From an uncultured Eubacterium sp. (GTDB taxonomy: Bacteria; Bacillota; Clostridia; Lachnospirales; Lachnospiraceae), in contig CAOKNO010000005.1 in NCBI GenBank assembly GCA_948470065.1, positions 1-64,000 on the forward strand: a stretch of 64,000 nucleotides of DNA. The letters are read 5' to 3'. Of this stretch, positions 1-64,000 are shown piece after piece. A program made the translations under genes and the position numbers. How positions within the stretch are numbered: position 1 is the stretch's first letter; the number at the start of each line of letters is the position of its first letter. The notes under the pieces were generated by a model. That model was not told the DNA's origin. It was given only the letters and a program-made list of their open reading frames with translations, and did not search any database.

Positions 1-92
1 TCGGTAAAGTGGCGTATGCCCGTAAAACCGTTCTTTTCCGCATAATCCTCAAGCATTGCCTTCTGGTTGGATATGCTGTGGCTCTTTTGTAT
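1..92 (-). pseudogene. Serine recombinase fragment (cut by window edge)
   Basis: Read on the minus strand, this stretch encodes a piece resembling the N-terminal catalytic domain of large serine recombinases. Those proteins have a region where an S-I-x-N-Q segment is followed by a helix and then by GFT plus a short beta strand, and here I see SISNQKAMLEDYAEKNGFTG. A stop codon sits just upstream in frame (at 93-95) and no start or catalytic-serine region is visible, so the 5' end is missing. The rest would lie to the left of the window. It suggests that a transposon or conjugative element once bordered this region. The identification rests on about 30 residues only. Confidence 0.5.
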
Positions 93-150
93 TTATTTTG
101 ATTAAGAAATCTTTTATATTTTATAACTCCTGGTTCTGAGGACATTGTAC

Positions 151-1041
151 TCATTCCGGAAAAAAGAGCCGGATGCTTAGCTGGCTGCCTTCGTACCTTG
201 CAGAAATTGTGCCATGCATCCGCTCCATTAAGGCTTTGGCAATCGAAAGGCCTAAGCCTGTCGACTGCCATGCTGTTTCTACGGTATAAAAACGGTCAAA
301 CAGCCTTCCCACCTGCACTTCATCCAGGAGTGACGCCGTATTTTCAAATAGGATCTCGCCTGTATTCACTAAGGTAATACGCAAATCGCCATCACTATAC
401 TTAACGGCATTCTGGATTAGGTTCGAGAACACGCGCGAGAGGGAAGCTGCATCCAGCGTCCGGATCACCTTTGTTTCTGGAATCTGTACGATTGGCGTTA
501 TCCCTCTTTCATTCAGTTCGGTGTAACATGCGGCAATGCTTTCCTCTAACACACGGTTGACGCAAACTGGTTTTGCTTCTGCCTTTTGTTCCGCTGACAG
601 GATAATGGAATACCGGAAGACCTCTTCTGTCATCCCCTTGAGCAGCTCGGAACGGTTTTTTACCATGGCAAGATACCGTTTGGCGTTTCCTGCCAGCTCC
701 TCTTGTTCTAGTAAATCCAGATACCCGCAGATTGCCGTTAGGGGCGTCCGTAAATCATGCGAGATATTTGTAAGCGCTAACTTTAGCTGCGCATCCCCCT
801 GCTGGTAACGGTGGCGTTCTGTACGCATCCTGCTTAGCTGGGTATTGATGGCGTCCGCTAGGCCACGCATCTGCTTATCGCGGCTGGATAGATCGATCAG
901 CGTATTAGTATCAATTTCGAGCCGTTCGGTAAACGCGTCTTTGATTTCTTTTGCAGATTTTTGCATCAGATGGATTTTCACCAATAATAAAGCTACCACA
1001 GCCCATAGGACCACAATAGACGCCACAAGATAAAGCCCCAT
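151..1041 (-). CDS. Sensor histidine kinase, short-sensor type
   Basis: This 296-residue membrane kinase should autophosphorylate a histidine and pass the phosphate to the response regulator encoded at 2953-3624. One membrane segment lies at about residues 3-24, with almost no extracytoplasmic sensor. A HAMP-like linker follows, then the H-box around His95 (NISHDLRTPLTAI), an N-box (SNLIQNAVKYSDG) and a G-box (TGLGLSIAKAL). The start has a good AGGAGG site six bases upstream. It is the last gene of a unit running response regulator, ATPase, permease, kinase. Kinases with so little sensor domain often use a partner ABC transporter as the sensor, as in antimicrobial-peptide detoxification modules. 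That role is inferred from the neighbours. Confidence 0.9.
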   Translation of the reverse strand: MGLYLVASIVVLWAVVALLLVKIHLMQKSAKEIKDAFTERLEIDTNTLIDLSSRDKQMRGLADAINTQLSRMRTERHRYQQGDAQLKLALTNISHDLRTPLTAICGYLDLLEQEELAGNAKRYLAMVKNRSELLKGMTEEVFRYSIILSAEQKAEAKPVCVNRVLEESIAACYTELNERGITPIVQIPETKVIRTLDAASLSRVFSNLIQNAVKYSDGDLRITLVNTGEILFENTASLLDEVQVGRLFDRFYTVETAWQSTGLGLSIAKALMERMHGTISARYEGSQLSIRLFFPE

Positions 1042-1050
1042 AACAACCTC

Positions 1051-1881
1051 CTATTTCAGATTCTTCTTCTGGAACGCGGCCATCCCTCCTATCGTTACAA
1101 AAACTGTGATCGCAGCAGAAGATAGGAGCATACGGATGGGATTTGCAGCCTTAAGTTCCCAGATGGAAATCCCCTGCCCGGTCGGCAAGAAATCTAAGAT
1201 AAATTCATAGACCGCCCGTTTTGTGCCGGAAACATAGGCGGGGTTCGGGACAGGATCCGTCATATCCATCCCATTTGCCGTAACGAGGATTTCGTTTGTG
1301 AGCTCTGGCTGGCCCAGGGCATTGTATATCGTGCCGGCATAAAGCAGGAGCCCGAAAAAGAACAAAATAGAAATTGCAACCGTAACCGCTTTATTGGACG
1401 ACTGCATTGCGATAAACGTAAAAATAGCAGAAAACGACGCCACGCAGAACACGACAGCCAAAAGGTACAAGAGAAGCTGCGAAGCATCCATAGCAAATAC
1501 CCCCAGGGCAGGAATGGCAACCAATGCCCCAACGAGCCATACCGACAGGATAAGCGCCGTAGCAAAAAATGACAAGACGGCGTTCGTAAGGTAAATGGCA
1601 GCTCTGGTATGGCCAGATACAATCTTATTGCGGATTGTCCCATCACTGTACTCTGTGCCAAGGAACATGCTGCTGAACAATGCGCAGAACGCGCCGATTA
1701 CCATAGCAACGTGGAAATAATAGGAATCAATGCGGACGTTATACTCTTGCATGGAATGGGTTGCCTGCCTGCACCCATTTATCATATATACCATGGTATA
1801 TAACAGCATCGCCCCCATGCAAATCCAAAAGACCTTATCCTTCCAAAGGCGGGACATCCCCGCAGACAGTAGCTTACGCAT
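1051..1881 (-). CDS. ABC-2 type transporter permease
   Basis: This is a polytopic membrane protein of about 276 residues with six likely membrane helices. It has the N-terminal cytoplasmic stretch and the large first outer loop usual for ABC-2 permeases (the segment around LFSSMFLGTEYSDGTIRNK is typical). It would pair with the ATPase of the preceding gene, with which it overlaps by eight bases, so the two are likely translationally coupled. I chose the ATG at 1881 because a GGGAGG site sits at correct spacing before it; a GTG nine bases upstream is too close to that site. The substrate is not shown by the sequence. By context it may move or respond to a peptide antibiotic. Confidence 0.85.
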   Translation of the reverse strand: MRKLLSAGMSRLWKDKVFWICMGAMLLYTMVYMINGCRQATHSMQEYNVRIDSYYFHVAMVIGAFCALFSSMFLGTEYSDGTIRNKIVSGHTRAAIYLTNAVLSFFATALILSVWLVGALVAIPALGVFAMDASQLLLYLLAVVFCVASFSAIFTFIAMQSSNKAVTVAISILFFFGLLLYAGTIYNALGQPELTNEILVTANGMDMTDPVPNPAYVSGTKRAVYEFILDFLPTGQGISIWELKAANPIRMLLSSAAITVFVTIGGMAAFQKKNLK

Positions 1882-2788
1882 GCTTTTCACCTCCCACCAA
1901 ACCGATATAATAGCTTTCTAGGCTTTCGCCGCGCTCTTGCATGGAAGATACTTCGCAGCCTTTTTCTGCCAAAGCGGCTGTTAGCTGCGATACATTTATC
2001 TTGGCAAATACGTCTGCCGCCGTACCGTCAAGGATCTTGTAATCCACTTCCATCTGATCCAATACGCAGGCAAGCGCTTTGGTATTGCTCACCTCCATAC
2101 GGACGCACTTCCTACATGCTGCTTCTAGCTCTTCTGCGCCCACTTCCTTTACCATACGCCCACTGTCAATAAAACCGTAATGTGTCGCAAGCTTGGACAG
2201 TTCTTCTAGGATATGGCTTGAAATCAAGACCGTAATCTGATGCTCATGGTTCAGCTTTAAGATCAATTCCCTGATTTCAATCATACCTTGCGGATCCAGG
2301 CCGTTTGCAGGCTCATCCAGAACCAGGAAATCGGGGCTGCCTACAAGCGCTACCGCGATCCCCAGCCTCTGCCGCATACCGAGTGAAAAATGCCTCGCTT
2401 TCTTCTTCCCAACGCCGGAAAGACCTACAAGCGCCAAGAGATCGGACAGCCCTTCCAAGGACGGAAGGCCCAGGATACGGTACTGCTGCCTGAGATTATC
2501 CGCTGCATCCATATCCAGATAGATGGACGGCGTCTCAACGACCGCCCCCATCCTCCTGCGTGATTTCACAATCCCTTTCTCCGTATTCTTCCTGCCATAC
2601 AGCGTATACCCGCCGGACGTAGGCTCCTGAAGCCCGCAGATCAGACGTATCAGGGTTGTTTTCCCTGCGCCGTTTTTCCCTACGAAGCCATAGATTGCAC
2701 CTTTCGGGACGTGCATAGACAACCCTTCTAACGCCTGGAACTTGTTATAACGTTTGCCCAGAGCATCTGTTGTTAGGACGTAATCCAT
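1874..2788 (-). CDS. ABC transporter ATP-binding protein
   Basis: This is a cytoplasmic ATPase of about 304 residues, with Walker A (GKNGAGKTT), signature (FSLGMRQRLGIA), Walker B (FLVLDEPANGLDP) and an H-loop (ISSHILEEL). The sequence is of the BcrA/drug-exporter type, with a C-terminal alpha/beta extension after about residue 220. The ATG at 2788 follows AAAGGAG; a longer frame begins with an unsupported TTG at 2836. It energises the permease encoded next. The 164-bp gap before it carries a repeated response-regulator-type operator, so the transporter and kinase probably have their own inducible promoter. Confidence 0.92.
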   Translation of the reverse strand: MDYVLTTDALGKRYNKFQALEGLSMHVPKGAIYGFVGKNGAGKTTLIRLICGLQEPTSGGYTLYGRKNTEKGIVKSRRRMGAVVETPSIYLDMDAADNLRQQYRILGLPSLEGLSDLLALVGLSGVGKKKARHFSLGMRQRLGIAVALVGSPDFLVLDEPANGLDPQGMIEIRELILKLNHEHQITVLISSHILEELSKLATHYGFIDSGRMVKEVGAEELEAACRKCVRMEVSNTKALACVLDQMEVDYKILDGTAADVFAKINVSQLTAALAEKGCEVSSMQERGESLESYYIGLVGGEKHA

Positions 2789-2888
2789 AAGACCAATCTC
2801 CTTTCTTCCCGGTAATTGCCGCTCGAAATTCCACAATTACCGATCCATACCATATTTTTTCTGTTCCATGGTATCTTATCAAATAACG

Positions 2889-2928
2889 GTAAAGAAACTG
2901 GTAAAGGAAAACGTAAAGAAACCGTAAA
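2889..2928 (-). promoter_or_regulatory. Four TTTAC direct repeats, likely response-regulator operator
   Basis: On the minus strand TTTAC occurs four times with spacings of 11, 12 and 12 bases (plus-strand GTAAA at 2889, 2901, 2913 and 2924). The longer unit GTTTCTTTAC occurs twice, 24 bases apart. Direct repeats at one-turn spacing are the usual binding site of OmpR-family regulators. The array sits between the response regulator gene and the ATPase gene. A 7-bp inverted repeat, ATACCAT/ATGGTAT (2847-2853 and 2868-2874), lies between the array and the start codon. I could not fix the -10 box. Confidence 0.6.
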
Positions 2929-2952
2929 AATGATAATGTCTTTGCTGCAGGC

Positions 2953-3624
2953 TTATCCTGCCCGCAAGAGAAACCCGATCCCCCAGACTGCTTCGATATA
3001 GTCCTTGCCATTGCCCTCCCGCAGCTTCTTGCGCAGGTTGCTGATATGCATTTTCAGGGAACTTTCGGTACAGTCCGGCGTATCTTCGCTGATATGGTCT
3101 AATAAGAACGATTTCGTAACGACTTGCCCAGGGTTCTGCAGAAGAATTTTGAGGATTGCGTACTCCGTCCTAGTCAGCTTTGCCTTTTGCGGACCAATGG
3201 TTACAATGTGCGTATCCGTATCCAGCATAATTTCATCAAAGGACAAAAAACGTTCTTTGGGGGCAGCGCTTGCATTCCTGAGATGGACCGATATCCGGGC
3301 TAACAATTCCTTCATATGGAACGGCTTCGTCACATAATCGACCGCCCCTCCGAGCAAAAGCCCAACCTTACTGTCAACATCGGCTTTTGCGCTTATCACG
3401 ATCACTGGCATCCCTGTGATCTTAGCAAGCACCTCTTCTCCGTCCAGGCCCGGAAGCATCAAATCCAGCAGGACAAGATCCGGCCTTCCTGAAACGGCAT
3501 ACAAGGCTTCTGTCCCGGAATACGCGCGGACCACGCCATATCCCTCTTTCAAAAGCGCTTCTTCAAGCATATCCCCAATGTATACGTCATCTTCCACAAT
3601 CAATATCTTTTTCTTGTTATCCAT
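2953..3624 (-). CDS. OmpR-family response regulator
   Basis: The protein is 223 residues from the ATG at 3624. Its N-terminal receiver domain has the acidic pair in KILIVEDD, the phospho-acceptor Asp in LVLLDLMLPGLDG, and the conserved Lys in VTKPFH. The C-terminal half is a winged-helix DNA-binding domain (LTRTEYAILKILLQNPGQVV). The start codon overlaps the end of the LacI-type gene by eight bases, so the two are likely coupled. It is expected to receive phosphate from the kinase at 151-1041 and to bind the TTTAC array just downstream of its own gene, switching on the transporter. Confidence 0.92.
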   Translation of the reverse strand: MDNKKKILIVEDDVYIGDMLEEALLKEGYGVVRAYSGTEALYAVSGRPDLVLLDLMLPGLDGEEVLAKITGMPVIVISAKADVDSKVGLLLGGAVDYVTKPFHMKELLARISVHLRNASAAPKERFLSFDEIMLDTDTHIVTIGPQKAKLTRTEYAILKILLQNPGQVVTKSFLLDHISEDTPDCTESSLKMHISNLRKKLREGNGKDYIEAVWGIGFLLRAG

Positions 3625-4669
3625 CTTTCTCAGGCGCACCTCCAATGGACGGCCGTTCGACAAACGTACATTTTAAGCTAATCAATTCCGGCGTATCTTC
3701 CAGGGAAATCCCTTTCTCAATCCTATAAAGGACCATCTCCGCCGCCTTCCGCCCAATCTCGCTTAACGGCAAAGCCATCGTCGCCAGTTCCGGGTTAAAC
3801 GCCTTTGCAATTTCCCTGTCGTCAAACCCCACCAGCGCAATGTCCTTCCCCACTTGCAGGTAATTCCCATGGGCAAAATCATACACCCCCGCCGCCATTA
3901 CGTCGTTCATGGAAAAGATCGCCCTTACGCCTTGCTTGTAAAGCTTCTCACATGCCTCATACCCGCTTTCCCTGGACCAATCCCCTGGCATAACATGATC
4001 CGGGTTATAGAGGATGCCGTTCTGGTAAAGCGCCTTTTGATACCCCAGCATCCGCCGCGCCGTATGGATACTCTCGCTCTCCCCCTGGATAATGCCAATC
4101 CTCTTGTGGCCGCGGGCAATCAAATGGCTGGTGGCGTCAAAACCTCCTTGCTCATCGTCGTATGTAACGGATGGGATCCGTTTCTCCCCGGCATACCCAT
4201 ACGCCATCACAATCGGCACATGGAGATCGGCAGGGATGCTCTTAATCTTACGGCTGTGGGCGCCTATATAGATAAAGCCCTCCACGCGCCTGCTCTGCAT
4301 GACCTGGAACTCACGTTCCACCTCACGGTAGTACTCCTCATTGTGGTAAAAGGCATTCTTGAACTTCTTGTACAGCCTAAGGTTCCCTAGGATAAACGTA
4401 TATCCCCATGCGTCCAGGCATTCATTGATCCCATCGACAATATCGACACAGTTAAATACTGTTAAATCCTCGGTAATCACGCCGATCGTCCTGGTTCCAT
4501 GCTGTTTCAGGTTCTTAGCAAGCAGGTTCGGGACATACCCTATCTCTTTTGCAGTATCCAGCACTTTCTTCTTTGTCTTTTCTCCTACCCTACCCTTTCC
4601 ATTTAAAACATTTGATACGGTTGCGACAGACACGCCGCATGCCTTCGCAACCTCCTTGATCGTTACCAT
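3617..4669 (-). CDS. LacI-family transcriptional regulator
   Basis: This 350-residue repressor has an N-terminal LacI helix-turn-helix and hinge (VTIKEVAKACGVSVATVSNV, then a hinge ending near residue 60) and a periplasmic-binding-protein-like ligand domain (RTIGVITEDL, then the inducer-cleft motif GFDDREIAKAFNPELAT). The insert around LYKKFKNAFYHNEEYYREVE is longer than usual. It starts 24 bases after the end of clpX and overlaps the response regulator, so it could be co-transcribed with either. No sugar genes flank it, so its ligand cannot be guessed from context. Confidence 0.9.
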   Translation of the reverse strand: MVTIKEVAKACGVSVATVSNVLNGKGRVGEKTKKKVLDTAKEIGYVPNLLAKNLKQHGTRTIGVITEDLTVFNCVDIVDGINECLDAWGYTFILGNLRLYKKFKNAFYHNEEYYREVEREFQVMQSRRVEGFIYIGAHSRKIKSIPADLHVPIVMAYGYAGEKRIPSVTYDDEQGGFDATSHLIARGHKRIGIIQGESESIHTARRMLGYQKALYQNGILYNPDHVMPGDWSRESGYEACEKLYKQGVRAIFSMNDVMAAGVYDFAHGNYLQVGKDIALVGFDDREIAKAFNPELATMALPLSEIGRKAAEMVLYRIEKGISLEDTPELISLKCTFVERPSIGGAPEKDG

Positions 4670-4693
4670 AAGAATATCCCCCTATTTCCTTTC

Positions 4694-6253
4694 CTAGACC
4701 GATCTTCCTTCTCTTAGCTGTAAGTCCCTCATGTTGATGATTGGCCCTCCTGTCTTTTCGATGTAATCTTTTGTAATCGTCACCATCCCAATATTGTCGT
4801 CTTTCGGGATCTCGTACATAATATCCAGCATAAACTCTTCGATCACCGCGCGTAACGCTCTGGCTCCTACATCCTTTTCCTTCGCCTTCCTGGCAATGGC
4901 ATATAAGGCTTCTTCCTCAAATTCCAATTTGACCTCATCCATAGAGAGAAGCTTCTGGTATTGCTTGATAATCGCATTCTTAGGCTCTGTCAGGATCTTC
5001 ACAAGCATATCCTCGGTCAGGGCGTCTAATGCAAATACGACCGGAAGGCGCCCTAAAAACTCTGGGATCATGCCGTATTTACGGATATCCTCCACTTCGA
5101 CCTTGTGCAGGATATCTTCATCCTTATCATATTTGTCCTTTAGGTCCGCATGGAACCCCATGGACGACTGCTTGTTCAGCCGCTCCTTGATCACATCCGC
5201 CAGATCTGGGAATGCGCCGCCGCAGATAAACAAAATATCCCTGGTATTGACCGTAGCAAGCGGCACCATGGCGTTCTTACTGTTCGCGCCGACCGGAACC
5301 TCGATTTCCGCCCCTTCTAAAAGCTTTAGCATCCCCTGCTGCACGCTTTCCCCGCTCACATCGCGCTGATGGGTGTTTTTCTTCTTGGCAATCTTATCGA
5401 TCTCGTCAATAAAGATAATCCCATGTTCCGCCCGTTCCACATCGTTCCCAGCGGCCGCCAGCAGCTTAGATACCACGCTTTCGATATCGTCCCCAATATA
5501 CCCTGCCTCTGTCAGCGACGTAGCGTCGGCAATCGCAAGCGGCACGTCCAAAAGCTTTGCCAGCGTCTTCACCATATACGTCTTCCCACTTCCCGTAGGC
5601 CCTACCATAAGCATATTGGATTTCTCGATTTCTACCCCATCCTTGGTATCGCTCCCGACCCGCTTATAGTGGTTGTAAACGGCTACCGCCATCACCTTCT
5701 TGGCATGTTCTTGCCCTACGACATACTCATCCAAGCTTTCTTTGACTTTATGCGGCGCCGGGATGGACTTAATGTCAAAGGTAGGCTTTACTTCTTCCTC
5801 TTCCTTCGCCTTTTTCTTCTTTAGCTTCTTGCTTTTCGGCATAGCGCCCATATTCTGGAGATCTGACAAGTTAATCATACTGATATTCGGCATGTTCCCA
5901 AAGCTGCTCATATCTCCCATCGGGAACCCGATATGGTTCATACTGTCAAATGTCTTCTGCATACAGTCTGGGCAAATGCTGATATCGTTCGGGATCTGGA
6001 TCATCTTCCCAGCCTTGCTCTCCGGGCGGTGGCAGATAAAGCAGACAGGCTCATACTCATTCTCCTCGCTGTCCGTATCATCCGTATCTTCCGTATCTTT
6101 GCCGCCTTCTTCCCCAAATCCTTCCGTATCGTCAAACCAATCTACCTCTTTAAAATCCCTGGATTCCTGAAACGATCCAGAGCCGTCCGTATCATCCTCC
6201 TCCACAAGCACTTCCCGGAAATCTATATCATCAAAATTGCCTTTATCATTCAT
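4694..6253 (-). CDS. clpX: ClpX-like AAA+ unfoldase with acidic N-terminal extension
   Basis: The protein is 519 residues from the ATG at 6253, which has an AGGAG site; typical ClpX is about 420. Residues 1-70 are very acidic. Next comes a ClpX-type zinc module with Cys71, Cys74, Cys94 and Cys97, then a Met/Asn-rich and a Lys-rich linker. The AAA+ core has Walker A GPTGSGKT (218-225), pore loop GYIG (251-254), Walker B FIDE (281-284), MGF (365-367) at the place of the ClpP-binding IGF tripeptide, and sensor-2 GAR (463-465). It should unfold substrates and feed ClpP. No clpP or tig is adjacent, so it may be a second ClpX beside the canonical one. Confidence 0.88.
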   Translation of the reverse strand: MNDKGNFDDIDFREVLVEEDDTDGSGSFQESRDFKEVDWFDDTEGFGEEGGKDTEDTDDTDSEENEYEPVCFICHRPESKAGKMIQIPNDISICPDCMQKTFDSMNHIGFPMGDMSSFGNMPNISMINLSDLQNMGAMPKSKKLKKKKAKEEEEVKPTFDIKSIPAPHKVKESLDEYVVGQEHAKKVMAVAVYNHYKRVGSDTKDGVEIEKSNMLMVGPTGSGKTYMVKTLAKLLDVPLAIADATSLTEAGYIGDDIESVVSKLLAAAGNDVERAEHGIIFIDEIDKIAKKKNTHQRDVSGESVQQGMLKLLEGAEIEVPVGANSKNAMVPLATVNTRDILFICGGAFPDLADVIKERLNKQSSMGFHADLKDKYDKDEDILHKVEVEDIRKYGMIPEFLGRLPVVFALDALTEDMLVKILTEPKNAIIKQYQKLLSMDEVKLEFEEEALYAIARKAKEKDVGARALRAVIEEFMLDIMYEIPKDDNIGMVTITKDYIEKTGGPIINMRDLQLREGRSV

Positions 6254-6314
6254 TCTTGGAATCTCCTTTTCCCACTCTTCCCATTTTTTATTTGCAAAAT
6301 ACCACACTATTTTT

Positions 6315-6343
6315 ATTATAGTGCAAGAAACAACAGAGCACAA
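6315..6343 (-). promoter_or_regulatory. Promoter of the clpX-like gene
   Basis: On the minus strand there is TTGTGC, a 17-base spacer, then TATAAT, ending about 60 bases before the clpX start codon. A perfect -10 box and ideal spacing support a sigma-A promoter. Confidence 0.65.
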
Positions 6344-6392
6344 CCGATTTTTCGATCGTTTCTCGAATTTTAAGGTTCCATTTCCCAACGCC

Positions 6393-7565
6393 CTAATACC
6401 CATAGAAATAGTTATACCCACAGAACCTCTGGGCGATGGGATCGTAATAGACCCCAATCGTATTTTCCCCTTGCATCAACAGCAAGATCATTTCACCCAA
6501 ATCCACAATTTGATACGAAAAGCCTGGCGTGGCATTCTCCACGCTTTCCTCCGAAGCGTCTGGAAACGCTGTATTCCCATCTATTTCAAGCGCCGTTCCA
6601 GTTTCGGCATCTACAACCCCACTGGCCGCGCTCTTTTTTCCGTCCCCGCTCCCAGATATCTCTTCTTGGGAATTGCCAGCGTCCTCCTTCGCTTCTATCT
6701 CGCTCGCCTCATAAGCATCCGCCTCATTGGAATCGATATTGCTCTCCTTCACCAAATCCCACATGATTTCGGCTGTCGAGATCCGCCCTACGAGTATGTC
6801 GTCCAAAAACCGCAGGCTCTCCAAGTAGCAATTGATCCGTTCCCCGTCCGGCCCAAACAAGGTCACATCGCCCAATTCATATACAAACACCATGTATTGG
6901 TAGTAATCCTCCAGCCGGGTTTCTTCCTCCTTCAACAGATCCACCAGCTTTGCTTTCCCTGCCTCCCAAATACCCTTGTTGCATTCCCCAGACCGCTTTT
7001 CTGCACATAGGAAGCTGATAATGCTGTCATTCCTCATGGCAATCCTCACTTGATACTGCGTTTGCTCCAGTTCCAGGGAATCCTGGTAAAAATAGAGGGT
7101 TCCGGCAACAGAATTTTCCACAATCCGTATGTCGTCCATGATGGTACTGTTCTTTGCGCCATAAACGCCTTCTAGCTCGCCAACCGATACCCCTGCCTGA
7201 TAGGCAATCAGTTCCTCCAGACAAATATTCTGCCATGCCTTCATTTCCGTTTCGTCTATTTCCCCAAACTCGTTTATCGACAAATTATACTGAAAAAATG
7301 GATGTAGCATATTTCCCCACGCGTCTTTGTTATCCCACCCTTTTTTTGCTTTCTTGCCAGGGTAATAATTCCATGGGAACAATTCAATGTCCTCTTCTAT
7401 TTTGCCATAAAAAATATTTGAGCTGGTATCTTCAAAACTCGTTTCTTCAATTATAGCTTCGTTCTCTAAGACTTTCTTGCCGCTTTCCATAATCACAATG
7501 TACCCAGCCCACAAGATACAGGCTGCAAAGAGGAAGGTTAAGAAATAGGATTTCACCTTATGCAT
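6393..7565 (-). CDS. Exported hypothetical protein linked to a two-component system
   Basis: I do not recognise this 390-residue protein. Residues 7-27 form a signal anchor or uncleaved signal peptide. The rest is predicted extracytoplasmic and acidic, with a low-complexity Ser/Glu/Ala stretch at about 285-345 and an aromatic C-terminus (RFCGYNYFYGY). Its start overlaps the histidine kinase stop by eight bases and has an AGGAGG site, so it belongs to the operon response regulator, kinase, this protein. Third genes in such operons often tune the kinase from outside the membrane. That role here is inference. Confidence 0.75.
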   Translation of the reverse strand: MHKVKSYFLTFLFAACILWAGYIVIMESGKKVLENEAIIEETSFEDTSSNIFYGKIEEDIELFPWNYYPGKKAKKGWDNKDAWGNMLHPFFQYNLSINEFGEIDETEMKAWQNICLEELIAYQAGVSVGELEGVYGAKNSTIMDDIRIVENSVAGTLYFYQDSLELEQTQYQVRIAMRNDSIISFLCAEKRSGECNKGIWEAGKAKLVDLLKEEETRLEDYYQYMVFVYELGDVTLFGPDGERINCYLESLRFLDDILVGRISTAEIMWDLVKESNIDSNEADAYEASEIEAKEDAGNSQEEISGSGDGKKSAASGVVDAETGTALEIDGNTAFPDASEESVENATPGFSYQIVDLGEMILLLMQGENTIGVYYDPIAQRFCGYNYFYGY

Positions 7566-8976
7566 GGAGTTCCCCTCCTTTCATACGGATCAACACGCTT
7601 GTCCCTTCCCCCGGCCGGCTTTCAAACTGCATTGTCCCACGGTGGTAAGCAACAATTTCCGCGCAAAGCGCAAGCCCAAGGCCAGCGCCTCCGCTCGCGC
7701 GGCTTCTGGCTTTGTCCACCATATAGAATGCCTGGGTAATCTTTTCAATCTCCGCTTCTGGGATGCCGACCCCTTCGTCCGTCACCTGGATGAAGAACTC
7801 CTCCCCCTCAAAGCGCCCCCTCACCTGGATCTGGCCACCCTCTTTGGATGCCTTTATCCCATTGTCTACCAGGTTATAAAGCAAGGATTTGAACAGCTCC
7901 TTGTCCACATTCAGCAATCCTGGTTCTGATTCGCATGAAAATAAAATCTTATGGCTTTTGGCTATGATATGGAGCGATACGCCGATTTCGGCAAAAAGCT
8001 GCTTCATATCTTCCTGCTTCCATTCCAGCTCTCCTTCCCCTACCGTAATCAGTTCCATCAGCTTCCCGGACAGCGTGCGCATACGGCTGGCTTCTTCCTT
8101 GATAATCCCCGCATATTCTATCCTGTGTTCCTCTGAAATATCCTTTTTAATCAAGAGCAGATCGGAAAACCCAAGAATCGACGTCAGCGGCGTCTTCATT
8201 TCATGGGAAAGGTTATCAATAAAATGCTTCCTGTCCTCCGCCACTGCCTCAAGCGCCCTTACGTTCCTCTCTACCGCCCGTGCCATCCGGTTCATATTTT
8301 GCGCAAGCTCGGATAATTCATCATGCCCCCGCTCCGGGATCCGCTTTTCATAGCTGCCCTGGGCAATCGCCCTTGTCCCCGCATTGATTTTCTGCAAAGG
8401 AAGCATCAGCATCTTTACCACAATCAAAAGGATGAACGCAATCCCGATCGCGCACCCCATACTGATTGCTAGGATCTGCCTCAGCATGTCCTCATGGATA
8501 TCCACCACATCGGAAATATCGTTTTCCGTCACGATATAATACGTCTTCCCTTCCATGTTTTCCGCAGACGCAGTATAGAGCTGATGCCCGCTTACCTGCA
8601 TATAACTCTTCTGGTTGTCTTCCTGGACAGCTTCTAACAGCCCCTTCGGCAGTATCATTTCCTTATTCGCATAGACCTGTTCCCCCTGGGTATTGCAGAA
8701 CTGGATCCCACTCTCCCGCTTCGCGGATCCAAAGGTTTCTTCCATATAGCCCTTCAATGTCCCTTCGTCCAATACAACCGCATTTTCACGCAGCCGTTCC
8801 GTAACCATCATACTTTTAAAGCTGGTAACCACAAATTCATGCTCGCTGTATACCCCCTGCTTGCGCTGCCCCAAAGCCAGGGAAAAACTATTTTTCAATA
8901 GCAAAATACTGGTCATGCTTACTGCTAGCATCACCAGTACCAACGTGTATAAGAATATTTTCTGCCAAAGCCTCAT
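7558..8976 (-). CDS. Sensor histidine kinase with extracytoplasmic sensor domain
   Basis: This 472-residue kinase has two membrane segments (about 7-28 and 166-190) around an extracytoplasmic domain of roughly 140 residues that looks like a Cache/PAS-type sensor. A HAMP domain follows (PLQKINAGTRAIAQGSYEKR), then the H-box in FIDNLSHEMKTPLTSILGF, an N-box (YNLVDNGIKASKEGG), and G1/G2 boxes (VTDEGVGI, GGAGLGLAL). It is encoded directly after the response regulator at 8981-9643, which should be its partner, and before the exported protein at 6393-7565. The signal sensed is unknown. Confidence 0.93.
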   Translation of the reverse strand: MRLWQKIFLYTLVLVMLAVSMTSILLLKNSFSLALGQRKQGVYSEHEFVVTSFKSMMVTERLRENAVVLDEGTLKGYMEETFGSAKRESGIQFCNTQGEQVYANKEMILPKGLLEAVQEDNQKSYMQVSGHQLYTASAENMEGKTYYIVTENDISDVVDIHEDMLRQILAISMGCAIGIAFILLIVVKMLMLPLQKINAGTRAIAQGSYEKRIPERGHDELSELAQNMNRMARAVERNVRALEAVAEDRKHFIDNLSHEMKTPLTSILGFSDLLLIKKDISEEHRIEYAGIIKEEASRMRTLSGKLMELITVGEGELEWKQEDMKQLFAEIGVSLHIIAKSHKILFSCESEPGLLNVDKELFKSLLYNLVDNGIKASKEGGQIQVRGRFEGEEFFIQVTDEGVGIPEAEIEKITQAFYMVDKARSRASGGAGLGLALCAEIVAYHRGTMQFESRPGEGTSVLIRMKGGELHA

Positions 8977-8980
8977 ATCC

Positions 8981-9643
8981 CTACTCCTTTGCGCTTTCTA
9001 ACCGGTAGCCAAGCTTTGGGATTGTTACCAGCTTCTCTTTCAGGCCAAGCTTTTTGCGAAGCTGCTGGATATGGATATCAATGGTCCGGCTCTCTCCCTC
9101 GTATTCAAAGCCCCAGACCGCCGCCAACAGGCGATCCCTGGAAATCGCAACATCCTTGTGCTGGATAAAGAACACCAATACTTCAAATTCCTTGGGCGTC
9201 AGATAGACTTCCTTGCCGCCGCACTTACACGTATGCTCTTCCACATTGACCGAAATGTTCCCATAATGATAGGCATTCTCTGTGCGCTTCACCCGCCGCA
9301 GGATTACTTCAATCCGCGCCAGCAGCTCCATTGCTTCAAATGGCTTTACAATATAGTCCTCAGCGCCTAGGCGCAGGCCGCGCACCTTATCGGTCAATTC
9401 CTGCTTCGCAGTAATAAACATAACCGGGGTGTCTGTGTTCGTCCGTTTCTGTATAATATCAAAGCCGCTCATGCCTGGCAGCATCACATCCAACAAAATC
9501 AAATCATACCCCCCGCGCTCTATCTCCTCAAATGCTTCTGTGCCATTGCTGCACACGGCTCCCTCATAACCTCCGATCGCCACTGTGGCTTCCATTAATT
9601 TTGCAATGTTTGGATCGTCTTCCACAATTAAAATTCTCACCAT
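8981..9643 (-). CDS. OmpR-family response regulator
   Basis: This 220-residue regulator has a receiver domain (ILIVEDD, phospho-Asp in LILLDVMLPGMSG, Lys in IVKPFE) and an OmpR-type winged helix (LTPKEFEVLVFFIQHK, then RTIDIHIQQLRKKLG). It is the first gene of a three-gene operon with the kinase and the exported protein. The ATG at 9643 lies 12 bases after AGGAGG; the next codon is a GTG that would give a more usual spacing and the common MRILIVEDD-type start. I found no clear promoter in the short space between it and the terminator of ung. Confidence 0.93.
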   Translation of the reverse strand: MVRILIVEDDPNIAKLMEATVAIGGYEGAVCSNGTEAFEEIERGGYDLILLDVMLPGMSGFDIIQKRTNTDTPVMFITAKQELTDKVRGLRLGAEDYIVKPFEAMELLARIEVILRRVKRTENAYHYGNISVNVEEHTCKCGGKEVYLTPKEFEVLVFFIQHKDVAISRDRLLAAVWGFEYEGESRTIDIHIQQLRKKLGLKEKLVTIPKLGYRLESAKE

Positions 9644-9676
9644 TCTTCTGCCTACCTCCTGTTGTCCTGATAAGTT

Positions 9677-9712
9677 AAAAAGGAATGCCGCAAAGATATG
9701 CGCATTCCTTTT
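9677..9712 (-). terminator. Intrinsic terminator after ung
   Basis: The arms AAAGGAATG-CGC and GCG-CATTCCTTT pair over 12 bp with a single bulged C and an 8-base loop. On the minus strand the hairpin is followed by a run of T. It lies 22 bases after the ung stop codon. The T/A-rich flanks on both sides could let it work in both directions. Confidence 0.75.
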
Positions 9713-9734
9713 CGATTCCTCCTTAGCCGCACCA

Positions 9735-10415
9735 TCAATCCTTTACATTCTCAATCTGCCAGTCTATCGGCTCTATGCCGTTGGATTCTAAAAATTCGTT
9801 TGCCTTGCTAAAGTGCTTACATCCGAAAAACCCACGGTAAGCAGACAGCGGGCTTGGGTGCGGCGCCTTTAAAATCAAATGCTTTGGATTCGTCAGCATT
9901 GGTATTTTGCTCTGGGCCGGCTTCCCCCATAACATGTAAACAATCGGCCGGTCCTGGCTGTTCACCGCATGTATGATAGCGTCTGTAAACTGTTCCCATC
10001 CCTGCCCCTGATGGGAATTTGCCTGGTGCGCGCGGACGGTCAGCACCGTGTTCAGCATCAATACGCCTTGCTCTGCCCATTTTACAAGATACCCGTTATC
10101 TGGGATCGAAATCCCCAAATCACCGTTCAGTTCCTTATAGATATTTTCCAGCGACGGCGGTACGGCGACATCTGGCTTTACCGAGAAGCAAAGCCCGTGC
10201 GCCTGTCCGGTATTGTGGTAAGGATCCTGCCCTAGGATCAATATCTTCACCTTGCTAAGCGGCGTTAAGTGCATTGCATTAAAAATATCATCTGCCGGGG
10301 GATAAATCACCCTGGTATTATATTCCTCTTTGATAAATTGATAAAGCTTCGCATAGTAAGGCTTTTTAAATTCTTCGCCTACTGCTTCGGCCCAATCGTT
10401 CTCCAACATGCCCAT
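9735..10415 (-). CDS. ung: Uracil-DNA glycosylase, family 1
   Basis: This enzyme removes uracil from DNA to start base-excision repair. About 226 residues from the ATG at 10415, which follows GGGGG by six bases; a longer frame from 10451 lacks a ribosome site. The water-activating motif ILGQDPYHNTGQAHGLCFSV and the leucine-loop motif HPSPLSAYRGFFG are both complete. It is the last gene before the terminator at 9677-9712 and probably shares a transcript with hisF and hisH. Confidence 0.96.
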   Translation of the reverse strand: MGMLENDWAEAVGEEFKKPYYAKLYQFIKEEYNTRVIYPPADDIFNAMHLTPLSKVKILILGQDPYHNTGQAHGLCFSVKPDVAVPPSLENIYKELNGDLGISIPDNGYLVKWAEQGVLMLNTVLTVRAHQANSHQGQGWEQFTDAIIHAVNSQDRPIVYMLWGKPAQSKIPMLTNPKHLILKAPHPSPLSAYRGFFGCKHFSKANEFLESNGIEPIDWQIENVKD

Positions 10416-10476
10416 ACGGCACCCCCTTTTCTTCTGTATTTTATCTATCACGCCTTTTGGCGGCGCGCATCCCTGC

Positions 10477-11232
10477 TTATAGCCGGACGGGCACGCCTTT
10501 CTGCGCCAGGTATTCTTTTACTTCTATAATCTCTAATTCTTTATAGTGGAACAAGGAAGCCGCCAATGCAGCGTCTGCGCCGCCTTTTGTAAGCGCCTCA
10601 TAAAAATGCTCCTTCGTCCCTGCCCCGCCGGAAGCAATGACTGGTATGGAAACGCTGCCTGCAATTGCCTGGGTCAGTTCCAGATCATAGCCTGCCTTGG
10701 TCCCGTCGCACTCCATGCTGGTCAGAAGGATTTCCCCCGCCCCAAGCCGTTCTGCCCGGATCGCCCATTCTACTGCGTCCAGGCCCGTGTCAATCCTGCC
10801 TCCATTCTTATAGACGTTCCACCCGCCGCTCCTTTTCTTCGCGTCAATGGCGACAACAACGCACTGGCTCCCGAACTTATCCGCCGCGTTGCTGATCAAC
10901 TCCGGCGTATTGATGGCTGAGGAATTGATGGAGATCTTATCCGCCCCTTCCCGCAGCAGTGTCTTGAAATCTTCTACCGTACGGATCCCTCCTCCTACGG
11001 TGAACGGGATAAACACGGTTTCCGCCACCCGGCGCACCATATCCACAACCGTTTCCCTAGCGTCGGAAGAAGCTGTGATATCCAAAAAGATCACTTCATC
11101 CGCCCCTGCTTTATCGTAAGCCGCCGCAACTGCAACCGGATCCCCGGCGTCCTTTAGATCTACAAAATTCACGCCCTTTACCACGCGTCCATCGTGGACG
11201 TCTAGGCAGGGAATTATCCTCTTTGTAAACAT
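10477..11232 (-). CDS. hisF: Imidazole glycerol phosphate synthase subunit HisF
   Basis: This is the cyclase subunit of histidine biosynthesis. It uses ammonia from HisH to convert PRFAR to imidazole glycerol phosphate and AICAR. The 251-residue TIM barrel has the two catalytic aspartates in [14 protein letters not shown] and in the strand [14 protein letters not shown], plus the phosphate-binding loops VGGGIRT and ASGGAGT. The gene overlaps hisH by 19 bases. No other his genes lie nearby, so the pathway is split in this genome. Confidence 0.97.
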
Positions 11233-11849
11233 GGCTCCCCCTCCCTTAAGCTGGCAAAATTCTTTAGGATGGTAAGGCCTACGGCGCTGCTTTTCTCTGG
11301 ATGGAACTGGCAGGCAAACACATTCCCCTGCTCTACCGAAGCGTGGATGTCCACACTGTAATCTGCCTTCGCCTTAACAACCGCATCTTCCGCCGCTTTC
11401 AAGTAGTAAGAATGTACAAAATAGACAAACGCCCCTTGGGGGATACCTGCAAACAGCCTTCCCTCATTCTGGAGTTCTAAGGAGTTCCAGCCAATATGCG
11501 GGATCTTAAGCCCTGGCTTATCTGGAATCCTAAGGATCTTCCCATCTAACACATGAAGGCCTTCCACGCCGCCGGACTCCTCGCTGCCCTCAAACAGCAG
11601 CTGCAGCCCCAGGCAGATGCCCAAAAAGGGCTTCCCCTGCCCAACGGCCTCATGTATCACCGCATCCAGGCCGTACTGCTTCAGACGGCCCATCGCCTCG
11701 CCAAATGCGCCTACCCCGGGAAGGATTACCTTATCTGCCCCAAGGATTTCCTTGCTGTCTCTGGTAACGGCGCTTTCCTCTCCCAGGAATGCCAGCGCCT
11801 TCTGGACGCTTTTTAAATTCCCTGCATCGTAATCTATGATTGCTATCAT
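11214..11849 (-). CDS. hisH: Imidazole glycerol phosphate synthase subunit HisH
   Basis: This is the glutaminase subunit that supplies ammonia to HisF. The 211-residue class I amidotransferase has nucleophile Cys in [15 protein letters not shown] and the His/Glu of the triad in [12 protein letters not shown]. It starts nine bases after the stop of the acidic membrane protein and overlaps hisF, so the two subunits are likely made in equal amounts by coupled translation. Confidence 0.97.
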
Positions 11850-11858
11850 ATCCGTTCC

Positions 11859-13226
11859 TCATTCTGCAAAGCCCATGCGTTCCATTAGTTCATACAGCAC
11901 ATATGTATACTCTTCCTTATCACGGATTTGGAACAGCTCCCTTGCTTCATCCAGGCCCATGCCGTAATGTTCATCTAACGCCTGCTGTAACTCTGCAATC
12001 ATTTCTTCATATTCTGCCTCAGCCCCGGCTGCCGCCGCCTGCTCGGCGTTGATGTCATACCTGCCTACGCCGCAGATTAAAGCGTTCAGCGCTTCTAAAT
12101 ACATGCCCTGGTTCTGGTATGCCCGGTAATTGAAGATCTGCTGCTGTACATAAGCGTTCAGCCTTGACCGGTTGTAAAGATCCTCATGCACTTCCTTTAC
12201 CTTGGATCCGCGCGCAAAGCTGTCATATGCCCTTACGTAATTGCCCTCTTCATAATATTCTTCCGCCTGCGCTACGCTGACCGTGTATCCCATCTGGCTG
12301 GTCAGCAGGTGGAGCAAAAGCACAATAGAAGCCGCCACTAAGAAGATTAAAATTACAGGAACCTTCGGCAATGGCTTCGACTTCTCAACCACCTTAGGCT
12401 CTTTCGGCTTCTTTTCTTTCTTCTCCTTCTTCGGCTTCGCCTGCTTTTCTTTCTCTTTCTGCGCCTTCTTCTCTGCCTTTTCCTTCTTCTTCTGTTCTTT
12501 CTTTTCTTGCTTCTCGCGTTTCTTCCTGGTCTTTTCGTCCTCCGGCGCATCTTGTGCCTGTGGATCCAAATCGTTTAGGATGCCCGCAGCATCGCCGTCC
12601 CCGCCTTCTGAGGGCGCGGCTTCTGTTTCCTCTTCATCCTCTCCAAAAAGAGCAATCGCAAGACGCCGGAAAAAACCAGGCTTTTTCTTCTCCTGGCCGT
12701 CCCCATCCGCTTCTTCCCCAGGTTCTGCGCTTAATTCTGGCTCCGCTAGGGAATCCCCTTCTTCCGCTCCGCCTAAATCCAGCCCATCCATTTCCTGCGC
12801 CAATTGCTGCGCCAAAGAATCCAAATCCCCTTGCGAAGCGTCTTCTTCCATTTGGGCATTTTCTTCCGCTTCCATGTTCGATATCATGTCCAGCAGGCTG
12901 CCGCCTCCGCTTAGATCATCCGGCGCCGCGCCTCCGTCCTCTGCGCCTTGGGACTCTTCCATATCATCATCCAGGGCTTTGTGCTTCACATTGTTGACGA
13001 TCGTATCAATATCATCCATATTAAAATCAATCTCGGGACCGTCTTCTGTATCGGATGATTCGCTCTGCGCGCCGCCCGCCATGCTCCGTTCAAATGCCTT
13101 CAGGAAATCATCTTCATCATCTCCTGCGCCGCCAAAGCCCGACAGTTCGTCATTTCTATCCCCATCTTCCGGACCATCCTCTGCGCCTCGCAGCAATCGG
13201 TCCAGGTAATCTTCTCTCTCGTTCAA
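11859..13226 (-). CDS. Acidic single-pass membrane protein with TPR-like C-terminus
   Basis: I do not recognise a named family. The N-terminal ~215 residues are strongly acidic and low in complexity. A Lys/Glu-rich charged segment follows (about 220-285), then one membrane helix (VPVILIFLVAASIVLLLHLL). The C-terminal ~140 residues are helical and TPR-like (EEYYEEGNYVRAYDSFARGS, and a second similar helix pair). I place the start at the TTG at 13226, eight bases after GGAGG; the GTG at 13235 touches that site. It is first in a unit with hisH, hisF and ung, which look functionally unrelated. Confidence 0.7.
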   Translation of the reverse strand: MNEREDYLDRLLRGAEDGPEDGDRNDELSGFGGAGDDEDDFLKAFERSMAGGAQSESSDTEDGPEIDFNMDDIDTIVNNVKHKALDDDMEESQGAEDGGAAPDDLSGGGSLLDMISNMEAEENAQMEEDASQGDLDSLAQQLAQEMDGLDLGGAEEGDSLAEPELSAEPGEEADGDGQEKKKPGFFRRLAIALFGEDEEETEAAPSEGGDGDAAGILNDLDPQAQDAPEDEKTRKKREKQEKKEQKKKEKAEKKAQKEKEKQAKPKKEKKEKKPKEPKVVEKSKPLPKVPVILIFLVAASIVLLLHLLTSQMGYTVSVAQAEEYYEEGNYVRAYDSFARGSKVKEVHEDLYNRSRLNAYVQQQIFNYRAYQNQGMYLEALNALICGVGRYDINAEQAAAAGAEAEYEEMIAELQQALDEHYGMGLDEARELFQIRDKEEYTYVLYELMERMGFAE

Positions 13227-13269
13227 AGATTCCACCTCCGGTGCTTATTATTTACCAATAGATAATCTT

Positions 13270-13298
13270 ATTATATCATAATCCAGACCATTACACAA
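13270..13298 (-). promoter_or_regulatory. Promoter of the acidic protein-hisHF-ung unit
   Basis: On the minus strand TTGTGT, 17 bases, then TATAAT, about 45 bases before the start codon. Confidence 0.65.
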
Positions 13299-13305
13299 TT
13301 CGTAA

Positions 13306-14670
13306 TTAATTTTTAAAGCTATGTACCGGAGCTGGGATCCTTCCGCCACGGCTGATAAAGGCTTCGCACTTGTATGGGTTCACCGGCATGACAGGCGCAT
13401 AGCCAAGCAGCCCTCCAAACTCCACGGTTTCGCCCACGCCTTTCCCAACCACCGGGATCAGGCGGACTGCCGTTGTTTTCTGGTTCACCATCCCGATTGC
13501 CATTTCATCTGCAATAATCCCGGAAACGGTAGCGGCCGTCACATCCCCTGGGATTGCAATCATATCAAGCCCCACGGAGCAGACGCACGTCATGGCTTCT
13601 AATTTTTCCAACGTCAAAGCCCCTGCCTCTACGGCGTCGATCATCCCCTGATCCTCGCTGACTGGGATAAAGGCCCCGCTTAAGCCCCCCACATAAGAGG
13701 ACGCCATAATACCGCCCTTCTTCACCTGGTCGTTCAGCAAAGCCAGGGCTGCCGTCGTCCCTGGCGCGCCAGCATATTCCAACCCAATTTCCTCCAAAAT
13801 GCCAGCCACAGAGTCCCCGATTGCCGGAGTGGGCGCAAGGGATAGATCGATAATGCCAAATGGGACGCCCATCCGCTTGCTCGCTTCCTGTGCGACTAGC
13901 TGCCCGACGCGCGTAATCTTAAACGCCGTCTTTTTGATGGTTTCGCATAATACTTCAAAATTTTGCCCCCGCACACGTTCTAACGCCGTTTTCACAACGC
14001 CAGGCCCTGAAACGCCCACGTTGATTACGGCATCTGCTTCTGTAACGCCATGGAACGCGCCTGCCATAAATGGGTTGTCGTCCGGCGCATTGCAGAATAC
14101 GACCAGCTTTGCGCAGCCCAGGGAATCTTTTTCCTTGGTATATTCCGCCGTCTGCTTGATGATTTCCCCCATACGCTTAACCGCATCCATATTAATCCCG
14201 GCTTTCGTCGAGCCGACGTTCACAGAACTACATACGCGTTCCGTCTCTGCAAGAGCCATCGGGATGGAATCAATCAAATCCCGGTCTCCTTGGGTCATGC
14301 TCTTTGAAACTAAGGCGGAATACCCCCCTATAAAATTGACCCCTACCTGTTTTGCCGCACGGTCTAACGTCCTTGCAATGGATGCAAAATCCTCTGGGGA
14401 ATGGCATGCCGCCTGCCCCGCCAAAGCAATCGGCGTAACGGAAATCCGCTTATTTACAATTGGGATACAGTAATTGCGTTCAATTTCTTCCCCAGTTTCC
14501 ACGAGTTTTTCCGCTACTGTGGTTATTTTTTGGTAAATCTTCTGGTTGAGCCGTTCCAAATCAGAATCTATACAGTCCATCAGGCTAATCCCTAACGTAA
14601 TCGTACGCACGTCCAGATTCTCATGCTCAATCATATTGTTGGTTTCATTCACTTCCCAAATATTTATCAT
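13306..14670 (-). CDS. PFL family protein (UPF0210)
   Basis: This 454-residue cytoplasmic protein belongs to a conserved family that is distantly related to pyruvate formate-lyase but lacks its radical chemistry. Recognisable stretches are [20 protein letters not shown] near the N-terminus, the CVPIV-like [15 protein letters not shown], and the glycine-rich [17 protein letters not shown]. The ATG at 14670 follows AAGGAG. It is encoded 12 bases after the ACT-domain gene, a pairing seen widely in Firmicutes and archaea, where the ACT protein may regulate it. Its reaction is not known. Confidence 0.9.
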
Positions 14671-14682
14671 CGCCGACGCTCC

Positions 14683-14967
14683 TTAAATCCTGTGCATTTT
14701 ATTGAATATCTCTTCCTTCTGGCATTTCACCGCAACGCCGATTTCCTCCCCAAGGGCTTCTAATTCCTTCGCGCACTGGCCAAACGGCTGGGTGGAATCC
14801 TTTAAGTCTACAATCATCATCATATTGAAGAAGCCCTGTACAATGGTCTGGCTGATATCCAGCACATTGATCCTATGTTCCGAAAGATATGTGCATACCT
14901 TTGCAATAATCCCTACGGTATCTTTCCCTACTACGGTAATAATCGTCTTATCTGATTTCTTATCCAT
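14683..14967 (-). CDS. ACT domain protein (UPF0237)
   Basis: This 94-residue single ACT domain has the beta-alpha-beta-beta-alpha-beta order (IITVVGKDTVGIIAKVCTYL, then INVLDISQTIVQGFFNMMMI). ACT domains bind amino acids or other small ligands. The start is the ATG at 14967, with AAGGA seven bases upstream; a TTG two codons earlier opens the frame. It is paired with the PFL family gene. Confidence 0.9.
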   Translation of the reverse strand: MDKKSDKTIITVVGKDTVGIIAKVCTYLSEHRINVLDISQTIVQGFFNMMMIVDLKDSTQPFGQCAKELEALGEEIGVAVKCQKEEIFNKMHRI

Positions 14968-14988
14968 TCTCAATTCCTTTCCATAACG

Positions 14989-15786
14989 TCAAAACTCTAA
15001 CACGTCCGATACGGCATGGCGTTTTGCAATGTGGATGGGGAAATCCTTTGCCTTGTAGCTATTATCCGCCATATCAATTTCTAAGCGTACCGTTTCATAG
15101 GCAAGCCGTTCATAATTATTTTCTTCACTGAGATGCCCCAACAGGACGGCTTTAAAGTTATCGTGGAGCAGCTCGCTTAATAGCTGCCCTGCCATTTCGT
15201 TTGACAAATGCCCTTTCTCTCCCATAATACGCCGTTTCAGGTAATAAGGATAACGCCCTGCCTGCAACATACGTACGTCATGGTTGGCTTCTAGCAAAAG
15301 CACATCCAGACGCTGCAGCTTTTCCACCAAACGGCTGCTATATGTCCCAAGATCGGTGGCTACCGCCATTGATTTCCTGCCATGGCGCAGAAGGTATCCG
15401 GTGGGCTGCGCCGCGTCGTGGGAAATGGCGAACGGGCTTACCGTGATATCGCCGATTACAAATTCCTGCTCCGGCTCAATCTCATGGAACAGCCCCTTTG
15501 GTATCTCCCCAACCGACTTACTAGACAGTATGGCCTCTATCGTCCCTTTCGTGGCATAGATGGGGATCCCATATTTCCGTGAAACCACGCCTAGCCCGCT
15601 GATATGATCCGCATGCTCATGGGTAATTAATATGCCGTCCAGCTCCTTGCCCTTGCGCCCGATTTCGTGCAGCCCGCCGTCCATCCGCTTCCCGCTGATC
15701 CCGACGTCAACCAAAAGCCCTGTGTGGTCCGATCCAGCAAATATGCAGTTCCCGCTGCTTCCGCTTGCAATGCTGCATAATACCAT
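14989..15786 (-). CDS. MBL-fold hydrolase, YycJ/WalJ-like
   Basis: This is a 265-residue metallo-beta-lactamase-fold enzyme. The N-terminus LCSIASGSSGNC is typical of the YycJ group, and the metal motif THEHADHISG is intact, with later metal ligands in the segments around ISHDAAQPTG and LLGHLSEENN. Members have been described as 5'-to-3' exonucleases acting in mismatch repair; I infer this role. The ATG at 15786 follows GGGAGG and lies four bases from the stop of the CoaE-FtsA-like gene, which with polA makes a DNA-maintenance-flavoured operon. Confidence 0.88.
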   Translation of the reverse strand: MVLCSIASGSSGNCIFAGSDHTGLLVDVGISGKRMDGGLHEIGRKGKELDGILITHEHADHISGLGVVSRKYGIPIYATKGTIEAILSSKSVGEIPKGLFHEIEPEQEFVIGDITVSPFAISHDAAQPTGYLLRHGRKSMAVATDLGTYSSRLVEKLQRLDVLLLEANHDVRMLQAGRYPYYLKRRIMGEKGHLSNEMAGQLLSELLHDNFKAVLLGHLSEENNYERLAYETVRLEIDMADNSYKAKDFPIHIAKRHAVSDVLEF

Positions 15787-15790
15787 GTGC

Positions 15791-18691
15791 TCAGCCCTCC
15801 CAGTAGATTTGGATTTGATCGCCATATTTCAACGGAGCCATATACGCAGGCTCCTTGCCGTTTAACCTCAATACCAAAGCCCTTCCCTTCCCGGCATTCA
15901 GATCAAACTCAATGGCGTCAAACACATCCACAAAAATATACGAAGGCTTCCCAGTTAAGGTAACCGATTTGTTGTTGACAATGACCTGAAGGGAACTGCC
16001 AGCTTCCTTCTTGGGTTCTGCCTTTTTGATATCCCGCTCCTGGCTCCCTTCTCTTCGTGTGCCTGTAGGTTCCTTCCCATGGAAGCTTCTTTGGCTCCTT
16101 CTATCTCCTTCCCATTTCCTGGATCCTTCCGGATCTGGCTCTGTATCCTCTGGCCGCTCCTGGAGATCTTTAGCGCCAAATCCCCTTCCTTCTAGCCCTT
16201 TCCTAGGTTTTTCCTCTTCTGGCTCCTCGGAATCCAAAGAACCCCATCCTTTGTTCTCCTGCCTTTTGGCAGCTCCTTGCCTGGAAGCTTCCTTCTCTGG
16301 TTCCCGGCTTTCCTGTCCCAAGGCAGGTCTCCGCTTGCTCCATGCGACAGAATCTCCATCGTACATTTCCGTATCTGCCGCCGCCGGCCTGTTATTTACC
16401 AGGATCCTGGCGTCCGCGCCTACCGTTTCCCCAAGGTAATCCGCAAGCTGGGCTACCGTATAAGAATTGCACAGCGTAATCTTGTCGTTTTCCTGGATCG
16501 GATAGCCTGGCGCTTTTACAGACCCATTGACCTCCACACGGTTTGGGCAAGATACTTCCTTGCCGTTTACCGTAAAGGAAATGGCATGTTCCCCATATTC
16601 CCCCAGATCCTCCACACAGAACGACAATGGGTTCTCTGCCTTTGGCAGTTCAATGATAATCTCAGAATTTGCCTTTAACGGCTCGTGGAACCCGGCTTCT
16701 TCCCCGTCTACCTGCACCGTCGCAGGCTCCCCTGGCTCCCCGTGGACAATCCGCTCTTGCCCATTCACGGTAAAGCGAAGCTCCGCTCCTTTTCCTTCAA
16801 AAAGCTGCTCGTTCGTAAAGCCCGCCTGCAGCGCAGCGTCCACTAACGTCAGCTTACTGTTGTCATACAGCTTGATCCGTTCCCCGTTCAGCCAGACAAA
16901 GATAAAGTTATTCTTCTGCTCATAAAAGCTCAGGCAGATCCCAATCGGTGTGACAAGCAATGGATCCTTTTTCCTATCCTGCTGTTCAAAATAAATCTCC
17001 TGCAAGACCTCTTCCCCACGCAGCGCCACACGTTCCTGGGGCAGCTCGAGTTCCGCCGCAAGCTGCTCGACAAACCCATGGACCTTCCCGCCGCCGCCTA
17101 CTACAAAGGACGCGCTCACCGTAGAACCGCCGTTTAGTTCCCGGATCTTTGCCGCGACGTCCCCAGCAAGCTTATCAACCAACGGCTTCATCAGCTCCCA
17201 TACTTCTTGCGCGCTGATTTTATGCTTAATCATCATAATATCCTGGTATTCAATTTCTTCTTCCGTCGTGGAGCTGATTTTAATATGCTCCGCGGTCTTA
17301 AAATCCACCAGGTAATGCTGTACCAAAAAGTCTGTAATCTCATCCCCTGCGCTTGGGATCATGCCATATGCGATAATGCTCCCGCCCTTGGTAATTGAAA
17401 TATCGCTGGTACCTGCGCCTACGTCCACCAATGCGATATTCAGCATACGGAACGTTTCTGGGATTGCCACGCTAATGGCTGCAATCGGCTCTAACGTTAA
17501 GTTAGACACCTTAAGCCCTGCCAGCTCTACAGCGGAATACAGCCCTTCCACCACATCCTCCGGCAAAAACGTCACGATAATATCCTCACTGATGATTTCC
17601 GCCTTATGGCCTACCAAATTGGAGAATGCATCCCCATTCAAATAATATTTTACAATGGAATATCCCACACAGTAGAATTTCAGGTTCGTATCGTTCTGTT
17701 CCGCCAAAATCTGCTGTGCTTTCTCAATCCCGACTAAATCCAGCGCATGGACCTCTTCTTCTGTGACAATCGCCTCTTCCGGCAGCACATATTCCACCGT
17801 TGTGGAAACCGTCTTCAGCACACGGCCTGCCGCCGCAATGCACACCTCTTCTAACGTCATATCAAGCTGTTCTTCTAAGGCAGTTTTTACCGCATTGACC
17901 GTACGGCCGACCCGTCCAATGTCATGGATCTGCCCATCCAGCATCGCGCGCGTTTCATGCTCCCTGATGTCCTGGGCAATCACATAGAAATCATCCCGCT
18001 CCTTATAGCCGACCGTGCCCACTACGTTCCTGGTCCCGATATCCAAGCCAAACACCAACGGCTTTTCATCTATTTTCTGATCCCCACGGCCTTTCTTTCC
18101 TTTGCCCCGGATGATCTGCGCAACCTGCTGGAACGTTTCTTCCCTTGTCCCATTGTTGTCAATGACCACCTGGCAGTTCTTGCGGTACGCCCTGTCAGAA
18201 AGCTGGCTTTCAAACATCATAGAAACCCGTTCCCTTGTATAGCCGCGTGTCCGCAGCAAGCGCCTGCGCCTGACCTCTTCCGTAGCATATACATACCACA
18301 GCTCATCACAGATTTGATCATAATGGTCTTCAATCAATATCGCGCTCTCGACTACCACAAAATCCAGCACCGCTTTCCGTTCCTGTTCTGCAATCTGGTC
18401 TAAAATATACTCCTTGACCGCCGGGTGCACGACACGGTTTACACGGCTGCGCAGATCTTCCGACTGGAAAATAAGTTCCGCCAGCGCCGCCCGGTCGATG
18501 GACTCATCCTCATGGTATGCTTCGACCGGCAGGAACTTTAACAATTTACGGTAACATTCCGTATCCGGCTCCATCAAAGCCTTGGCAATCCGGTCTGCCA
18601 CCAGGTTCTTTACCTTATAATTTTCTTCCAAATATTCCAAAATGGCGGATTTCCCTGCTCCTGCCCCGCCAGTAATCCCAATTACCTGCAT
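15791..18691 (-). CDS. Fusion of dephospho-CoA kinase and FtsA-like actin-fold protein
   Basis: One uninterrupted frame of 966 residues. Residues 1-195 are CoaE, which phosphorylates dephospho-CoA in the last step of CoA synthesis (P-loop GGAGAGKS at 8-15, VVHP at 87-90). After a short basic linker, residues 212-590 form an actin-fold ATPase of the FtsA/PilM type (DIGT 217-220, VDVGAGTSD 422-430, VGGGGK 531-536). Small beta domains follow (about 595-785), then a charged linker and a last beta-grasp-like domain (893-966). CoaE is usually a separate enzyme of about 200 residues. ATG 18691 follows AAAGGAG. The gene lies 18 bases after polA. The FtsA-like half is not the canonical divisome FtsA by length or context. 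Confidence 0.88.
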   Translation of the reverse strand: MQVIGITGGAGAGKSAILEYLEENYKVKNLVADRIAKALMEPDTECYRKLLKFLPVEAYHEDESIDRAALAELIFQSEDLRSRVNRVVHPAVKEYILDQIAEQERKAVLDFVVVESAILIEDHYDQICDELWYVYATEEVRRRRLLRTRGYTRERVSMMFESQLSDRAYRKNCQVVIDNNGTREETFQQVAQIIRGKGKKGRGDQKIDEKPLVFGLDIGTRNVVGTVGYKERDDFYVIAQDIREHETRAMLDGQIHDIGRVGRTVNAVKTALEEQLDMTLEEVCIAAAGRVLKTVSTTVEYVLPEEAIVTEEEVHALDLVGIEKAQQILAEQNDTNLKFYCVGYSIVKYYLNGDAFSNLVGHKAEIISEDIIVTFLPEDVVEGLYSAVELAGLKVSNLTLEPIAAISVAIPETFRMLNIALVDVGAGTSDISITKGGSIIAYGMIPSAGDEITDFLVQHYLVDFKTAEHIKISSTTEEEIEYQDIMMIKHKISAQEVWELMKPLVDKLAGDVAAKIRELNGGSTVSASFVVGGGGKVHGFVEQLAAELELPQERVALRGEEVLQEIYFEQQDRKKDPLLVTPIGICLSFYEQKNNFIFVWLNGERIKLYDNSKLTLVDAALQAGFTNEQLFEGKGAELRFTVNGQERIVHGEPGEPATVQVDGEEAGFHEPLKANSEIIIELPKAENPLSFCVEDLGEYGEHAISFTVNGKEVSCPNRVEVNGSVKAPGYPIQENDKITLCNSYTVAQLADYLGETVGADARILVNNRPAAADTEMYDGDSVAWSKRRPALGQESREPEKEASRQGAAKRQENKGWGSLDSEEPEEEKPRKGLEGRGFGAKDLQERPEDTEPDPEGSRKWEGDRRSQRSFHGKEPTGTRREGSQERDIKKAEPKKEAGSSLQVIVNNKSVTLTGKPSYIFVDVFDAIEFDLNAGKGRALVLRLNGKEPAYMAPLKYGDQIQIYWEG

Positions 18692-18709
18692 ATGCCAAAC
18701 TCCTTTACT

Positions 18710-21433
18710 TTAATGGGCTTCCTGCCAATTCTTCCCAGCCTTCATATCAATTTCCAACGTCACGGAAAGCTTTGCTGCCTGCTCCATTTCCCTGCGCAGG
18801 ATTTCCTTCACCTGTTCTGCCTCTTCTTCATAAGCTTCTACCAGAAGCTCATCGTGCACCTGCAGGATTAATTTGGAGCAAAGCCCCCGTTCCCTTAACG
18901 CAGCGTCCACATGGATCATTGCCAGCTTCATAATATCCGCCGCCGTCCCCTGGATTGGCGCATTCATTGCCACACGCTCCCCAAAGGCACGCTGCATATG
19001 GCTACTAGACGATAGTTCCGGCACTGGCCTTCGCCTGCCAAACATAGTCGTCACATAACCGTTCTCCTTCGCATGTTCCACAAGGCCATCCAAAAACTGC
19101 TTGATGCCTGGATACGTCTCAAAATAAGAATCAATATATTCCGCCGCCTCTTGCTTCGTTATGCTCAGATCCTGGCTTAAGCCAAACGAACTGATGCCGT
19201 ACACAATCCCAAAATTTACCGCCTTCGCATTCCGCCGCTGCAAAGACGTCACCTCGTCAAACGGTACGTGGAATACCTGGGAAGCCGTAATCTTATGGAT
19301 ATCCTGAGCCGAACGGTACGCCTCGATCAAGGTCCTATCCCCAGACATATGGGCTAAGACGCGCAGCTCAATCTGGGAGTAATCCGCGTCAATCAGCACA
19401 CAGCCCTCTTTGGGGATAAACACCTTCCGGATCTGGCGCCCCAACTCCATCCGGATGGGAATATTCTGAAGGTTCGGCTCCGTGCTGCTAAGCCTTCCCG
19501 TCGCTGTAATGGTCTGATGGAAGGTCGAATGGATCCTCCCATCTTCCTTTATCACATTCGATAGCCCGTCTGCATACGTGGATTTTAGCTTTGTAAGCTG
19601 CCGGTATTCCAATATCTTTGACACCAGCGGGTAATCCGGCGCCAGCTTGTCCAGCACATCCGCCGCGGTGGAATAACCCGTCTTCGTCTTCTTGCCAAAA
19701 GGCATTTTGAATTTATCAAATAAAATAACGCCAAGCTGCTTGGGGGAATTGATATTAAACTCCTCCCCAGCCTCCTGCCAGATCTCTTGTTCTAGGCTTA
19801 CAATCCTGCCAGACAGTTCTTGGCCGTATGCTTTTAACGCCTCCCCGTTGACTTGCACGCCTTCCTGCTCCATGCCATACAAGGTATATACCAAAGGCAT
19901 CTCCATCTCATGGTACAGACGCCACATGCCCGTATCCTGCAGCTTCTGTTCCAACACGCCATACGACTGGCCAGCCACATAAGCCTGGAAACAGGCATAC
20001 CGCATAAGTCCTTCCCCTTGCTCCCTAGCTGCCTGCGCCAAAGAACGCTTGCCCAAAAGATCCTGCTGGGAAGGCAGTAAGACGCCAAGCTGTTCCTTTG
20101 CCACATCGTCGTAGCTGTAATCATTTTTCAAAGGATTTAAAAGATATGCCGCGATTAGCACATCCGCCACTTTTGGACGGATCCCTGCTTCTATGGAGAC
20201 GCACCCAAGCTGCTGTTTCAACCCAAACGTCGCCGCAGCTTTCGACTGACGCAAAAGTTCCAGAAAGCTTCCTATAATATACTCCCTAGAAAGCCCCTGC
20301 CCGGCTTGCAGAAATACCGTTTCCTCCTTGCCATACGAAAGCGCAAGACCCAAAAACTGCCCTACGCCGCTGGATACTTCTTCCCCTCCTTGCAGGAAAG
20401 AATCCAATGTCATCTGCCCTTCTGGTTCTGGCTCGGCGCCATTTGGATCGTACAGGATCTGGAACCCTACGCAAGGCGCCTTCTTTGCCTTTGTAAAAAT
20501 ACCTTCCGCCTCGGTCTTTGACGCTGCCTTTTGGAAATGCTGCTGTACTGGGGCTTGCGCCGTCCCCTTATCGAAGCGCGACAGCATTTTCTTAAATTCC
20601 AGCTTCTTCATCCACGTATAAGCCTCCGGCGTATAGAAATCAGATACGGCTGCCTGCTCTAGCCCATATATAATCGGCGCCTGGATTTCTATTGTCGCAA
20701 GCTTTTTACTCATCTGCGCCATATCGTAATGCTCCCGCAGGTTCTTCTGCGCCCTTGGAGGCTTGATTTCATCTATATGGGCATATGCCTGTTCAATGCT
20801 TCCATACGCGGCGATCAAGCTTGTGGCCGTCTTCTCCCCTATGCCTGGTACGCCTGGTATATTGTCGGAAGCATCGCCCATCAGGGCTTTTACGTCGATA
20901 AACTCTTTCGGCGTGACTTGATACCGTTCCTTGACGTCTGAAGCGTAATAATCTTCAATTTCCGTCCCCGTCTGCTTCGTCTTAGGGATGCGGATCTTAA
21001 TATGCTCGCTGGCAAGCTGCAAAAGATCCCGATCCCCAGACACTACGGACACCTCTAGGCCTGCTGCTTCGCTCTGTGCGGCAATCGTCCCTAAAATATC
21101 ATCCGCTTCATATCCTTCGCATTCCACAATTGCAATCCCCATAGACTTCAAGACGTCCTTAATCACAGGAACCTGTTGGCGCAGTTCCTCTGGCATCGGC
21201 TTCCTGGTCCCTTTATACTCTGCAAACATCTTATGCCGGAAGGTCGGCGCATGGACGTCAAACGCCACGGTCAGGTATTCCGGCTTCTCCTCCTCTACAA
21301 TCTTTAGTAAGATATTCAAAAAGCCATAGATGGCGTTTGTGTGCAGCCCCTCGGAGTTCGTGAGATCCCGGATCCCATGGAACGCCCGGTGCAGGATGCT
21401 GTGCCCATCAATTAATACGATTTTTTTCTTCAT
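18710..21433 (-). CDS. polA: DNA polymerase I
   Basis: This 907-residue enzyme fills gaps and removes RNA primers. The N-terminal 5' nuclease domain has LIDGHSILHRAF and EGYEADDILG. The middle 3'-to-5' exonuclease domain (about 300-500) lacks the usual acidic residues, so proofreading is probably lost, as in Bacillus and Thermus enzymes. The polymerase domain has motif A (DADYSQIELRVLAH), motif B (RRNAKAVNFGIVYGIS) and motif C (QVHDELL). It is the first gene of the unit that continues with the CoaE-FtsA fusion. A TAGAAT -10 box is present on the minus strand about 40 bases upstream, with a weak -35. Confidence 0.97.
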   Translation of the reverse strand: MKKKIVLIDGHSILHRAFHGIRDLTNSEGLHTNAIYGFLNILLKIVEEEKPEYLTVAFDVHAPTFRHKMFAEYKGTRKPMPEELRQQVPVIKDVLKSMGIAIVECEGYEADDILGTIAAQSEAAGLEVSVVSGDRDLLQLASEHIKIRIPKTKQTGTEIEDYYASDVKERYQVTPKEFIDVKALMGDASDNIPGVPGIGEKTATSLIAAYGSIEQAYAHIDEIKPPRAQKNLREHYDMAQMSKKLATIEIQAPIIYGLEQAAVSDFYTPEAYTWMKKLEFKKMLSRFDKGTAQAPVQQHFQKAASKTEAEGIFTKAKKAPCVGFQILYDPNGAEPEPEGQMTLDSFLQGGEEVSSGVGQFLGLALSYGKEETVFLQAGQGLSREYIIGSFLELLRQSKAAATFGLKQQLGCVSIEAGIRPKVADVLIAAYLLNPLKNDYSYDDVAKEQLGVLLPSQQDLLGKRSLAQAAREQGEGLMRYACFQAYVAGQSYGVLEQKLQDTGMWRLYHEMEMPLVYTLYGMEQEGVQVNGEALKAYGQELSGRIVSLEQEIWQEAGEEFNINSPKQLGVILFDKFKMPFGKKTKTGYSTAADVLDKLAPDYPLVSKILEYRQLTKLKSTYADGLSNVIKEDGRIHSTFHQTITATGRLSSTEPNLQNIPIRMELGRQIRKVFIPKEGCVLIDADYSQIELRVLAHMSGDRTLIEAYRSAQDIHKITASQVFHVPFDEVTSLQRRNAKAVNFGIVYGISSFGLSQDLSITKQEAAEYIDSYFETYPGIKQFLDGLVEHAKENGYVTTMFGRRRPVPELSSSSHMQRAFGERVAMNAPIQGTAADIMKLAMIHVDAALRERGLCSKLILQVHDELLVEAYEEEAEQVKEILRREMEQAAKLSVTLEIDMKAGKNWQEAH

Positions 21434-21530
21434 ATCATCCTATCCTTTTCAAAGGTGTTAACCATCGTTTCTATTCTACACCATCTTAGGCAAATTGGAA
21501 AGATGCTTCTTACGATTATCCAAATATAAT

Positions 21531-21568
21531 CGTCCAGCCATCGGCTGTAAGACGCCGATGGCTGGACG
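21531..21568 (-). terminator. Hairpin terminator after the ABC exporter genes
   Basis: Perfect 15-bp arms (CGTCCAGCCATCGGC at 21531-21545 and its complement at 21554-21568) with an 8-base loop start three bases after the ABC gene stop. The minus-strand tail is AT-rich rather than a pure T run. It separates the exporter from polA. Confidence 0.7.
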
Positions 21569-21571
21569 GTT

Positions 21572-23359
21572 TCAGATATTCTGGAATTGCGCCATATACA
21601 GATTGTAATAATGCCCTTTTTTCGCCATCAATTCCGCCGGGCTTCCCTGTTCTAAGATCCCTCCGTCGTCGATGACAAAGATCCGGTCTGCCCGCTGGAT
21701 GGTGGACAGGCGGTGTGCGATCACAAAACTGGTACGGCCTTTTAGCAGCGCTTCAATACCTTTTTGCACCAAAAGCTCCGTATGCGTATCAATGCTTGAC
21801 GTGGCCTCATCCAGGATTAAAATCTTCGGCATACTTACCATTGTCCTGGCAAATGCAAGCAATTGCCTCTGGCCGATGGACAGGCCCGCGCCGCGTTCTT
21901 TTAATACAGTATCATAGCCTTTTTCCATTTTCATAATAAAATCATGGGCGTTCACCGCTTTTGCCGCGGCAATGATTTCCTCCTCGGTAGCGTCCATTTT
22001 GCCATAGAGGATATTGTCGCGGACCGTCCCTTGGAAAATAAAGTTTTCCTGGGTCATTACGCCCATCTGGCGCCGCAGGCTCCCCATGGAAACAGCCTGG
22101 ACGTCGTATCCGTCAATCCTGACGCATCCTTTCTGCACCTCATAAAAACGGCTGATTAGATTTACCACCGTCGTCTTCCCAGCGCCGGTAGGCCCGACCA
22201 GGGCAATCGTTTCCCCAGGCGCAGCCTGGAAGCTGACGTCTTCTAACACCTTCGTTTCCGCGGGCGTCCCCTCGTCGTATGTAAAAGATACGTGGTCAAA
22301 CTCCACCCTTCCCTCTATCTCCGGCAATTCCTCTGCGTGCTCCTGGTCATAGATATCTGGTTCCGTATCCAGGATTTCAAAGATACGTTCCGCCGCCGTT
22401 AAATTTGTAATCACCTGGTTGTAAAAATTACTCAGGTTCATAACGGGGTTCCAGAACATATTGATATATGTCCCAAACGCCACAAGCAGCCCAATGCTGA
22501 CATGATCCGCGCCTATCATCTGGATCCCTACCCAGTAAAGCGCCATTGCGCCAATCCCCCAGCAGAAATCAATGGCCCCGCCGAACAGATCGGCAACGCG
22601 CACCGCCTGGATAAACGACTGCTCATGCTCTTTTACCAGCCCTGCAAAAACCCCCTGCGTTTCCCCTTCTGCATGGAAGCTCTGCACCACGCCCATCCCG
22701 GCGATACTCTCGTGGACGTAGGCATTTAGGTTCGAGCTTTTCTTGCGCACAACCTGCCAGTGCCTATGGGATAATTTCTGGATCATCCAAATGGCCGCCG
22801 CCATCAAAGGGATACTGCACAAGGACGCCAAAGCCAGCCTCCAGTCCTTTACCACCATAATCACCACAACGCCGCAGATTGTTATAAAATCAGGGATCAA
22901 GGTGGTGACTGCATTTGTAAGTACATTTTTCAGGCCGTTCACATCCCCGATCACCCGCGCCAGGATTTTCCCGGTCGGGCGGCTGTCAAAAAACGAAAAC
23001 GACAAGGTCTGTATATGTTCGTACAATTCCTGCCGGATATCCAGTAGAATCTGGTTGGATACCCGCGCCATCACATACATACGTACTTTTACCATAACGA
23101 TGAACACCACATTAATCAGCGCCGCAACGGCTGCAAGGTACAAAAGCCCCTGCATATCCCTGGCCGCAATATACGTATCGATCGCAGTTTCAATAATCAA
23201 TGGGTTAATCAATGAGATTGCCACCGTGACCAGCATACAAGCTAGTACGCCGACAACCTGCAGCTTATAGTCCCATAAGTGGGCAAACATCCGTTTTAAG
23301 GTTTCCCGTTTCCCAATCCCCTCAAGCTGTTCGTCCTCCCGATAAGAATTAACTGCCAA
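21572..23359 (-). CDS. Heterodimeric ABC exporter subunit, catalytic-Glu half
   Basis: This 595-residue half-transporter has six membrane helices followed by an ATPase domain: Walker A GPTGAGKTT, Walker B ILILDEATSSID with the catalytic Glu, and H-loop AHRLSTIQ. Its signature is LSIGQ instead of LSGGQ. The partner gene has the reverse defect, so the two match the asymmetric exporters (LmrCD, BmrCD, TM287/288), with one full and one degenerate ATP site. The start is a TTG at 23359 behind AAGGTG. It lies 38 bases after its partner and ends at a strong hairpin. Confidence 0.93.
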   Translation of the reverse strand: MAVNSYREDEQLEGIGKRETLKRMFAHLWDYKLQVVGVLACMLVTVAISLINPLIIETAIDTYIAARDMQGLLYLAAVAALINVVFIVMVKVRMYVMARVSNQILLDIRQELYEHIQTLSFSFFDSRPTGKILARVIGDVNGLKNVLTNAVTTLIPDFITICGVVVIMVVKDWRLALASLCSIPLMAAAIWMIQKLSHRHWQVVRKKSSNLNAYVHESIAGMGVVQSFHAEGETQGVFAGLVKEHEQSFIQAVRVADLFGGAIDFCWGIGAMALYWVGIQMIGADHVSIGLLVAFGTYINMFWNPVMNLSNFYNQVITNLTAAERIFEILDTEPDIYDQEHAEELPEIEGRVEFDHVSFTYDEGTPAETKVLEDVSFQAAPGETIALVGPTGAGKTTVVNLISRFYEVQKGCVRIDGYDVQAVSMGSLRRQMGVMTQENFIFQGTVRDNILYGKMDATEEEIIAAAKAVNAHDFIMKMEKGYDTVLKERGAGLSIGQRQLLAFARTMVSMPKILILDEATSSIDTHTELLVQKGIEALLKGRTSFVIAHRLSTIQRADRIFVIDDGGILEQGSPAELMAKKGHYYNLYMAQFQNI

Positions 23360-23397
23360 ATTTACACCTTCTTTCTATCCCGAATCACGATTCCTTC

Positions 23398-25125
23398 CTA
23401 TCCTACCGCCTGTGCGGGGAACTCCCCGTACTGCGCGAGATAAGTATCGTAGTACAAGCCTTTTTTCTCCAACAGTTCCTCGTGCGTGCCGCGCTCCTTG
23501 ATTTTCCCATGTTCTAAGATAATAATCTCGTCTGCATGGCGTACTGCGGAAATACGGTGGGTAATAATGATCTTGGTCATATCTAAGGTCTCCAGCGCCT
23601 TCTGGATTTCATATTCTGTTTCCATATCCAAAGCAGAGGTTGCGTCGTCTAGCACCAGCACAGGGTTTTGTTTCGCAATCGCCCGTGCGATACTGATCCG
23701 CTGCTTCTGCCCGCCGGAAAGGCCTACGCCGCGCTCCCCAATAATCGTTTCATACGTTTCCGGCATTTCCTCAATAAAATCCCTTGCCTGGGCAATCCCT
23801 GCCGCATGTACCATTGCATGGAAATCCAAGCTTTCCCTTTGCCCCATACGGATGTTTTCAGAAATCGTATCTGAGAACAGGAACACATCCTGCATCACAG
23901 TCCCTATGCTGCCACGTAGCTGTCCAAACGACAGCTTGCGTACGTCGACGCCGTCCAGCTTCACGCTGCCCTGATCCGGATCAAAGAAACGCATAAGAAG
24001 GTTGGCCATAGAAGTCTTCCCGGCTCCGGTCGCTCCCATAATGCCAAGCGTTTTCCCCGCCTCGAGCGTAAAAGAGATATCCTCTAAAATCTGATGCCCG
24101 TCCCTTGAAAAAGAAACGTGCTCAAAGCATACCCCGCCTTTTACCTCGGGCAAAACGACTGGCTGATCGAGCTCTTGTATGGACGGCTTTTGCTTATAAA
24201 TCTTGTTGATTTTCTTGCAGGAAGCAATCGCAGAGGACAAATCATTCGTCAGCCAGCCTAACATCTCCATTGGCCACACAATATTGCGGCAATACTCAGA
24301 AAATGCGACCAGGCTCCCCAGCGTCATCTCGCCTTGGACGACCTGGAACCCTCCAATAATCACCATAACGACCGGGAGCAGCTTCCCGGTAAATTGGAAA
24401 TACGGATAGAAACGCACCATCATTTTTGACTGCTGCATATTCAAATCGTAGTACCGTTTGTTGTGGGAAAGGAATTTCCCAATTTCAAATTTTTCTCGTG
24501 CAAACGCCTTTACCGTACGTACGCCCGCCAGGTTTTCTTCCGCAATCGTAGTAAGCTCGGCATTTTCCTCACTGATGGATTCATAGATTTTATTCAGCTT
24601 CCGCTCCATAAAAACAGCGGTAAAGCCCATCAGGAGCATGACTGCAAGCGGAAGGATCGCCAGCTTCCAATTCAAAGAAAACATACAGTAGAGCACAATG
24701 AACACATGGATGATTACTTCTATCATCAGCATACCCACATATCCCAGGGCGTTCCATACCAGATCCACGTCATCCTTTACCCGCGCCATCAATTCCCCGG
24801 TATTTGTGGCGTCAAAATAATCCATCGACAACCCTTCGATATGGGCAAACAAATCCTTGCGCAGCCGCGAACCGATCTTTGTGCTGACCACATCAAAAAT
24901 AAATTCCGCCAGATAACCTCCGACGCCCCTGCCAACCCCAATCAAGGCAATCGCCGCGAGCAAGCCGCCAAGAAGCTGCGCCTGCCCGCCCAGGATCACA
25001 TCATCCACAATGCGCTTCGTAATCACCGGATACATCATATCCAGGGCAATGGCCGCTACCAAACAGACAACCGCAAATAAGTAAGCATACCAGTAACGCC
25101 CAATATAACGTAGTATCTTTTCCAT
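23398..25125 (-). CDS. Heterodimeric ABC exporter subunit, degenerate-site half
   Basis: This 575-residue half-transporter has six membrane helices and an ATPase domain with Walker A GATGAGKTS, a canonical signature LSGGQKQRISIARA, and Walker B LVLDDATSALD, in which Asp replaces the catalytic Glu. That substitution marks the non-catalytic site of heterodimeric multidrug exporters. ATG 25125 has AGGAGG. It is the first structural gene after a ~420-nt leader that holds a small ORF and a terminator, so its expression is probably controlled by attenuation. Substrates are likely lipophilic drugs or lipids. Confidence 0.93.
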   Translation of the reverse strand: MEKILRYIGRYWYAYLFAVVCLVAAIALDMMYPVITKRIVDDVILGGQAQLLGGLLAAIALIGVGRGVGGYLAEFIFDVVSTKIGSRLRKDLFAHIEGLSMDYFDATNTGELMARVKDDVDLVWNALGYVGMLMIEVIIHVFIVLYCMFSLNWKLAILPLAVMLLMGFTAVFMERKLNKIYESISEENAELTTIAEENLAGVRTVKAFAREKFEIGKFLSHNKRYYDLNMQQSKMMVRFYPYFQFTGKLLPVVMVIIGGFQVVQGEMTLGSLVAFSEYCRNIVWPMEMLGWLTNDLSSAIASCKKINKIYKQKPSIQELDQPVVLPEVKGGVCFEHVSFSRDGHQILEDISFTLEAGKTLGIMGATGAGKTSMANLLMRFFDPDQGSVKLDGVDVRKLSFGQLRGSIGTVMQDVFLFSDTISENIRMGQRESLDFHAMVHAAGIAQARDFIEEMPETYETIIGERGVGLSGGQKQRISIARAIAKQNPVLVLDDATSALDMETEYEIQKALETLDMTKIIITHRISAVRHADEIIILEHGKIKERGTHEELLEKKGLYYDTYLAQYGEFPAQAVG

Positions 25126-25234
25126 AAAAACCTCCTAAACCATATTACAAGCCTTATACCTCGGCGGCATGCGAGCGTTCTGCAAAGCAGTAATTTCCCT
25201 ACCGCGGGCTGTGCATCCTCCTGGAGGGTTTTTA

Positions 25235-25261
25235 TTCTATAGGAATCACTTTCCTATAGAA
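25235..25261. repeat. Perfect inverted repeat in ABC exporter leader
   Basis: TTCTATAGGAA (25235-25245) and TTCCTATAGAA (25251-25261) form an 11-bp perfect stem with a 5-base loop, immediately after the T run of the leader terminator (minus-strand sense). It has no T tail of its own on that strand, so it may be a second control hairpin or an operator. Confidence 0.6.
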
Positions 25262-25262
25262 C

Positions 25263-25294
25263 AAAAAAAGACCCCATGGTTTACCCATGAGGCC
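25263..25294 (-). terminator. Leader terminator upstream of ABC exporter
   Basis: On the minus strand a 10-bp stem (GGCCTCATGG pairing with CCATGGGGTC, two G-U pairs) with loop GTAAA is followed by seven T. It lies 124 bases after the leader ORF stop and 138 bases before the exporter start, so transcripts from the leader promoter would end here unless the hairpin is prevented. Confidence 0.75.
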
Positions 25295-25418
25295 ATTCAT
25301 TCCTTCTATAAAATACTGCACATGTCACAAAACGCCGCACAATCCCTATAAAAGCTATGCCTATCAGATCCCGCTGCCATTGACCTAGCCTGCAGAACGA
25401 GCCATAGCGTCCCTAGGA

Positions 25419-25508
25419 TTAGCTACGCATCTTGTATGCAGCCGCCGAGGTAAACTTCTGATTCATCTTATTACAGTTGTGTGCCATAGTAATCTTAATT
25501 GCCGTCAT
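25419..25508 (-). CDS. Putative 29-residue leader peptide of the ABC exporter operon
   Basis: A small ORF begins with MTAIKITMAH and ends with AAAYKMRS. It has a GCGAGG ribosome site eight bases before its ATG and starts about 40 bases downstream of a strong promoter. The order promoter, short ORF, structured RNA, terminator, heterodimeric exporter is the arrangement of the Bacillus subtilis bmrB-bmrCD system, where ribosome stalling by antibiotics lets transcription read through. The peptide itself matches nothing I know. I did not find a convincing antiterminator pairing by eye. Confidence 0.55.
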   Translation of the reverse strand: MTAIKITMAHNCNKMNQKFTSAAAYKMRS

Positions 25509-25549
25509 GTTATTTACCTCGCTTTCTTTTTATTTTTAACTACTGTTAT

Positions 25550-25578
25550 ATTAAAACATAAATTGTAATTCTTGTCAA
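25550..25578 (-). promoter_or_regulatory. Promoter of ABC exporter leader
   Basis: On the minus strand a perfect -35 TTGACA, 17 bases, and TTTAAT, starting one base after the carB stop codon. It shows that the exporter is transcribed separately from carAB. Confidence 0.75.
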
Positions 25579-28500
25579 TTACAAATTCTTCACCTTTGCG
25601 ATATCCACCAGTTCTAGCTTCCCGTCCACCTCTGCATGCTCTAAGCTGCGCGCCAGCGCATTTGCCGTGTCCATGGCTGTAATACAGTAAACCCCAGTTT
25701 CTATGGCGTTACGGCGGATTAAGAAGCCGTCACGGCTCTTGTCGCGCCCCTGGGTAGGGGTGTCGATCACTAGATCGATTTTATGCCCTAAGATCAAGTC
25801 CATCACATTTGGGGATTCCTGCGAAATCTTATTGATGCGCCTTGCTTCTACGCCATGGTTTTGCAGGTATTTTGCGGTGCTTCTGGTCGCGTAGATTTTA
25901 TAGCCCAGCGCCGCAAACCGCTTTGCCACGTCTACGGCTTCCGGCTTGTCTGCGTCTTTAACCGTCATAATCATCTGCTTGTATTTCGGTAGCTGCACGC
26001 CCGCCCCCAAAAAGGCCTTGTACAGCGCTTCGTCAAACGTCTTTCCAATCCCCAGGCATTCCCCAGTGGATTTCATCTCAGGCCCTAAGCTGATCTCCGC
26101 CCCACGAAGCTTCTCAAACGAGAACACTGGCATTTTAACTGCGACATACTCCGCCTCCTTCGCAAGCCCTGTGGGATATCCCATCTCCCGTAGCGTGCGT
26201 CCCATAATCACACGCGCCGCCAGATCCACAATCGGAATACCTGTGACCTTGCTGATATACGGCACGGTCCTAGAGGAACGCGGGTTTACCTCTATGACAT
26301 AGACCTCTTCCTCCATTGCGATAAACTGGATGTTGATCAGGCCTACGACATGGAGCGCCTGCGCCAGCCGCCTGGTATATTCCACAATTTTCCCTTTTAC
26401 CTCCTGGCTGATGGTCGGAGCCGGGTAGACGGAGATACTGTCGCCGGAATGCACCCCGGTACGTTCGATATGCTCCATAATGCCTGGGATTAAGATATCC
26501 GTGCCGTCGCACACGGCGTCTACCTCGATCTCCTTCCCTTGCAGATATTTATCTACCAAAATGGGATGATCCTGCGCAATCCGGTTGATGATTCCGATAA
26601 ATTCTTCAATTTCCTGATCGGAATATGCGATCTGCATCCCCTGGCCGCCCAGTACGTAAGAAGGGCGCACCAACACCGGATAGCCCAGGCGCCTTGCCAC
26701 TTCCTTGGCTTCCTCTGCCGTAAATACCGTGCCGCCTGCCGCCCTTGGGATTTTGGTCTGCCCTAATATCTTGTCGAACAGTTCCCTGTCCTCCGCAGCG
26801 TCCACGTCTTCTGCCCTTGTGCCAAGGATTGGAACGCCCATTTCCATCAGGCTTTCCGTCAGCTTGATCGCAGTCTGGCCGCCGAACTGCACCACCGCCC
26901 CATCCGGCTGCTCTAGGCGTACGATACTCTCTACATCCTCTGGCGTCAGCGGCTCAAAATACAGCTTGTCTGCAATGTCAAAATCTGTCGATACCGTTTC
27001 CGGATTGTTATTTACAATAATCGTTTCATACCCTTCTTTGGCAAACGCCCAGGTACAGTGGACAGAACAATAGTCAAATTCAATCCCCTGCCCGATCCGT
27101 ATCGGCCCAGAGCCAAGCACCAGGACCTTCTTGCGCCCGTTTGTTGCCACCGCTTCATTCTCACTCCCAAAACAGGAATAATAATACGGCGTCTCGGCTG
27201 CAAATTCCGCGGCGCAGGTATCTACCATTTTAAATGCCGCCAGGATCTTGTGCTCCTTGCGCATGTTGCGGATCTCAATCTCTGTTTTCCCAGTTAGGGA
27301 CGCGATCACATGATCTGGGAACTCCATACGCTTTGCTTCCTTCAAAAGCCCCGGCGTCAGCTCTTCTTCTTGCAGACGCTGCTCCATTTCCACAAGGATT
27401 GCGATTTTATCAATAAACCAGGGATCGATTTTCGTAACCGCATGGATTTCTTCGTATGGAAGGCCCCTTCGCAATGCCTCTGCAATCACCCAGATCCTCT
27501 GGTCGTCTACGTTCTGCAGCTTCTTTTCCAGTTCTTCTATGGACAGGCCTGTAAAATCGTACGACATCATGGAATCGACATGCTGTTCTAGGGATCGGAT
27601 TGCTTTCATCAGCGCGCCCTCAAAGTTCGTACAGATGCTCATAACCTCCCCAGTCGCCTTCATTTGGGTGGTCAGGGAACGTTTTGCCGTAATAAATTTA
27701 TCAAACGGAAGCCTTGGGATTTTCACAACGCAGTAATCCAGCATTGGCTCAAAGCTGGCGTACGTCTTCCCCGTGATGGCGTTTTTAATCTCATCCAAGG
27801 TATAGCCAAGCGCAATTTTCGCCGCTACCTTTGCAATCGGGTATCCCGTCGCCTTACTGGCCAGCGCCGAAGAACGGCTGACGCGTGGGTTTACCTCAAT
27901 CACGCAGTATTCAAAGCTGGTGGGATGAAGGGCATACTGCACGTTGCATCCTCCAGTAATGCCTAATTCCGAAATAATATTCAGCGCAGATGCGCGCAGC
28001 ATTTGGTATTCCTTATCCCCCAGGGTCTGGGAAGGCGCCACGACAATACTATCCCCCGTGTGTACCCCGACCGGGTCGATGTTTTCCATATTGCAGACAG
28101 TGATACAGTTGCCCGCCGCGTCGCGCATCACCTCGTATTCAATCTCTTTCCACCCTGCAATGCAGCGTTCCACCAGCACTTCCCCCACGCGGCTTAAACG
28201 CAGGCCGTTTTTTAAGATCTCAATCAATTCCGTTTCGTTATGGGCAATGCCGCCGCCGCTGCCTCCCAACGTATAAGCGGGCCGCAGCACCACCGGATAG
28301 CCAATGGTATTGGTAAATGCAATCCCGTCTTCTACGTTGTGGACAACCAAAGACGGGGCGCAAGGCTCTCCAATCCTCTCCATCGTGTCCTTAAATGCCT
28401 GCCTATCCTCCGCTTTGAAGATCGTCTCCGCCGTAGTACCGATCAACTTCACCCCATGGGCGTCTAAGAACCCGGACTCTGCCAATTCCATCCCCAGGTT

Positions 28501-28788
28501 CAAGCCTGCCTGCCCGCCTAACGTGGGCAGTACGCTGTCCGGCTTTTCCTTTTGGATAATCTGCTCCAACACCTTTCCCGTCAGCGGCTCAATATAGACC
28601 TGGTCTGCGATTTCCTTATCCGTCATAATCGTCGCCGGGTTGGAATTGACAAGGACGACCTCCACCCCCTCTTCCTTCAGAGAACGGCAGGCTTGCGTCC
28701 CAGCGTAGTCAAATTCCGCCGCCTGCCCAATCACAATTGGCCCCGAGCCAATCACTAATACTTTCTGGATATCTGGATGTTTTGGCAT
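25579..28788 (-). CDS. carB: Carbamoyl phosphate synthase large subunit
   Basis: This 1069-residue enzyme makes carbamoyl phosphate from ammonia (supplied by CarA), bicarbonate and two ATP, for pyrimidine and arginine synthesis. Two homologous ATP-grasp halves are visible (GSGPIVIGQAAEFDYAG near the N-terminus and GSGPIRIGQGIEFDYCSVH in the middle), followed by the C-terminal MGS-type regulatory domain where UMP or ornithine binds in other species. Its ATG shares a base with the carA stop (TAATG). The length is normal. Confidence 0.98.
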   Translation of the reverse strand: MPKHPDIQKVLVIGSGPIVIGQAAEFDYAGTQACRSLKEEGVEVVLVNSNPATIMTDKEIADQVYIEPLTGKVLEQIIQKEKPDSVLPTLGGQAGLNLGMELAESGFLDAHGVKLIGTTAETIFKAEDRQAFKDTMERIGEPCAPSLVVHNVEDGIAFTNTIGYPVVLRPAYTLGGSGGGIAHNETELIEILKNGLRLSRVGEVLVERCIAGWKEIEYEVMRDAAGNCITVCNMENIDPVGVHTGDSIVVAPSQTLGDKEYQMLRASALNIISELGITGGCNVQYALHPTSFEYCVIEVNPRVSRSSALASKATGYPIAKVAAKIALGYTLDEIKNAITGKTYASFEPMLDYCVVKIPRLPFDKFITAKRSLTTQMKATGEVMSICTNFEGALMKAIRSLEQHVDSMMSYDFTGLSIEELEKKLQNVDDQRIWVIAEALRRGLPYEEIHAVTKIDPWFIDKIAILVEMEQRLQEEELTPGLLKEAKRMEFPDHVIASLTGKTEIEIRNMRKEHKILAAFKMVDTCAAEFAAETPYYYSCFGSENEAVATNGRKKVLVLGSGPIRIGQGIEFDYCSVHCTWAFAKEGYETIIVNNNPETVSTDFDIADKLYFEPLTPEDVESIVRLEQPDGAVVQFGGQTAIKLTESLMEMGVPILGTRAEDVDAAEDRELFDKILGQTKIPRAAGGTVFTAEEAKEVARRLGYPVLVRPSYVLGGQGMQIAYSDQEIEEFIGIINRIAQDHPILVDKYLQGKEIEVDAVCDGTDILIPGIMEHIERTGVHSGDSISVYPAPTISQEVKGKIVEYTRRLAQALHVVGLINIQFIAMEEEVYVIEVNPRSSRTVPYISKVTGIPIVDLAARVIMGRTLREMGYPTGLAKEAEYVAVKMPVFSFEKLRGAEISLGPEMKSTGECLGIGKTFDEALYKAFLGAGVQLPKYKQMIMTVKDADKPEAVDVAKRFAALGYKIYATRSTAKYLQNHGVEARRINKISQESPNVMDLILGHKIDLVIDTPTQGRDKSRDGFLIRRNAIETGVYCITAMDTANALARSLEHAEVDGKLELVDIAKVKNL

Positions 28789-29858
28789 TATACATTCCCT
28801 CCCATCATCTCAAGAAACCGATCAAACAAGTAACCGCTGTCCAAAGGCCCCGGGCTTGCTTCGGGGTGGAACTGCACCGTAAACACAGGTTTTTCCTTGT
28901 AGCGCAGCCCTTCGTTCGTACCATCGTTCACATTCACAAAAGCCGGGGCTGCAACTGCCTGGCTGATCGTCTTATCATCGACCACGTAGCCATGGTTCTG
29001 GGAAGAGATGTACACCCTCCCTGTTTCTAGATCCTTTACCGGATGGTTGCCGCCCCGGTGCCCATACTTCATCTTATACGTATCCGCGCCGTTTGCAAGC
29101 GCCATAAGCTGATGTCCCAGGCAGATGGCAAAGATTGGGACGCCAGACGCATATAACTCCTTTATTTCCTTGATGATCCCCTGGCATTCCTTGGGATCCC
29201 CAGGCCCGTTGCTTAACATTATCCCGTCGGGATGCGGCGCCAGGATTTCCTGCGCAGGCGTGTACGCCGGATAGACCGATACCTCGCATCCCCTGTCCTG
29301 CAAGGATTTGGCAATGTTTTTCTTCGCGCCTAAATCCAATAGGGCAACCTTTTTCTTTTTGCCTTTTAAGACGTAGCGTCCAGGACACGTTACCTTCCCT
29401 ACAACGTCCCCCGTGGTATAGGCTTTCAGCCTTGGGATAAGTTCTTCGATCGGTTGACTCCCGTTGGTTGTAATCATACCGTTCATCGTACCCTTTTCGC
29501 GTAGGATCTTCGTCAAAGCCCTGGTATCGACCCCTGCAACTCCAGGAATGTCATGCTCCTTCAAAAAATCCTGGATCGTCCCTTTGCAGCGGAAGTTGCT
29601 CGGATTCCTGGACAATTCCCTTACAATATACCCATCCACCCAAGGCCTTTCGGATTCCATATCGGGGGTAATCCCATAATTTCCAATCAATGGGTATGTC
29701 ATAACCACAGCCTGCCCCGCATAAGAAGGATCTGTCAAAACCTCAAGATATCCCGTCATAGAAGTGTTAAAGACAATCTCACAGACCACCTCCCGCGCAG
29801 AACCGATGCTTGTACCTTCAAATATTGTACCGTCTTCGAGTATTAGAAATGCTTTCAT
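28788..29858 (-). CDS. carA: Carbamoyl phosphate synthase small subunit
   Basis: This 356-residue glutaminase subunit delivers ammonia to CarB. The N-terminal CarA domain (LEDGTIFEGTSIGS) is followed by a class I amidotransferase domain with the nucleophile in FAICLGHQLMAL and the His/Glu in VQFHPEASPGP. Its ATG overlaps by four bases (ATGA) with the stop of a 42-codon upstream ORF, so carA is likely coupled to translation of that leader. Confidence 0.98.
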   Translation of the reverse strand: MKAFLILEDGTIFEGTSIGSAREVVCEIVFNTSMTGYLEVLTDPSYAGQAVVMTYPLIGNYGITPDMESERPWVDGYIVRELSRNPSNFRCKGTIQDFLKEHDIPGVAGVDTRALTKILREKGTMNGMITTNGSQPIEELIPRLKAYTTGDVVGKVTCPGRYVLKGKKKKVALLDLGAKKNIAKSLQDRGCEVSVYPAYTPAQEILAPHPDGIMLSNGPGDPKECQGIIKEIKELYASGVPIFAICLGHQLMALANGADTYKMKYGHRGGNHPVKDLETGRVYISSQNHGYVVDDKTISQAVAAPAFVNVNDGTNEGLRYKEKPVFTVQFHPEASPGPLDSGYLFDRFLEMMGGNV

Positions 29859-29983
29859 TGATTTACCGCCCTTTCTGCATACCTGATTTTTGGCAAAAAA
29901 AAAGAGTCAATTGCGCCATTGCATTCTTTTTTAAGGATGGCTGCGTATAAAACCGCAGCCAGTGTTCCATCTTCACTTTTCAT
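29855..29983 (-). CDS. Putative 42-residue leader ORF coupled to carA
   Basis: This ORF starts at ATG 29983, about 18 bases after the promoter -10 box, and ends in a TGA that overlaps the carA ATG. It encodes MKSEDGTLAAVLYAA at the start and ERAVNQ at the end. Its coding sequence passes through a GC hairpin and then a run of nine T, which it reads as Ser-Phe-Phe-Leu. This resembles the Escherichia coli pyrBI leader (44 codons), where UTP-dependent RNA polymerase pausing at U tracts lets the ribosome suppress a terminator. No PyrR-type anti-antiterminator is obvious. The ribosome site is weak. Confidence 0.5.
   Translation of the reverse strand: MKSEDGTLAAVLYAAILKKECNGAIDSFFLPKIRYAERAVNQ
29895..29960 (-). 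promoter_or_regulatory. Attenuator-like structure in carA leader
   Basis: On the minus strand a 7-bp stem (GGCTGCG/CGCAGCC, plus-strand 29939-29945 and 29954-29960) comes first. It is followed by an A/U hairpin (AAAAAAGA pairing with TCTTTTTT around an inner CAAT/ATTG stem), whose 3' side is a nine-T tract at 29895-29903. The whole structure lies inside the leader ORF, as expected for translation-coupled attenuation. Confidence 0.5.
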
Positions 29984-30006
29984 TTGTACCACGCTAAATT
30001 GTTATG

Positions 30007-30035
30007 ATTCTACCATAGAACATTTGGTTTTTCAA
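30007..30035 (-). promoter_or_regulatory. Promoter of carAB
   Basis: On the minus strand TTGAAA, 17 bases, then TAGAAT. The predicted transcript start is a few bases before the leader ORF. Confidence 0.7.
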
Positions 30036-30066
30036 TCCTATTTTACCAAAGCGTTACAAAAACTTG

Positions 30067-30780
30067 TCAATCCCTCGACTCAATCACAAGCAGCGCCCCT
30101 TCCCGGAAGCGTATTTCTGCCTGTTCGGCTACGATTTCATTGCTGACGCCCAGGGAGTGGTAGCATTCCAAATCAGCGTCCTCTAACGGGTATTTCAGCC
30201 CTTTCAGCGTAAGGCCACGGACGATTGGCGTAAACGGCAGCAATGACACATAATCCCCATACTGCTCTTTCCGCTCTAATACCAGTTCCCGATCCACCAT
30301 GCGGATCCGGTTATGCGGATCCACCATAATACAGGAAACGCCCTGTTCCATCGCCATACCCAGCAAATGCACATTGCCAAGCACATGGTCAAGCCGTGTC
30401 CCTGTCGCGCCCAGCAGATGGATGGCATCGCACCCTTGGCCTATCGCCGTTCGGATTGCAAGTTCCGTATCCGTTTCATCCTTTTCCGGCTGGAACTTTA
30501 AGATCACTGGCATACTCTCTTGGGTATAAAGCGGAGATCCGCCCGATCCCTCCGCCTGAATCGCAGGCTCTGCCATTTCTTTGGGCTGGGAAAACGGCTC
30601 CAGGCTTCCAGGCGCTGCCGAGTCAAAATCCCCGACAATATAATCTGGCATACCGCCGTTGCGGACAAAAAACCCAATCCCTGCGTCTGCTGCAATCACA
30701 AGATCAAATCTATGCGTTTCCATATATGCCGCCGCAAAATCATCGTCTAAATGCCCGCCGCTGATAATCAATGCCTGCAA
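30067..30780 (-). CDS. thiN: Thiamine diphosphokinase
   Basis: This 237-residue enzyme transfers pyrophosphate from ATP to thiamine, making thiamine diphosphate. The motifs VIAADAGIGFFVRNG, DYIVGDFDS and GATGTRLDHVLGN are those of the family. I chose the TTG at 30780 because AAGGAGG stands nine bases before it and the protein then opens directly with the first beta strand (QALIISGG). It is the last gene of the large housekeeping unit that begins at murE or priA, directly after rpe. Confidence 0.92.
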   Translation of the reverse strand: MQALIISGGHLDDDFAAAYMETHRFDLVIAADAGIGFFVRNGGMPDYIVGDFDSAAPGSLEPFSQPKEMAEPAIQAEGSGGSPLYTQESMPVILKFQPEKDETDTELAIRTAIGQGCDAIHLLGATGTRLDHVLGNVHLLGMAMEQGVSCIMVDPHNRIRMVDRELVLERKEQYGDYVSLLPFTPIVRGLTLKGLKYPLEDADLECYHSLGVSNEIVAEQAEIRFREGALLVIESRD

Positions 30781-30808
30781 CGTGCCCCACCTCCTTTTGT
30801 CACCCTGA

Positions 30809-31459
30809 TTATTCCATAGCCTCCAAAAATGCCTTGACATTCCCTGTAATGTCCCCGCGGAATACTGCGCTGCCTGCCACAATGACATTCGCCCCAGCGT
30901 CTAGTATTTCCCCAAGGTTAGACAGCGTTACCCCGCCGTCCACTTCGATATCCGTATCCAGCCCTCTCTCCTGTATCATACGGCGAAGCTTGCGGATCTT
31001 CTCCAGGGAATAGCGGATAAATTTCTGCCCTCCGTGTCCTGGGTTCACCGCCATTACCAGTACCATGTCCAGCTTCGGGAGCACATACTCCAAAACGCCA
31101 ACCTCTGTGGCGGGGTTTAAAGCGACGCAAGCCCGCACGCCAAACTCCCGGATCTCTTCAATCGTCCTGTCCAGATGGACGCAGCTTTCTGCATGTATAG
31201 TAATCATGTCTGCACCGCAAGCAACAAATTCTTTCAGATAACGCGACGGTTCCTTCACCATCAGATGTACGTCAAACGGCCGCTTTGTACAAGGACGTAT
31301 CGTCCGGATCACCGGCATCCCAAAGGAAATACTCGGGACAAACGCCCCGTCCATCACGTCAATATGTACATAATGTGCCCCCGCAGCGTCCAAGGATTTT
31401 ATCTGTTCCCCCAAACACGAAAAATCCGCGGATAAGATTGATGGCGCCAAATAATTCAT
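30809..31459 (-). CDS. rpe: Ribulose-phosphate 3-epimerase
   Basis: This 216-residue TIM barrel interconverts ribulose 5-phosphate and xylulose 5-phosphate in the pentose phosphate pathway. Catalytic and metal-binding segments are visible: APSILSADF, HIDVMDGAFVP, MAVNPGHGGQKF, EVDGGVTLSN. GGAGG precedes the ATG. It lies between rsgA and thiN, the usual order in Firmicutes. Confidence 0.97.
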   Translation of the reverse strand: MNYLAPSILSADFSCLGEQIKSLDAAGAHYVHIDVMDGAFVPSISFGMPVIRTIRPCTKRPFDVHLMVKEPSRYLKEFVACGADMITIHAESCVHLDRTIEEIREFGVRACVALNPATEVGVLEYVLPKLDMVLVMAVNPGHGGQKFIRYSLEKIRKLRRMIQERGLDTDIEVDGGVTLSNLGEILDAGANVIVAGSAVFRGDITGNVKAFLEAME

Positions 31460-31547
31460 TTTTGCCCTACCTCCATACTATCATTTTCTCTTCCTTCTCC
31501 ACCCTTAACAACCTGTATCTGGTATATTACAACTGCGGAATCATTCC

Positions 31548-32426
31548 TCAGTATTTTTTCCTTTGTTTCAGTTCCTCATACAACCGTATATAATCCTCAT
31601 ACCGCACCGGGCTGATCTCCCCATCCAAAAGCGCCTGCTTCACCCCACAGCCTGGCTCGTGGATATGGCTGCAGCCCAAAAACCTGCAAGAAGGATCATA
31701 TTCCTGAAATTCCCGGAAATAATCTTTTAACTCTTCTGCTTCCATCCCCATCAGATACATAGAACTGAATCCTGGCGTATCCATAATATAAGCCTGTCCC
31801 TCAATATGGATCAGCTGGGAATGGCGCGTGGTATGCTTCCCCCTGGCAATCTTCTCACTGATCGCCCCTGTTTCCATACCGGCCTCGGGCTGGATCAAAT
31901 TAATCAACGAAGACTTCCCCACGCCAGAAGGCCCTGCCACGGCAGTTGTCTTGCCTTCCAAAATATCCTGTATTTCCCGGATGCCCTCACGTTGGGCTGC
32001 GCTTGCAAACAGCAGGCGGTAACCGCTCGCACGGTAAATATCTGCAAGCTGCCCTAGTTCCTCTTCTGTAACCAGATCTTTCTTATTGAAGCAGATGGCC
32101 GTTTCCACTTGCTGCGATTCCATCATCACCAGGAAACGGTCTAACAAGTTAAAATTCGGCTTCGGCTTATCGGCCGCAAAGATAACGAGCGCCTGGTCGA
32201 TATTGGCGACTGCTGGGCGGATCAGCTCATTGCCCCTAGGGGCAATCTTTACGATATTGCCCTCTCTGTCCTCCATACAGATCACGTCAATCTCCACATT
32301 ATCCCCTACCAGGGGCTTCTTCTTCTCTTTGCGGAAAATCCCTTTCGCTTTGCATTCAAAGACTCCCGCCCCTGCCACATGGACATAGTAGAAGCCCGCA
32401 ATCCCTTTTATAATCTTCCCTTGCAT
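31548..32426 (-). CDS. rsgA: Ribosome small-subunit GTPase RsgA
   Basis: This is a circularly permuted GTPase that helps the 30S subunit mature. About 292 residues from the ATG at 32426, with an N-terminal OB fold, then G4 (FNKKD), G1 (GPSGVGKSS), G3 (DTPGF), and a C-terminal zinc module (CRFLGCSHIHEPGC). A longer frame from 32627 overlaps prkC and lacks family similarity. The gene starts 10 bases after prkC, as in many Gram-positive genomes. Confidence 0.95.
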   Translation of the reverse strand: MQGKIIKGIAGFYYVHVAGAGVFECKAKGIFRKEKKKPLVGDNVEIDVICMEDREGNIVKIAPRGNELIRPAVANIDQALVIFAADKPKPNFNLLDRFLVMMESQQVETAICFNKKDLVTEEELGQLADIYRASGYRLLFASAAQREGIREIQDILEGKTTAVAGPSGVGKSSLINLIQPEAGMETGAISEKIARGKHTTRHSQLIHIEGQAYIMDTPGFSSMYLMGMEAEELKDYFREFQEYDPSCRFLGCSHIHEPGCGVKQALLDGEISPVRYEDYIRLYEELKQRKKY

Positions 32427-32436
32427 ATCACGCTTC

Positions 32437-34512
32437 CTAATCCTGGGTAAACGGAACGTTCCCAATGGTCTGCTGGGTCTTCTGGTTAATGATCGCCCCA
32501 TCCTCATCCTCGTAGCTCCACTCCCAGTCAATGACAAAATATCCTTCGCTTGCGCCTTCAATATTGCCCTGGCTGATTGGGAAAGGAAATTGTGTTGCGG
32601 TCCAGCTACCGATGACTTCATCCCCATTCATCTTAAATAAGACAATATCCGCACGGACGCTGACGGCGTCTTCCGGGATTTCCTCCAACACCTCAATGTT
32701 ATAATCGACAAGGGAGTACGTCGTAATCCGTTTCCCAAGGCTGACCAATAGGTTCACCGTAGTACCGCGTTCTACCAGCTTGCCTTCTTCAATGCTCTGG
32801 CTGATTACATGCCCTTGCGGGATCTCGTCGTGGTAATCTGAATCGACGTTGACACCAAGCCCCAATGCGGCCAGTTCGTCTTTTGCCTGTGATTCCGGCT
32901 TATTCAACACATTGATCATCTGGACAGGCTGTACGCCGCGGCTTAGCATCACATGGATGGTTTCCCCTTTCTTGGCCTTTGTCCCGACGTCCGGGGTTTG
33001 GCGGATAACCTGTTCATTCGGCACAGTGTCGTTGTATTCGTAATCGAAGCTTGCCACAAAACCTTCCTGCACAATCCGGGCCTCTGCCGACACGCGATCC
33101 AGCCCTCTTACATCCGGAATCGGGAACTCCCCAACGCCTGAACTGATCACCACCTCAATCGTCGTATTCTTCTCAAGCATCGTACCTTTCTCTTGGCTTT
33201 GGGAAATAATACGCCCCTTCTCGTATTCCTCTGAAGATTCTTCCCCGCCCCTATCAATGCCTAGGCTTATCGCATTCAGCGCCTTCCTGGCCTCTTCAAA
33301 CGTCATATTCCGTACATCAATCATTTCTACCTTATCGGATTCTTCCTCTTCCTGTACCGTCTGGTCTAGCGGCTCTTTGGGTTCTTCTTCTCGGCTTCCC
33401 CCGAACTTAAACAGCCCGAAAAAGCTTCCCCCGATATACGCAATGATGATTACGATAATGATGGCCGCTACAATCCCCATAATTGTGACTGCCTTTTCCA
33501 TTTTGGGGTTTAAAAACCCGTCGTCTTCCTCATCCTCGTCCTCATCGTCTGTATCCTCTGGTTCTTCCTCCTCTTTCTTCTGCCTTACATACATATCCCT
33601 AGCCTGGTTCTTAATCGTTTCGACTTCTTCCTGCTTCACGACCTTGGTATCCTGTTTCTGCCCTAAGGGCACCATAACAACAAAATCCTCGTCCGGGCTG
33701 ATCAATGATTTTTTCAGATCCAGCAGCATATCCCCGATACTGCCATAACGGCGGTCTGGGCTTTTCTGGGTACATTTCAAGATAATCTTTTCCATACTGA
33801 TGGGAAGGTTCGGCGCATAGGCGCTCGGCACAATCATCTCCTCTTGCAGATGCTGGATCGCGATCGCCACCGTAGATTCCCCATCAAACGGCACGCGTCC
33901 TGTCACCATCTCATACATTACAATCCCAAGGGAATAAATATCGCTTTTTCCATCGACAAACCCATTCCTGGCCTGCTCTGGGGAAGAATAATGGACAGAT
34001 CCCATAACGTCTGCATTGATGGTATTGGAATTTGCCACCCTTGCAATCCCAAAATCTGTTACTTTTACTTTCCCCTCTGTGGAAATGATAATATTCTGCG
34101 GTTTAATATCCCTATGGATGATATGCTTGTTGTGGGCGGCCTCAATCCCTCTGCCAACCTGGATCGCAATGCTGACCGCCTCTTTAAAGGAAAGCTGCCC
34201 TTTTTTGGCAATATAGCTTTTTAACGTAATCCCTTCCACATATTCCATCACAATATAGTGCATGGAATTTTCGCTCCCGACATCGTAGATATTTACGATA
34301 TTCGGATGCTCCAGGCCGGCTGCAGACTGGGCTTCGGTGCGGAACTTCGTTACAAAATTCACGTCTTCAGAAAATTCCTGCTTGAGTACCTTAATGCCTA
34401 CGAAGCGCCCAAGGACATGATCCTTGGCCTTATAGACTTCGGCCATCCCGCCTGTCCCCGCCCTTGCTACAATCTCATATCGATCCGCAATATAGGTTCC
34501 CTCTCTTAACAT
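32437..34512 (-). CDS. prkC: PASTA-domain Ser/Thr protein kinase
   Basis: This 691-residue membrane kinase senses cell-wall fragments and phosphorylates division, translation and wall proteins. The cytoplasmic kinase domain has the GAGGMAEVYKA loop, HRDIKPQN and DFGIARV. An acidic juxtamembrane linker leads to one membrane helix at about 345-368. Outside are three PASTA repeats (about 385-590) and an extra C-terminal beta domain of about 85 residues. It overlaps its phosphatase prpC by seven bases. The family is usually needed for growth-to-dormancy decisions and beta-lactam tolerance. Confidence 0.96.
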   Translation of the reverse strand: MLREGTYIADRYEIVARAGTGGMAEVYKAKDHVLGRFVGIKVLKQEFSEDVNFVTKFRTEAQSAAGLEHPNIVNIYDVGSENSMHYIVMEYVEGITLKSYIAKKGQLSFKEAVSIAIQVGRGIEAAHNKHIIHRDIKPQNIIISTEGKVKVTDFGIARVANSNTINADVMGSVHYSSPEQARNGFVDGKSDIYSLGIVMYEMVTGRVPFDGESTVAIAIQHLQEEMIVPSAYAPNLPISMEKIILKCTQKSPDRRYGSIGDMLLDLKKSLISPDEDFVVMVPLGQKQDTKVVKQEEVETIKNQARDMYVRQKKEEEEPEDTDDEDEDEEDDGFLNPKMEKAVTIMGIVAAIIIVIIIAYIGGSFFGLFKFGGSREEEPKEPLDQTVQEEEESDKVEMIDVRNMTFEEARKALNAISLGIDRGGEESSEEYEKGRIISQSQEKGTMLEKNTTIEVVISSGVGEFPIPDVRGLDRVSAEARIVQEGFVASFDYEYNDTVPNEQVIRQTPDVGTKAKKGETIHVMLSRGVQPVQMINVLNKPESQAKDELAALGLGVNVDSDYHDEIPQGHVISQSIEEGKLVERGTTVNLLVSLGKRITTYSLVDYNIEVLEEIPEDAVSVRADIVLFKMNGDEVIGSWTATQFPFPISQGNIEGASEGYFVIDWEWSYEDEDGAIINQKTQQTIGNVPFTQD

Positions 34513-35249
34513 AGTTTCACCTCACCTGCAAATGGTTCTGTCAAAATTACTGTAATATTATCATTTCCCCCATACGCATTGGCCGTATCGACCAGATTCC
34601 CAACCGCTTCGTCCAAATCCTGCCTGTCCTTCAGCGTCTGGAAGATCTCACAATCCTCCACCATATCAGTCAGCCCATCGGAACACATTAAAATCTGATC
34701 GCCTGCCTTTAATTCTATTTCGAAGAAATCAATTTCTACCCCTTGCCTTCCGCCGACCGCACGCGTAATGATATTGCGATCTGGATGGCTCCTGGCATTC
34801 TCAGGCGATATCTGCCCGCGGCGTACCATCTCTTGTACAAACGAATGGTCCTTCGTCACCTGCAAGAACGCATCCCCTGCAATATAAAGGCGGCTGTCGC
34901 CCACGTTCGCCACATACAGTTCATTCCCAAACACGGTTGCAGCTACAACCGTAGTCCCCATCCCTTCCAAATCAATGTCTGTCTGCGACTTCTCTAAAAT
35001 TGCCTGGTTCGCCTGCTGGATTGCTGTCTGCAGGATCGCAATGGGGGAATGATCGCTGCTGCCCATAACAGAGCGCACAATGGTTTCGACCGTATACCTG
35101 GACGCATAGTCCCCAGCGTTGTGGCCGCCCATGCCATCCGCTAAAATCAACAGGTTTGGAAGCTTTCCAACTGGTGTTTCGGAGGTATATACATAATCCT
35201 GGTTCATCCGCCGCCTTCTCCCAGTATCTGTCTTGGATACCATCTTCAT
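34506..35249 (-). CDS. prpC: PP2C-type protein phosphatase
   Basis: This 247-residue metal-dependent phosphatase reverses phosphorylation by the adjacent kinase. Metal-binding motifs are present: RRMNQDY, ILADGMGGHNAGDYAS, VGDSRLY, LMCSDGLTD and GGNDNITVIL. The ATG at 35249 overlaps the TGA of the RsmB-RlmN gene (ATGA), so it is likely coupled. An alternative start three codons upstream is less likely. Confidence 0.96.
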   Translation of the reverse strand: MKMVSKTDTGRRRRMNQDYVYTSETPVGKLPNLLILADGMGGHNAGDYASRYTVETIVRSVMGSSDHSPIAILQTAIQQANQAILEKSQTDIDLEGMGTTVVAATVFGNELYVANVGDSRLYIAGDAFLQVTKDHSFVQEMVRRGQISPENARSHPDRNIITRAVGGRQGVEIDFFEIELKAGDQILMCSDGLTDMVEDCEIFQTLKDRQDLDEAVGNLVDTANAYGGNDNITVILTEPFAGEVKLC

Positions 35250-37642
35250 ACTTCCCACCTACCTTTCGCATATCGTTTCCGCAATTGCCCGCAGGCGCCG
35301 TCTATATCTCTGCCCATTTCTCTTCTTATAGTAACATTTATCCCATATATTTCAAGTTTATTTTTAAATTCCAGCGTCACCGGCTGCTTCGGCTGTACAT
35401 AATCCCGTTCGCGGATGGGGTTCACCGGGATTAAATTCACATGGCAGTTCATGCCGCGCAACAGTCCTGCAAGCTGCCTTGCATCTTCTGGGCTATCGTT
35501 CACGCCAGCCATTAAGCTATATTCAAACGTGACGCGCCTGCCCGTCTTTGCAAAGTAATGCTTACAGGCGTCTATCACCTCATGGATCCCATACTTTTTT
35601 GCAATTGGCATAAGGGAGAGCCGCTTCTTTTGCGTTGGGGCATGGAGCGACAACGCCAGTGTAATCTGCAATTTTTCTTCTGCAAGCCGGTAAATTTCCG
35701 GCGCCAGCCCACACGTGGAGACCGTGATATTCCGCTGGCTGATCTGGTTACCTTCCTGGTCTGACAAAAGGCGGATAAATGCGACAAGGTTCTCATAATT
35801 ATCCAACGGCTCGCCCGTCCCCATAACCACGACATGCGATACCCGTTCTCCGATGTCCTCCTGTACCCGGTATACCTGATCCAGCATCTCCCCCGGCGTA
35901 AGGCAGCGCACCAGCCCGCCAATGGCGGAAGCGCAGAACTTACATCCCATCCTACAGCCCGCTTGCGAGGAAATGCAGACGCTGTTGCCGTGCTCATAAC
36001 GCATCCGGACGGTTTCTACCATATTGCCATCTTCTAAGGCAAACAGGTATTTCCTGGTCTGATCCTGCCTAGAACACTGTACCTGTTCTGTCCGTAACGT
36101 AGTGAGGGTGCAGGTATCCTGCAATCGTTCAATCAGCTTTTTGGAGATATCTGTCATTTCCGCAAAGGAACTGATATGCTTCTTATGGATCCAATGGTAT
36201 ACCTGCTTCGCACGGTACGGCTTCTCTCCCAGGGATTCCAGAAATGCCTGCAGTTCCGCCAAATCCATAGATTTTAGATCTATTTTTTCTATCTTTTCAT
36301 AAGCTTCCAAAGGATGCGCCTGCGGCAATGGATTTTCCTGTTCTGCGGCAGCTTTTTGGAATTTCGCCAGGAAAAAGCCGTCGTTCCGTTCCTCCTCCGG
36401 CAGGATCTGCTGCTGTTTTTCCAGTACAAAGGATGGGTGCTCTTGTAAAAACCAGCTTACATTATCCTCGTTTTCCGCCCGATGGATCGTACAGGTACTG
36501 TATATCAGGATCCCGCCTGGCTTCACATACTGTTGTACCGTATGTAGGATTTCCTTTTGCAATGCGGTCAATTCCTGGCACATCTTTAACGTCATCTTAT
36601 ATTTGATGTCAGGCCGTTTGCCCAGGACCCCAAGGCCGGAGCAGGGCAGATCTGCGATGACAATATCGGCTTTTCCAACCTTACTTTCATCCAACACCCT
36701 CGCATCCGCCACAACTGGGACGACGTTCTCCATTTGGCAACGCTTTGCATTTTCCTGGATTAAGGATACCTTATACTCCGTCAAATCCCTGGCCTCTACC
36801 GTTCCAGAGCCTTGCATCAACTGTGCCAAATGGATGCTTTTCCCGCCTGGAGCGGCGCATACGTCCATCACATAATCCCCAGGCTTCGGATCCGCCCACA
36901 ACGCAACCTTCATAGAACTGGCGTCCTGCACATAGAATTTCCCTTCTTGGAACGCAGGGATCCTTCCTAGGAAATCGTACCCGCCAATCCAAAACGCATC
37001 TGGTATCCCAGCCTGCTCCTCTACCTGGATCTCCTCCTCGGTAAGCTCCTGCTTCAATTCGCTTGCGCTAACCTGCAATGTATTGGTACGGATGGAAGTC
37101 CTCATCACGGTAAGGAACGATTTTAAGAACCCTTCCATCTGCTCCATGGAATACGATTCCTTCCACAATTCTAAGATCCACATTGGCATGGAGTATGCAA
37201 TGGAAAGGTATTTTAAAGGTTCCCTTTCCCTGTCCGGCATCGGAAGCTGATCCAGGTTGCGGCTGATATTGCGCAAAATCCCGTTTACGAATCCCTTCAG
37301 GTTGTAAAAGCCCTTCTTCTGCGCCAGCTTCACAGCCTCGTTACAAGTAGCGGAAGCCGGGACGGCGTCCATATACTTCAATTCATAGACGCCGCTCCTT
37401 AAAATACAGCGGATGGCAGGCTTCATTTTGCCCGTCTTTACCTTGGAAAACTGATCGATTACATAATCTATCCATATCATGTGCTCCAGCGTCCCTTCGC
37501 AGACACGCTTGATAAACTTCCGCTCCTGCTGCCCCAGATACTGGTATTTCTCTAATGTATTGCGGATTGCTATATGGCTGTATTCCCCGCCCTGCGTCAC
37601 TTCCAGCAAGATCCCAAGCACCAGTTCCCTGTTATCAATCAT
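35246..37642 (-). CDS. Fusion of RsmB and RlmN rRNA methyltransferases
   Basis: One frame of 798 residues. Residues 1-430 are RsmB, the 16S rRNA cytosine-5 methyltransferase: NusB-like domain, then DVCAAPGGKS, DLPCSG with Cys334, and YSTCT with catalytic Cys384. Residues from about 450 onward are RlmN, the radical-SAM 23S rRNA A2503 C2-methyltransferase, which also acts on some tRNAs (cluster Cys563, Cys567, Cys570; ATGEPLDNY-like VMGTGEPLDNY). These are usually separate neighbouring genes. At the junction (431-452) there is no Met that could restart RlmN. The start overlaps the yugP-like gene by eight bases. Confidence 0.9.
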   Translation of the reverse strand: MIDNRELVLGILLEVTQGGEYSHIAIRNTLEKYQYLGQQERKFIKRVCEGTLEHMIWIDYVIDQFSKVKTGKMKPAIRCILRSGVYELKYMDAVPASATCNEAVKLAQKKGFYNLKGFVNGILRNISRNLDQLPMPDREREPLKYLSIAYSMPMWILELWKESYSMEQMEGFLKSFLTVMRTSIRTNTLQVSASELKQELTEEEIQVEEQAGIPDAFWIGGYDFLGRIPAFQEGKFYVQDASSMKVALWADPKPGDYVMDVCAAPGGKSIHLAQLMQGSGTVEARDLTEYKVSLIQENAKRCQMENVVPVVADARVLDESKVGKADIVIADLPCSGLGVLGKRPDIKYKMTLKMCQELTALQKEILHTVQQYVKPGGILIYSTCTIHRAENEDNVSWFLQEHPSFVLEKQQQILPEEERNDGFFLAKFQKAAAEQENPLPQAHPLEAYEKIEKIDLKSMDLAELQAFLESLGEKPYRAKQVYHWIHKKHISSFAEMTDISKKLIERLQDTCTLTTLRTEQVQCSRQDQTRKYLFALEDGNMVETVRMRYEHGNSVCISSQAGCRMGCKFCASAIGGLVRCLTPGEMLDQVYRVQEDIGERVSHVVVMGTGEPLDNYENLVAFIRLLSDQEGNQISQRNITVSTCGLAPEIYRLAEEKLQITLALSLHAPTQKKRLSLMPIAKKYGIHEVIDACKHYFAKTGRRVTFEYSLMAGVNDSPEDARQLAGLLRGMNCHVNLIPVNPIRERDYVQPKQPVTLEFKNKLEIYGINVTIRREMGRDIDGACGQLRKRYAKGRWEV

Positions 37643-38345
37643 CGCCGCCCCTTCCCCCAAAGAGTATCACAAGACGCAAAAGCTGTAAGATTGCCGCTGC
37701 CGCGCTTGCCACATACGTCAAAGCCGCGGCGCCAAGCACCTTCCTTGTGCTGCGCAGCTCCTGCTCGCCTAGAATCCCGGTTTCCCCCAGAATGCGGATC
37801 GCCCGTCTAGAAGCGTTAAATTCCACCGGGAGCGTCACAAGCTGGAACAATACCGCCAAGGAGAAACACAAAATCCCGATACTGATAAGGAGCCTGCCCG
37901 TATTGCTGGTAATAAAAAGCCCGATCACAATCAACGGCCATGCAGCGTAAGAACCAATATTGGCTACTGGGACGATCGCGCTGCGCAGCGTCAAAGGCAG
38001 ATATGCATGTTGATGCTGTATGGCATGGCCACATTCATGGGCAGCAACCCCTACTGCCGCTACAGAAGCCGATCCATACGTACTGTCAGAAAGGCGCAGC
38101 GCCTTGTTCCTGGGATCGTAATGATCGGTCAGGTTCCCGGAAACATGCTGTACCGATACGTCGTAAATCCCTGCCGCATGTAAAATCCGCTCCGCCGCCT
38201 GCGCCCCGGTCATGCCTGACATGCTCCGCACCCTGTCGTATTTGCGGAATGTCATATTGACCCTTGCCGATGCAATCAGGCAGATCACCGCTCCAATGAG
38301 AACTAAAAAATACGTAGGATCAAAATAAAATCCATAATAAGGCAT
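37635..38345 (-). CDS. Membrane zinc metallopeptidase, YugP-like
   Basis: This 236-residue membrane protein has the metal-binding motif AAHECGHAIQH (HExxH type, HECGH), one N-terminal helix and two to three C-terminal helices. The YugP/DUF2268-unrelated family is common in Firmicutes; substrates are not known to me. The ATG at 38345 follows AAAGGAG by nine bases; a TTG three codons earlier lies inside that spacing. It sits between fmt and rsmB, as in related genomes, which suggests a link to translation or membrane protein quality control. Confidence 0.9.
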   Translation of the reverse strand: MPYYGFYFDPTYFLVLIGAVICLIASARVNMTFRKYDRVRSMSGMTGAQAAERILHAAGIYDVSVQHVSGNLTDHYDPRNKALRLSDSTYGSASVAAVGVAAHECGHAIQHQHAYLPLTLRSAIVPVANIGSYAAWPLIVIGLFITSNTGRLLISIGILCFSLAVLFQLVTLPVEFNASRRAIRILGETGILGEQELRSTRKVLGAAALTYVASAAAAILQLLRLVILFGGRGGDD

Positions 38346-38489
38346 AAGCTTCAACTCCTTTCTCTGGCTGTCCTCCCCCCAATCCCCCTAAGCTTGGCAT
38401 ATCCCCCTATGCGCAAGGGTCCCCATTTTGAACTTCCCTATCCATCCCTTTGGATCCGCCGGGAATCCGCATAGGAAACACTTACGTTA

Positions 38490-39419
38490 TCAGCCCAATT
38501 CCGTGCCTGGCGCAATTTCAAACCCACGCAGGAAAGCCTCGGCCTTCATGCGCTTCTTCCCTTCTAGCTGGATTTCTAAAAGCGCTAGGATCCCATCTCC
38601 CGTCTGGACTTCCAGGCAATCCTTGCCTACCGTTAAGACGGTCCCAGGCTTTTTGCCGCCTGTCCCTTCCCGCACCGAAGCCTTCCATACCTTTAAGGTT
38701 TTCCCATCTAGCCTCGTATATGCGCTTGGCCATGGATCCAGGCCGCGGATCAGCCGTTCCAATTCCTGGGCTGGCTTCGTCCAGTCAATCTCCCCTAGCT
38801 GCTTCTTTATCATCGTAGTATAAGTCGCCTTCTCGTGCTCCTGCGGTGTGAAAGACGCAGTCCCCTTAGACAGCTCCTCCAATGTCTTTCGGCAGAGCCT
38901 GGCTCCGGTTTCTGCAAGGCGCGCAAACAGGCTTCCGCCTGTTTCACCGTCGTGCAGCCTGACTTCCTCTTTTAAAATAATATCCCCAGTATCCAGCCCT
39001 TCATCCATCCGCATTGTCGTAACCCCGGTAACCGGCTCTCCCTTGATGACTGCCCACTGGATCGGGGATGCGCCGCGGTATTTGGGAAGCAAGGAAGCAT
39101 GGACGTTGATGCATCCATACCGCGGCATTTCCAGGATTTCCTTTGGAAGGATCTGCCCAAATGCAACAACTACAATTGCATCTGCATGGTATTTCCTCAG
39201 ATGCTCTATGCACTCCGGCTCCCGGATCCGCTTCGGCTGATAGACTGCCAGCCCATGCGAAAGCGCCGCCTCCTTGACTGGGGAAAACTGGATGGACTTG
39301 CCCCGCCCCTTCGGCTTATCCGGCTGGGTCACGACCAAAGACACCTTATGCCCTGCCTGCACCAGCAGCTCCAACGTACCCACCGAAAAATCCGGCGTTC
39401 CCATAAAAATCAAATCCAT
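38490..39419 (-). CDS. fmt: Methionyl-tRNA formyltransferase
   Basis: This enzyme formylates initiator Met-tRNA. About 309 residues from the ATG at 39419. Motifs: MDLIFMGTPDFSVGTLELL, the formyl-THF site HASLLPKYRGASPIQWAV, and GVTTMRMDEGLDTGDI. It begins 7 bases after the def stop. The frame extends upstream to 39464, but the family start is MDLIFMG. Def and Fmt are the usual pair that adds and removes the N-formyl group. Confidence 0.97.
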   Translation of the reverse strand: MDLIFMGTPDFSVGTLELLVQAGHKVSLVVTQPDKPKGRGKSIQFSPVKEAALSHGLAVYQPKRIREPECIEHLRKYHADAIVVVAFGQILPKEILEMPRYGCINVHASLLPKYRGASPIQWAVIKGEPVTGVTTMRMDEGLDTGDIILKEEVRLHDGETGGSLFARLAETGARLCRKTLEELSKGTASFTPQEHEKATYTTMIKKQLGEIDWTKPAQELERLIRGLDPWPSAYTRLDGKTLKVWKASVREGTGGKKPGTVLTVGKDCLEVQTGDGILALLEIQLEGKKRMKAEAFLRGFEIAPGTELG

Positions 39420-39426
39420 AGCCTTC

Positions 39427-39909
39427 TTATCCCTCTTCTTCCTCTTCTTCATACGCAACGTCATGGACGCCGCCTTCTACCTTCTCCACGTACATATGCC
39501 CATCTAGATGGTCAATCTCGTGGCAGAACGCCCTTGCCAGCAATTCCTCGCCTTCTACTTCTATGCGTTCCATCGCTTCATTGTAAGCTTCTACCTTTAC
39601 ATAAGCCGGGCGCGTCACCAGCCCTGATTTGCCAGGAAGGCTTAAGCAGCCTTCTTCTTCTGTGCGCTCCCCGCTCGTTTCCATAATCCTCGGGTTAATG
39701 AGCACAATCGGCCCTTCCCCGACGTCAACGACTACCACGCGCCGCAGCACCCCGACCTGCGGAGCCGCAAGCCCCACGCCATTATTTGCATACATCGTTT
39801 CCTTCATATCTTCAATTAATTCCCGGATCCGGGGCGTCACATCCTTGACCTCCCGGCAGACCTTTCCTAAGACCTCGTCTCCATATTGGCGGATATTCCT
39901 CAATGCCAT
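39427..39909 (-). CDS. def: Peptide deformylase
   Basis: This 160-residue metalloenzyme removes the formyl group from new proteins. All three motifs are present: GVGLAAPQVG, EEGCLSLPG (metal Cys) and HEIDHLDG (metal His pair and Glu). The C-terminus ends in a run of Glu. AAGGAGG precedes the ATG. It lies between priA and fmt. Confidence 0.98.
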   Translation of the reverse strand: MALRNIRQYGDEVLGKVCREVKDVTPRIRELIEDMKETMYANNGVGLAAPQVGVLRRVVVVDVGEGPIVLINPRIMETSGERTEEEGCLSLPGKSGLVTRPAYVKVEAYNEAMERIEVEGEELLARAFCHEIDHLDGHMYVEKVEGGVHDVAYEEEEEEG

Positions 39910-39921
39910 TTCTCTTCCTCC

Positions 39922-42165
39922 TTAAAACCCGTTCATCGGGTTGAAATCAAATTGAACGGTTACTTTTGCAAATTCCCGGTGGAGGGCTATAAATTGCTCC
40001 AATGCATCTTTCACCTTGATCAATTCCTTATAATCCTTGTGTTTTAGGTAAATTACCTTCCGGTAAACATCCTTCGCTTTTGCAACCGACGCGTTTGCAG
40101 GCCCAATCACAGAAAGCCCGGCCACCTTCCCGTGCTCCTTGGCCTGGCGTATCTTGCCTGCCAGCAGTTCAATACTCAACGCAGCCGTCATCTCATCCTC
40201 CGAAGCCACAAGCATGACAAGCATCTGCCCGCAAGGCGGATAGCCCATCAGCGCGCGGTAGGCAACCTCCGTCTGGTAAAACGCTTCGTACTCCTGGCTT
40301 TTGGCCAACTGGATGCCATAGTGATCCGGGCTGTACGTCTGGATTACGACTTCTCCCGGAAGCTTCCCGCGGCCTGCGCGCCCCGCCGCCTGGGTGATGA
40401 GCTGGAACGTCCGCTCTGTTGCCCGGTAGTCCCCGACATGCAAAGACATATCCGCCGCTAAGACGCCCACTAACGTCACATATGGGAAATCATGCCCTTT
40501 TACAATCATCTGCGTGCCGATCAAAACATCTGCTTCACGGTTCGAAAACGCGGATAGTATCTTCTCATACGCATCTTTCCTGCGTGTGGTGTCAAAATCC
40601 ATCCGCAGCGCCCTGGCTTCTGGAAACCGCTTTTTCACCATCTCTTCAATCTTCTGGGTGCCCGCCTTAAACCCGCAGATATAGCCGGATCCGCATTCCG
40701 GGCACACCTGCGGGACTGGCTCTTCGTAACCGCAGTAATGGCAGATTGCCTTCCCATTGTTATGCTGGCTTAAGGAAATATCACAATGGGGGCACTTCAT
40801 CACATGCCCGCAGGAACGGCAGGAAATAAAGCCCGCCACGCCTCTGCGGTTTAAAAACAGCATAACCTGCTGCCCGTCCCTGAACCGCTGCTCCATCATC
40901 TCTTGAAGCCTCACGCTTAAAATCGATCGGTTCCCCTGCTTTAATTCTTCCCGCAAATCCACGATTTCACACTTTGGAAGCGGCTTTTCTTCAATCCTTT
41001 TCTCTAGCTTTAGCAAAACATATTCCCCTTGCTCTGCTTTGTAATAGCTGTCGATCGAAGGCGTCGCAGAACCCAATACGACGCTTGCGCCCGCCATGTT
41101 AGCCCTTGCAATGGCCGTTTCCCTAGCGTGGTAGCGCGGCTGCGTTTCGCTTTTGTAGCTGTTTTCGTGTTCTTCATCTATGATGATAATACCAAGATTT
41201 GAAAATGGTGTGAACAACGCAGATCTTGGTCCTATCATCACATCCAGATCCCCCTGGGACGCCCGTTCGAACTGGTCAAACCGCTCCCCGGCTGACATTT
41301 TAGAATTTAAAATCGACACCTTGCCTCCAAACCGCTGGTAAAAACGTTCGACGGTCTGGTAGGTCAGCGCAATTTCCGGGATCAAGACAATTGCCTGCTT
41401 GCCAGCTTTTACCACATGTTCAATCAAATCTATGTATACCGCCGTCTTCCCGCTGCCTGTCACCCCATGGAGCAGGTAGGTACGGCGGACGCCTTGCCGC
41501 CAATCCTTCCAAACGGCGTCTACCGCCGCCTGCTGCCCTTCGTTTAAGGAAATGCGCCTTCCTTCCTGTGCGTACTCATGGACCGGGCTGCGGTACAGAC
41601 GTTTCTCCACAACCCTTACGACGCCCATTTTCTTCAAGGCACGGATGACTGCGACAGATCCATTTAGCTTAACTGCAATCTCTTCATATGGGATTGGGCT
41701 TTCTTCTAACAACGCCTCCAAAAGCCTTGCCCTGGCCGTATAATGCTTTTTCTCCCAAAGTTCGAGCAGTACGCATGCCTCTTCTGGGCTGATAGACAAT
41801 TCCACAAAACGCTGTTTCTTCTCATTCGCCCTCTGCTTAATCGGAAGCGCCGTCTTTAACGCCTGGATCATCGTCCCGCCGTAATGCTCCCGCATCCATC
41901 CTGCAAGGGCGATAAGCTGCGATTCGATCGGGACGCCGCCTTCCCATATCCCAAGGATTTCTTTCGTCTTTGCCACGTCGTATTCGGGGGTATCCGTAAT
42001 GCCCACCACATAGCCCGCCATTTTCCGGTTCCCATTCCCAAATGGGATTTCCACCTGCGTCCCTATCGTGATTTCCTTCTGCAAAGCCTCTGGTATCCGG
42101 TATTGGAAGGTTTTATCTAATTTTTCATGTGAAATATCAATGATGATATTTGCATATCCTGCCAT
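39922..42165 (-). CDS. priA: Primosomal helicase PriA
   Basis: This 747-residue helicase reloads the replication machinery at stalled forks. It has an N-terminal DNA-binding domain, Walker A (LLHGVTGSGKTAVYIDLI), DEEH box (IIIDEEH) and a zinc-binding segment with four CxxC pairs (CRSCGHVMKCPHCD, then CHYCGYEEPVPQVCPECG). The length is usual. It follows murE by 54 bases. Confidence 0.97.
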   Translation of the reverse strand: MAGYANIIIDISHEKLDKTFQYRIPEALQKEITIGTQVEIPFGNGNRKMAGYVVGITDTPEYDVAKTKEILGIWEGGVPIESQLIALAGWMREHYGGTMIQALKTALPIKQRANEKKQRFVELSISPEEACVLLELWEKKHYTARARLLEALLEESPIPYEEIAVKLNGSVAVIRALKKMGVVRVVEKRLYRSPVHEYAQEGRRISLNEGQQAAVDAVWKDWRQGVRRTYLLHGVTGSGKTAVYIDLIEHVVKAGKQAIVLIPEIALTYQTVERFYQRFGGKVSILNSKMSAGERFDQFERASQGDLDVMIGPRSALFTPFSNLGIIIIDEEHENSYKSETQPRYHARETAIARANMAGASVVLGSATPSIDSYYKAEQGEYVLLKLEKRIEEKPLPKCEIVDLREELKQGNRSILSVRLQEMMEQRFRDGQQVMLFLNRRGVAGFISCRSCGHVMKCPHCDISLSQHNNGKAICHYCGYEEPVPQVCPECGSGYICGFKAGTQKIEEMVKKRFPEARALRMDFDTTRRKDAYEKILSAFSNREADVLIGTQMIVKGHDFPYVTLVGVLAADMSLHVGDYRATERTFQLITQAAGRAGRGKLPGEVVIQTYSPDHYGIQLAKSQEYEAFYQTEVAYRALMGYPPCGQMLVMLVASEDEMTAALSIELLAGKIRQAKEHGKVAGLSVIGPANASVAKAKDVYRKVIYLKHKDYKELIKVKDALEQFIALHREFAKVTVQFDFNPMNGF

Positions 42166-42219
42166 CGCTTCCCACCTACTTTTCCTGTGCCGCCATCTAA
42201 AAGGAACGTACCTCCATCC

Positions 42220-43692
42220 TTATTCCCCTGCCGCCAGTTCCTTTAACACCTCCTGGATCAGCACGCGCTCATCCATGGGGTATTTCTTCCCTTTGATCTC
42301 CTGGTAATCCTCATGCCCTTTCCCGGCAAGCACAATGATATCCCCTGGCCTGCCATGGGAAATGGCATACCGGATAGCTTCCTTCCGGTCGATGATTTCT
42401 ACATATTCCCCATCCGTCTTCGCTATGCCTGCCTTGATATCATCTAGGATATCCTGCGGTTCTTCAAACCTGGGGTTATCCGATGTAAGGATGGACAGAT
42501 CCGCCAGCCTCCCGGACACCTCCCCCATCTCATAACGCCGCATCTTAGAACGGTTGCCCCCGCACCCGAACAGGCAGACCAGCCGTTTCGGCTCATATTC
42601 CTTTAAAGTAACCAAAAGGCTTTCTAAGCTCATGGCATTGTGGGCATAGTCGATCATCAAGGTAAAATCATCCGATACCTTTACCATCTCGATCCTGCCT
42701 TTTACCTTCGCACCCTCTAACGCCTTCTTGATATGGGCGGCTTCAACCTGGAAATGGCGGCAGATCGCAATCGCAGTCAGGGAATTGTACACGCTGAATT
42801 TCCCTGGCACGTCAATCTCCACATCCAGATCCACAAGGCCCTTTGCCCGGTAAGAAACGCCAAGATAGCCTGGGCGCTTCACCAGCCTTACGTCCGTCGC
42901 GCGCAAATCCGCTTCCTCGGAAAACCCAAACGTTTCGACCTTACAGGTATGCCCTTTTAAGATCTCCTCCCAATGCTTATCGTCCCGGTTCACAATGCCT
43001 ACCCTGCACTGGGAAAAGAGCATTGCCTTGCATGCCAGGTATTCCTCAAACGACGCATGCTCGTTCGGCCCGATATGATCCGGCTCTAGGTTGGTGAAAA
43101 TGCCGAAATCAAAGGTAAACCCAGCCGTCCGGTGCATCATCAGCCCCTGGGAAGATACCTCCATCACAACGCACTGGCAGCCGCTGTCCGCCATCTGCCG
43201 GAAATAACTCTGTATCACATAAGATTCCGGCGTCGTATTGCTGGCAGGGATTGCCTTATCTCCAATAACTGCTTCAATGGTTCCAATCAGACCCACCTGA
43301 TAGCCCGCATGTTCCAAGATCGATTTTACCATATAGGTCGTAGTCGTCTTCCCCTTGGTCCCGGTTACCCCGATGATCTTCATCTCCCTTGCCGGATGCC
43401 CGAACCAGGCGGCGGAAGCCAGCGCCAGGCCATACCGTGTATCCGCCGTCTTCACTACCGTTACATCCGCCGGGACGGTAACGTCCTTTTGTACCAGGAT
43501 TGCCGCCGCTCCCATCCTGGCCGCTTCCTCTGCAAATGCATGGCCGTCCGCCACAGCGCCCTCAATACAGACGAACAGGCATCCTTTTTCTACTTTCCTC
43601 GAATCATACGCAAGGCTTGTAATCTCTGTCTCTGCATCGCCCTGGGCAAACGTGCAGTCCAGCCCTTCTAATAATTTCCCTAATTTCTCCAT
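42220..43692 (-). CDS. murE: UDP-MurNAc-tripeptide ligase, meso-DAP type
   Basis: This 490-residue cytoplasmic ligase adds the third residue of the peptidoglycan stem. It has the ATP-binding GVTGTKGKTTTTYMV, the nucleotide-sugar region NTTPESY and the amino-acid selecting motif SDNPRFEEP; DNPR is the meso-diaminopimelate form. The start is ATG 43692 behind AGAAGAGGG; the frame extends upstream to 43776 without support. It appears to head the long translation/housekeeping unit that runs to thiN. Confidence 0.95.
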   Translation of the reverse strand: MEKLGKLLEGLDCTFAQGDAETEITSLAYDSRKVEKGCLFVCIEGAVADGHAFAEEAARMGAAAILVQKDVTVPADVTVVKTADTRYGLALASAAWFGHPAREMKIIGVTGTKGKTTTTYMVKSILEHAGYQVGLIGTIEAVIGDKAIPASNTTPESYVIQSYFRQMADSGCQCVVMEVSSQGLMMHRTAGFTFDFGIFTNLEPDHIGPNEHASFEEYLACKAMLFSQCRVGIVNRDDKHWEEILKGHTCKVETFGFSEEADLRATDVRLVKRPGYLGVSYRAKGLVDLDVEIDVPGKFSVYNSLTAIAICRHFQVEAAHIKKALEGAKVKGRIEMVKVSDDFTLMIDYAHNAMSLESLLVTLKEYEPKRLVCLFGCGGNRSKMRRYEMGEVSGRLADLSILTSDNPRFEEPQDILDDIKAGIAKTDGEYVEIIDRKEAIRYAISHGRPGDIIVLAGKGHEDYQEIKGKKYPMDERVLIQEVLKELAAGE

Positions 43693-43729
43693 CGCCGTCC
43701 CTCTTCTTTCCTGAAAACCTATCCGTTTT

Positions 43730-43758
43730 ATTATATGATACATTTGGGCATTTGGCAA
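43730..43758 (-). promoter_or_regulatory. Promoter of murE
   Basis: On the minus strand TTGCCA, 17 bases, TATAAT, about 40 bases before the murE start. Confidence 0.65.
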
Positions 43759-43880
43759 GAACCGTTCCATACGCACCCAAGGCGGACATAATGAGTAAAT
43801 ACCTATTTTTCTGATAAGATAAAAAAAGAACGGCTTACATAATGGAAGAGTTTCCTTAACAGCATTTTCTTTCCCACATC

Positions 43881-43942
43881 AAAAAGGGGCTGTCGCAAAA
43901 CAGATATTGTATATAAACAATACTTTGCAACAGCCCCTTTTT
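43881..43942 (-). terminator. Long hairpin terminator after the lipoprotein gene
   Basis: The arms AAAAAGGGGCTGTcGCAAA and TTTGCaACAGCCCCTTTTT pair over about 19 bases, and an inner TATTGT/ACAATA stem closes the loop. T runs flank both sides, so it can end transcription from either strand. The GGGGCTGTTGCAAA end resembles terminal repeats of some IS1182-like elements, so it may derive from a miniature transposon. The 314-bp space 43693-44006 holds this, the murE promoter, and nothing else that I see. Confidence 0.65.
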
Positions 43943-44006
43943 GTTTTTGCTGTTTACTGCGCCAATCTTGCTACGCAAAAGCACAGTGTTTTGCCATTCA
44001 CTTCCT

Positions 44007-45368
44007 CTATTGGCCTTTGTACTCCTGTTCCCATGCTTCATATTCCTCCAGGAAACGTTTTACCGCATTCTGTTTGCGGATCCCAATAGATGAATCGAAG
44101 CTTAGTTCCTTCAGCCCTCCCATTCCGGGATGCAGTATCACGCGCTTCCCTTTCTGGCCGACCTCAAATACAACGATATCGTAACCGGAAATAGTGACAA
44201 CCGATTCCTCTTCCTTATCCTCCAATGTAATATCTGGCGGTTCTGCAAACTGAAGCAGGAAGTAATAATTTTCCTCGCGATCTGCGGCAACCCTCTCCAA
44301 ATCGGACAAACCATCCGCTTCTATGCCATCGGTAGGTTCACCTCCTCCGTTCTCTGCAGCCGCCTCCTCCAATTCTTCTTCCAACAGAAAGTCATCAATA
44401 CTGCTCTTTGGGTAATATTCATAAGAATATTCCTCTCCTTCAAAAAAACCGGAAAGCATCTGAAGGAGTTCCTTGCCCCTTTCCGTTGTAAGATCCAGTT
44501 CCTCCTGGCTTGCCCCATGGTACATCTTGCAAGACATGATCCGGCTGCTCCCAACCCCCAGGAACGAAGCCTCCCCTTCTGCCGCCCTCTTGGACATTTC
44601 CTCTGCTTTTTTGTCTTCCATACGTGCCTGCCGCGCTTCCCTTTCCATATCCAATTCGTCAAACGCCGCCTGCCAATCCGTGATATCCTTCCATGCCTCA
44701 AACCTCTGCCATAATCCGCCCATCCGCTCATCCCCCGGCCAGAAGCCAAAAGATCTGTAAGCCCTGTAATCCGATCCCCAGAATCCTTCCAGTACAAGCC
44801 ATTCTTCTGGTTCCACATAGACAATCATGTTATCAAAAGGCGAAATCTCTCGTGTGATTGCCGCACAATTCCCATACATTTCAGACAACGCAGCCGTCGG
44901 CGGCTCCTGGAAACGGAAGAAAATATAATAATTCTCTGTATGCTGCTTTGCTTCTTCTTCCAATTGCCCTACATCGTTATCCAGCATCAGGCCTCCCTCC
45001 AATTCCCCAAAAACAAACTCTGGATCCTTCAGGAAATCAGAAAGCATCTGGACAAAATATTTCCCCTTCGCCGAAGCCAGATCCAATTCTTCCTGTATCC
45101 CACCGTGGTAAATCCTGCAAGTCTGGATTTTGCTGCTGTCTACTCCAAGAAATTCCGCCTTAAACTCTGATTCCTGCGCTTCCTGCCTGTCATTCTGGTT
45201 ACGTTCTGTGATTACTTGTGGTTCATCGGACAAGCCTTCCCCTGTTTCCTGCAAAGAATCCGCCGTTCTTTTCTGGTTTTCCTCAGAAACACCAACCTTA
45301 TTTCCCTCGCATCCAGACAACAACACAATGTTCATAACAAACGCCGCCAACAAAAAGATCCTTTTCAT
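44007..45368 (-). CDS. Lipoprotein with internally duplicated domain
   Basis: This 453-residue protein has a lipoprotein signal peptide with lipobox LLSGC (Cys at about residue 20). The mature part carries two copies of the same unit. One starts FLGVDSSKIQTCRIYHGG at about 74 and the other FLGVGSSRIMSCKMYHGA at about 268. Each is followed by QEELDL and a segment ending in an FxFxEPP-like strand (FFRFQEPP and LLQFAEPP). The linker is Lys/Glu-rich. I do not recognise the domain; a peptide-binding or inhibitor-like role at the cell surface is possible but unsupported. It is monocistronic, ending at the hairpin at 43881. Confidence 0.75.
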   Translation of the reverse strand: MKRIFLLAAFVMNIVLLSGCEGNKVGVSEENQKRTADSLQETGEGLSDEPQVITERNQNDRQEAQESEFKAEFLGVDSSKIQTCRIYHGGIQEELDLASAKGKYFVQMLSDFLKDPEFVFGELEGGLMLDNDVGQLEEEAKQHTENYYIFFRFQEPPTAALSEMYGNCAAITREISPFDNMIVYVEPEEWLVLEGFWGSDYRAYRSFGFWPGDERMGGLWQRFEAWKDITDWQAAFDELDMEREARQARMEDKKAEEMSKRAAEGEASFLGVGSSRIMSCKMYHGASQEELDLTTERGKELLQMLSGFFEGEEYSYEYYPKSSIDDFLLEEELEEAAAENGGGEPTDGIEADGLSDLERVAADREENYYFLLQFAEPPDITLEDKEEESVVTISGYDIVVFEVGQKGKRVILHPGMGGLKELSFDSSIGIRKQNAVKRFLEEYEAWEQEYKGQ

Positions 45369-45391
45369 TCCTTTACCCCCTTACCAATTCT

Positions 45392-45534
45392 TAGGTAATT
45401 GCAAAACCCTCTCTGGTACAGACGCGGATGTACAATCCATACAAAAGCGGGCTTCAGATGCCGTCGCAAGTCGCCCTTTTTTTGTACAGATTGTACATCC
45501 GCTGTTTCTAGAAAGGGAGTTTTGCAATCGCCTA
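45392..45534. repeat. 143-bp palindromic repeat, copy A
   Basis: This imperfect palindrome runs from TAGGTAATTGCAAAAC to GTTTTGCAATCGCCTA. Its inner arms are GCGGATGTACAATC and GATTGTACATCCGC. The central part GATGCCGTCGCAAGTCGCCC is almost identical to copy B (55995-56137), which has the same length. The arms differ between the copies, but both pair perfectly, so the fold is conserved rather than the sequence. It lies just upstream of the lipoprotein gene. Confidence 0.85.
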
Positions 45535-45544
45535 CTTACCAATT

Positions 45545-45685
45545 CTACTTAAAAGGAATAAATACAACATCCCATTCGCTTATTTTTTCGCCATCCAACA
45601 TCCTGGTGCTTTCTACCTCAACTTGATAACCTATCGTTTCATTCTTCCTTAAATAATTTACAACCAAAATTACGCATAAAACCAA
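45545..45685 (-). CDS. Possible 46-residue hydrophobic small protein
   Basis: A short frame begins at TTG 45685, six bases after AAGGA. It has a hydrophobic N-terminus (VLCVILVVNYLRK) and a charged C-terminus ending VVFIPFK. It could be a small membrane protein or the tail of a decayed gene. A strong promoter lies about 370 bases upstream (46051-46078). Low confidence. Confidence 0.3.
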   Translation of the reverse strand: MVLCVILVVNYLRKNETIGYQVEVESTRMLDGEKISEWDVVFIPFK

Positions 45686-45783
45686 ATCTTATCCTTCTCT
45701 CAAATACTAAAAACTTTTGGCGGCTTTCAAAATGCATATTATTACTCCATTTTTCTACTCCATCTGCACACCCTCTTCTATGC

Positions 45784-45857
45784 GGAATACTGATAAAGAA
45801 AAATATAATTGTCTACAACTATAAGTTGTTATCTTCTTTAATTACAGACAGTATTCC
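45784..45857 (-). ncRNA. Candidate structured RNA, nested hairpin
   Basis: Three nested inverted repeats form a rod of about 74 nt: GGAATACTG/CAGTATTCC (outer), TAAAGAA/TTCTTTA, and ACAACT/AGTTGT near the loop. The region is very AT-rich and has no convincing ORF. It lies downstream of a TTGACA/TATAAT promoter on the minus strand. Whether it is a functional RNA is inference. Confidence 0.35.
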
Positions 45858-46050
45858 CAAAATCCATTTCCCCTGTTTTTACAAAAACACTCCACAAAAA
45901 ATATTATCATTAAATTACTATACAACCCTAGAAGTATTGATTGAATCCACCTATTCTAAACAATATTTATGGCCTACACTTTATAATCATTTAAATATAA
46001 ATAATAAAAATACTATTTTTAACTCTTTAATTATTTTTATTCTTAGTTAT

Positions 46051-46078
46051 ATTATACATTTTCCAATCAATATGTCAA
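46051..46078 (-). promoter_or_regulatory. Strong promoter in AT-rich gene-poor region
   Basis: On the minus strand TTGACA, 16 bases, TATAAT, both perfect boxes. In the sequence that follows I find only the nested hairpin (45784-45857) and the 46-residue ORF (45545-45685). The AT-rich stretch 45690-46260 contains nothing else I can support. Confidence 0.55.
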
Positions 46079-46266
46079 CATTTGTTTTAAAAAATACACA
46101 ATAAATAGCAAAGGTAAAAGACAAGAAAAAAGCGCAGATTGAAAGCCAGAATGCCCGTCTTTAGAAGTTAGCGCCATGTTTTTTCGATTTCCCACTTCTT
46201 TATAATCCTTTAATTTAAAGCTTTTCAATCTTGAGTTTCCGCAAACTGTAATTAAAAAAACAAATA

Positions 46267-46362
46267 CCCCACAGCAAGCTATGGAGCATGACCTAGCTTG
46301 TTCTTTCCGCCCCAAGGGACGGGGTATTTGCACCCCTAGGGGTACATTGCTCGCGGGAATAA
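46267..46362. repeat. Foldable repeat related to copy at 54545, variant copy
   Basis: It begins CCCCACAGCAAGCT and ends CATTGCTCGCGGGAATAA, like the copy at 54545-54667 (CCCCACGACAAGCT to ATTGCATGTGGGAATAA), but the core differs. The core has its own hairpins, CAAGCTATGG/CCTAGCTTG and ACCCCTAGGGGT. Minus-strand translation of its end gives YSREQCTPRG, which parallels YSHGQCASRA at 63185. Confidence 0.6.
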
Positions 46363-46458
46363 ATATGTCTTCCCAAAGTACCAATCTGCCGCTTTTTAGA
46401 AAAATATGTTTTGCGTACTCGTTTTGGCTGCAACTCATATTTTAGTAGCCTTGTGGAT

Positions 46459-46615
46459 ATGGAATACCTTTTTGAAGAAAGAAAATTAGTGTTAGAAAAG
46501 CATTGCTGCCGGTGTGGATGAAGCAACTGCAGAGCGGCACGCCTGCCGGATTGAACACGCCATCAGCGACATGTCTTTTGAAAAGCTAAAGAAGAAAATT
46601 GGAAAAGCTGACTAA
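46459..46615 (+). pseudogene. Remnant of DtxR/MntR-type metal regulator
   Basis: The plus strand encodes GVDEATAERHACRIEHAISD followed by MSFEKLKKKIGKAD and a stop. This matches the end of the metal-binding dimerisation domain of DtxR-family repressors (the Cys-Arg-Ile-Glu-His segment). Just upstream, EKHCCR in another frame matches the part before it, so there is a frameshift and a deletion of about 10 residues. The DNA-binding half is gone. Confidence 0.6.
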
Positions 46616-46657
46616 GCGCATGTCAGCACATGCTCCTGAATACTGAAACTGCCTTCC

Positions 46658-46690
46658 CCGTTCAGAAACTTTTGCAAAAAATCTGAACGG
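46658..46690. repeat. 9-bp inverted repeat before sigma-factor remnant
   Basis: CCGTTCAGA (46658-46666) and TCTGAACGG (46682-46690) can form a hairpin just before the GTG of the sigma-factor remnant. It may be a leftover attenuator or operator of the conjugative element. Confidence 0.4.
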
Positions 46691-46696
46691 AGGAAA

Positions 46697-46951
46697 GTGG
46701 AAGTCTACGAATATCTTGACCGAGCCGACCACAAAACGGAGAACCTGGCGCACGAACAGCGGAGGCATTGGGACGGACGGGAGTTTGACGAATACATAGT
46801 CGCTGCGGAGGGAACCGGCATTTACAGCGAAACGCTGGAGGAATTTCTCTGCCGGAGCAAGACACTGGGTAAGCGTCTATGAAAGCATTGAAGCGGTACG
46901 GAAAAAATTTATGGCTTTTTCAAAAGCACCCTAACGACTGACCTGTTTTGA
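46697..46951 (+). pseudogene. Remnant of conjugative-element sigma-70-like regulator
   Basis: The first frame encodes VYEYLDRADHKTENLAHEQR with a later FDEYIVAAEGTGIYSETLEE. These resemble the start of small sigma-70-like regulators found on Tn916/CTn-type elements. A second frame nearby encodes YESIEAVRKKFMAFFKST, like the end of the same proteins. The helix-turn-helix in between is missing, so this is an internal deletion with a frame change. The match is from memory. Confidence 0.45.
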
Positions 46952-47003
46952 GGCTACCAGGTGAGGAAATGAAAGGATAAATTTTACCAGAAGCGAACTG
47001 GAA

Positions 47004-47195
47004 ATGCTTTACCAGTATGCCGCCCCAACGAAAGCGGAATCGGAAAAGCTGACGTCACAGAAAGAAATCCACTATCAGGAGATGCGCGCCATGAGGGAGC
47101 AGATCAAGGCGGTGGAGAACCTGCACAAAACCGCAGAACAGCTTGAAAGACCACAGCAAAGCCAGGTTAGAAAGAAGGAGGACAACCAGCTATGA
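47004..47195 (+). pseudogene. Fragment of a conjugative-element accessory gene
   Basis: The frame reads NFTRSELEMLYQYAAPTKAE from before the first Met at 47004 and continues as a charged helical segment to the stop at 47195. Similar short proteins accompany transposon sigma factors. There is no start codon before the conserved segment. Function unknown; probably a relic. Confidence 0.35.
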
Positions 47196-47258
47196 GACAT
47201 TTTCTTTTACACGTCAATATCAACTTTTACATCCCGTTCCGGGCCATGCCTGCATCAG

Positions 47259-47292
47259 AAAAAACGCCGTACAGGGAAACACCCTATACGGC
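47259..47292 (-). terminator. Terminator of the dinJ-yafQ operon
   Basis: On the minus strand GCCGTATAGGG pairs with CCCTGTACGGC (11 bp, one G-U) around loop TGTTT, followed by G and six T. It lies 13 bases after the yafQ stop. Confidence 0.8.
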
Positions 47293-47304
47293 GGCGGGCA
47301 AAGA

Positions 47305-47595
47305 TCATTTTCCGAACAAATCGCTGTGTAACCCGGCACGGGATAAGGTCAGCACCAGAACATTATCATCAATGCGGTAGATAAGCAGCCAGTTGGGCAG
47401 CACATGGCACTCACGGTGTCCGGCCCAGTTCCCGGACAGGGCGTGATCCCTGTTTTTCTCCGGGAGGGGGATACCCATGGCAAGGTCGGCGATCACGCCC
47501 TCCAACAGGCTGATGTCCAGCCCGCGCCTCATTGCCAGCTTGTAATCTTTCTTGAATTGTGTGGTAGGCTTGACGGTATATTTTGCGTTCCTCAT
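47305..47595 (-). CDS. yafQ: YafQ-family toxin
   Basis: This 96-residue RelE-superfamily ribonuclease cuts mRNA on the ribosome when free. Family features are FKKDYKLAMRRGLD, LPEKNRDHALSGNWAGHREC, and the C-terminal LVLTLSRAGLHSDLFG, whose His near the end is catalytic in YafQ. Its ATG overlaps the antitoxin stop (ATGA). The toxin looks intact, and so does its antitoxin. Confidence 0.93.
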   Translation of the reverse strand: MRNAKYTVKPTTQFKKDYKLAMRRGLDISLLEGVIADLAMGIPLPEKNRDHALSGNWAGHRECHVLPNWLLIYRIDDNVLVLTLSRAGLHSDLFGK

Positions 47596-47870
47596 GCTTT
47601 CAGGTACGCGAACAGTTCGTCCAGATCGGTATACCCTTTCACTGTCTGGTCTTTCGCAATCCTTTCTGCCTCCAGCATAGCGGCAACCGTTTCGCTGTTG
47701 GGCTGGTTGAGGGAAACGTCAAAGGGAATCCGCCCCTCACGGAGAGACTGGCGGACAAAAATATTGAACGCCGTTGTCAGGTTCATGCCGAGTTCCCCGA
47801 ACAGCCTGTCAGCCTGCGCTTTCAGGTCTGAATCCATACGGATGCTGATGTTTGTAGTAGAGCCAGCCAT
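47592..47870 (-). CDS. dinJ: RelB/DinJ-family antitoxin
   Basis: This 92-residue antitoxin has an N-terminal ribbon-helix-helix (NISIRMDSDLKAQADRLFGE, then GMNLTTAFNIFVRQ) that binds its promoter, and a C-terminal toxin-binding tail. Start at ATG 47870 behind AAAGGAG; a longer frame to 47939 has no support. It neutralises YafQ and should repress the operon together with it. Confidence 0.93.
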   Translation of the reverse strand: MAGSTTNISIRMDSDLKAQADRLFGELGMNLTTAFNIFVRQSLREGRIPFDVSLNQPNSETVAAMLEAERIAKDQTVKGYTDLDELFAYLKA

Positions 47871-47900
47871 ATAACCATCTCCTTTCCTGCTGGTGGTTAC

Positions 47901-47939
47901 AGTATATGCTATCTGCACGAAAAATACAATATTCTGCAC
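47901..47939 (-). promoter_or_regulatory. dinJ-yafQ promoter with repeated operator
   Basis: On the minus strand TTGTAT, 17 bases, TATACT. The heptamer GTGCAGA occurs twice (plus-strand TCTGCAC at 47912 and 47933), 21 bases or two helical turns apart, one inside the spacer and one just upstream of the -35. This is a likely autoregulatory site for the ribbon-helix-helix antitoxin. Confidence 0.55.
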
Positions 47940-47988
47940 AAAGAATTAACAGTAAATTCATTTCCGGTCCTGCCATACAATGTTGTTT

Positions 47989-48304
47989 TTATTCCATATT
48001 GAGAAATTCAGCCGGCGTCATAATCATTGGATTCTCCAAACCTGATTCCAGAAAATCCTTGTCACCAGTAAGCAGGACATCAGCCTTCGCCGCAATCGCC
48101 GCCCTTAAATTTTAAGAAATTTGTCCAATGCCGCCAGACGTTTGGGGAATTTTTTACTGAATATCCGTTTCATTTCGTCCACATTCTGCTCACAGATCAA
48201 TCCGTGGTTAGGATAAGAGGCTGCTTTTACATAAGCCTGATAGGGAACACCGTTTGCGCTCAATGCAGCAGATATGAGGACATTTGTATCATCAGAACCC
48301 TCAT
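47989..48304 (-). pseudogene. Broken PIN-domain toxin
   Basis: The gene starts at ATG 48304, overlapping the antitoxin stop (ATGA), and begins MRVL. A one-base deletion then shifts the frame to DTNVLISAALSANGVPYQAY, the first acidic motif of COG1569-type PIN nucleases. The frame ends at FLKI with a stop. The C-terminal piece resumes in another frame as ADVLLTGDKDFLESGLENP and ends at FLNME. The middle, about 40 residues with one catalytic acid, is missing. The toxin must be inactive. Confidence 0.7.
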
Positions 48305-48435
48305 GCGTTTTCGTCCTCATTTCTCAATTCTTTTACAAGCGCCATAACATCATCGTCAGATGTAAGACTGACCCGCTCTGCTTCGCCTGCCATTTCCCCC
48401 TGGAGCATCTGCATGGAATGGGCTTTATCGGACAT
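48301..48435 (-). CDS. Small antitoxin-like protein of the broken PIN pair
   Basis: A 44-residue frame starts MSDKAHSMQMLQGEMAGEAE and ends KELRNEDENA, overlapping the toxin start by four bases. Position and overlap fit the antitoxin of a type II pair. It may be only the C-terminal part of the original antitoxin, since I see no DNA-binding fold in it. I saw no clear ribosome site. Confidence 0.45.
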   Translation of the reverse strand: MSDKAHSMQMLQGEMAGEAERVSLTSDDDVMALVKELRNEDENA

Positions 48436-48512
48436 TGGAAATGCGAATTTTTTGTGAAATTGATTAAAAAGCCGAATCTTTCCAAAACGTCACTGGGAAT
48501 GCCAACAAGTCC

Positions 48513-49979
48513 TTACACACTTTTTAAGAATTCCGTACCCTGGCTTATGATTCTGTCGTATCTGGCTGCATTTACGCTTTTCAGCCATGCGATTTTCCCT
48601 GTGATTTCATGGATTGTCTTATCTGATACCGAACCGCCGGATTCTTTTAATTTCTGTGCGTTGTGGATCGAGGCTTTTAATATTTTCACCCATTTTTTCG
48701 GGACGCCGATTTCTTCGTTGTTAATGACAATGCCTGTAATATACTGTCTGTTGTGCTTTCTTAAGATATGCGTTTTTTTATCCTTCATATGGAAGCCTTC
48801 GGACTCAATGATTTTACGGATGCTGTTTAAAAAGCTTCCTATGGCAAATTGCTCGCAAGGGCCTGTATAGCTAAAGCTCATATCATCCGCATATCTGGTA
48901 TAAGTAAGCCCTAACGTCTTGCACAAGCCATAGATACGCTTATCCATGTTCCTACATATGATATTTGTAATCATCGGGCTTGCCGGGGAGCCTTGCGGCA
49001 ATATCCGGCCAGACGTCTTGATATATTTTACCTCTCCTTTTACTTCAAGCGGCATACGTTCGCAATACGTACAGATCATTGCAAGCAGCGACGCGATATA
49101 GCCCGAGTAGCCAAAGGACTGGAACAAGCCTCTTACACGCTCAAATGTAATCGTAGGGAAAAAGTTTTCCAAATCAATATTGATCAGTACATCTGGGCTT
49201 GTGCCATGTACCTTTGCGCCTGTAAGGACGGATCTTGATTTGGCAAACCCATGAGCCAAATCCGAAATTTCCACCTTTTGCAGGATCTGTTCTAAGATTT
49301 GTTTCTGTACGGCTTTCAATTGTGTTTTTGGCGCGGCGATATGGCGTGTCCCGCCGCTTTTTTTCGGGACGTCGAAACGGTAATAATTGTCAAAGGTAAT
49401 AACGTCCCTATGGTACGCCAGATAGCGCAAGGTGTTGTATTCGATCTGTAGGAACTTGGCAAGTTCCTTGTCTGTTTCGATCACAGGCATCTCGTTTGCT
49501 TCCAGCTTTTGCACGTTGGTTTCTTTCTTCGCCAACAGACCGGAATAGCCCTTCCCAATAAACAGGATATTCTCTGCCTTTTTCTTGTTCCACGCTTCTG
49601 ACTTTAATTGCTTCTGCCGTTCCCTCCCTGCCTTTCTTTCGGCCCGCCTGGCAATGGATTCTTTCATGATTTCCTGGGCAACGGCAGAACGGATTTTTTC
49701 ATAATCCCAGGTATCCTGGAACTCTTTTTTCAAATGAGAAAGCTTCTTTTCAATTTCTTGTTTTTCTTTGCAGGCGTCTGATATTTTTTCCGAAAGATTT
49801 TGAAATTCATCCAACAGCTTCTTCCTGTTTTCAAAATCCTGCGGCGATTCATTTTGCTGGCGCTCATATGGCGTCGGCAGATGGCTGGGCCAAAACCCGT
49901 ATTCCTGCATTTTAAGGAACGTGAATTCTTTTTTCCCCATATGCTTCACTAATTCTCTGTATTCCGCTTTCGTATCCAT
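48513..49979 (-). CDS. Retron-type reverse transcriptase
   Basis: This 488-residue enzyme should copy part of a structured RNA into DNA primed from an internal guanosine. Residues 1-165 form a basic, coiled-coil extension that is unusual for retrons. The reverse transcriptase core has INIDLENFF (Asp269), LPQGSPASP (327-335) and catalytic YADD (363-366). Retron markers are GAKVH (254-258) at the place of NAxxH and ITG (414-416) at the place of VTG. No maturase or endonuclease domain of group II introns is present. It is the last gene of a three-gene operon; its start overlaps the previous stop (TAATG). The candidate template RNA is at 54810-55011. Confidence 0.9.
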   Translation of the reverse strand: MDTKAEYRELVKHMGKKEFTFLKMQEYGFWPSHLPTPYERQQNESPQDFENRKKLLDEFQNLSEKISDACKEKQEIEKKLSHLKKEFQDTWDYEKIRSAVAQEIMKESIARRAERKAGRERQKQLKSEAWNKKKAENILFIGKGYSGLLAKKETNVQKLEANEMPVIETDKELAKFLQIEYNTLRYLAYHRDVITFDNYYRFDVPKKSGGTRHIAAPKTQLKAVQKQILEQILQKVEISDLAHGFAKSRSVLTGAKVHGTSPDVLINIDLENFFPTITFERVRGLFQSFGYSGYIASLLAMICTYCERMPLEVKGEVKYIKTSGRILPQGSPASPMITNIICRNMDKRIYGLCKTLGLTYTRYADDMSFSYTGPCEQFAIGSFLNSIRKIIESEGFHMKDKKTHILRKHNRQYITGIVINNEEIGVPKKWVKILKASIHNAQKLKESGGSVSDKTIHEITGKIAWLKSVNAARYDRIISQGTEFLKSV

Positions 49980-51736
49980 TATAACAACATCTCCATAATA
50001 TCATTGATTTTATATTCTTTTCCATACTCCAGGTTCTTTAGCTTTAACAGCTTATAAGAAGCAACGTAAAGCGCAAGGATATGGGCGCAAGGGTCGGACA
50101 AGTTCCTCTCGCCTCTCTTGAATTTCGCGCAGCTACAGTTTAATTTCGTGATCTGCCCATCTTGATCGATGACAAGCTCGGTATCGGACGCTTGGCCGTT
50201 TTCCTTGTATGTTGTCGTGAATATAAACTCGTGCTGATGCGAGTACCTCACCGTCATATTGTCAAAGGTAAGCTTACTGATTTTCCCGACGTCCAGCTCC
50301 AGATCCGAAACCTCATAAAGTTCCTCTGGAATGGGGGCGTTGCATAATTGGCGGAAACGTACGCTGTCATTGATGATATCAAAATACCCTTCGCCCCGCC
50401 GCAGCAGCATCCCTATGCCAGCCTTTACCTGATCGCTTTTTTGGTTAGGAAGACAACCGGATATTTCATCCATTGTCAAACTGCGCCGTTCCTTCAGCAG
50501 CTTATAAATATCCGAATAGCAGCCTTCCCCTGTAAACCCTGCCATAATATTGAACGCGGTCCCTTTTACCCAGTCGTTGGAAGACCATGAAGAAAAACCG
50601 ACCGTCATTTGCATTACGCCCAGATCGGCGCGGATAAACTGAGGCATCCCAAATCCCAGCATACGCACATAAAACGCTTTAGCTAAGGGAATTAACGGCT
50701 CAACGACAAGCCAGCGCCTTCTGCCCCAGATTTTCTCTTCCCTTCTTTGGTTCCCTTGGTAAATAGCGTTTAAGGTAAGGGCTGTCCCAAACGGTTCAAA
50801 TACAATCTCCACTCTTTTGCCTGGCTCTAAGATCCATTTCATATAACGTGGGCTTTTCTTCTCCTTGTGCTTCCTTAAAAACGCACAGATATCGTACATA
50901 TCAGAAGGAGAAAGCATAAGCTCCACCCCAGACAGCGCCGCTGCCGAAGATACCTGGTTAAAGCCCTTGATCCATGTTTCCGGCAGATCAATTTTCTTCT
51001 CAATATATTCCGGCACAATATCATTCTCTATCGTAAAGCCCCCTGGGTTGACCGATAACGTGACGTCCGTATAGCTTCGGAACCTCTGCATTTCTTTCTC
51101 TAATTTGGCGGAAAAATCAATGTTTGTCGTCCCTAATCCTGGCGTCTGCAGCAAATCAAATTCATCCATAGGGACGGACAGGCAGCCATAAATAGACTCG
51201 TCAAGCGAAAACGCCTCGAAAGAAACCTGATCGTTATGTACTGTAATCACAGGGTCTAACACAAACCATAAGCTGTAGTCCCTGTCCTTGATAAACTTCC
51301 AGAAGTCCCGTTCGATTTTATAATAATCCTTCCATGCGTCATACTGGTCAATTTGCTTTTGTAAATTCCTCTGTATCTGTAATAGCTGCTCTATCTCATC
51401 TTTTTTCTGGGACAGATCAACGTCATAAGCATCCATTTCTTGCTTTAACGCTTCCCTGACCTCTGGCATATATTCCTTGTGCGCTTTTACACGCCGTTCG
51501 ATTTCCTCGTCAAGCCATGTGAAATATTCCGTTCTTTCCTTCGTCTTTTTCCTTGTATCGGAAATAACAATCTCCCGAAGCATAAGCATGGCGTCGCGGA
51601 ACACTAACGGATGCTTTAATTTCCCGCAGAACGAAACCTTTTCATCCCGGGATAAATCCGGGCTTAGCCCTAACGTTGTCTGGCCGCCATCCTGCGTACA
51701 CCGGGAAGGGCTTGCATATTTATAACCTACCTTCAT
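49979..51736 (-). CDS. Winged-helix and SWIM zinc-finger protein of the retron operon
   Basis: This 585-residue protein has an N-terminal coiled coil (about 65-150), a middle region of unknown fold, a winged-helix-like segment (about 408-465, LLKERRSLTMDEISGCL), and a SWIM zinc finger near the C-terminus (Cys534, Cys536, Cys550, His552, CxCx13CxH). SWIM fingers bind DNA or protein partners. The gene overlaps both neighbours by four bases or fewer, so the three products are made together. As I recall, a retron class is defined by just this WH-SWIM protein with an ARM/HEAT protein. It may bind the msDNA or act as part of the effector. Confidence 0.8.
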   Translation of the reverse strand: MKVGYKYASPSRCTQDGGQTTLGLSPDLSRDEKVSFCGKLKHPLVFRDAMLMLREIVISDTRKKTKERTEYFTWLDEEIERRVKAHKEYMPEVREALKQEMDAYDVDLSQKKDEIEQLLQIQRNLQKQIDQYDAWKDYYKIERDFWKFIKDRDYSLWFVLDPVITVHNDQVSFEAFSLDESIYGCLSVPMDEFDLLQTPGLGTTNIDFSAKLEKEMQRFRSYTDVTLSVNPGGFTIENDIVPEYIEKKIDLPETWIKGFNQVSSAAALSGVELMLSPSDMYDICAFLRKHKEKKSPRYMKWILEPGKRVEIVFEPFGTALTLNAIYQGNQRREEKIWGRRRWLVVEPLIPLAKAFYVRMLGFGMPQFIRADLGVMQMTVGFSSWSSNDWVKGTAFNIMAGFTGEGCYSDIYKLLKERRSLTMDEISGCLPNQKSDQVKAGIGMLLRRGEGYFDIINDSVRFRQLCNAPIPEELYEVSDLELDVGKISKLTFDNMTVRYSHQHEFIFTTTYKENGQASDTELVIDQDGQITKLNCSCAKFKRGERNLSDPCAHILALYVASYKLLKLKNLEYGKEYKINDIMEMLL

Positions 51737-54516
51737 AAAGCGCTTACCTCCTTCTGGATCTGAGCAAATGCTACAAGCGCCCGTTCAGAATCTATTTTGC
51801 TGTTTGTGCTTCCGATATCAAGAAGCATCTGCTCGATTTCCTGCCGCTTTTGGGGATAATATTCCAAAAACAACGGAATCGTACGATATACATGTTCCTT
51901 ATCCTTCGATACCCGGTTCGGCAGATAAAGCAGCGTTTTGGCATAATAAAGATATAGATCAGGATTCGTATCCTTAAAGTCCGAAAAGGCTTGTTTGATT
52001 TTCCCAGCAAGATAAGCCTTTACTTCCACGCATGGATGCTCCATCATACGTGTCATAAATTGCGTCGGGATCTTGTTCCCATACCATTCGTCAAGCTTTT
52101 CTAAACCATACTGATAGGTCCTTTCGACAGGGGAATCCAATAAAAGCATATGTAGCTTTTCCCTTTTTCCAATCCCACAGCCTTCCAACACAGACTTCGC
52201 GATTTGGTTCAAATGATACACGTTGCATTCCAAAAGCAGAAGGAGCGCAGACGCCCGCTCAGCAAGCGCCTCCTGATGGCGCCCTATGATTTCGGTCAGC
52301 GTTTTCACAAGCCTCTTAGAGCCTGTTTCCAAAATAGACAAGATTAAGCTATCCTTCGGCAAAGCGTCCTCTTTGCATGATTCCAGCAGCGCTATGGTGT
52401 TGTATTCCTTCTCAGGAATCTTATCATGCCGTAGATCAATGTCCTTAAGCATCTCGTTCAATACGCCGCACGGCGCAAAGAATACGATTTGTTCTGTTAT
52501 GTCAAACAGGAAGCTGGGAAGCTTTTCTAGCCTTAGCAGCAAGGATACAAAATAACGCAGCAAATCCTTCTGTTCCTCTGACGTTGCAGCTTCTAATTTA
52601 CCAACAGATGTTAACAATAATTCTGTCGCCTGCCCCGGAAGTTCTATTTGCCGCTCCAAAAAGCGTCCCCTGTTTTCAGCGATTGATTTTAGGAAAACCG
52701 TATATTCTTCCACGGAAAATTGATTCAGATTGTCTTCCAACACACTATACCATGTTTCTATGGTATCGAGAAACAGGAAACCAGCGATATCTTCCGGCTG
52801 GAACTTCCCATTCGTCCTCCGAAAATATTCCTTGGCCGCATCCCACAATTTTTCCATCGGCGTATTCATTAAGGAAACCATAATGCCTGCGTCAAACTCC
52901 TGCAATGCTTCTAACCTGGGCAGCAGTATCCCTTCAAAGATCGCCGCCGTCTTTTCATACGGTATGTTGGAAAACGCAATCAGCTCTTTGATCCCAAAAG
53001 CGTCTAGCTTATGCTCTGCTTGCGCCCTTTTTAGGAGTGCATAGCAGAATTGATGTACCGGCACGGCCTTTGCATTTTGGGCGATAAACAAAACGTCCGT
53101 CAGATACCTCCGCCAGATGGAACGCCCTGTTGCGTCATCGCTTGCCGCCACTTCCCGAAAATATCGGTTAAAAAAGTAATTGCCCGAGAAATCGTCGCAA
53201 TAGACGTCCATATTGTCCCATCCGGTATAGCTTACCAGCATCTCACGCGCGGCCGCTATAAATTTTGCCTCATCTGTTGCCAGATACCCGTCAAGCGTCC
53301 TCCTAAGGTAACGCACGTAGTAATTGTATGCGCCGGTCCTGCCGCTTCCTTTAAAATAATAGGTCGTCCTTGGGGCGTCTAAGTAATAAGCGATTTTCCC
53401 AATCGCATCCGCCATCCCATATGCCTTTGCAGTCTGTATGGCGTTTTTAAACGCGATATTCTTCACGTTCCTACCATCTGTGTAAGTATTGTTATCATAC
53501 AGGTTCTGGCTCCCAAAGATGTAAAACATATTTTGATAAGCATTCGGCCGCTCTAAATATTCCTGGAGCTCTTTGCCTTTGCGTTTGATCCCGTTTAGCT
53601 TTAAGTGTTTGATATGGAAATCCATTTCAGGAAGCGTCTGGTATAGAAGATCCTTCTGCTCCTGAAGCAGCTTCTCGTCAAATACGGCGGTATATTGGCG
53701 GATACAGCGTTGCAGCCCACTGTGATATGCTTCGCTTGCCCATAATACGCCGCTTCTGTCTATCCGCCCTGCGGTTTCTAATAAGATTGGATTCTTCTCT
53801 ACCGTAAGTTCCTGGAAAATGCCGCACGCCAGCTCTACGCTTGCCACCTTTAAGATACGTTCATATTCTTCTACAGAAGGCTGCGTTTCGATCCATTGGC
53901 GCAGGTATTTTATCCTGGCATACAGACGCTGGCCCGAACACATATGTATGGCCATTTCCATCTTTGGGCTGCCTGCTTCAAAGCCAAACAGGACACTGGG
54001 ATCCTGAATCAATTCAAAATCTTGGAAACGGATTTGATGTTCCGTTAAATAAGCGGCGTAATCCGTATAACCCATGTCCTCATAATAGTTAAACACAACG
54101 TCCTGTTTTAACTCATAAAAATCTTTGATGATATATTCCTCATCAATATCTATATACTGCTGCCATCCTGTCCTCTGGTTATAATCCCAATATCTGTGCG
54201 CCGTTTTATAGCCCTTGCTATAACAAAGCACGTTCTTTTCTTCACAGTAATGTGTATTTGGGATAGAAGGCAGATGCCCGTTTACCCCATGGAAAACAGC
54301 GTAATGCGTATAGCCCACCGTAGGCTTTAACACGTATGCATCTGGATAATAGGAGCGGGGGGATTTCCTCAATTCCCGCTCGATCTCCTGCTTCCCATAC
54401 AAAATAAGCAGACAGGGATTCTTCTGGCTGTCAAAGCCCCATAGCAGTATCCTACGGATTGGCGGCTCTTCTAGCTTCCAGAGCCGCCGCTCTTCCTCTG
54501 ATGTTACATTCTTCAT
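51733..54516 (-). CDS. Large ARM/HEAT-like helical protein of the retron operon
   Basis: This 927-residue protein is first in the operon. Residues 1-190 are rich in aromatic residues (for example YWDYNQRTGWQQYIDIDEEY). From about 300 on the sequence is almost all amphipathic helices with HEAT/ARM-like pairs (for example in 735-860, RLVKTLTEIIGRHQEALAER). I see no enzyme motif. Such scaffolds often hold partner proteins or sense a trigger. An AGGAA-type site precedes ATG 54516, and the stop overlaps the WH-SWIM start (ATGA). In the operon it likely works with the WH-SWIM protein as effector or scaffold. Confidence 0.75.
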   Translation of the reverse strand: MKNVTSEEERRLWKLEEPPIRRILLWGFDSQKNPCLLILYGKQEIERELRKSPRSYYPDAYVLKPTVGYTHYAVFHGVNGHLPSIPNTHYCEEKNVLCYSKGYKTAHRYWDYNQRTGWQQYIDIDEEYIIKDFYELKQDVVFNYYEDMGYTDYAAYLTEHQIRFQDFELIQDPSVLFGFEAGSPKMEMAIHMCSGQRLYARIKYLRQWIETQPSVEEYERILKVASVELACGIFQELTVEKNPILLETAGRIDRSGVLWASEAYHSGLQRCIRQYTAVFDEKLLQEQKDLLYQTLPEMDFHIKHLKLNGIKRKGKELQEYLERPNAYQNMFYIFGSQNLYDNNTYTDGRNVKNIAFKNAIQTAKAYGMADAIGKIAYYLDAPRTTYYFKGSGRTGAYNYYVRYLRRTLDGYLATDEAKFIAAAREMLVSYTGWDNMDVYCDDFSGNYFFNRYFREVAASDDATGRSIWRRYLTDVLFIAQNAKAVPVHQFCYALLKRAQAEHKLDAFGIKELIAFSNIPYEKTAAIFEGILLPRLEALQEFDAGIMVSLMNTPMEKLWDAAKEYFRRTNGKFQPEDIAGFLFLDTIETWYSVLEDNLNQFSVEEYTVFLKSIAENRGRFLERQIELPGQATELLLTSVGKLEAATSEEQKDLLRYFVSLLLRLEKLPSFLFDITEQIVFFAPCGVLNEMLKDIDLRHDKIPEKEYNTIALLESCKEDALPKDSLILSILETGSKRLVKTLTEIIGRHQEALAERASALLLLLECNVYHLNQIAKSVLEGCGIGKREKLHMLLLDSPVERTYQYGLEKLDEWYGNKIPTQFMTRMMEHPCVEVKAYLAGKIKQAFSDFKDTNPDLYLYYAKTLLYLPNRVSKDKEHVYRTIPLFLEYYPQKRQEIEQMLLDIGSTNSKIDSERALVAFAQIQKEVSAL

Positions 54517-54544
54517 AATGATTCCTTTCTACCAAAGCTAACTA

Positions 54545-54667
54545 CCCCACGACAAGCTGGCAGGGCGCTTACCCTTGCGGCATCCACAAAATATCCATAC
54601 ATACCGCTGGGCACATAGCATGGCTATTTCCCTAAGCGCCCTTTGTGCGTATTGCATGTGGGAATAA
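54545..54667. repeat. Foldable repeat inside the retron operon 5' region
   Basis: It runs from CCCCACGACAAGCT to ATGTGGGAATAA. The arms GGGCGCTTA (54563-54571) and TAAGCGCCC (54633-54641) pair perfectly, and CCCAC/GTGGG closes the outside. It lies between the operon promoter and its first gene, so it would be in the mRNA leader. Read on the minus strand it also contains short frames with no sign of being genes. Related copies are at 46267 and 63165. Confidence 0.7.
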
Positions 54668-54702
54668 AAGCCGCCATATGGTTTCTATTATAAATATATA
54701 AA

Positions 54703-54731
54703 ATTATAGTATAATTTCCACTAATTTTCAA
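54703..54731 (-). promoter_or_regulatory. Promoter of the retron protein operon
   Basis: On the minus strand TTGAAA, 17 bases, TATAAT. The predicted leader before the ARM/HEAT gene is about 180 nt and includes the foldable repeat. Confidence 0.7.
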
Positions 54732-54773
54732 GCAAATTGGGGATATCATTTGAGAACATCAGATAAAATTTAG

Positions 54774-54801
54774 TTGACATTTTTGAAATATATGATACAA
54801 T
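54774..54801 (+). promoter_or_regulatory. Promoter of the retron non-coding RNA
   Basis: On the plus strand TTGACA, 16 bases, TACAAT. Transcription should start at about 54808, two bases before the first end repeat of the RNA. It diverges from the operon promoter, whose -35 box is 43 bases away. Confidence 0.7.
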
Positions 54802-54809
54802 TTATAAAA

Positions 54810-55011
54810 AGGTTAGATTTTCTGGCCAAAATGCTTTGGGGATGCTCCAAGGTTGTTCTTTATTAGCCATTTCACCACAATGTTCTGCGTCACTCGCACG
54901 GTATTCGACACTAGTGCGTTTTGACAGTAGCCTGCGGCAGAAACGCACTAGTGTCGCACCGTGCTAAAGTGTCAGAACAGAGTATAAGATTGTTTGCAGA
55001 AAATCTAACCT
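54810..55011 (+). ncRNA. Candidate retron msr-msd RNA
   Basis: The ends AGGTTAGATTTTCTG (54810-54824) and CAGAAAATCTAACCT (54997-55011) are 15-bp perfect inverted repeats, like a1/a2 of retrons. G54825, next to a1, could be the branching guanosine. The msr-like half has a small hairpin CTTTGGGG/CTCCAAGG (about 54834-54852; CCAAA/TTTGG is an alternative). The msd-like half is a long stem: GTTCTG/CAGAAC, CACT/AGTG, GCACGGT/ACCGTGC, then a 16-bp perfect stem (54906-54921 with 54941-54956) and a 19-base loop. Orientation follows from the plus-strand promoter and from msr preceding msd. The rest of 54517-55283 holds two promoters, one repeat and AT-rich DNA. Confidence 0.75.
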
Positions 55012-55283
55012 GGTTTATTGCGTTGCCTTGTCCAATGTTAATTTACCATCATATAATAGATCAATAGTTTTTTTAATTCAATACGCTATTCTTTCGGCAT
55101 TGTCTTTTCTATCCATTGTTTTGTTTTTTTATCTCCCTATTCTGCGACCACACCACTTTACCTTCGTGCATATAAAAAGACCATCCATCCTCAAAATGCC
55201 ATATCAATCACCACGAAAATATTTATACCATTAGAAGTAGTCATTTTATACCTTTTCCAATCGCTTTTTTGAAAACTAAAAAC

Positions 55284-55967
55284 CTATCGGTACACCTCAC
55301 GGAACGCTATAAATGCCTCTGCTCTTTCCACCCCTACGTTACTCCCGCGGAATGCCGCTAATGCACGCAACGCTTCTGGGCTCCGGGGATGCGGGAAGGC
55401 CGCGCCTTCACTCTGATAACAACGCATCCCTTCAATCTTCGCGTCCAGGGTTTTTGAAACGTCAAAATAGACATTCGGGGTAAACGGCTCTGCATATGTA
55501 TAATTCCACTCGGTAGACGAAGGCGTTTCAAACGCATAGATACGATCGACACCGTACCCGCCGACCGGGCGGCAGGCAGTCAATACAGCCTCGCATACAA
55601 TCCTATGGTCAATATTCAGCTCTCCATGATGATGCGTAAATATGGTATCTGGCTTGTATTCTTCTATGGAACGGCCAACCATCTTTATGATATCTAGCAG
55701 TTCCATCCCGTCTAGCCTGTTATCCGGCAAGCCGCAGAATCCAATTGACGCATAGCCTATGATCCTGGCCGCCTTTCTGGCGTCTTCCTTCAGCTTATCT
55801 ATTTCATGCGAGTCTGCATCCGCCCTATTCTCGCTCCTTGCACTGATTCCTTCTCCGACGATTACCGCCCGGCAACATACCCCCTGATCCGCCAGCCTGC
55901 GGACAGTCCCGCCTACCCCCAGAAGTTCATCATCGGGATGGGCTGCAACAACTAATACATTTTTCAT
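55284..55967 (-). CDS. PIG-L/LmbE-family deacetylase
   Basis: This 227-residue zinc-dependent N-deacetylase has the metal motif VVAAHPDDELLGVGG and the distal His in FTHHHGELNIDH. Family members remove acetyl groups from amino sugars and their conjugates. The start is ATG 55967 (MKNVLVV); the frame extends upstream into the palindromic repeat without support. It lies at the end of the nonulosonic-acid cluster and might act on an acetamido sugar made there, but the repeat separates it from the cluster. Confidence 0.9.
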   Translation of the reverse strand: MKNVLVVAAHPDDELLGVGGTVRRLADQGVCCRAVIVGEGISARSENRADADSHEIDKLKEDARKAARIIGYASIGFCGLPDNRLDGMELLDIIKMVGRSIEEYKPDTIFTHHHGELNIDHRIVCEAVLTACRPVGGYGVDRIYAFETPSSTEWNYTYAEPFTPNVYFDVSKTLDAKIEGMRCYQSEGAAFPHPRSPEALRALAAFRGSNVGVERAEAFIAFREVYR

Positions 55968-55994
55968 AGATTCTCCTCTTCCTTTTCTTATATT

Positions 55995-56137
55995 TAGGCA
56001 ATTGCGAAACGTTCTCTGCAACAGATGCGGTTGTCCCATCCATACAAAAGCGGGCTCCGGATGCCGTCGCAAGTCGCCCTTCTTTTGTATGGATGGGACA
56101 ACCGCTGTTCCTAGATATTAAGTTTTACAAACGCCTA
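55995..56137. repeat. 143-bp palindromic repeat, copy B
   Basis: It runs from TAGGCAATTGCGAAAC to GTTTTACAAACGCCTA. The inner arms pair perfectly over 24 bp (from GCGGTTGTCCCATC to its complement ending GACAACCGC). The centre GATGCCGTCGCAAGTCGCCC matches copy A at 45392. It lies between BCCT transporter and deacetylase genes. Confidence 0.85.
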
Positions 56138-56153
56138 TTCTGATATTGCTTCC

Positions 56154-56191
56154 GGCAATTGCGAAGTTCCCTTAACTGTTTCACAATTACC
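56154..56191. repeat. Short inverted repeat with ends like the 143-bp element
   Basis: GGCAATTGCGAA (56154-56165) and TTCACAATTACC (56180-56191) pair with two wobble positions. The first arm is identical to bases near the start of copy B. It overlaps the BCCT gene stop by five bases and may be a minimal derivative of the same element, or its terminator. Confidence 0.5.
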
Positions 56192-57683
56192 TATCCTTTT
56201 TCAGCATTTTTACAGCAGAAGCAATTACGAGGAACATTACTGCTGCAAGGGGCAGGCCAGCCAGGATTGCCAACACCTGTACTGCGCCAAATCCCCCCAC
56301 GCGCAAAAGCACAAATGTAACTAAGCAAGCCATTGCCGCCCAAAACACCCGCATCCAGCGCGGCGCATGATCGTCCGCCGTCTTATGCTTCGTGGTTGTT
56401 TCCGCGGCCACAAAAGAACTGGAATCCACAGTTGTGGCCATAAAGACAAACACAAGAGCCGCTACTAAGACCATCATGGCTTTAGGCATAGGCATATTCT
56501 GTAAAATCAGCAGGATCGCCGCTGGCTGCCCGTCACGGTTTAATGCGGCGGCGATATCCACGCCGCCCTGCTGAAGTTTTATGGCATAATTCCCAAGCGT
56601 GGACATTGCTACCCAACAGCCAAGGCTGCAAAAGACCATCTGGCCTACCGCAACCTCCCGCAACGTCCTCCCTTTGGAAATCCGGGCGTTAAACACTCCC
56701 ATAAGCGGCATATACACGATAAGCCACGCCCAATACCATACTGTCCAGCTCCCCACAAAGCCCCCATCCCCATACGGGTCTGTATAAGTAAGCATACGGA
56801 TAAAATTCTGTGCATAAAGCCCAAGCGTATTCACCTCCGCCCGGAAAAGCGGCAGGATCCCCCCAAGAATACCAACAAACGCCATAAACGAAAATGCCAG
56901 CGCTACATTGATATTGCTGAGGTTCTTAATCCCCTTTGACAGACCCAGGTAGACGCTTGATCCAAACATCAATACCCAGATGGCCAAAATCACGCCTTGA
57001 AGTACGGCTGCATATTCATCTCCAATGCCAAAAATTTCCTGGAATAATAGAGTCAACAGGGGCATACCAAGCCCCATAGACGTGACAGGCGCCATAACCG
57101 CCCCAAACGTCCCTAAAATATCTATCAAGGCTCCAATAGGACCCTTGCCCTGCTTGCCAAGCACAGAGCCACATGCGACGCCAAGCGATATGCTGCTTTT
57201 CCCTCTATTGTAAAGGGCATATCCAATCGCTACCGAGGCTGGTATGTATAGCGTCCACGCATTGAGCCCCCAATGGTAATGGGAATACATCTGGGCATAC
57301 TCATATGCCTGTATGGACAATGGCTCTATCTGAAAAGGCGGTGCAGACGCATAAATAACCGTTTCTATGAAACCAAACACAATCAGGCCTGCACTACAGC
57401 TTGTAGTAAACATCATGGCAACCCAAGAGAGGTTCCCATACTCTGGCTTACAGCTTTCCCCTCCCAGCCTTATCTTCCCCTTCGGGCTTATGATAATCCA
57501 GAGAGAGAACGCAAAGGCTCCAAGGTTGGCAAGAATAAAGAACCACCCAAAATTCCTGGACATAAACGCATAGATCGCGTCTACTACGCCCTGCACACGT
57601 TCCAGCCGGATACTTACAATAGCCAGCACCAACACAATAATCGTTACTGTTGGCAAAAATCTTTTCCAATCTGTTTTTCTCAT
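56187..57683 (-). CDS. BCCT-family betaine/choline/carnitine transporter
   Basis: This 498-residue inner-membrane transporter has about 12 helices. The family's tryptophan motif is present as GSWTVWYWAWLIVY followed by MGVFNARISKGRTLREV, and the Gly-rich stretch VTSMGLGMPLL lies in helix 5. The substrate is a quaternary amine or related zwitterion. The ATG at 57683 is preferred over a GTG one codon before. Its place after an ATP-grasp gene in a nonulosonic-acid cluster is unusual; it may import a methylated amine used for decoration, or be unrelated. Confidence 0.93.
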   Translation of the reverse strand: MRKTDWKRFLPTVTIIVLVLAIVSIRLERVQGVVDAIYAFMSRNFGWFFILANLGAFAFSLWIIISPKGKIRLGGESCKPEYGNLSWVAMMFTTSCSAGLIVFGFIETVIYASAPPFQIEPLSIQAYEYAQMYSHYHWGLNAWTLYIPASVAIGYALYNRGKSSISLGVACGSVLGKQGKGPIGALIDILGTFGAVMAPVTSMGLGMPLLTLLFQEIFGIGDEYAAVLQGVILAIWVLMFGSSVYLGLSKGIKNLSNINVALAFSFMAFVGILGGILPLFRAEVNTLGLYAQNFIRMLTYTDPYGDGGFVGSWTVWYWAWLIVYMPLMGVFNARISKGRTLREVAVGQMVFCSLGCWVAMSTLGNYAIKLQQGGVDIAAALNRDGQPAAILLILQNMPMPKAMMVLVAALVFVFMATTVDSSSFVAAETTTKHKTADDHAPRWMRVFWAAMACLVTFVLLRVGGFGAVQVLAILAGLPLAAVMFLVIASAVKMLKKDR

Positions 57684-57697
57684 CACAACACACCCCT

Positions 57698-58822
57698 TTA
57701 GCTTAACCTACTCCAGTTCCTTACCATTTCCCGGAATGGCTCTGGATCATCCCAATCCAGGTAAAAGGGGCAATCTGTCTGTTTGAAATCCATTAGCCAA
57801 TCCGCCTGGCTCATCCTGCCGCCTTCCACACGTTTTCCATAATCAATCGGTTCTACCATTGCCGTATAATGCTCTGGGATCGTCCTGTACCAATTCCCGT
57901 TTATCTCTCCGGAAAGCATCGCCTCTGCCCAAAGACGTGGCAGCGGCATCCCAAGCTTCGATGCGATATAGCCCCAGGTGGAATGCCGGAAGTTTATCTC
58001 GCTGAAATAATAGACGCCGTCTGGCCCTATCAGAAATTCAATGGAGAAAATACCTTCAAACCCAATTTCCTCGAGCATTGCCTGTAAGGCGTCTGACATC
58101 CTCTTATCCCGGACAGGATGTACTGTCATATAAGGACTGTAATACCCACGGATCAGATAATTGTAAGTAGACGCAATCGGGAGAAATACCTTCTTGCCAC
58201 GGTTAACGGAAAAACCGTCAAGGCAGTATTCATTCTTCTTCTCTATAAACTCCTGGATCAGCACCTTTGGACTTAAGATATGCGGATAAGCTTCTTCTAG
58301 ATCCCTGGCTGAATAGCATATATGGACGTCTGATTTCCAGCCGCCAATATTGGGGGAAATCGACTTTGTGATAACTGGATATTTAATATCCTCCGGAACC
58401 ACCCCACGATCCGCCACAACCGTATGCAAGACGTTTAAGCCATGCTTTTTGGCCAAATCCAGGATTGCCTTTTTATCCATATATTGCGTGATGCGGCCAC
58501 TTACGCCAGCGTTAAACAAAATGAACTGATCCTTCAACTCCTCATAGCCCATATCCAAAAGGCTCTGGATATCATCATCTGAAGTAAGTACAAAAGGCTT
58601 CTCCTTCCGCCCACTGTATTCTGCCAGCAACACCTGGTACGCCTCTTCTGGGGAATCCACAAAATGGCAGCGGGATATGTATTTGCTCTTGGATGCAACA
58701 ACGCTTTTCCCTTTGATTGCAATAAAAACCGGATGAATCCCAGACTGTCCAAGGGAACGGATGATGCCAAGCGGATTATAGTGCTCCTGGCCGATTACGA
58801 TGAAAAGGTGGTGTTTTAACAT
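57698..58822 (-). CDS. ATP-grasp ligase-like protein
   Basis: This 374-residue protein has a preATP-grasp domain (LFIVIGQEHYNPLGIIRSLG) and an ATP-grasp fold with the ATP-binding lysine strand PVITKSISPNIGGW, LIQEFIEKKNEYCLDGF and the metal site FSIEFLIGPDGVYYFSEINFR. Such enzymes join a carboxylate to an amine or alcohol. It may attach an amino acid to the sugar made by this cluster. It starts 62 bases after the MaoC-like gene. The substrate is unknown. Confidence 0.85.
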   Translation of the reverse strand: MLKHHLFIVIGQEHYNPLGIIRSLGQSGIHPVFIAIKGKSVVASKSKYISRCHFVDSPEEAYQVLLAEYSGRKEKPFVLTSDDDIQSLLDMGYEELKDQFILFNAGVSGRITQYMDKKAILDLAKKHGLNVLHTVVADRGVVPEDIKYPVITKSISPNIGGWKSDVHICYSARDLEEAYPHILSPKVLIQEFIEKKNEYCLDGFSVNRGKKVFLPIASTYNYLIRGYYSPYMTVHPVRDKRMSDALQAMLEEIGFEGIFSIEFLIGPDGVYYFSEINFRHSTWGYIASKLGMPLPRLWAEAMLSGEINGNWYRTIPEHYTAMVEPIDYGKRVEGGRMSQADWLMDFKQTDCPFYLDWDDPEPFREMVRNWSRLS

Positions 58823-58884
58823 GGTGTGGTTCCTCCTAAATACCTAAATTCATTCACCCAAAGATTTTCTTTTTGGATTGTCCT

Positions 58885-59280
58885 TTATATTAATACTTTT
58901 GCATTTCCACAAACCTTACATATTTCATTTTTACCATATACATTCGTTTCCAAATAAACGATTCTTTTTTCCCATAAAATATCTATTATCTTTACATTCA
59001 CTATTACGCGCTCTCCTACATAGACTGGCCTTAGAAATTTTAAATTCTGTTCTAAGTAAATACTTCCTTTTCCAGGTAACTGCATTCCCACTACTTTTGA
59101 AATCACCCCTGCTACAAACATGCCATGTACTATTGGCGCCCCAAATCTACCTTTTCGTGCAAACTCATCATCTAAATGTAATGGGTTTTTATCTCCTGTA
59201 ATATCAGAAAATACCAAAACATCATTTTTTTCAAATTTCTTTTCTATAGAAATTTCCTGTCCAATATAAAAGTCATTCAT
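58885..59280 (-). CDS. MaoC-like hydratase
   Basis: This 131-residue hot-dog-fold protein has the hydratase motif SDITGDKNPLHLDDEFA (Asp and His catalytic pair) and GAPIVHGMF. Members hydrate enoyl-CoA thioesters. Its ATG overlaps the acyltransferase stop by eight bases. The gene is much more AT-rich than the housekeeping genes. In a sugar cluster it could make or modify a hydroxyacyl group, for example 3-hydroxybutyryl, that the acyltransferase adds. That is inference. Confidence 0.88.
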   Translation of the reverse strand: MNDFYIGQEISIEKKFEKNDVLVFSDITGDKNPLHLDDEFARKGRFGAPIVHGMFVAGVISKVVGMQLPGKGSIYLEQNLKFLRPVYVGERVIVNVKIIDILWEKRIVYLETNVYGKNEICKVCGNAKVLI

Positions 59281-59845
59281 TTCTTTTGCTCTCCATCAAA
59301 GCTTTCTCCAAACGTAAGATTTCTTTTTTTCTGTTTGCTTTTTTCTTTGCAGGTATTCCTGCATAAATTGACCAAGGCTCTGTTTGCTTATTACATAAAC
59401 ACATACTCCCAACAGCCGTCCCCATTTCAATGGTAACTCCTGGTAAAACCACAGAATTACATCCTATAATAGCATGCTTTTTTATTTTGACCTGAGAGCT
59501 AACAAATTTCGGTTTATATTCCTCTGGAATCATGGGGTTTGTCATTGAATTTCCCGTATAATCATCTGTTTCAGCATATATAGAACATCTTGAGGACAAA
59601 CCCGAAAAGCTTTCCATAATTATCCCACTTTCGCCTCCATATAAACCACAAAACTGTGAAATATGAATATAATCTCCCAATACTACATTTCCACTGATAA
59701 CTGTAAAATCATCTATTCTAACATGGCTTCCAATGCTCAATTTTTCTGGTGTATATAACACAACATGGCATCCTATCAAAACATCTTCTCCACATGATTT
59801 TAATCCTAATTCTTCTATTTCTTCCTTACATAAAAAATTATTCAT
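59273..59845 (-). CDS. Hexapeptide-repeat O/N-acyltransferase
   Basis: This 190-residue left-handed beta-helix protein has repeated hexapeptides (VLIGCHVVLYTPEKLSIGSH, VISGNVVLGDYIHISQF, IIGCNSVVLPGVTIEMGTAV). It resembles WbbJ/NeuD-like acetyltransferases acting on surface sugars. The gene is AT-rich and translationally coupled to the MaoC-like gene. It probably acylates the nonulosonic acid or its precursor. Confidence 0.88.
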   Translation of the reverse strand: MNNFLCKEEIEELGLKSCGEDVLIGCHVVLYTPEKLSIGSHVRIDDFTVISGNVVLGDYIHISQFCGLYGGESGIIMESFSGLSSRCSIYAETDDYTGNSMTNPMIPEEYKPKFVSSQVKIKKHAIIGCNSVVLPGVTIEMGTAVGSMCLCNKQTEPWSIYAGIPAKKKANRKKEILRLEKALMESKRNE

Positions 59846-59911
59846 TTTATCTCTACACCACTTTCTATCCCATCATCTAATACCTTTTTTCCTAATTCAA
59901 ATATATTATTA

Positions 59912-60577
59912 CTATTTCCTTGCGGCAAGATTACAGCTTGCGCATACAGATTGTTCTGGCATATACTGCGTCACTTTCTTTTCTGTTAATTCCAAAAGCG
60001 AAAATTTTCTAAAGAGCGAATATATCTGTTGTTCCGTAAAGAAATGTATTGTACCAAGCCCTGCAAAGTAGCCTTTATGGAATATGCATGTGTAGGGGTC
60101 TACAAACTCTGTGCTTGAATCTGCCTGTTTCAATGCATCATGTCCATCAGAAAACCAATCAACCCCGAAAAAGTATCCTCCCACAGCTAACTTCTCATAT
60201 ACTGCATCCAGCGTATTTTTCACATCAATATAAGAATTGCATGTGACAGAGCCACGGTCAACAATATAATCAAACATTTCTTCAAAAGGGATTCCCTTTG
60301 TGAAATCACCTGTCATTACTTTAACGCCCCTATCCTCAAACCGTTCGTTTAAGATTTTCGTTTGATGTTCACTACCTTCTATTCCATAGTAGGCCATCCC
60401 TAAAGATAAGAAAAAGGGGATATTTGCACCTGCCCCACATCCAAGTTCAAGTACTTTCTGTCCTTTCCCATTCCCCTTTGAATACCGATATGTCAAAGAA
60501 ATCAAGTCCGACCAAGGCCAAACACTGTTATGGCCGCCTGCTTTATAAATCTCATCCCATTCTCCAGAAAAACTCAT
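59912..60577 (-). CDS. Class I SAM-dependent methyltransferase
   Basis: This 221-residue enzyme has the SAM-binding motif VLELGCGAGANIPFFLSLG, then IEGSEHQTKIL and a motif II region FDYIVDRGSV. The ATG at 60577 overlaps the NeuB-family stop (ATGA) and has GGAGG ten bases upstream. The N-terminus (SGEWDEIYKAGGHNSVWPW) is like methyltransferases of surface-glycan loci. Its target is likely a sugar of this cluster. Confidence 0.87.
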   Translation of the reverse strand: MSFSGEWDEIYKAGGHNSVWPWSDLISLTYRYSKGNGKGQKVLELGCGAGANIPFFLSLGMAYYGIEGSEHQTKILNERFEDRGVKVMTGDFTKGIPFEEMFDYIVDRGSVTCNSYIDVKNTLDAVYEKLAVGGYFFGVDWFSDGHDALKQADSSTEFVDPYTCIFHKGYFAGLGTIHFFTEQQIYSLFRKFSLLELTEKKVTQYMPEQSVCASCNLAARK

Positions 60578-61632
60578 ACTTTTATGTCCTCCCAACTTAA
60601 CTGCCTGCCATCTTCAATATCATGCGCTGCGATCTTTCCAAGCACCTGTTCCCATTCGGCTGGCCTTATACCATTCCCTGGCCTAAGAAGCGCCAGGTTG
60701 CTGACTGAAAGAATTTCTCCTGCCTGGATATTTTTGATTGCCGTGACACTCCGGTGCGCCGCTATCCTCATATCTTGTTCCGCGTCTGTTGGCTTTAATT
60801 CCCTGTTTCCTAGCATTTGGCAGGCAATACGGATGCTGTCCGCCCATGTCTTTAATTCCTCTGGCTCTGCGGAAAACCAATGGTCTGGCCCGGGCAAGGT
60901 ATGGCTCAATGTAAAATGCTTTTCAAATACAGACGCGCCGTACGCAACCGCAAGGACTGCGGCGATATCCCCCTGTGTATGGTCTGATAAACCCAAAACA
61001 ACATCTGGAAACTTCTCCGCCATGGCAAGCAGCTTAACCACATTGACATCTTCAGGCGGCGTCGGATACTCTGACGTACAGAGCATCAGGCATATGGGGC
61101 GCCCGTCCTTTGCCCCGACTGCTTCCAATGCACTCTCCATCTCCTGTTCTGTCGCCATCCCAGAGGAAAGAATCATTGGCAAGCCAAAGGAAGCATACTC
61201 CCGAAGCAAAGGAAGGTTTACAAAATCATCCGACCCAACCTTTAATGCCTTTACCCCCAGCCCTACCAACAATTCCACATCCGTTACGCTTACGGGCGTA
61301 GATAGGAACATAATCTTCTGCGTATTGCAGAATGCTTTTATTTCCTGCCAGCCATCCCTGGTAAATTCCGTCCGTTTGAACATTTCATACTGGGACTCCG
61401 TCACTTCCTTCCCTTGGGATTTATAAGTATACATTTGATTCCGATCCCGGATAAACTCTTCTGTCCGGAAAGTCTGGAACTTTACTGCATCAACGCCTGC
61501 CTCCTTTGCAGCCGCAACCATTTCCTTTGCTAGTCCCAAATCACCGTTGTGGTTAATCCCAGCTTCCGCGATAATAAACGGTTCTTTGCCGTTTCCGATT
61601 GTATAACGGCCAATCTTAAATTCTTTTCCCAT
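60574..61632 (-). CDS. NeuB-family nonulosonic acid synthase
   Basis: This 352-residue enzyme condenses phosphoenolpyruvate with a six-carbon amino sugar to make a nine-carbon acid. The TIM barrel has IAEAGINHNGDLGLAKEMV, VDAVKFQTF, GSDDFVNLPLL and EKHFTLSHTLPGPDH. The C-terminal SAF (antifreeze-like) domain begins near residue 285 (RSVTAIKNIQAGEIL). Neighbours (PseB-like and PseF-like) suggest the pseudaminic product, but the GPDH segment is closer to sialic/legionaminic synthases, so I leave the symbol open. AGGAGG precedes the ATG. Confidence 0.9.
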   Translation of the reverse strand: MGKEFKIGRYTIGNGKEPFIIAEAGINHNGDLGLAKEMVAAAKEAGVDAVKFQTFRTEEFIRDRNQMYTYKSQGKEVTESQYEMFKRTEFTRDGWQEIKAFCNTQKIMFLSTPVSVTDVELLVGLGVKALKVGSDDFVNLPLLREYASFGLPMILSSGMATEQEMESALEAVGAKDGRPICLMLCTSEYPTPPEDVNVVKLLAMAEKFPDVVLGLSDHTQGDIAAVLAVAYGASVFEKHFTLSHTLPGPDHWFSAEPEELKTWADSIRIACQMLGNRELKPTDAEQDMRIAAHRSVTAIKNIQAGEILSVSNLALLRPGNGIRPAEWEQVLGKIAAHDIEDGRQLSWEDIKV

Positions 61633-61722
61633 TCGAAGAACCTCCTAAGGCGTCCCTACTGTTTTTTGTCTTTCAACCTGCTTTTCGAATTGCCAATAAC
61701 ATCTCACATCCAATGATAGGAA

Positions 61723-62433
61723 TCACAAGGAGAACCCTTTCGCATTCTTTCTAAGCATATATAGGTACTTTATTTCCGCTACTTCCCAGTCACTTTCATT
61801 GTCAATATCCTGGACTTCTGCTTCGGGGACAAGATAGGGAATTGTCTTATGGAATAGGATATCCTGGTTCTGGTAGAAGGCTTCCGTCCTGCACCAATAA
61901 AATTGCCCGCAGTCGTGCAGTATTTCTGGCAGATCCTGTGAACGGGAATTGATATGCACCGGATCAGCAGGTGTTAAATATTCCCCTTGCCTTACCATCC
62001 CTCTCTGTGGCGGAAAAGAGAACGGCGTCATAGACACCACATTACACGCATCAGAATGTAACAGCATATCGTAACCTTCCCTTAATTTCTCTGTTGTCAC
62101 AAAAGGCGCGGTCGGGTAAATGCAGCAAAATGCTTCAAACGTCCTGCCACGGTTGTTGTATTCATTTAAAACTTCTAACAAAACATCTGCAGTATCCGCA
62201 TAGTCATTTGAGTTTTCCTGGCTTCTCATAAATGGCACATCAGCGCCATAACTCCTGGCTATATCCGCAATTTCCATGCTATCCGTGGACACCATGACTG
62301 TTTCAAATATCCCACTAACAAGGGCGGCTTCTATGCTATATGCGATAATTGGCTTCCCGCAAAATTGCCGGATATTCTTTTTTGGTATCCGTTTTGAACC
62401 GCCGCGTGCAGTAATAATTGCAATCTTAGGCAT
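61723..62433 (-). CDS. pseF: CMP-nonulosonic acid cytidylyltransferase, PseF-like
   Basis: This 236-residue enzyme activates the nine-carbon sugar as its CMP form. It has the nucleotide motif IITARGGSKRIPKKNIRQF, SIEAALVSGIFETVMVSTD, and later CCIYPTAPF and HDCGQFYWC, which are characteristic of the pseudaminic branch. AGGAG precedes the ATG. It lies between the methylase and the synthase gene. Confidence 0.88.
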   Translation of the reverse strand: MPKIAIITARGGSKRIPKKNIRQFCGKPIIAYSIEAALVSGIFETVMVSTDSMEIADIARSYGADVPFMRSQENSNDYADTADVLLEVLNEYNNRGRTFEAFCCIYPTAPFVTTEKLREGYDMLLHSDACNVVSMTPFSFPPQRGMVRQGEYLTPADPVHINSRSQDLPEILHDCGQFYWCRTEAFYQNQDILFHKTIPYLVPEAEVQDIDNESDWEVAEIKYLYMLRKNAKGFSL

Positions 62434-62478
62434 AAAACTCCTCTTGCTTTCTGTATGTTCCGAACCACTTGTTCCCGT

Positions 62479-63123
62479 CTACCTTCCCCCATGATTTTTT
62501 TCTAACAGGAACCATGTACTATCATCTCCCGGAAAATAATTGTCCCTATGATACTGGAACCCATAATCCACGATCCTACAGTCTGGGTATTTATCCAAAA
62601 ATTCCCCGGCAAAATCGCGTTTAAACAGCTTCCCCTCATGCCCTCGGTATGGGATCTCCACAGGCGTTGGATTATAATATTCCGAAATACAGATATATTT
62701 TCTGGAAGAAGCATATAATTTCTCATATACCCTACAAAGTTCTTCTGGATTTATATGGATCAAAACCCCTGATATCAACGCCATATCATAAACGCTTACT
62801 GGATGGAACTCTAAAATGGATGTTTCAAAAACTTTCAGTTGATTTTCAAAAAATGCATCTTCCCTAAGATGTTCTGCCGCCCTATGGTTAATCTCGATCG
62901 CAGCGGCCTGGATATTAGGCGCCACTGTTTTTATTGCCTTTAGGTTGATCCCTATATTAGCGCCAAACTCAATCACACTGTCTATCTTATCCGCTTTTCC
63001 GAAAACCTTTGAAAACAAGCCAATGGCAGACGCCAGGCTTTCCTTATTACATACGTTCCTCTCTATGTAATTATCCCCAAATTCCCCGCTCCAAAATATC
63101 TCCTGTTCTGTTTTATAAACCAT
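62479..63123 (-). CDS. Pseudaminic acid biosynthesis-associated methylase
   Basis: This 214-residue class I methyltransferase has VIEFGANIGINLKAIK as the SAM motif and LISGVLIHINPEEL as motif III. The N-terminus (EQEIFWSGEFGDNYIERN) matches the family found next to pseudaminic acid genes (as I recall, TIGR03587). It sits between pseB-like and pseF-like genes, which supports the identity. The substrate is not established. Confidence 0.85.
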   Translation of the reverse strand: MVYKTEQEIFWSGEFGDNYIERNVCNKESLASAIGLFSKVFGKADKIDSVIEFGANIGINLKAIKTVAPNIQAAAIEINHRAAEHLREDAFFENQLKVFETSILEFHPVSVYDMALISGVLIHINPEELCRVYEKLYASSRKYICISEYYNPTPVEIPYRGHEGKLFKRDFAGEFLDKYPDCRIVDYGFQYHRDNYFPGDDSTWFLLEKNHGGR

Positions 63124-63164
63124 TTTTTATCACCTTATCCAATCCTTCAAATATTCCCCAGGTC

Positions 63165-63219
63165 AATCAGCATGACTGATTAGCTAAGCGCCCTAGAGGC
63201 GCATTGCCCGTGGGAATAA
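63165..63219. repeat. Partial foldable repeat at the 3' end of the pseB-like gene
   Basis: It contains the hairpin AATCAG-catga-CTGATT, then TAAGCGCCCTAGAGGCGC and ATTGCCCGTGGGAATAA. The layout is the same as the 3' part of the copy at 54545-54667. Bases 63180-63219 are translated as the last ~12 residues of the PseB-like protein. Confidence 0.65.
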
Positions 63220-64000
63220 CCAAAACCTTCTTTAGCCAACAATTCCTGTATCTGGCCAACGCTTAACCATTCTCCATTGTTTCCAGAACTATATTCAAAT
63301 CCCTCTTTTACCTTTTCCCCACCCGGCAGGATACTGCTTTCTTTCCACCAGTTGTAATGAGGATATATGATATAATGCTTCTCATATTCATAGGCCATGG
63401 CAGAATCCTCTCTCGTCACCATGATCTCATGCAATTTTTCTCCTTCCCGGATACCAACTTCCTTTTGCAGGCATCCAGGAGCCATCGCCTGTGCCAGATC
63501 CGTAACCTTAAACGATGGGATTTTAGATATAAAGGTTTCGCCCCCTCGTGCCTCCTGTAAAGCTTTAATCACTAGCTGTACCCCTTCCTCCAGGCTAATC
63601 CAGAACCGTGTCATACGGAAATCAGTGATTGGAAGGACGTCCTCTCCCTGTTCTATAATTTTCTTAAAAAAAGGGATCACAGATCCCCGGCTCCCGGCAA
63701 CGTTCCCATACCGGACAACGGAAAAACAGACGTCCTTAGCCCCAGAATATGCGTTTGCCGCAATAAACAACTTATCTGATACCAGCTTTGTCCCCCCATA
63801 CAAGTTAATTGGGTTTACCGCCTTATCGGTAGATAACGCCACCACCCGTTTTACCCCGCGGTCTAAGGCTGCGTCTACTAGGTTCATCGCCCCGTTGATA
63901 TTGGTCTTAACAGCTTCTATCGGGTTATATTCACAGGCAGGCACTTGCTTCATTGCCGCCGCATGTACCACATAATCCACGCCGTCCAATGCTCGGAACA
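63180..64000 (-). CDS. pseB: UDP-GlcNAc 4,6-dehydratase, PseB-like (5' end beyond window)
   Basis: This is the first enzyme of the pseudaminic pathway, an inverting dehydratase/epimerase. The window holds the last ~273 codons; the frame stays open to 64000 and the Rossmann start is missing. Visible are HAAAMKQVPACEYNPIEAVK, LSTDKAVNPINLYGGTKL (with the modified YxxxK site) and VRYGNVAGSRGSVIPFF. The normal C-terminal WLSVGQIQELL is followed by YSHGQCASRALS, which is encoded by a repeat element. Upstream in transcription of the methylase gene. I see no pseC, pseG or pseH in the window. Confidence 0.92.
   Translation of the reverse strand, partial: FRALDGVDYVVHAAAMKQVPACEYNPIEAVKTNINGAMNLVDAALDRGVKRVVALSTDKAVNPINLYGGTKLVSDKLFIAANAYSGAKDVCFSVVRYGNVAGSRGSVIPFFKKIIEQGEDVLPITDFRMTRFWISLEEGVQLVIKALQEARGGETFISKIPSFKVTDLAQAMAPGCLQKEVGIREGEKLHEIMVTREDSAMAYEYEKHYIIYPHYNWWKESSILPGGEKVKEGFEYSSGNNGEWLSVGQIQELLAKEGFGYSHGQCASRALS

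Follow-up and report, generated by a model that had tools for sequence, protein, structure and literature searches.

Introduction

In classical retrons, such as Ec86 (Eco1) and Ec67, the RNA gene lies just 5' of the reverse transcriptase (RT) gene, on the same strand and in one transcript. Retron RNA follows a general plan, with a1/a2 end repeats, a G directly after a1, an msr hairpin and a long msd hairpin, and retron RTs need the end stem formed by a1 and a2. The effectors of other retrons are nucleases, NADases and membrane toxins. The type XIII class of retrons is reportedly due to Mestre et al. in 2020. Retron-Kva2, a type IX retron, has two accessory proteins, including a winged-helix protein, in the retron complex and a HEPN RNase as effector (PMC13405049).

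The locus described here lies in a window of 64,000 nucleotides, the whole stretch of DNA that was analysed. It has all three protein families in one operon, as do type XIII retrons (PADLOC families RT_XIII, SWIM_XIII, WGR_XIII and HEAT-ARM_XIII), and the type XIII RNA found here and in related systems may be divergent from the operon, downstream of it, arranged in arrays or located on another contig. The RT belongs to the same family as those of Ec86 and Ec67, and the RNAs of those retrons likewise have a1/a2 ends, a G after a1, an msr hairpin and a long msd hairpin; unlike in Ec86 and Ec67, the RNA forms a separate unit, the RT is predicted to be trans-acting, and the effectors differ. The two accessory proteins recall Retron-Kva2, but no RNase or nuclease family was matched in the present system, in contrast to the HEPN RNase of Retron-Kva2. 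We consider it probable that this is a type XIII retron in which the RNA lies apart from the RT gene under its own predicted promoter, and in which the RT is predicted to bind this RNA in trans and to copy its long hairpin into an msDNA that restrains the SWIM and HEAT proteins until it is disturbed by a phage. No RNA for type XIII was found in the literature that could be searched, and such an RNA may already be in print. The class itself has already been named; the RNA and its freedom of position may be new, as may the arrays and the clamp fold.

The operon and its proteins

All three genes lie on the minus strand, with overlaps of 1 and 4 bases, in agreement with the single overlapping operon of RT, WH-SWIM and ARM/HEAT genes that had been described in an earlier note on this DNA:

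48513..49979, minus strand: RT, type XIII retron reverse transcriptase, 488 aa, with an N-terminal extension of about 150 aa and a YADD motif
49979..51736, minus strand: SWIM protein, 585 aa
51733..54516, minus strand: HEAT/ARM-repeat protein, 927 aa, with an N-terminal beta domain followed by a helical superhelix
54703..54731, minus strand: operon promoter-like site, TTGAAA-17-TATAAT, an 11/12 consensus match only

The RT matches PADLOC RT_XIII (E 1.1e-155) and the SWIM protein matches SWIM_XIII (E 7.2e-177). The match of the 927-aa protein to WGR_XIII is weak for the window alone (E 1.1e-5, over 106 residues only); of the 32 family members aligned for this protein, 30 match WGR_XIII (best 1.8e-25) and five match HEAT-ARM_XIII. 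With RT, SWIM and ARM/HEAT (WGR_XIII) genes in a single operon, the locus belongs to type XIII, as the earlier note had proposed. The YADD motif, which is the YxDD motif of this retron-clade RT, is invariant across 49 RTs (Y363-D366, alignment A4), as are residues A255/H258 and T415/G416. A model of the HEAT/ARM protein (pLDDT 89) is mostly alpha-helical from about residue 184, and its Foldseek matches are SF3b/karyopherin-like. The window RT was used to fetch 56 further loci, giving 57 systems including the window; the ARM, SWIM and RT genes occur in that order on a single strand in 51 of the 56, and in the other five (L014, L018, L047, L051 and L056) the available sequence stops short of the ARM gene or of the SWIM gene.

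Three parts can be distinguished in the SWIM protein:

Residues 35-385: predicted PCNA-like clamp fold with a coiled-coil insertion (structure model)
Residues ~388-461: helix-rich segment, read as the winged helix to which the class name refers, from secondary structure only
Residues 528-557: SWIM zinc finger

The predicted model, made from 35 sequences, has a sliding-clamp fold, a likeness of fold for which membership of the PCNA family is not claimed. In a Pfam search with the 35 SWIM-protein members, the SWIM family was matched in 33, and no PCNA family was found among the best 25 of the 55 families listed at E <= 1. The clamp-like region is about 10% identical to PCNA and 9-1-1 sliding clamps, and, unlike these clamps, the SWIM protein has a coiled-coil insertion and a fused SWIM zinc finger. 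For a bacterial SWIM zinc-finger protein in a retron, such a clamp-like fold may be new and, if the model is right, would suggest a type of effector other than nucleases, NADases and membrane toxins. Distant SWIM proteins from Streptomyces plasmids align over part of the clamp-like region, so the fold may extend beyond retrons.

The RNA gene

The RNA gene and its elements are all on the plus strand of the window:

54774..54801, plus strand: predicted RNA promoter, TTGACA-16-TACAAT with an extended -10 TG (consensus match)
54798..55020, plus strand: retron RNA gene (covariance model R1, 233.3 bits, E 4.6e-56, the window copy being among the 30 training copies of R1)
54810..54824, plus strand: a1 end repeat, pairing with a2
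54825, plus strand: candidate priming guanosine directly after a1, its role taken from other retrons
54833..54853, plus strand: msr-like hairpin (helix 2, 98.1% of cells paired)
54881..54979, plus strand: msd-like long hairpin (helices 3 and 4; apical stem 54906-54956)
54997..55011, plus strand: a2 end repeat, pairing with a1

The a1 and a2 repeats are perfect 15-base complements, and the window RNA folds at -87.2 kcal/mol (z -7.75, 200 dinucleotide shuffles). A G after a1 and msr and msd hairpins complete the anatomy of a retron RNA, in which the copied part is putative. Searches with the window RNA alone (nhmmer) recovered divergent copies in Lachnospiraceae-type loci and weaker copies 3' of the RT gene in Clostridium-type loci. 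The earlier note had suggested a covariance model from homologous loci as a check; such a model, R1, was built from an alignment of 30 divergent copies (A1, from which the cut-off copies of L007 and L021 were left out) and gave 81 matches over the window and the 56 loci. Of these matches, 32 are divergent copies (E 5.2e-58 to 4.9e-40), 27 lie 3' of the RT gene, on the RT strand (E 2.8e-27 to 2.7e-11), none of which was in the training set, and 22 are weak or mirror matches (E 1.7e-4 or worse).

Alignment A5 contains 65 copies from 50 sources fitted to R1 (L007, L021 and L024 being left out though copy-bearing). In this alignment 94.5% of cells are paired, versus 39-44% in slid versions, and two-sided changes occur in 33 of 41 pairs (shuffled mean 22.1, with none of 500 shuffles as high) and in 446 cells, against 132.8 in shuffles. 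Being fitted to the structure, A5 is biased in its favour; in A1, made independently with MAFFT, two-sided changes still occur in 17 of the 41 pairs. The a1/a2 helix shows such changes in 14 of its 15 pairs over the 65 copies, and the position directly after a1 is G in all 64 copies having a letter there. In each of the 64 copies that are long enough, a slice over the msd is more stably folded than the average of 30 mononucleotide shuffles (median z -6.85, range -2.3 to -11.2). One pair is G-U in 65/65 copies and G-U is the commonest form of some other pairs; these pairs fit the plus strand only, and the RNA strand is therefore fixed, R1 scoring 233.3 bits on one strand and 23.5 on the other. 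The RNA of about 200 nt claimed earlier, with 15-bp end repeats and msr- and msd-like halves, is thus upheld by covariation over 65 copies, and the type XIII class is now supplied with a covariation-supported RNA.

In all 24 systems with a divergent RNA, the copy proximal to the operon has a sigma-70 site (10-12 of 12) with a TG before the -10, and four Lachnospiraceae-type copies on other contigs (L085, L086 twice and L087) have the same type of promoter (10-12 of 12 plus TG), the match being 8 of 12 for the other-contig copy of L088. Secondary copies of divergent arrays reach 7-9 of 12 with no TG (10/10 readable copies), and 22 of 28 downstream-type copies beside the RT score 9 or more. Single promoter sites mean little, because shuffling of the window region gives about three sites of at least 9 matches per kb on both strands; it is the near-constant place before a1 that counts. 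The RNA's own promoter and the divergent promoter pair postulated in the earlier note accordingly correspond to promoter-like sequences, the RNA-side type being present throughout the divergent systems.

Co-occurrence and position of the RNA and operon

The RNA is a genuine element that goes with the operon. With the SWIM gene as a proxy for the operon, R1 and the SWIM protein each match six of 299 family genomes, the six being identical, and five of 391 class genomes, again the identical five; no R1 match was found in the 293 and 386 SWIM-free genomes of these family and class samples. RNA and RT system are therefore linked across genomes. The R1 genome runs used stricter filters, with which some weak matches were lost. 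The window's own genome, in which only one RNA copy was matched, is in both samples, as are some other genomes, and four of the ten distinct positives (the own genome, L002, L019 and L055) contributed to A1, as judged by equal scores and places.

In the window, a1 lies about 4.8 kb from the RT start codon and the RNA is on the opposite strand, as the earlier note had it. Across the 57 systems, the RNA is divergent in 24 (L014 and L018 being counted through two contig pieces, L089 carrying ARM and SWIM and L090 carrying ARM), downstream of the RT in 25 (including L050, via L091, which carries the RT end), on another contig in four (L015, L016, L023 and L051) and not found in four; the classical arrangement, directly 5' of the RT on the same strand, was found in none of the 57. 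Operons without a similar RNA, which the earlier note had named as counter-evidence, were sought, and an RNA is present in the locus or genome for 53 of the 57 systems. Of the remaining four, L010 and L044 end where the RNA would be expected, and L004 and L047 (with 3.2 kb of sequence after RT) have the proteins and the expected place with no RNA, R2 and genome-wide searches also being negative. L106, a remote proteobacterial type XIII-like operon, had no significant R1 or R2 match. A retron RNA gene need not, then, be tied to the RT gene: its side, strand and, in drafts, contig can change.

An RT tree was made from 49 of the 57 rows; those left out (L014, L024, L038, L044, L048, L050, L051 and L056) are mostly partial, frameshifted, extended or near-duplicate, L014 being complete. 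The 22 divergent rows all belong to a single set of 27 (SH-aLRT 100), which also includes three other-contig rows and two with no RNA. Downstream rows lie around this set and at its base (L027, L034 and L036), with a weak deepest split. Excluding the rows with no RNA, at least four changes of place are needed, and in the simplest interpretation the RNA gene moved once, from a position 3' of the RT to the divergent place, with separate losses of linkage afterwards.

The RNA-bearing stretches on other contigs (5.6 to 18.0 kb) gave no tblastn match to the three operon genes. They hold complete RNA copies at L085:5511-5736, L086:17161-17672, L087:8886-9109 and L088:2886-3107, with a strong promoter for four of five copies and no operon genes. 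Neighbours of these RNAs are a two-component/D-ala ligase cluster, an oxidoreductase-like gene that precedes the RNA (named by eye), an argininosuccinate lyase gene and a PD-(D/E)XK transposase gene. L015, L016 and L023 each come from a genome with a single SWIM gene, which is on a different contig from the RNA; the L051 case is weaker, because no SWIM gene was found in its genome, G011.

RNA arrays

More than one RNA copy is present in eight of the 57 systems: six in L017, four in L054, three in L039, two each in L013, L025, L056 and L016 (on L086, both with a promoter) and at least two in L018 (on L090). The RNAs of L017:3818-5214 (six) and L054:4286-5217 (four) are in tandem, with one promoter before the first copy, and the four-copy array is from a complete genome, that of Clostridium sp. 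MD294 (strain ASF356). These two loci are 94% identical in RT DNA and 90% in ARM DNA; two of the msd classes have one more copy in L017. With arrays whose msd hairpins differ, what the msd stem senses becomes directly testable inside one genome.

Alternative explanations

The position of the RNA away from the RT gene would also suit an RNA that is used by the RT other than as a classical template, with DRT-like repeated or infection-only copying and no 2'-5' branched msDNA. The profile of the 49 RTs does match DRT2 RTs, weakly (E 7.1e-8), but among solved structures retron RTs come top and are far nearer (Ec86 RT, E 8.3e-59; Ec67, E 1.1e-46), PADLOC assigns the RT to RT_XIII, and the a1/a2 stem, invariant G and msr plus long msd hairpins are those of the retron plan, which makes DRT-like copying distinctly improbable. 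A role of the RNA solely as a regulator of the divergent operon (antisense, attenuator or decoy), with no function as an RT substrate, might be read from the divergent promoter-like sites in a single intergenic region, but is very hard to reconcile with homologous RNAs after the RT gene in 25 systems and on another contig in four, and with the covarying end stem.

Doubts of another kind concern the draft genomes and the arrays. All four genomes with the RNA on another contig are MAGs, and binning errors could have brought RNA and operon together; this seems rather unlikely, given that no SWIM-free genome of either sample had an R1 match, so that a stray contig must come from another operon carrier, and that the genome of L023, which corresponds to G210 as judged by matching places, has listed values of 98% completeness and 1% contamination. 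It is unlikely that the array copies are decaying duplicates devoid of function, as might be supposed from the 10/10 readable secondary copies of divergent arrays that lack a good promoter of their own and from a few broken stem pairs. L017 and L054 share four msd classes, arranged in an identical order, with counterparts 74-98% identical versus 18-62% between different classes; when counterparts are compared (five comparisons), 108 stem pairs are unchanged, 11 differ on both sides, one differs on one side and seven are broken. These few data, from two close relatives, indicate that distinct msd stems have been maintained.

Proposed mechanism

For a type XIII retron with a trans-acting RT, the RNA is likely to be copied into DNA, and a role in anti-phage defence is likely by analogy with the retron class. 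The RT would bind the a1/a2 end stem and prime at G54825; retron RTs bind an inverted repeat and prime at a guanosine (PMC13405049). The msDNA would be templated by the 54881-54996 region and released as hairpin DNA, and RT-msDNA would be bound to a complex of the HEAT scaffold and the clamp-like SWIM protein, neutralising both. Phage functions that cut, modify or bind the msDNA would then free the SWIM/HEAT pair, which is proposed to clamp DNA because it has no evident nuclease, blocking replication or transcription, so that cell arrest would end the infection.

In genomes with arrays, a single transcript would give rise to a set of msDNAs that differ in their stems, and sensing would be wider. 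More speculatively, and with some doubt, such systems might be multi-msDNA retrons, in which a trans-acting RT serves an array with a single leader promoter, the DNAs acting as baits for different phage functions and being coupled to a PCNA-like clamp with a fused SWIM finger, which would lock DNA once a bait is hit. A separate RNA unit of this small size, with a promoter of its own, would be convenient in tools as an ssDNA donor.

Gene neighbourhoods

L030 has an otherwise complete operon in which a TnpB-like gene (6434-7822, 462 aa, named by eye) separates the HEAT gene from the SWIM gene. L039 and L042 have operons and RNA on contigs filed as Lokiarchaeota MAGs. Past the RT end of the operon, at a distance of about 0.6 kb, the window has a RelB/YafQ-type toxin-antitoxin pair (47305-47939). 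The interval contains a short PIN-like remnant (48105-48320), whose match falls under the Pfam cut-off.
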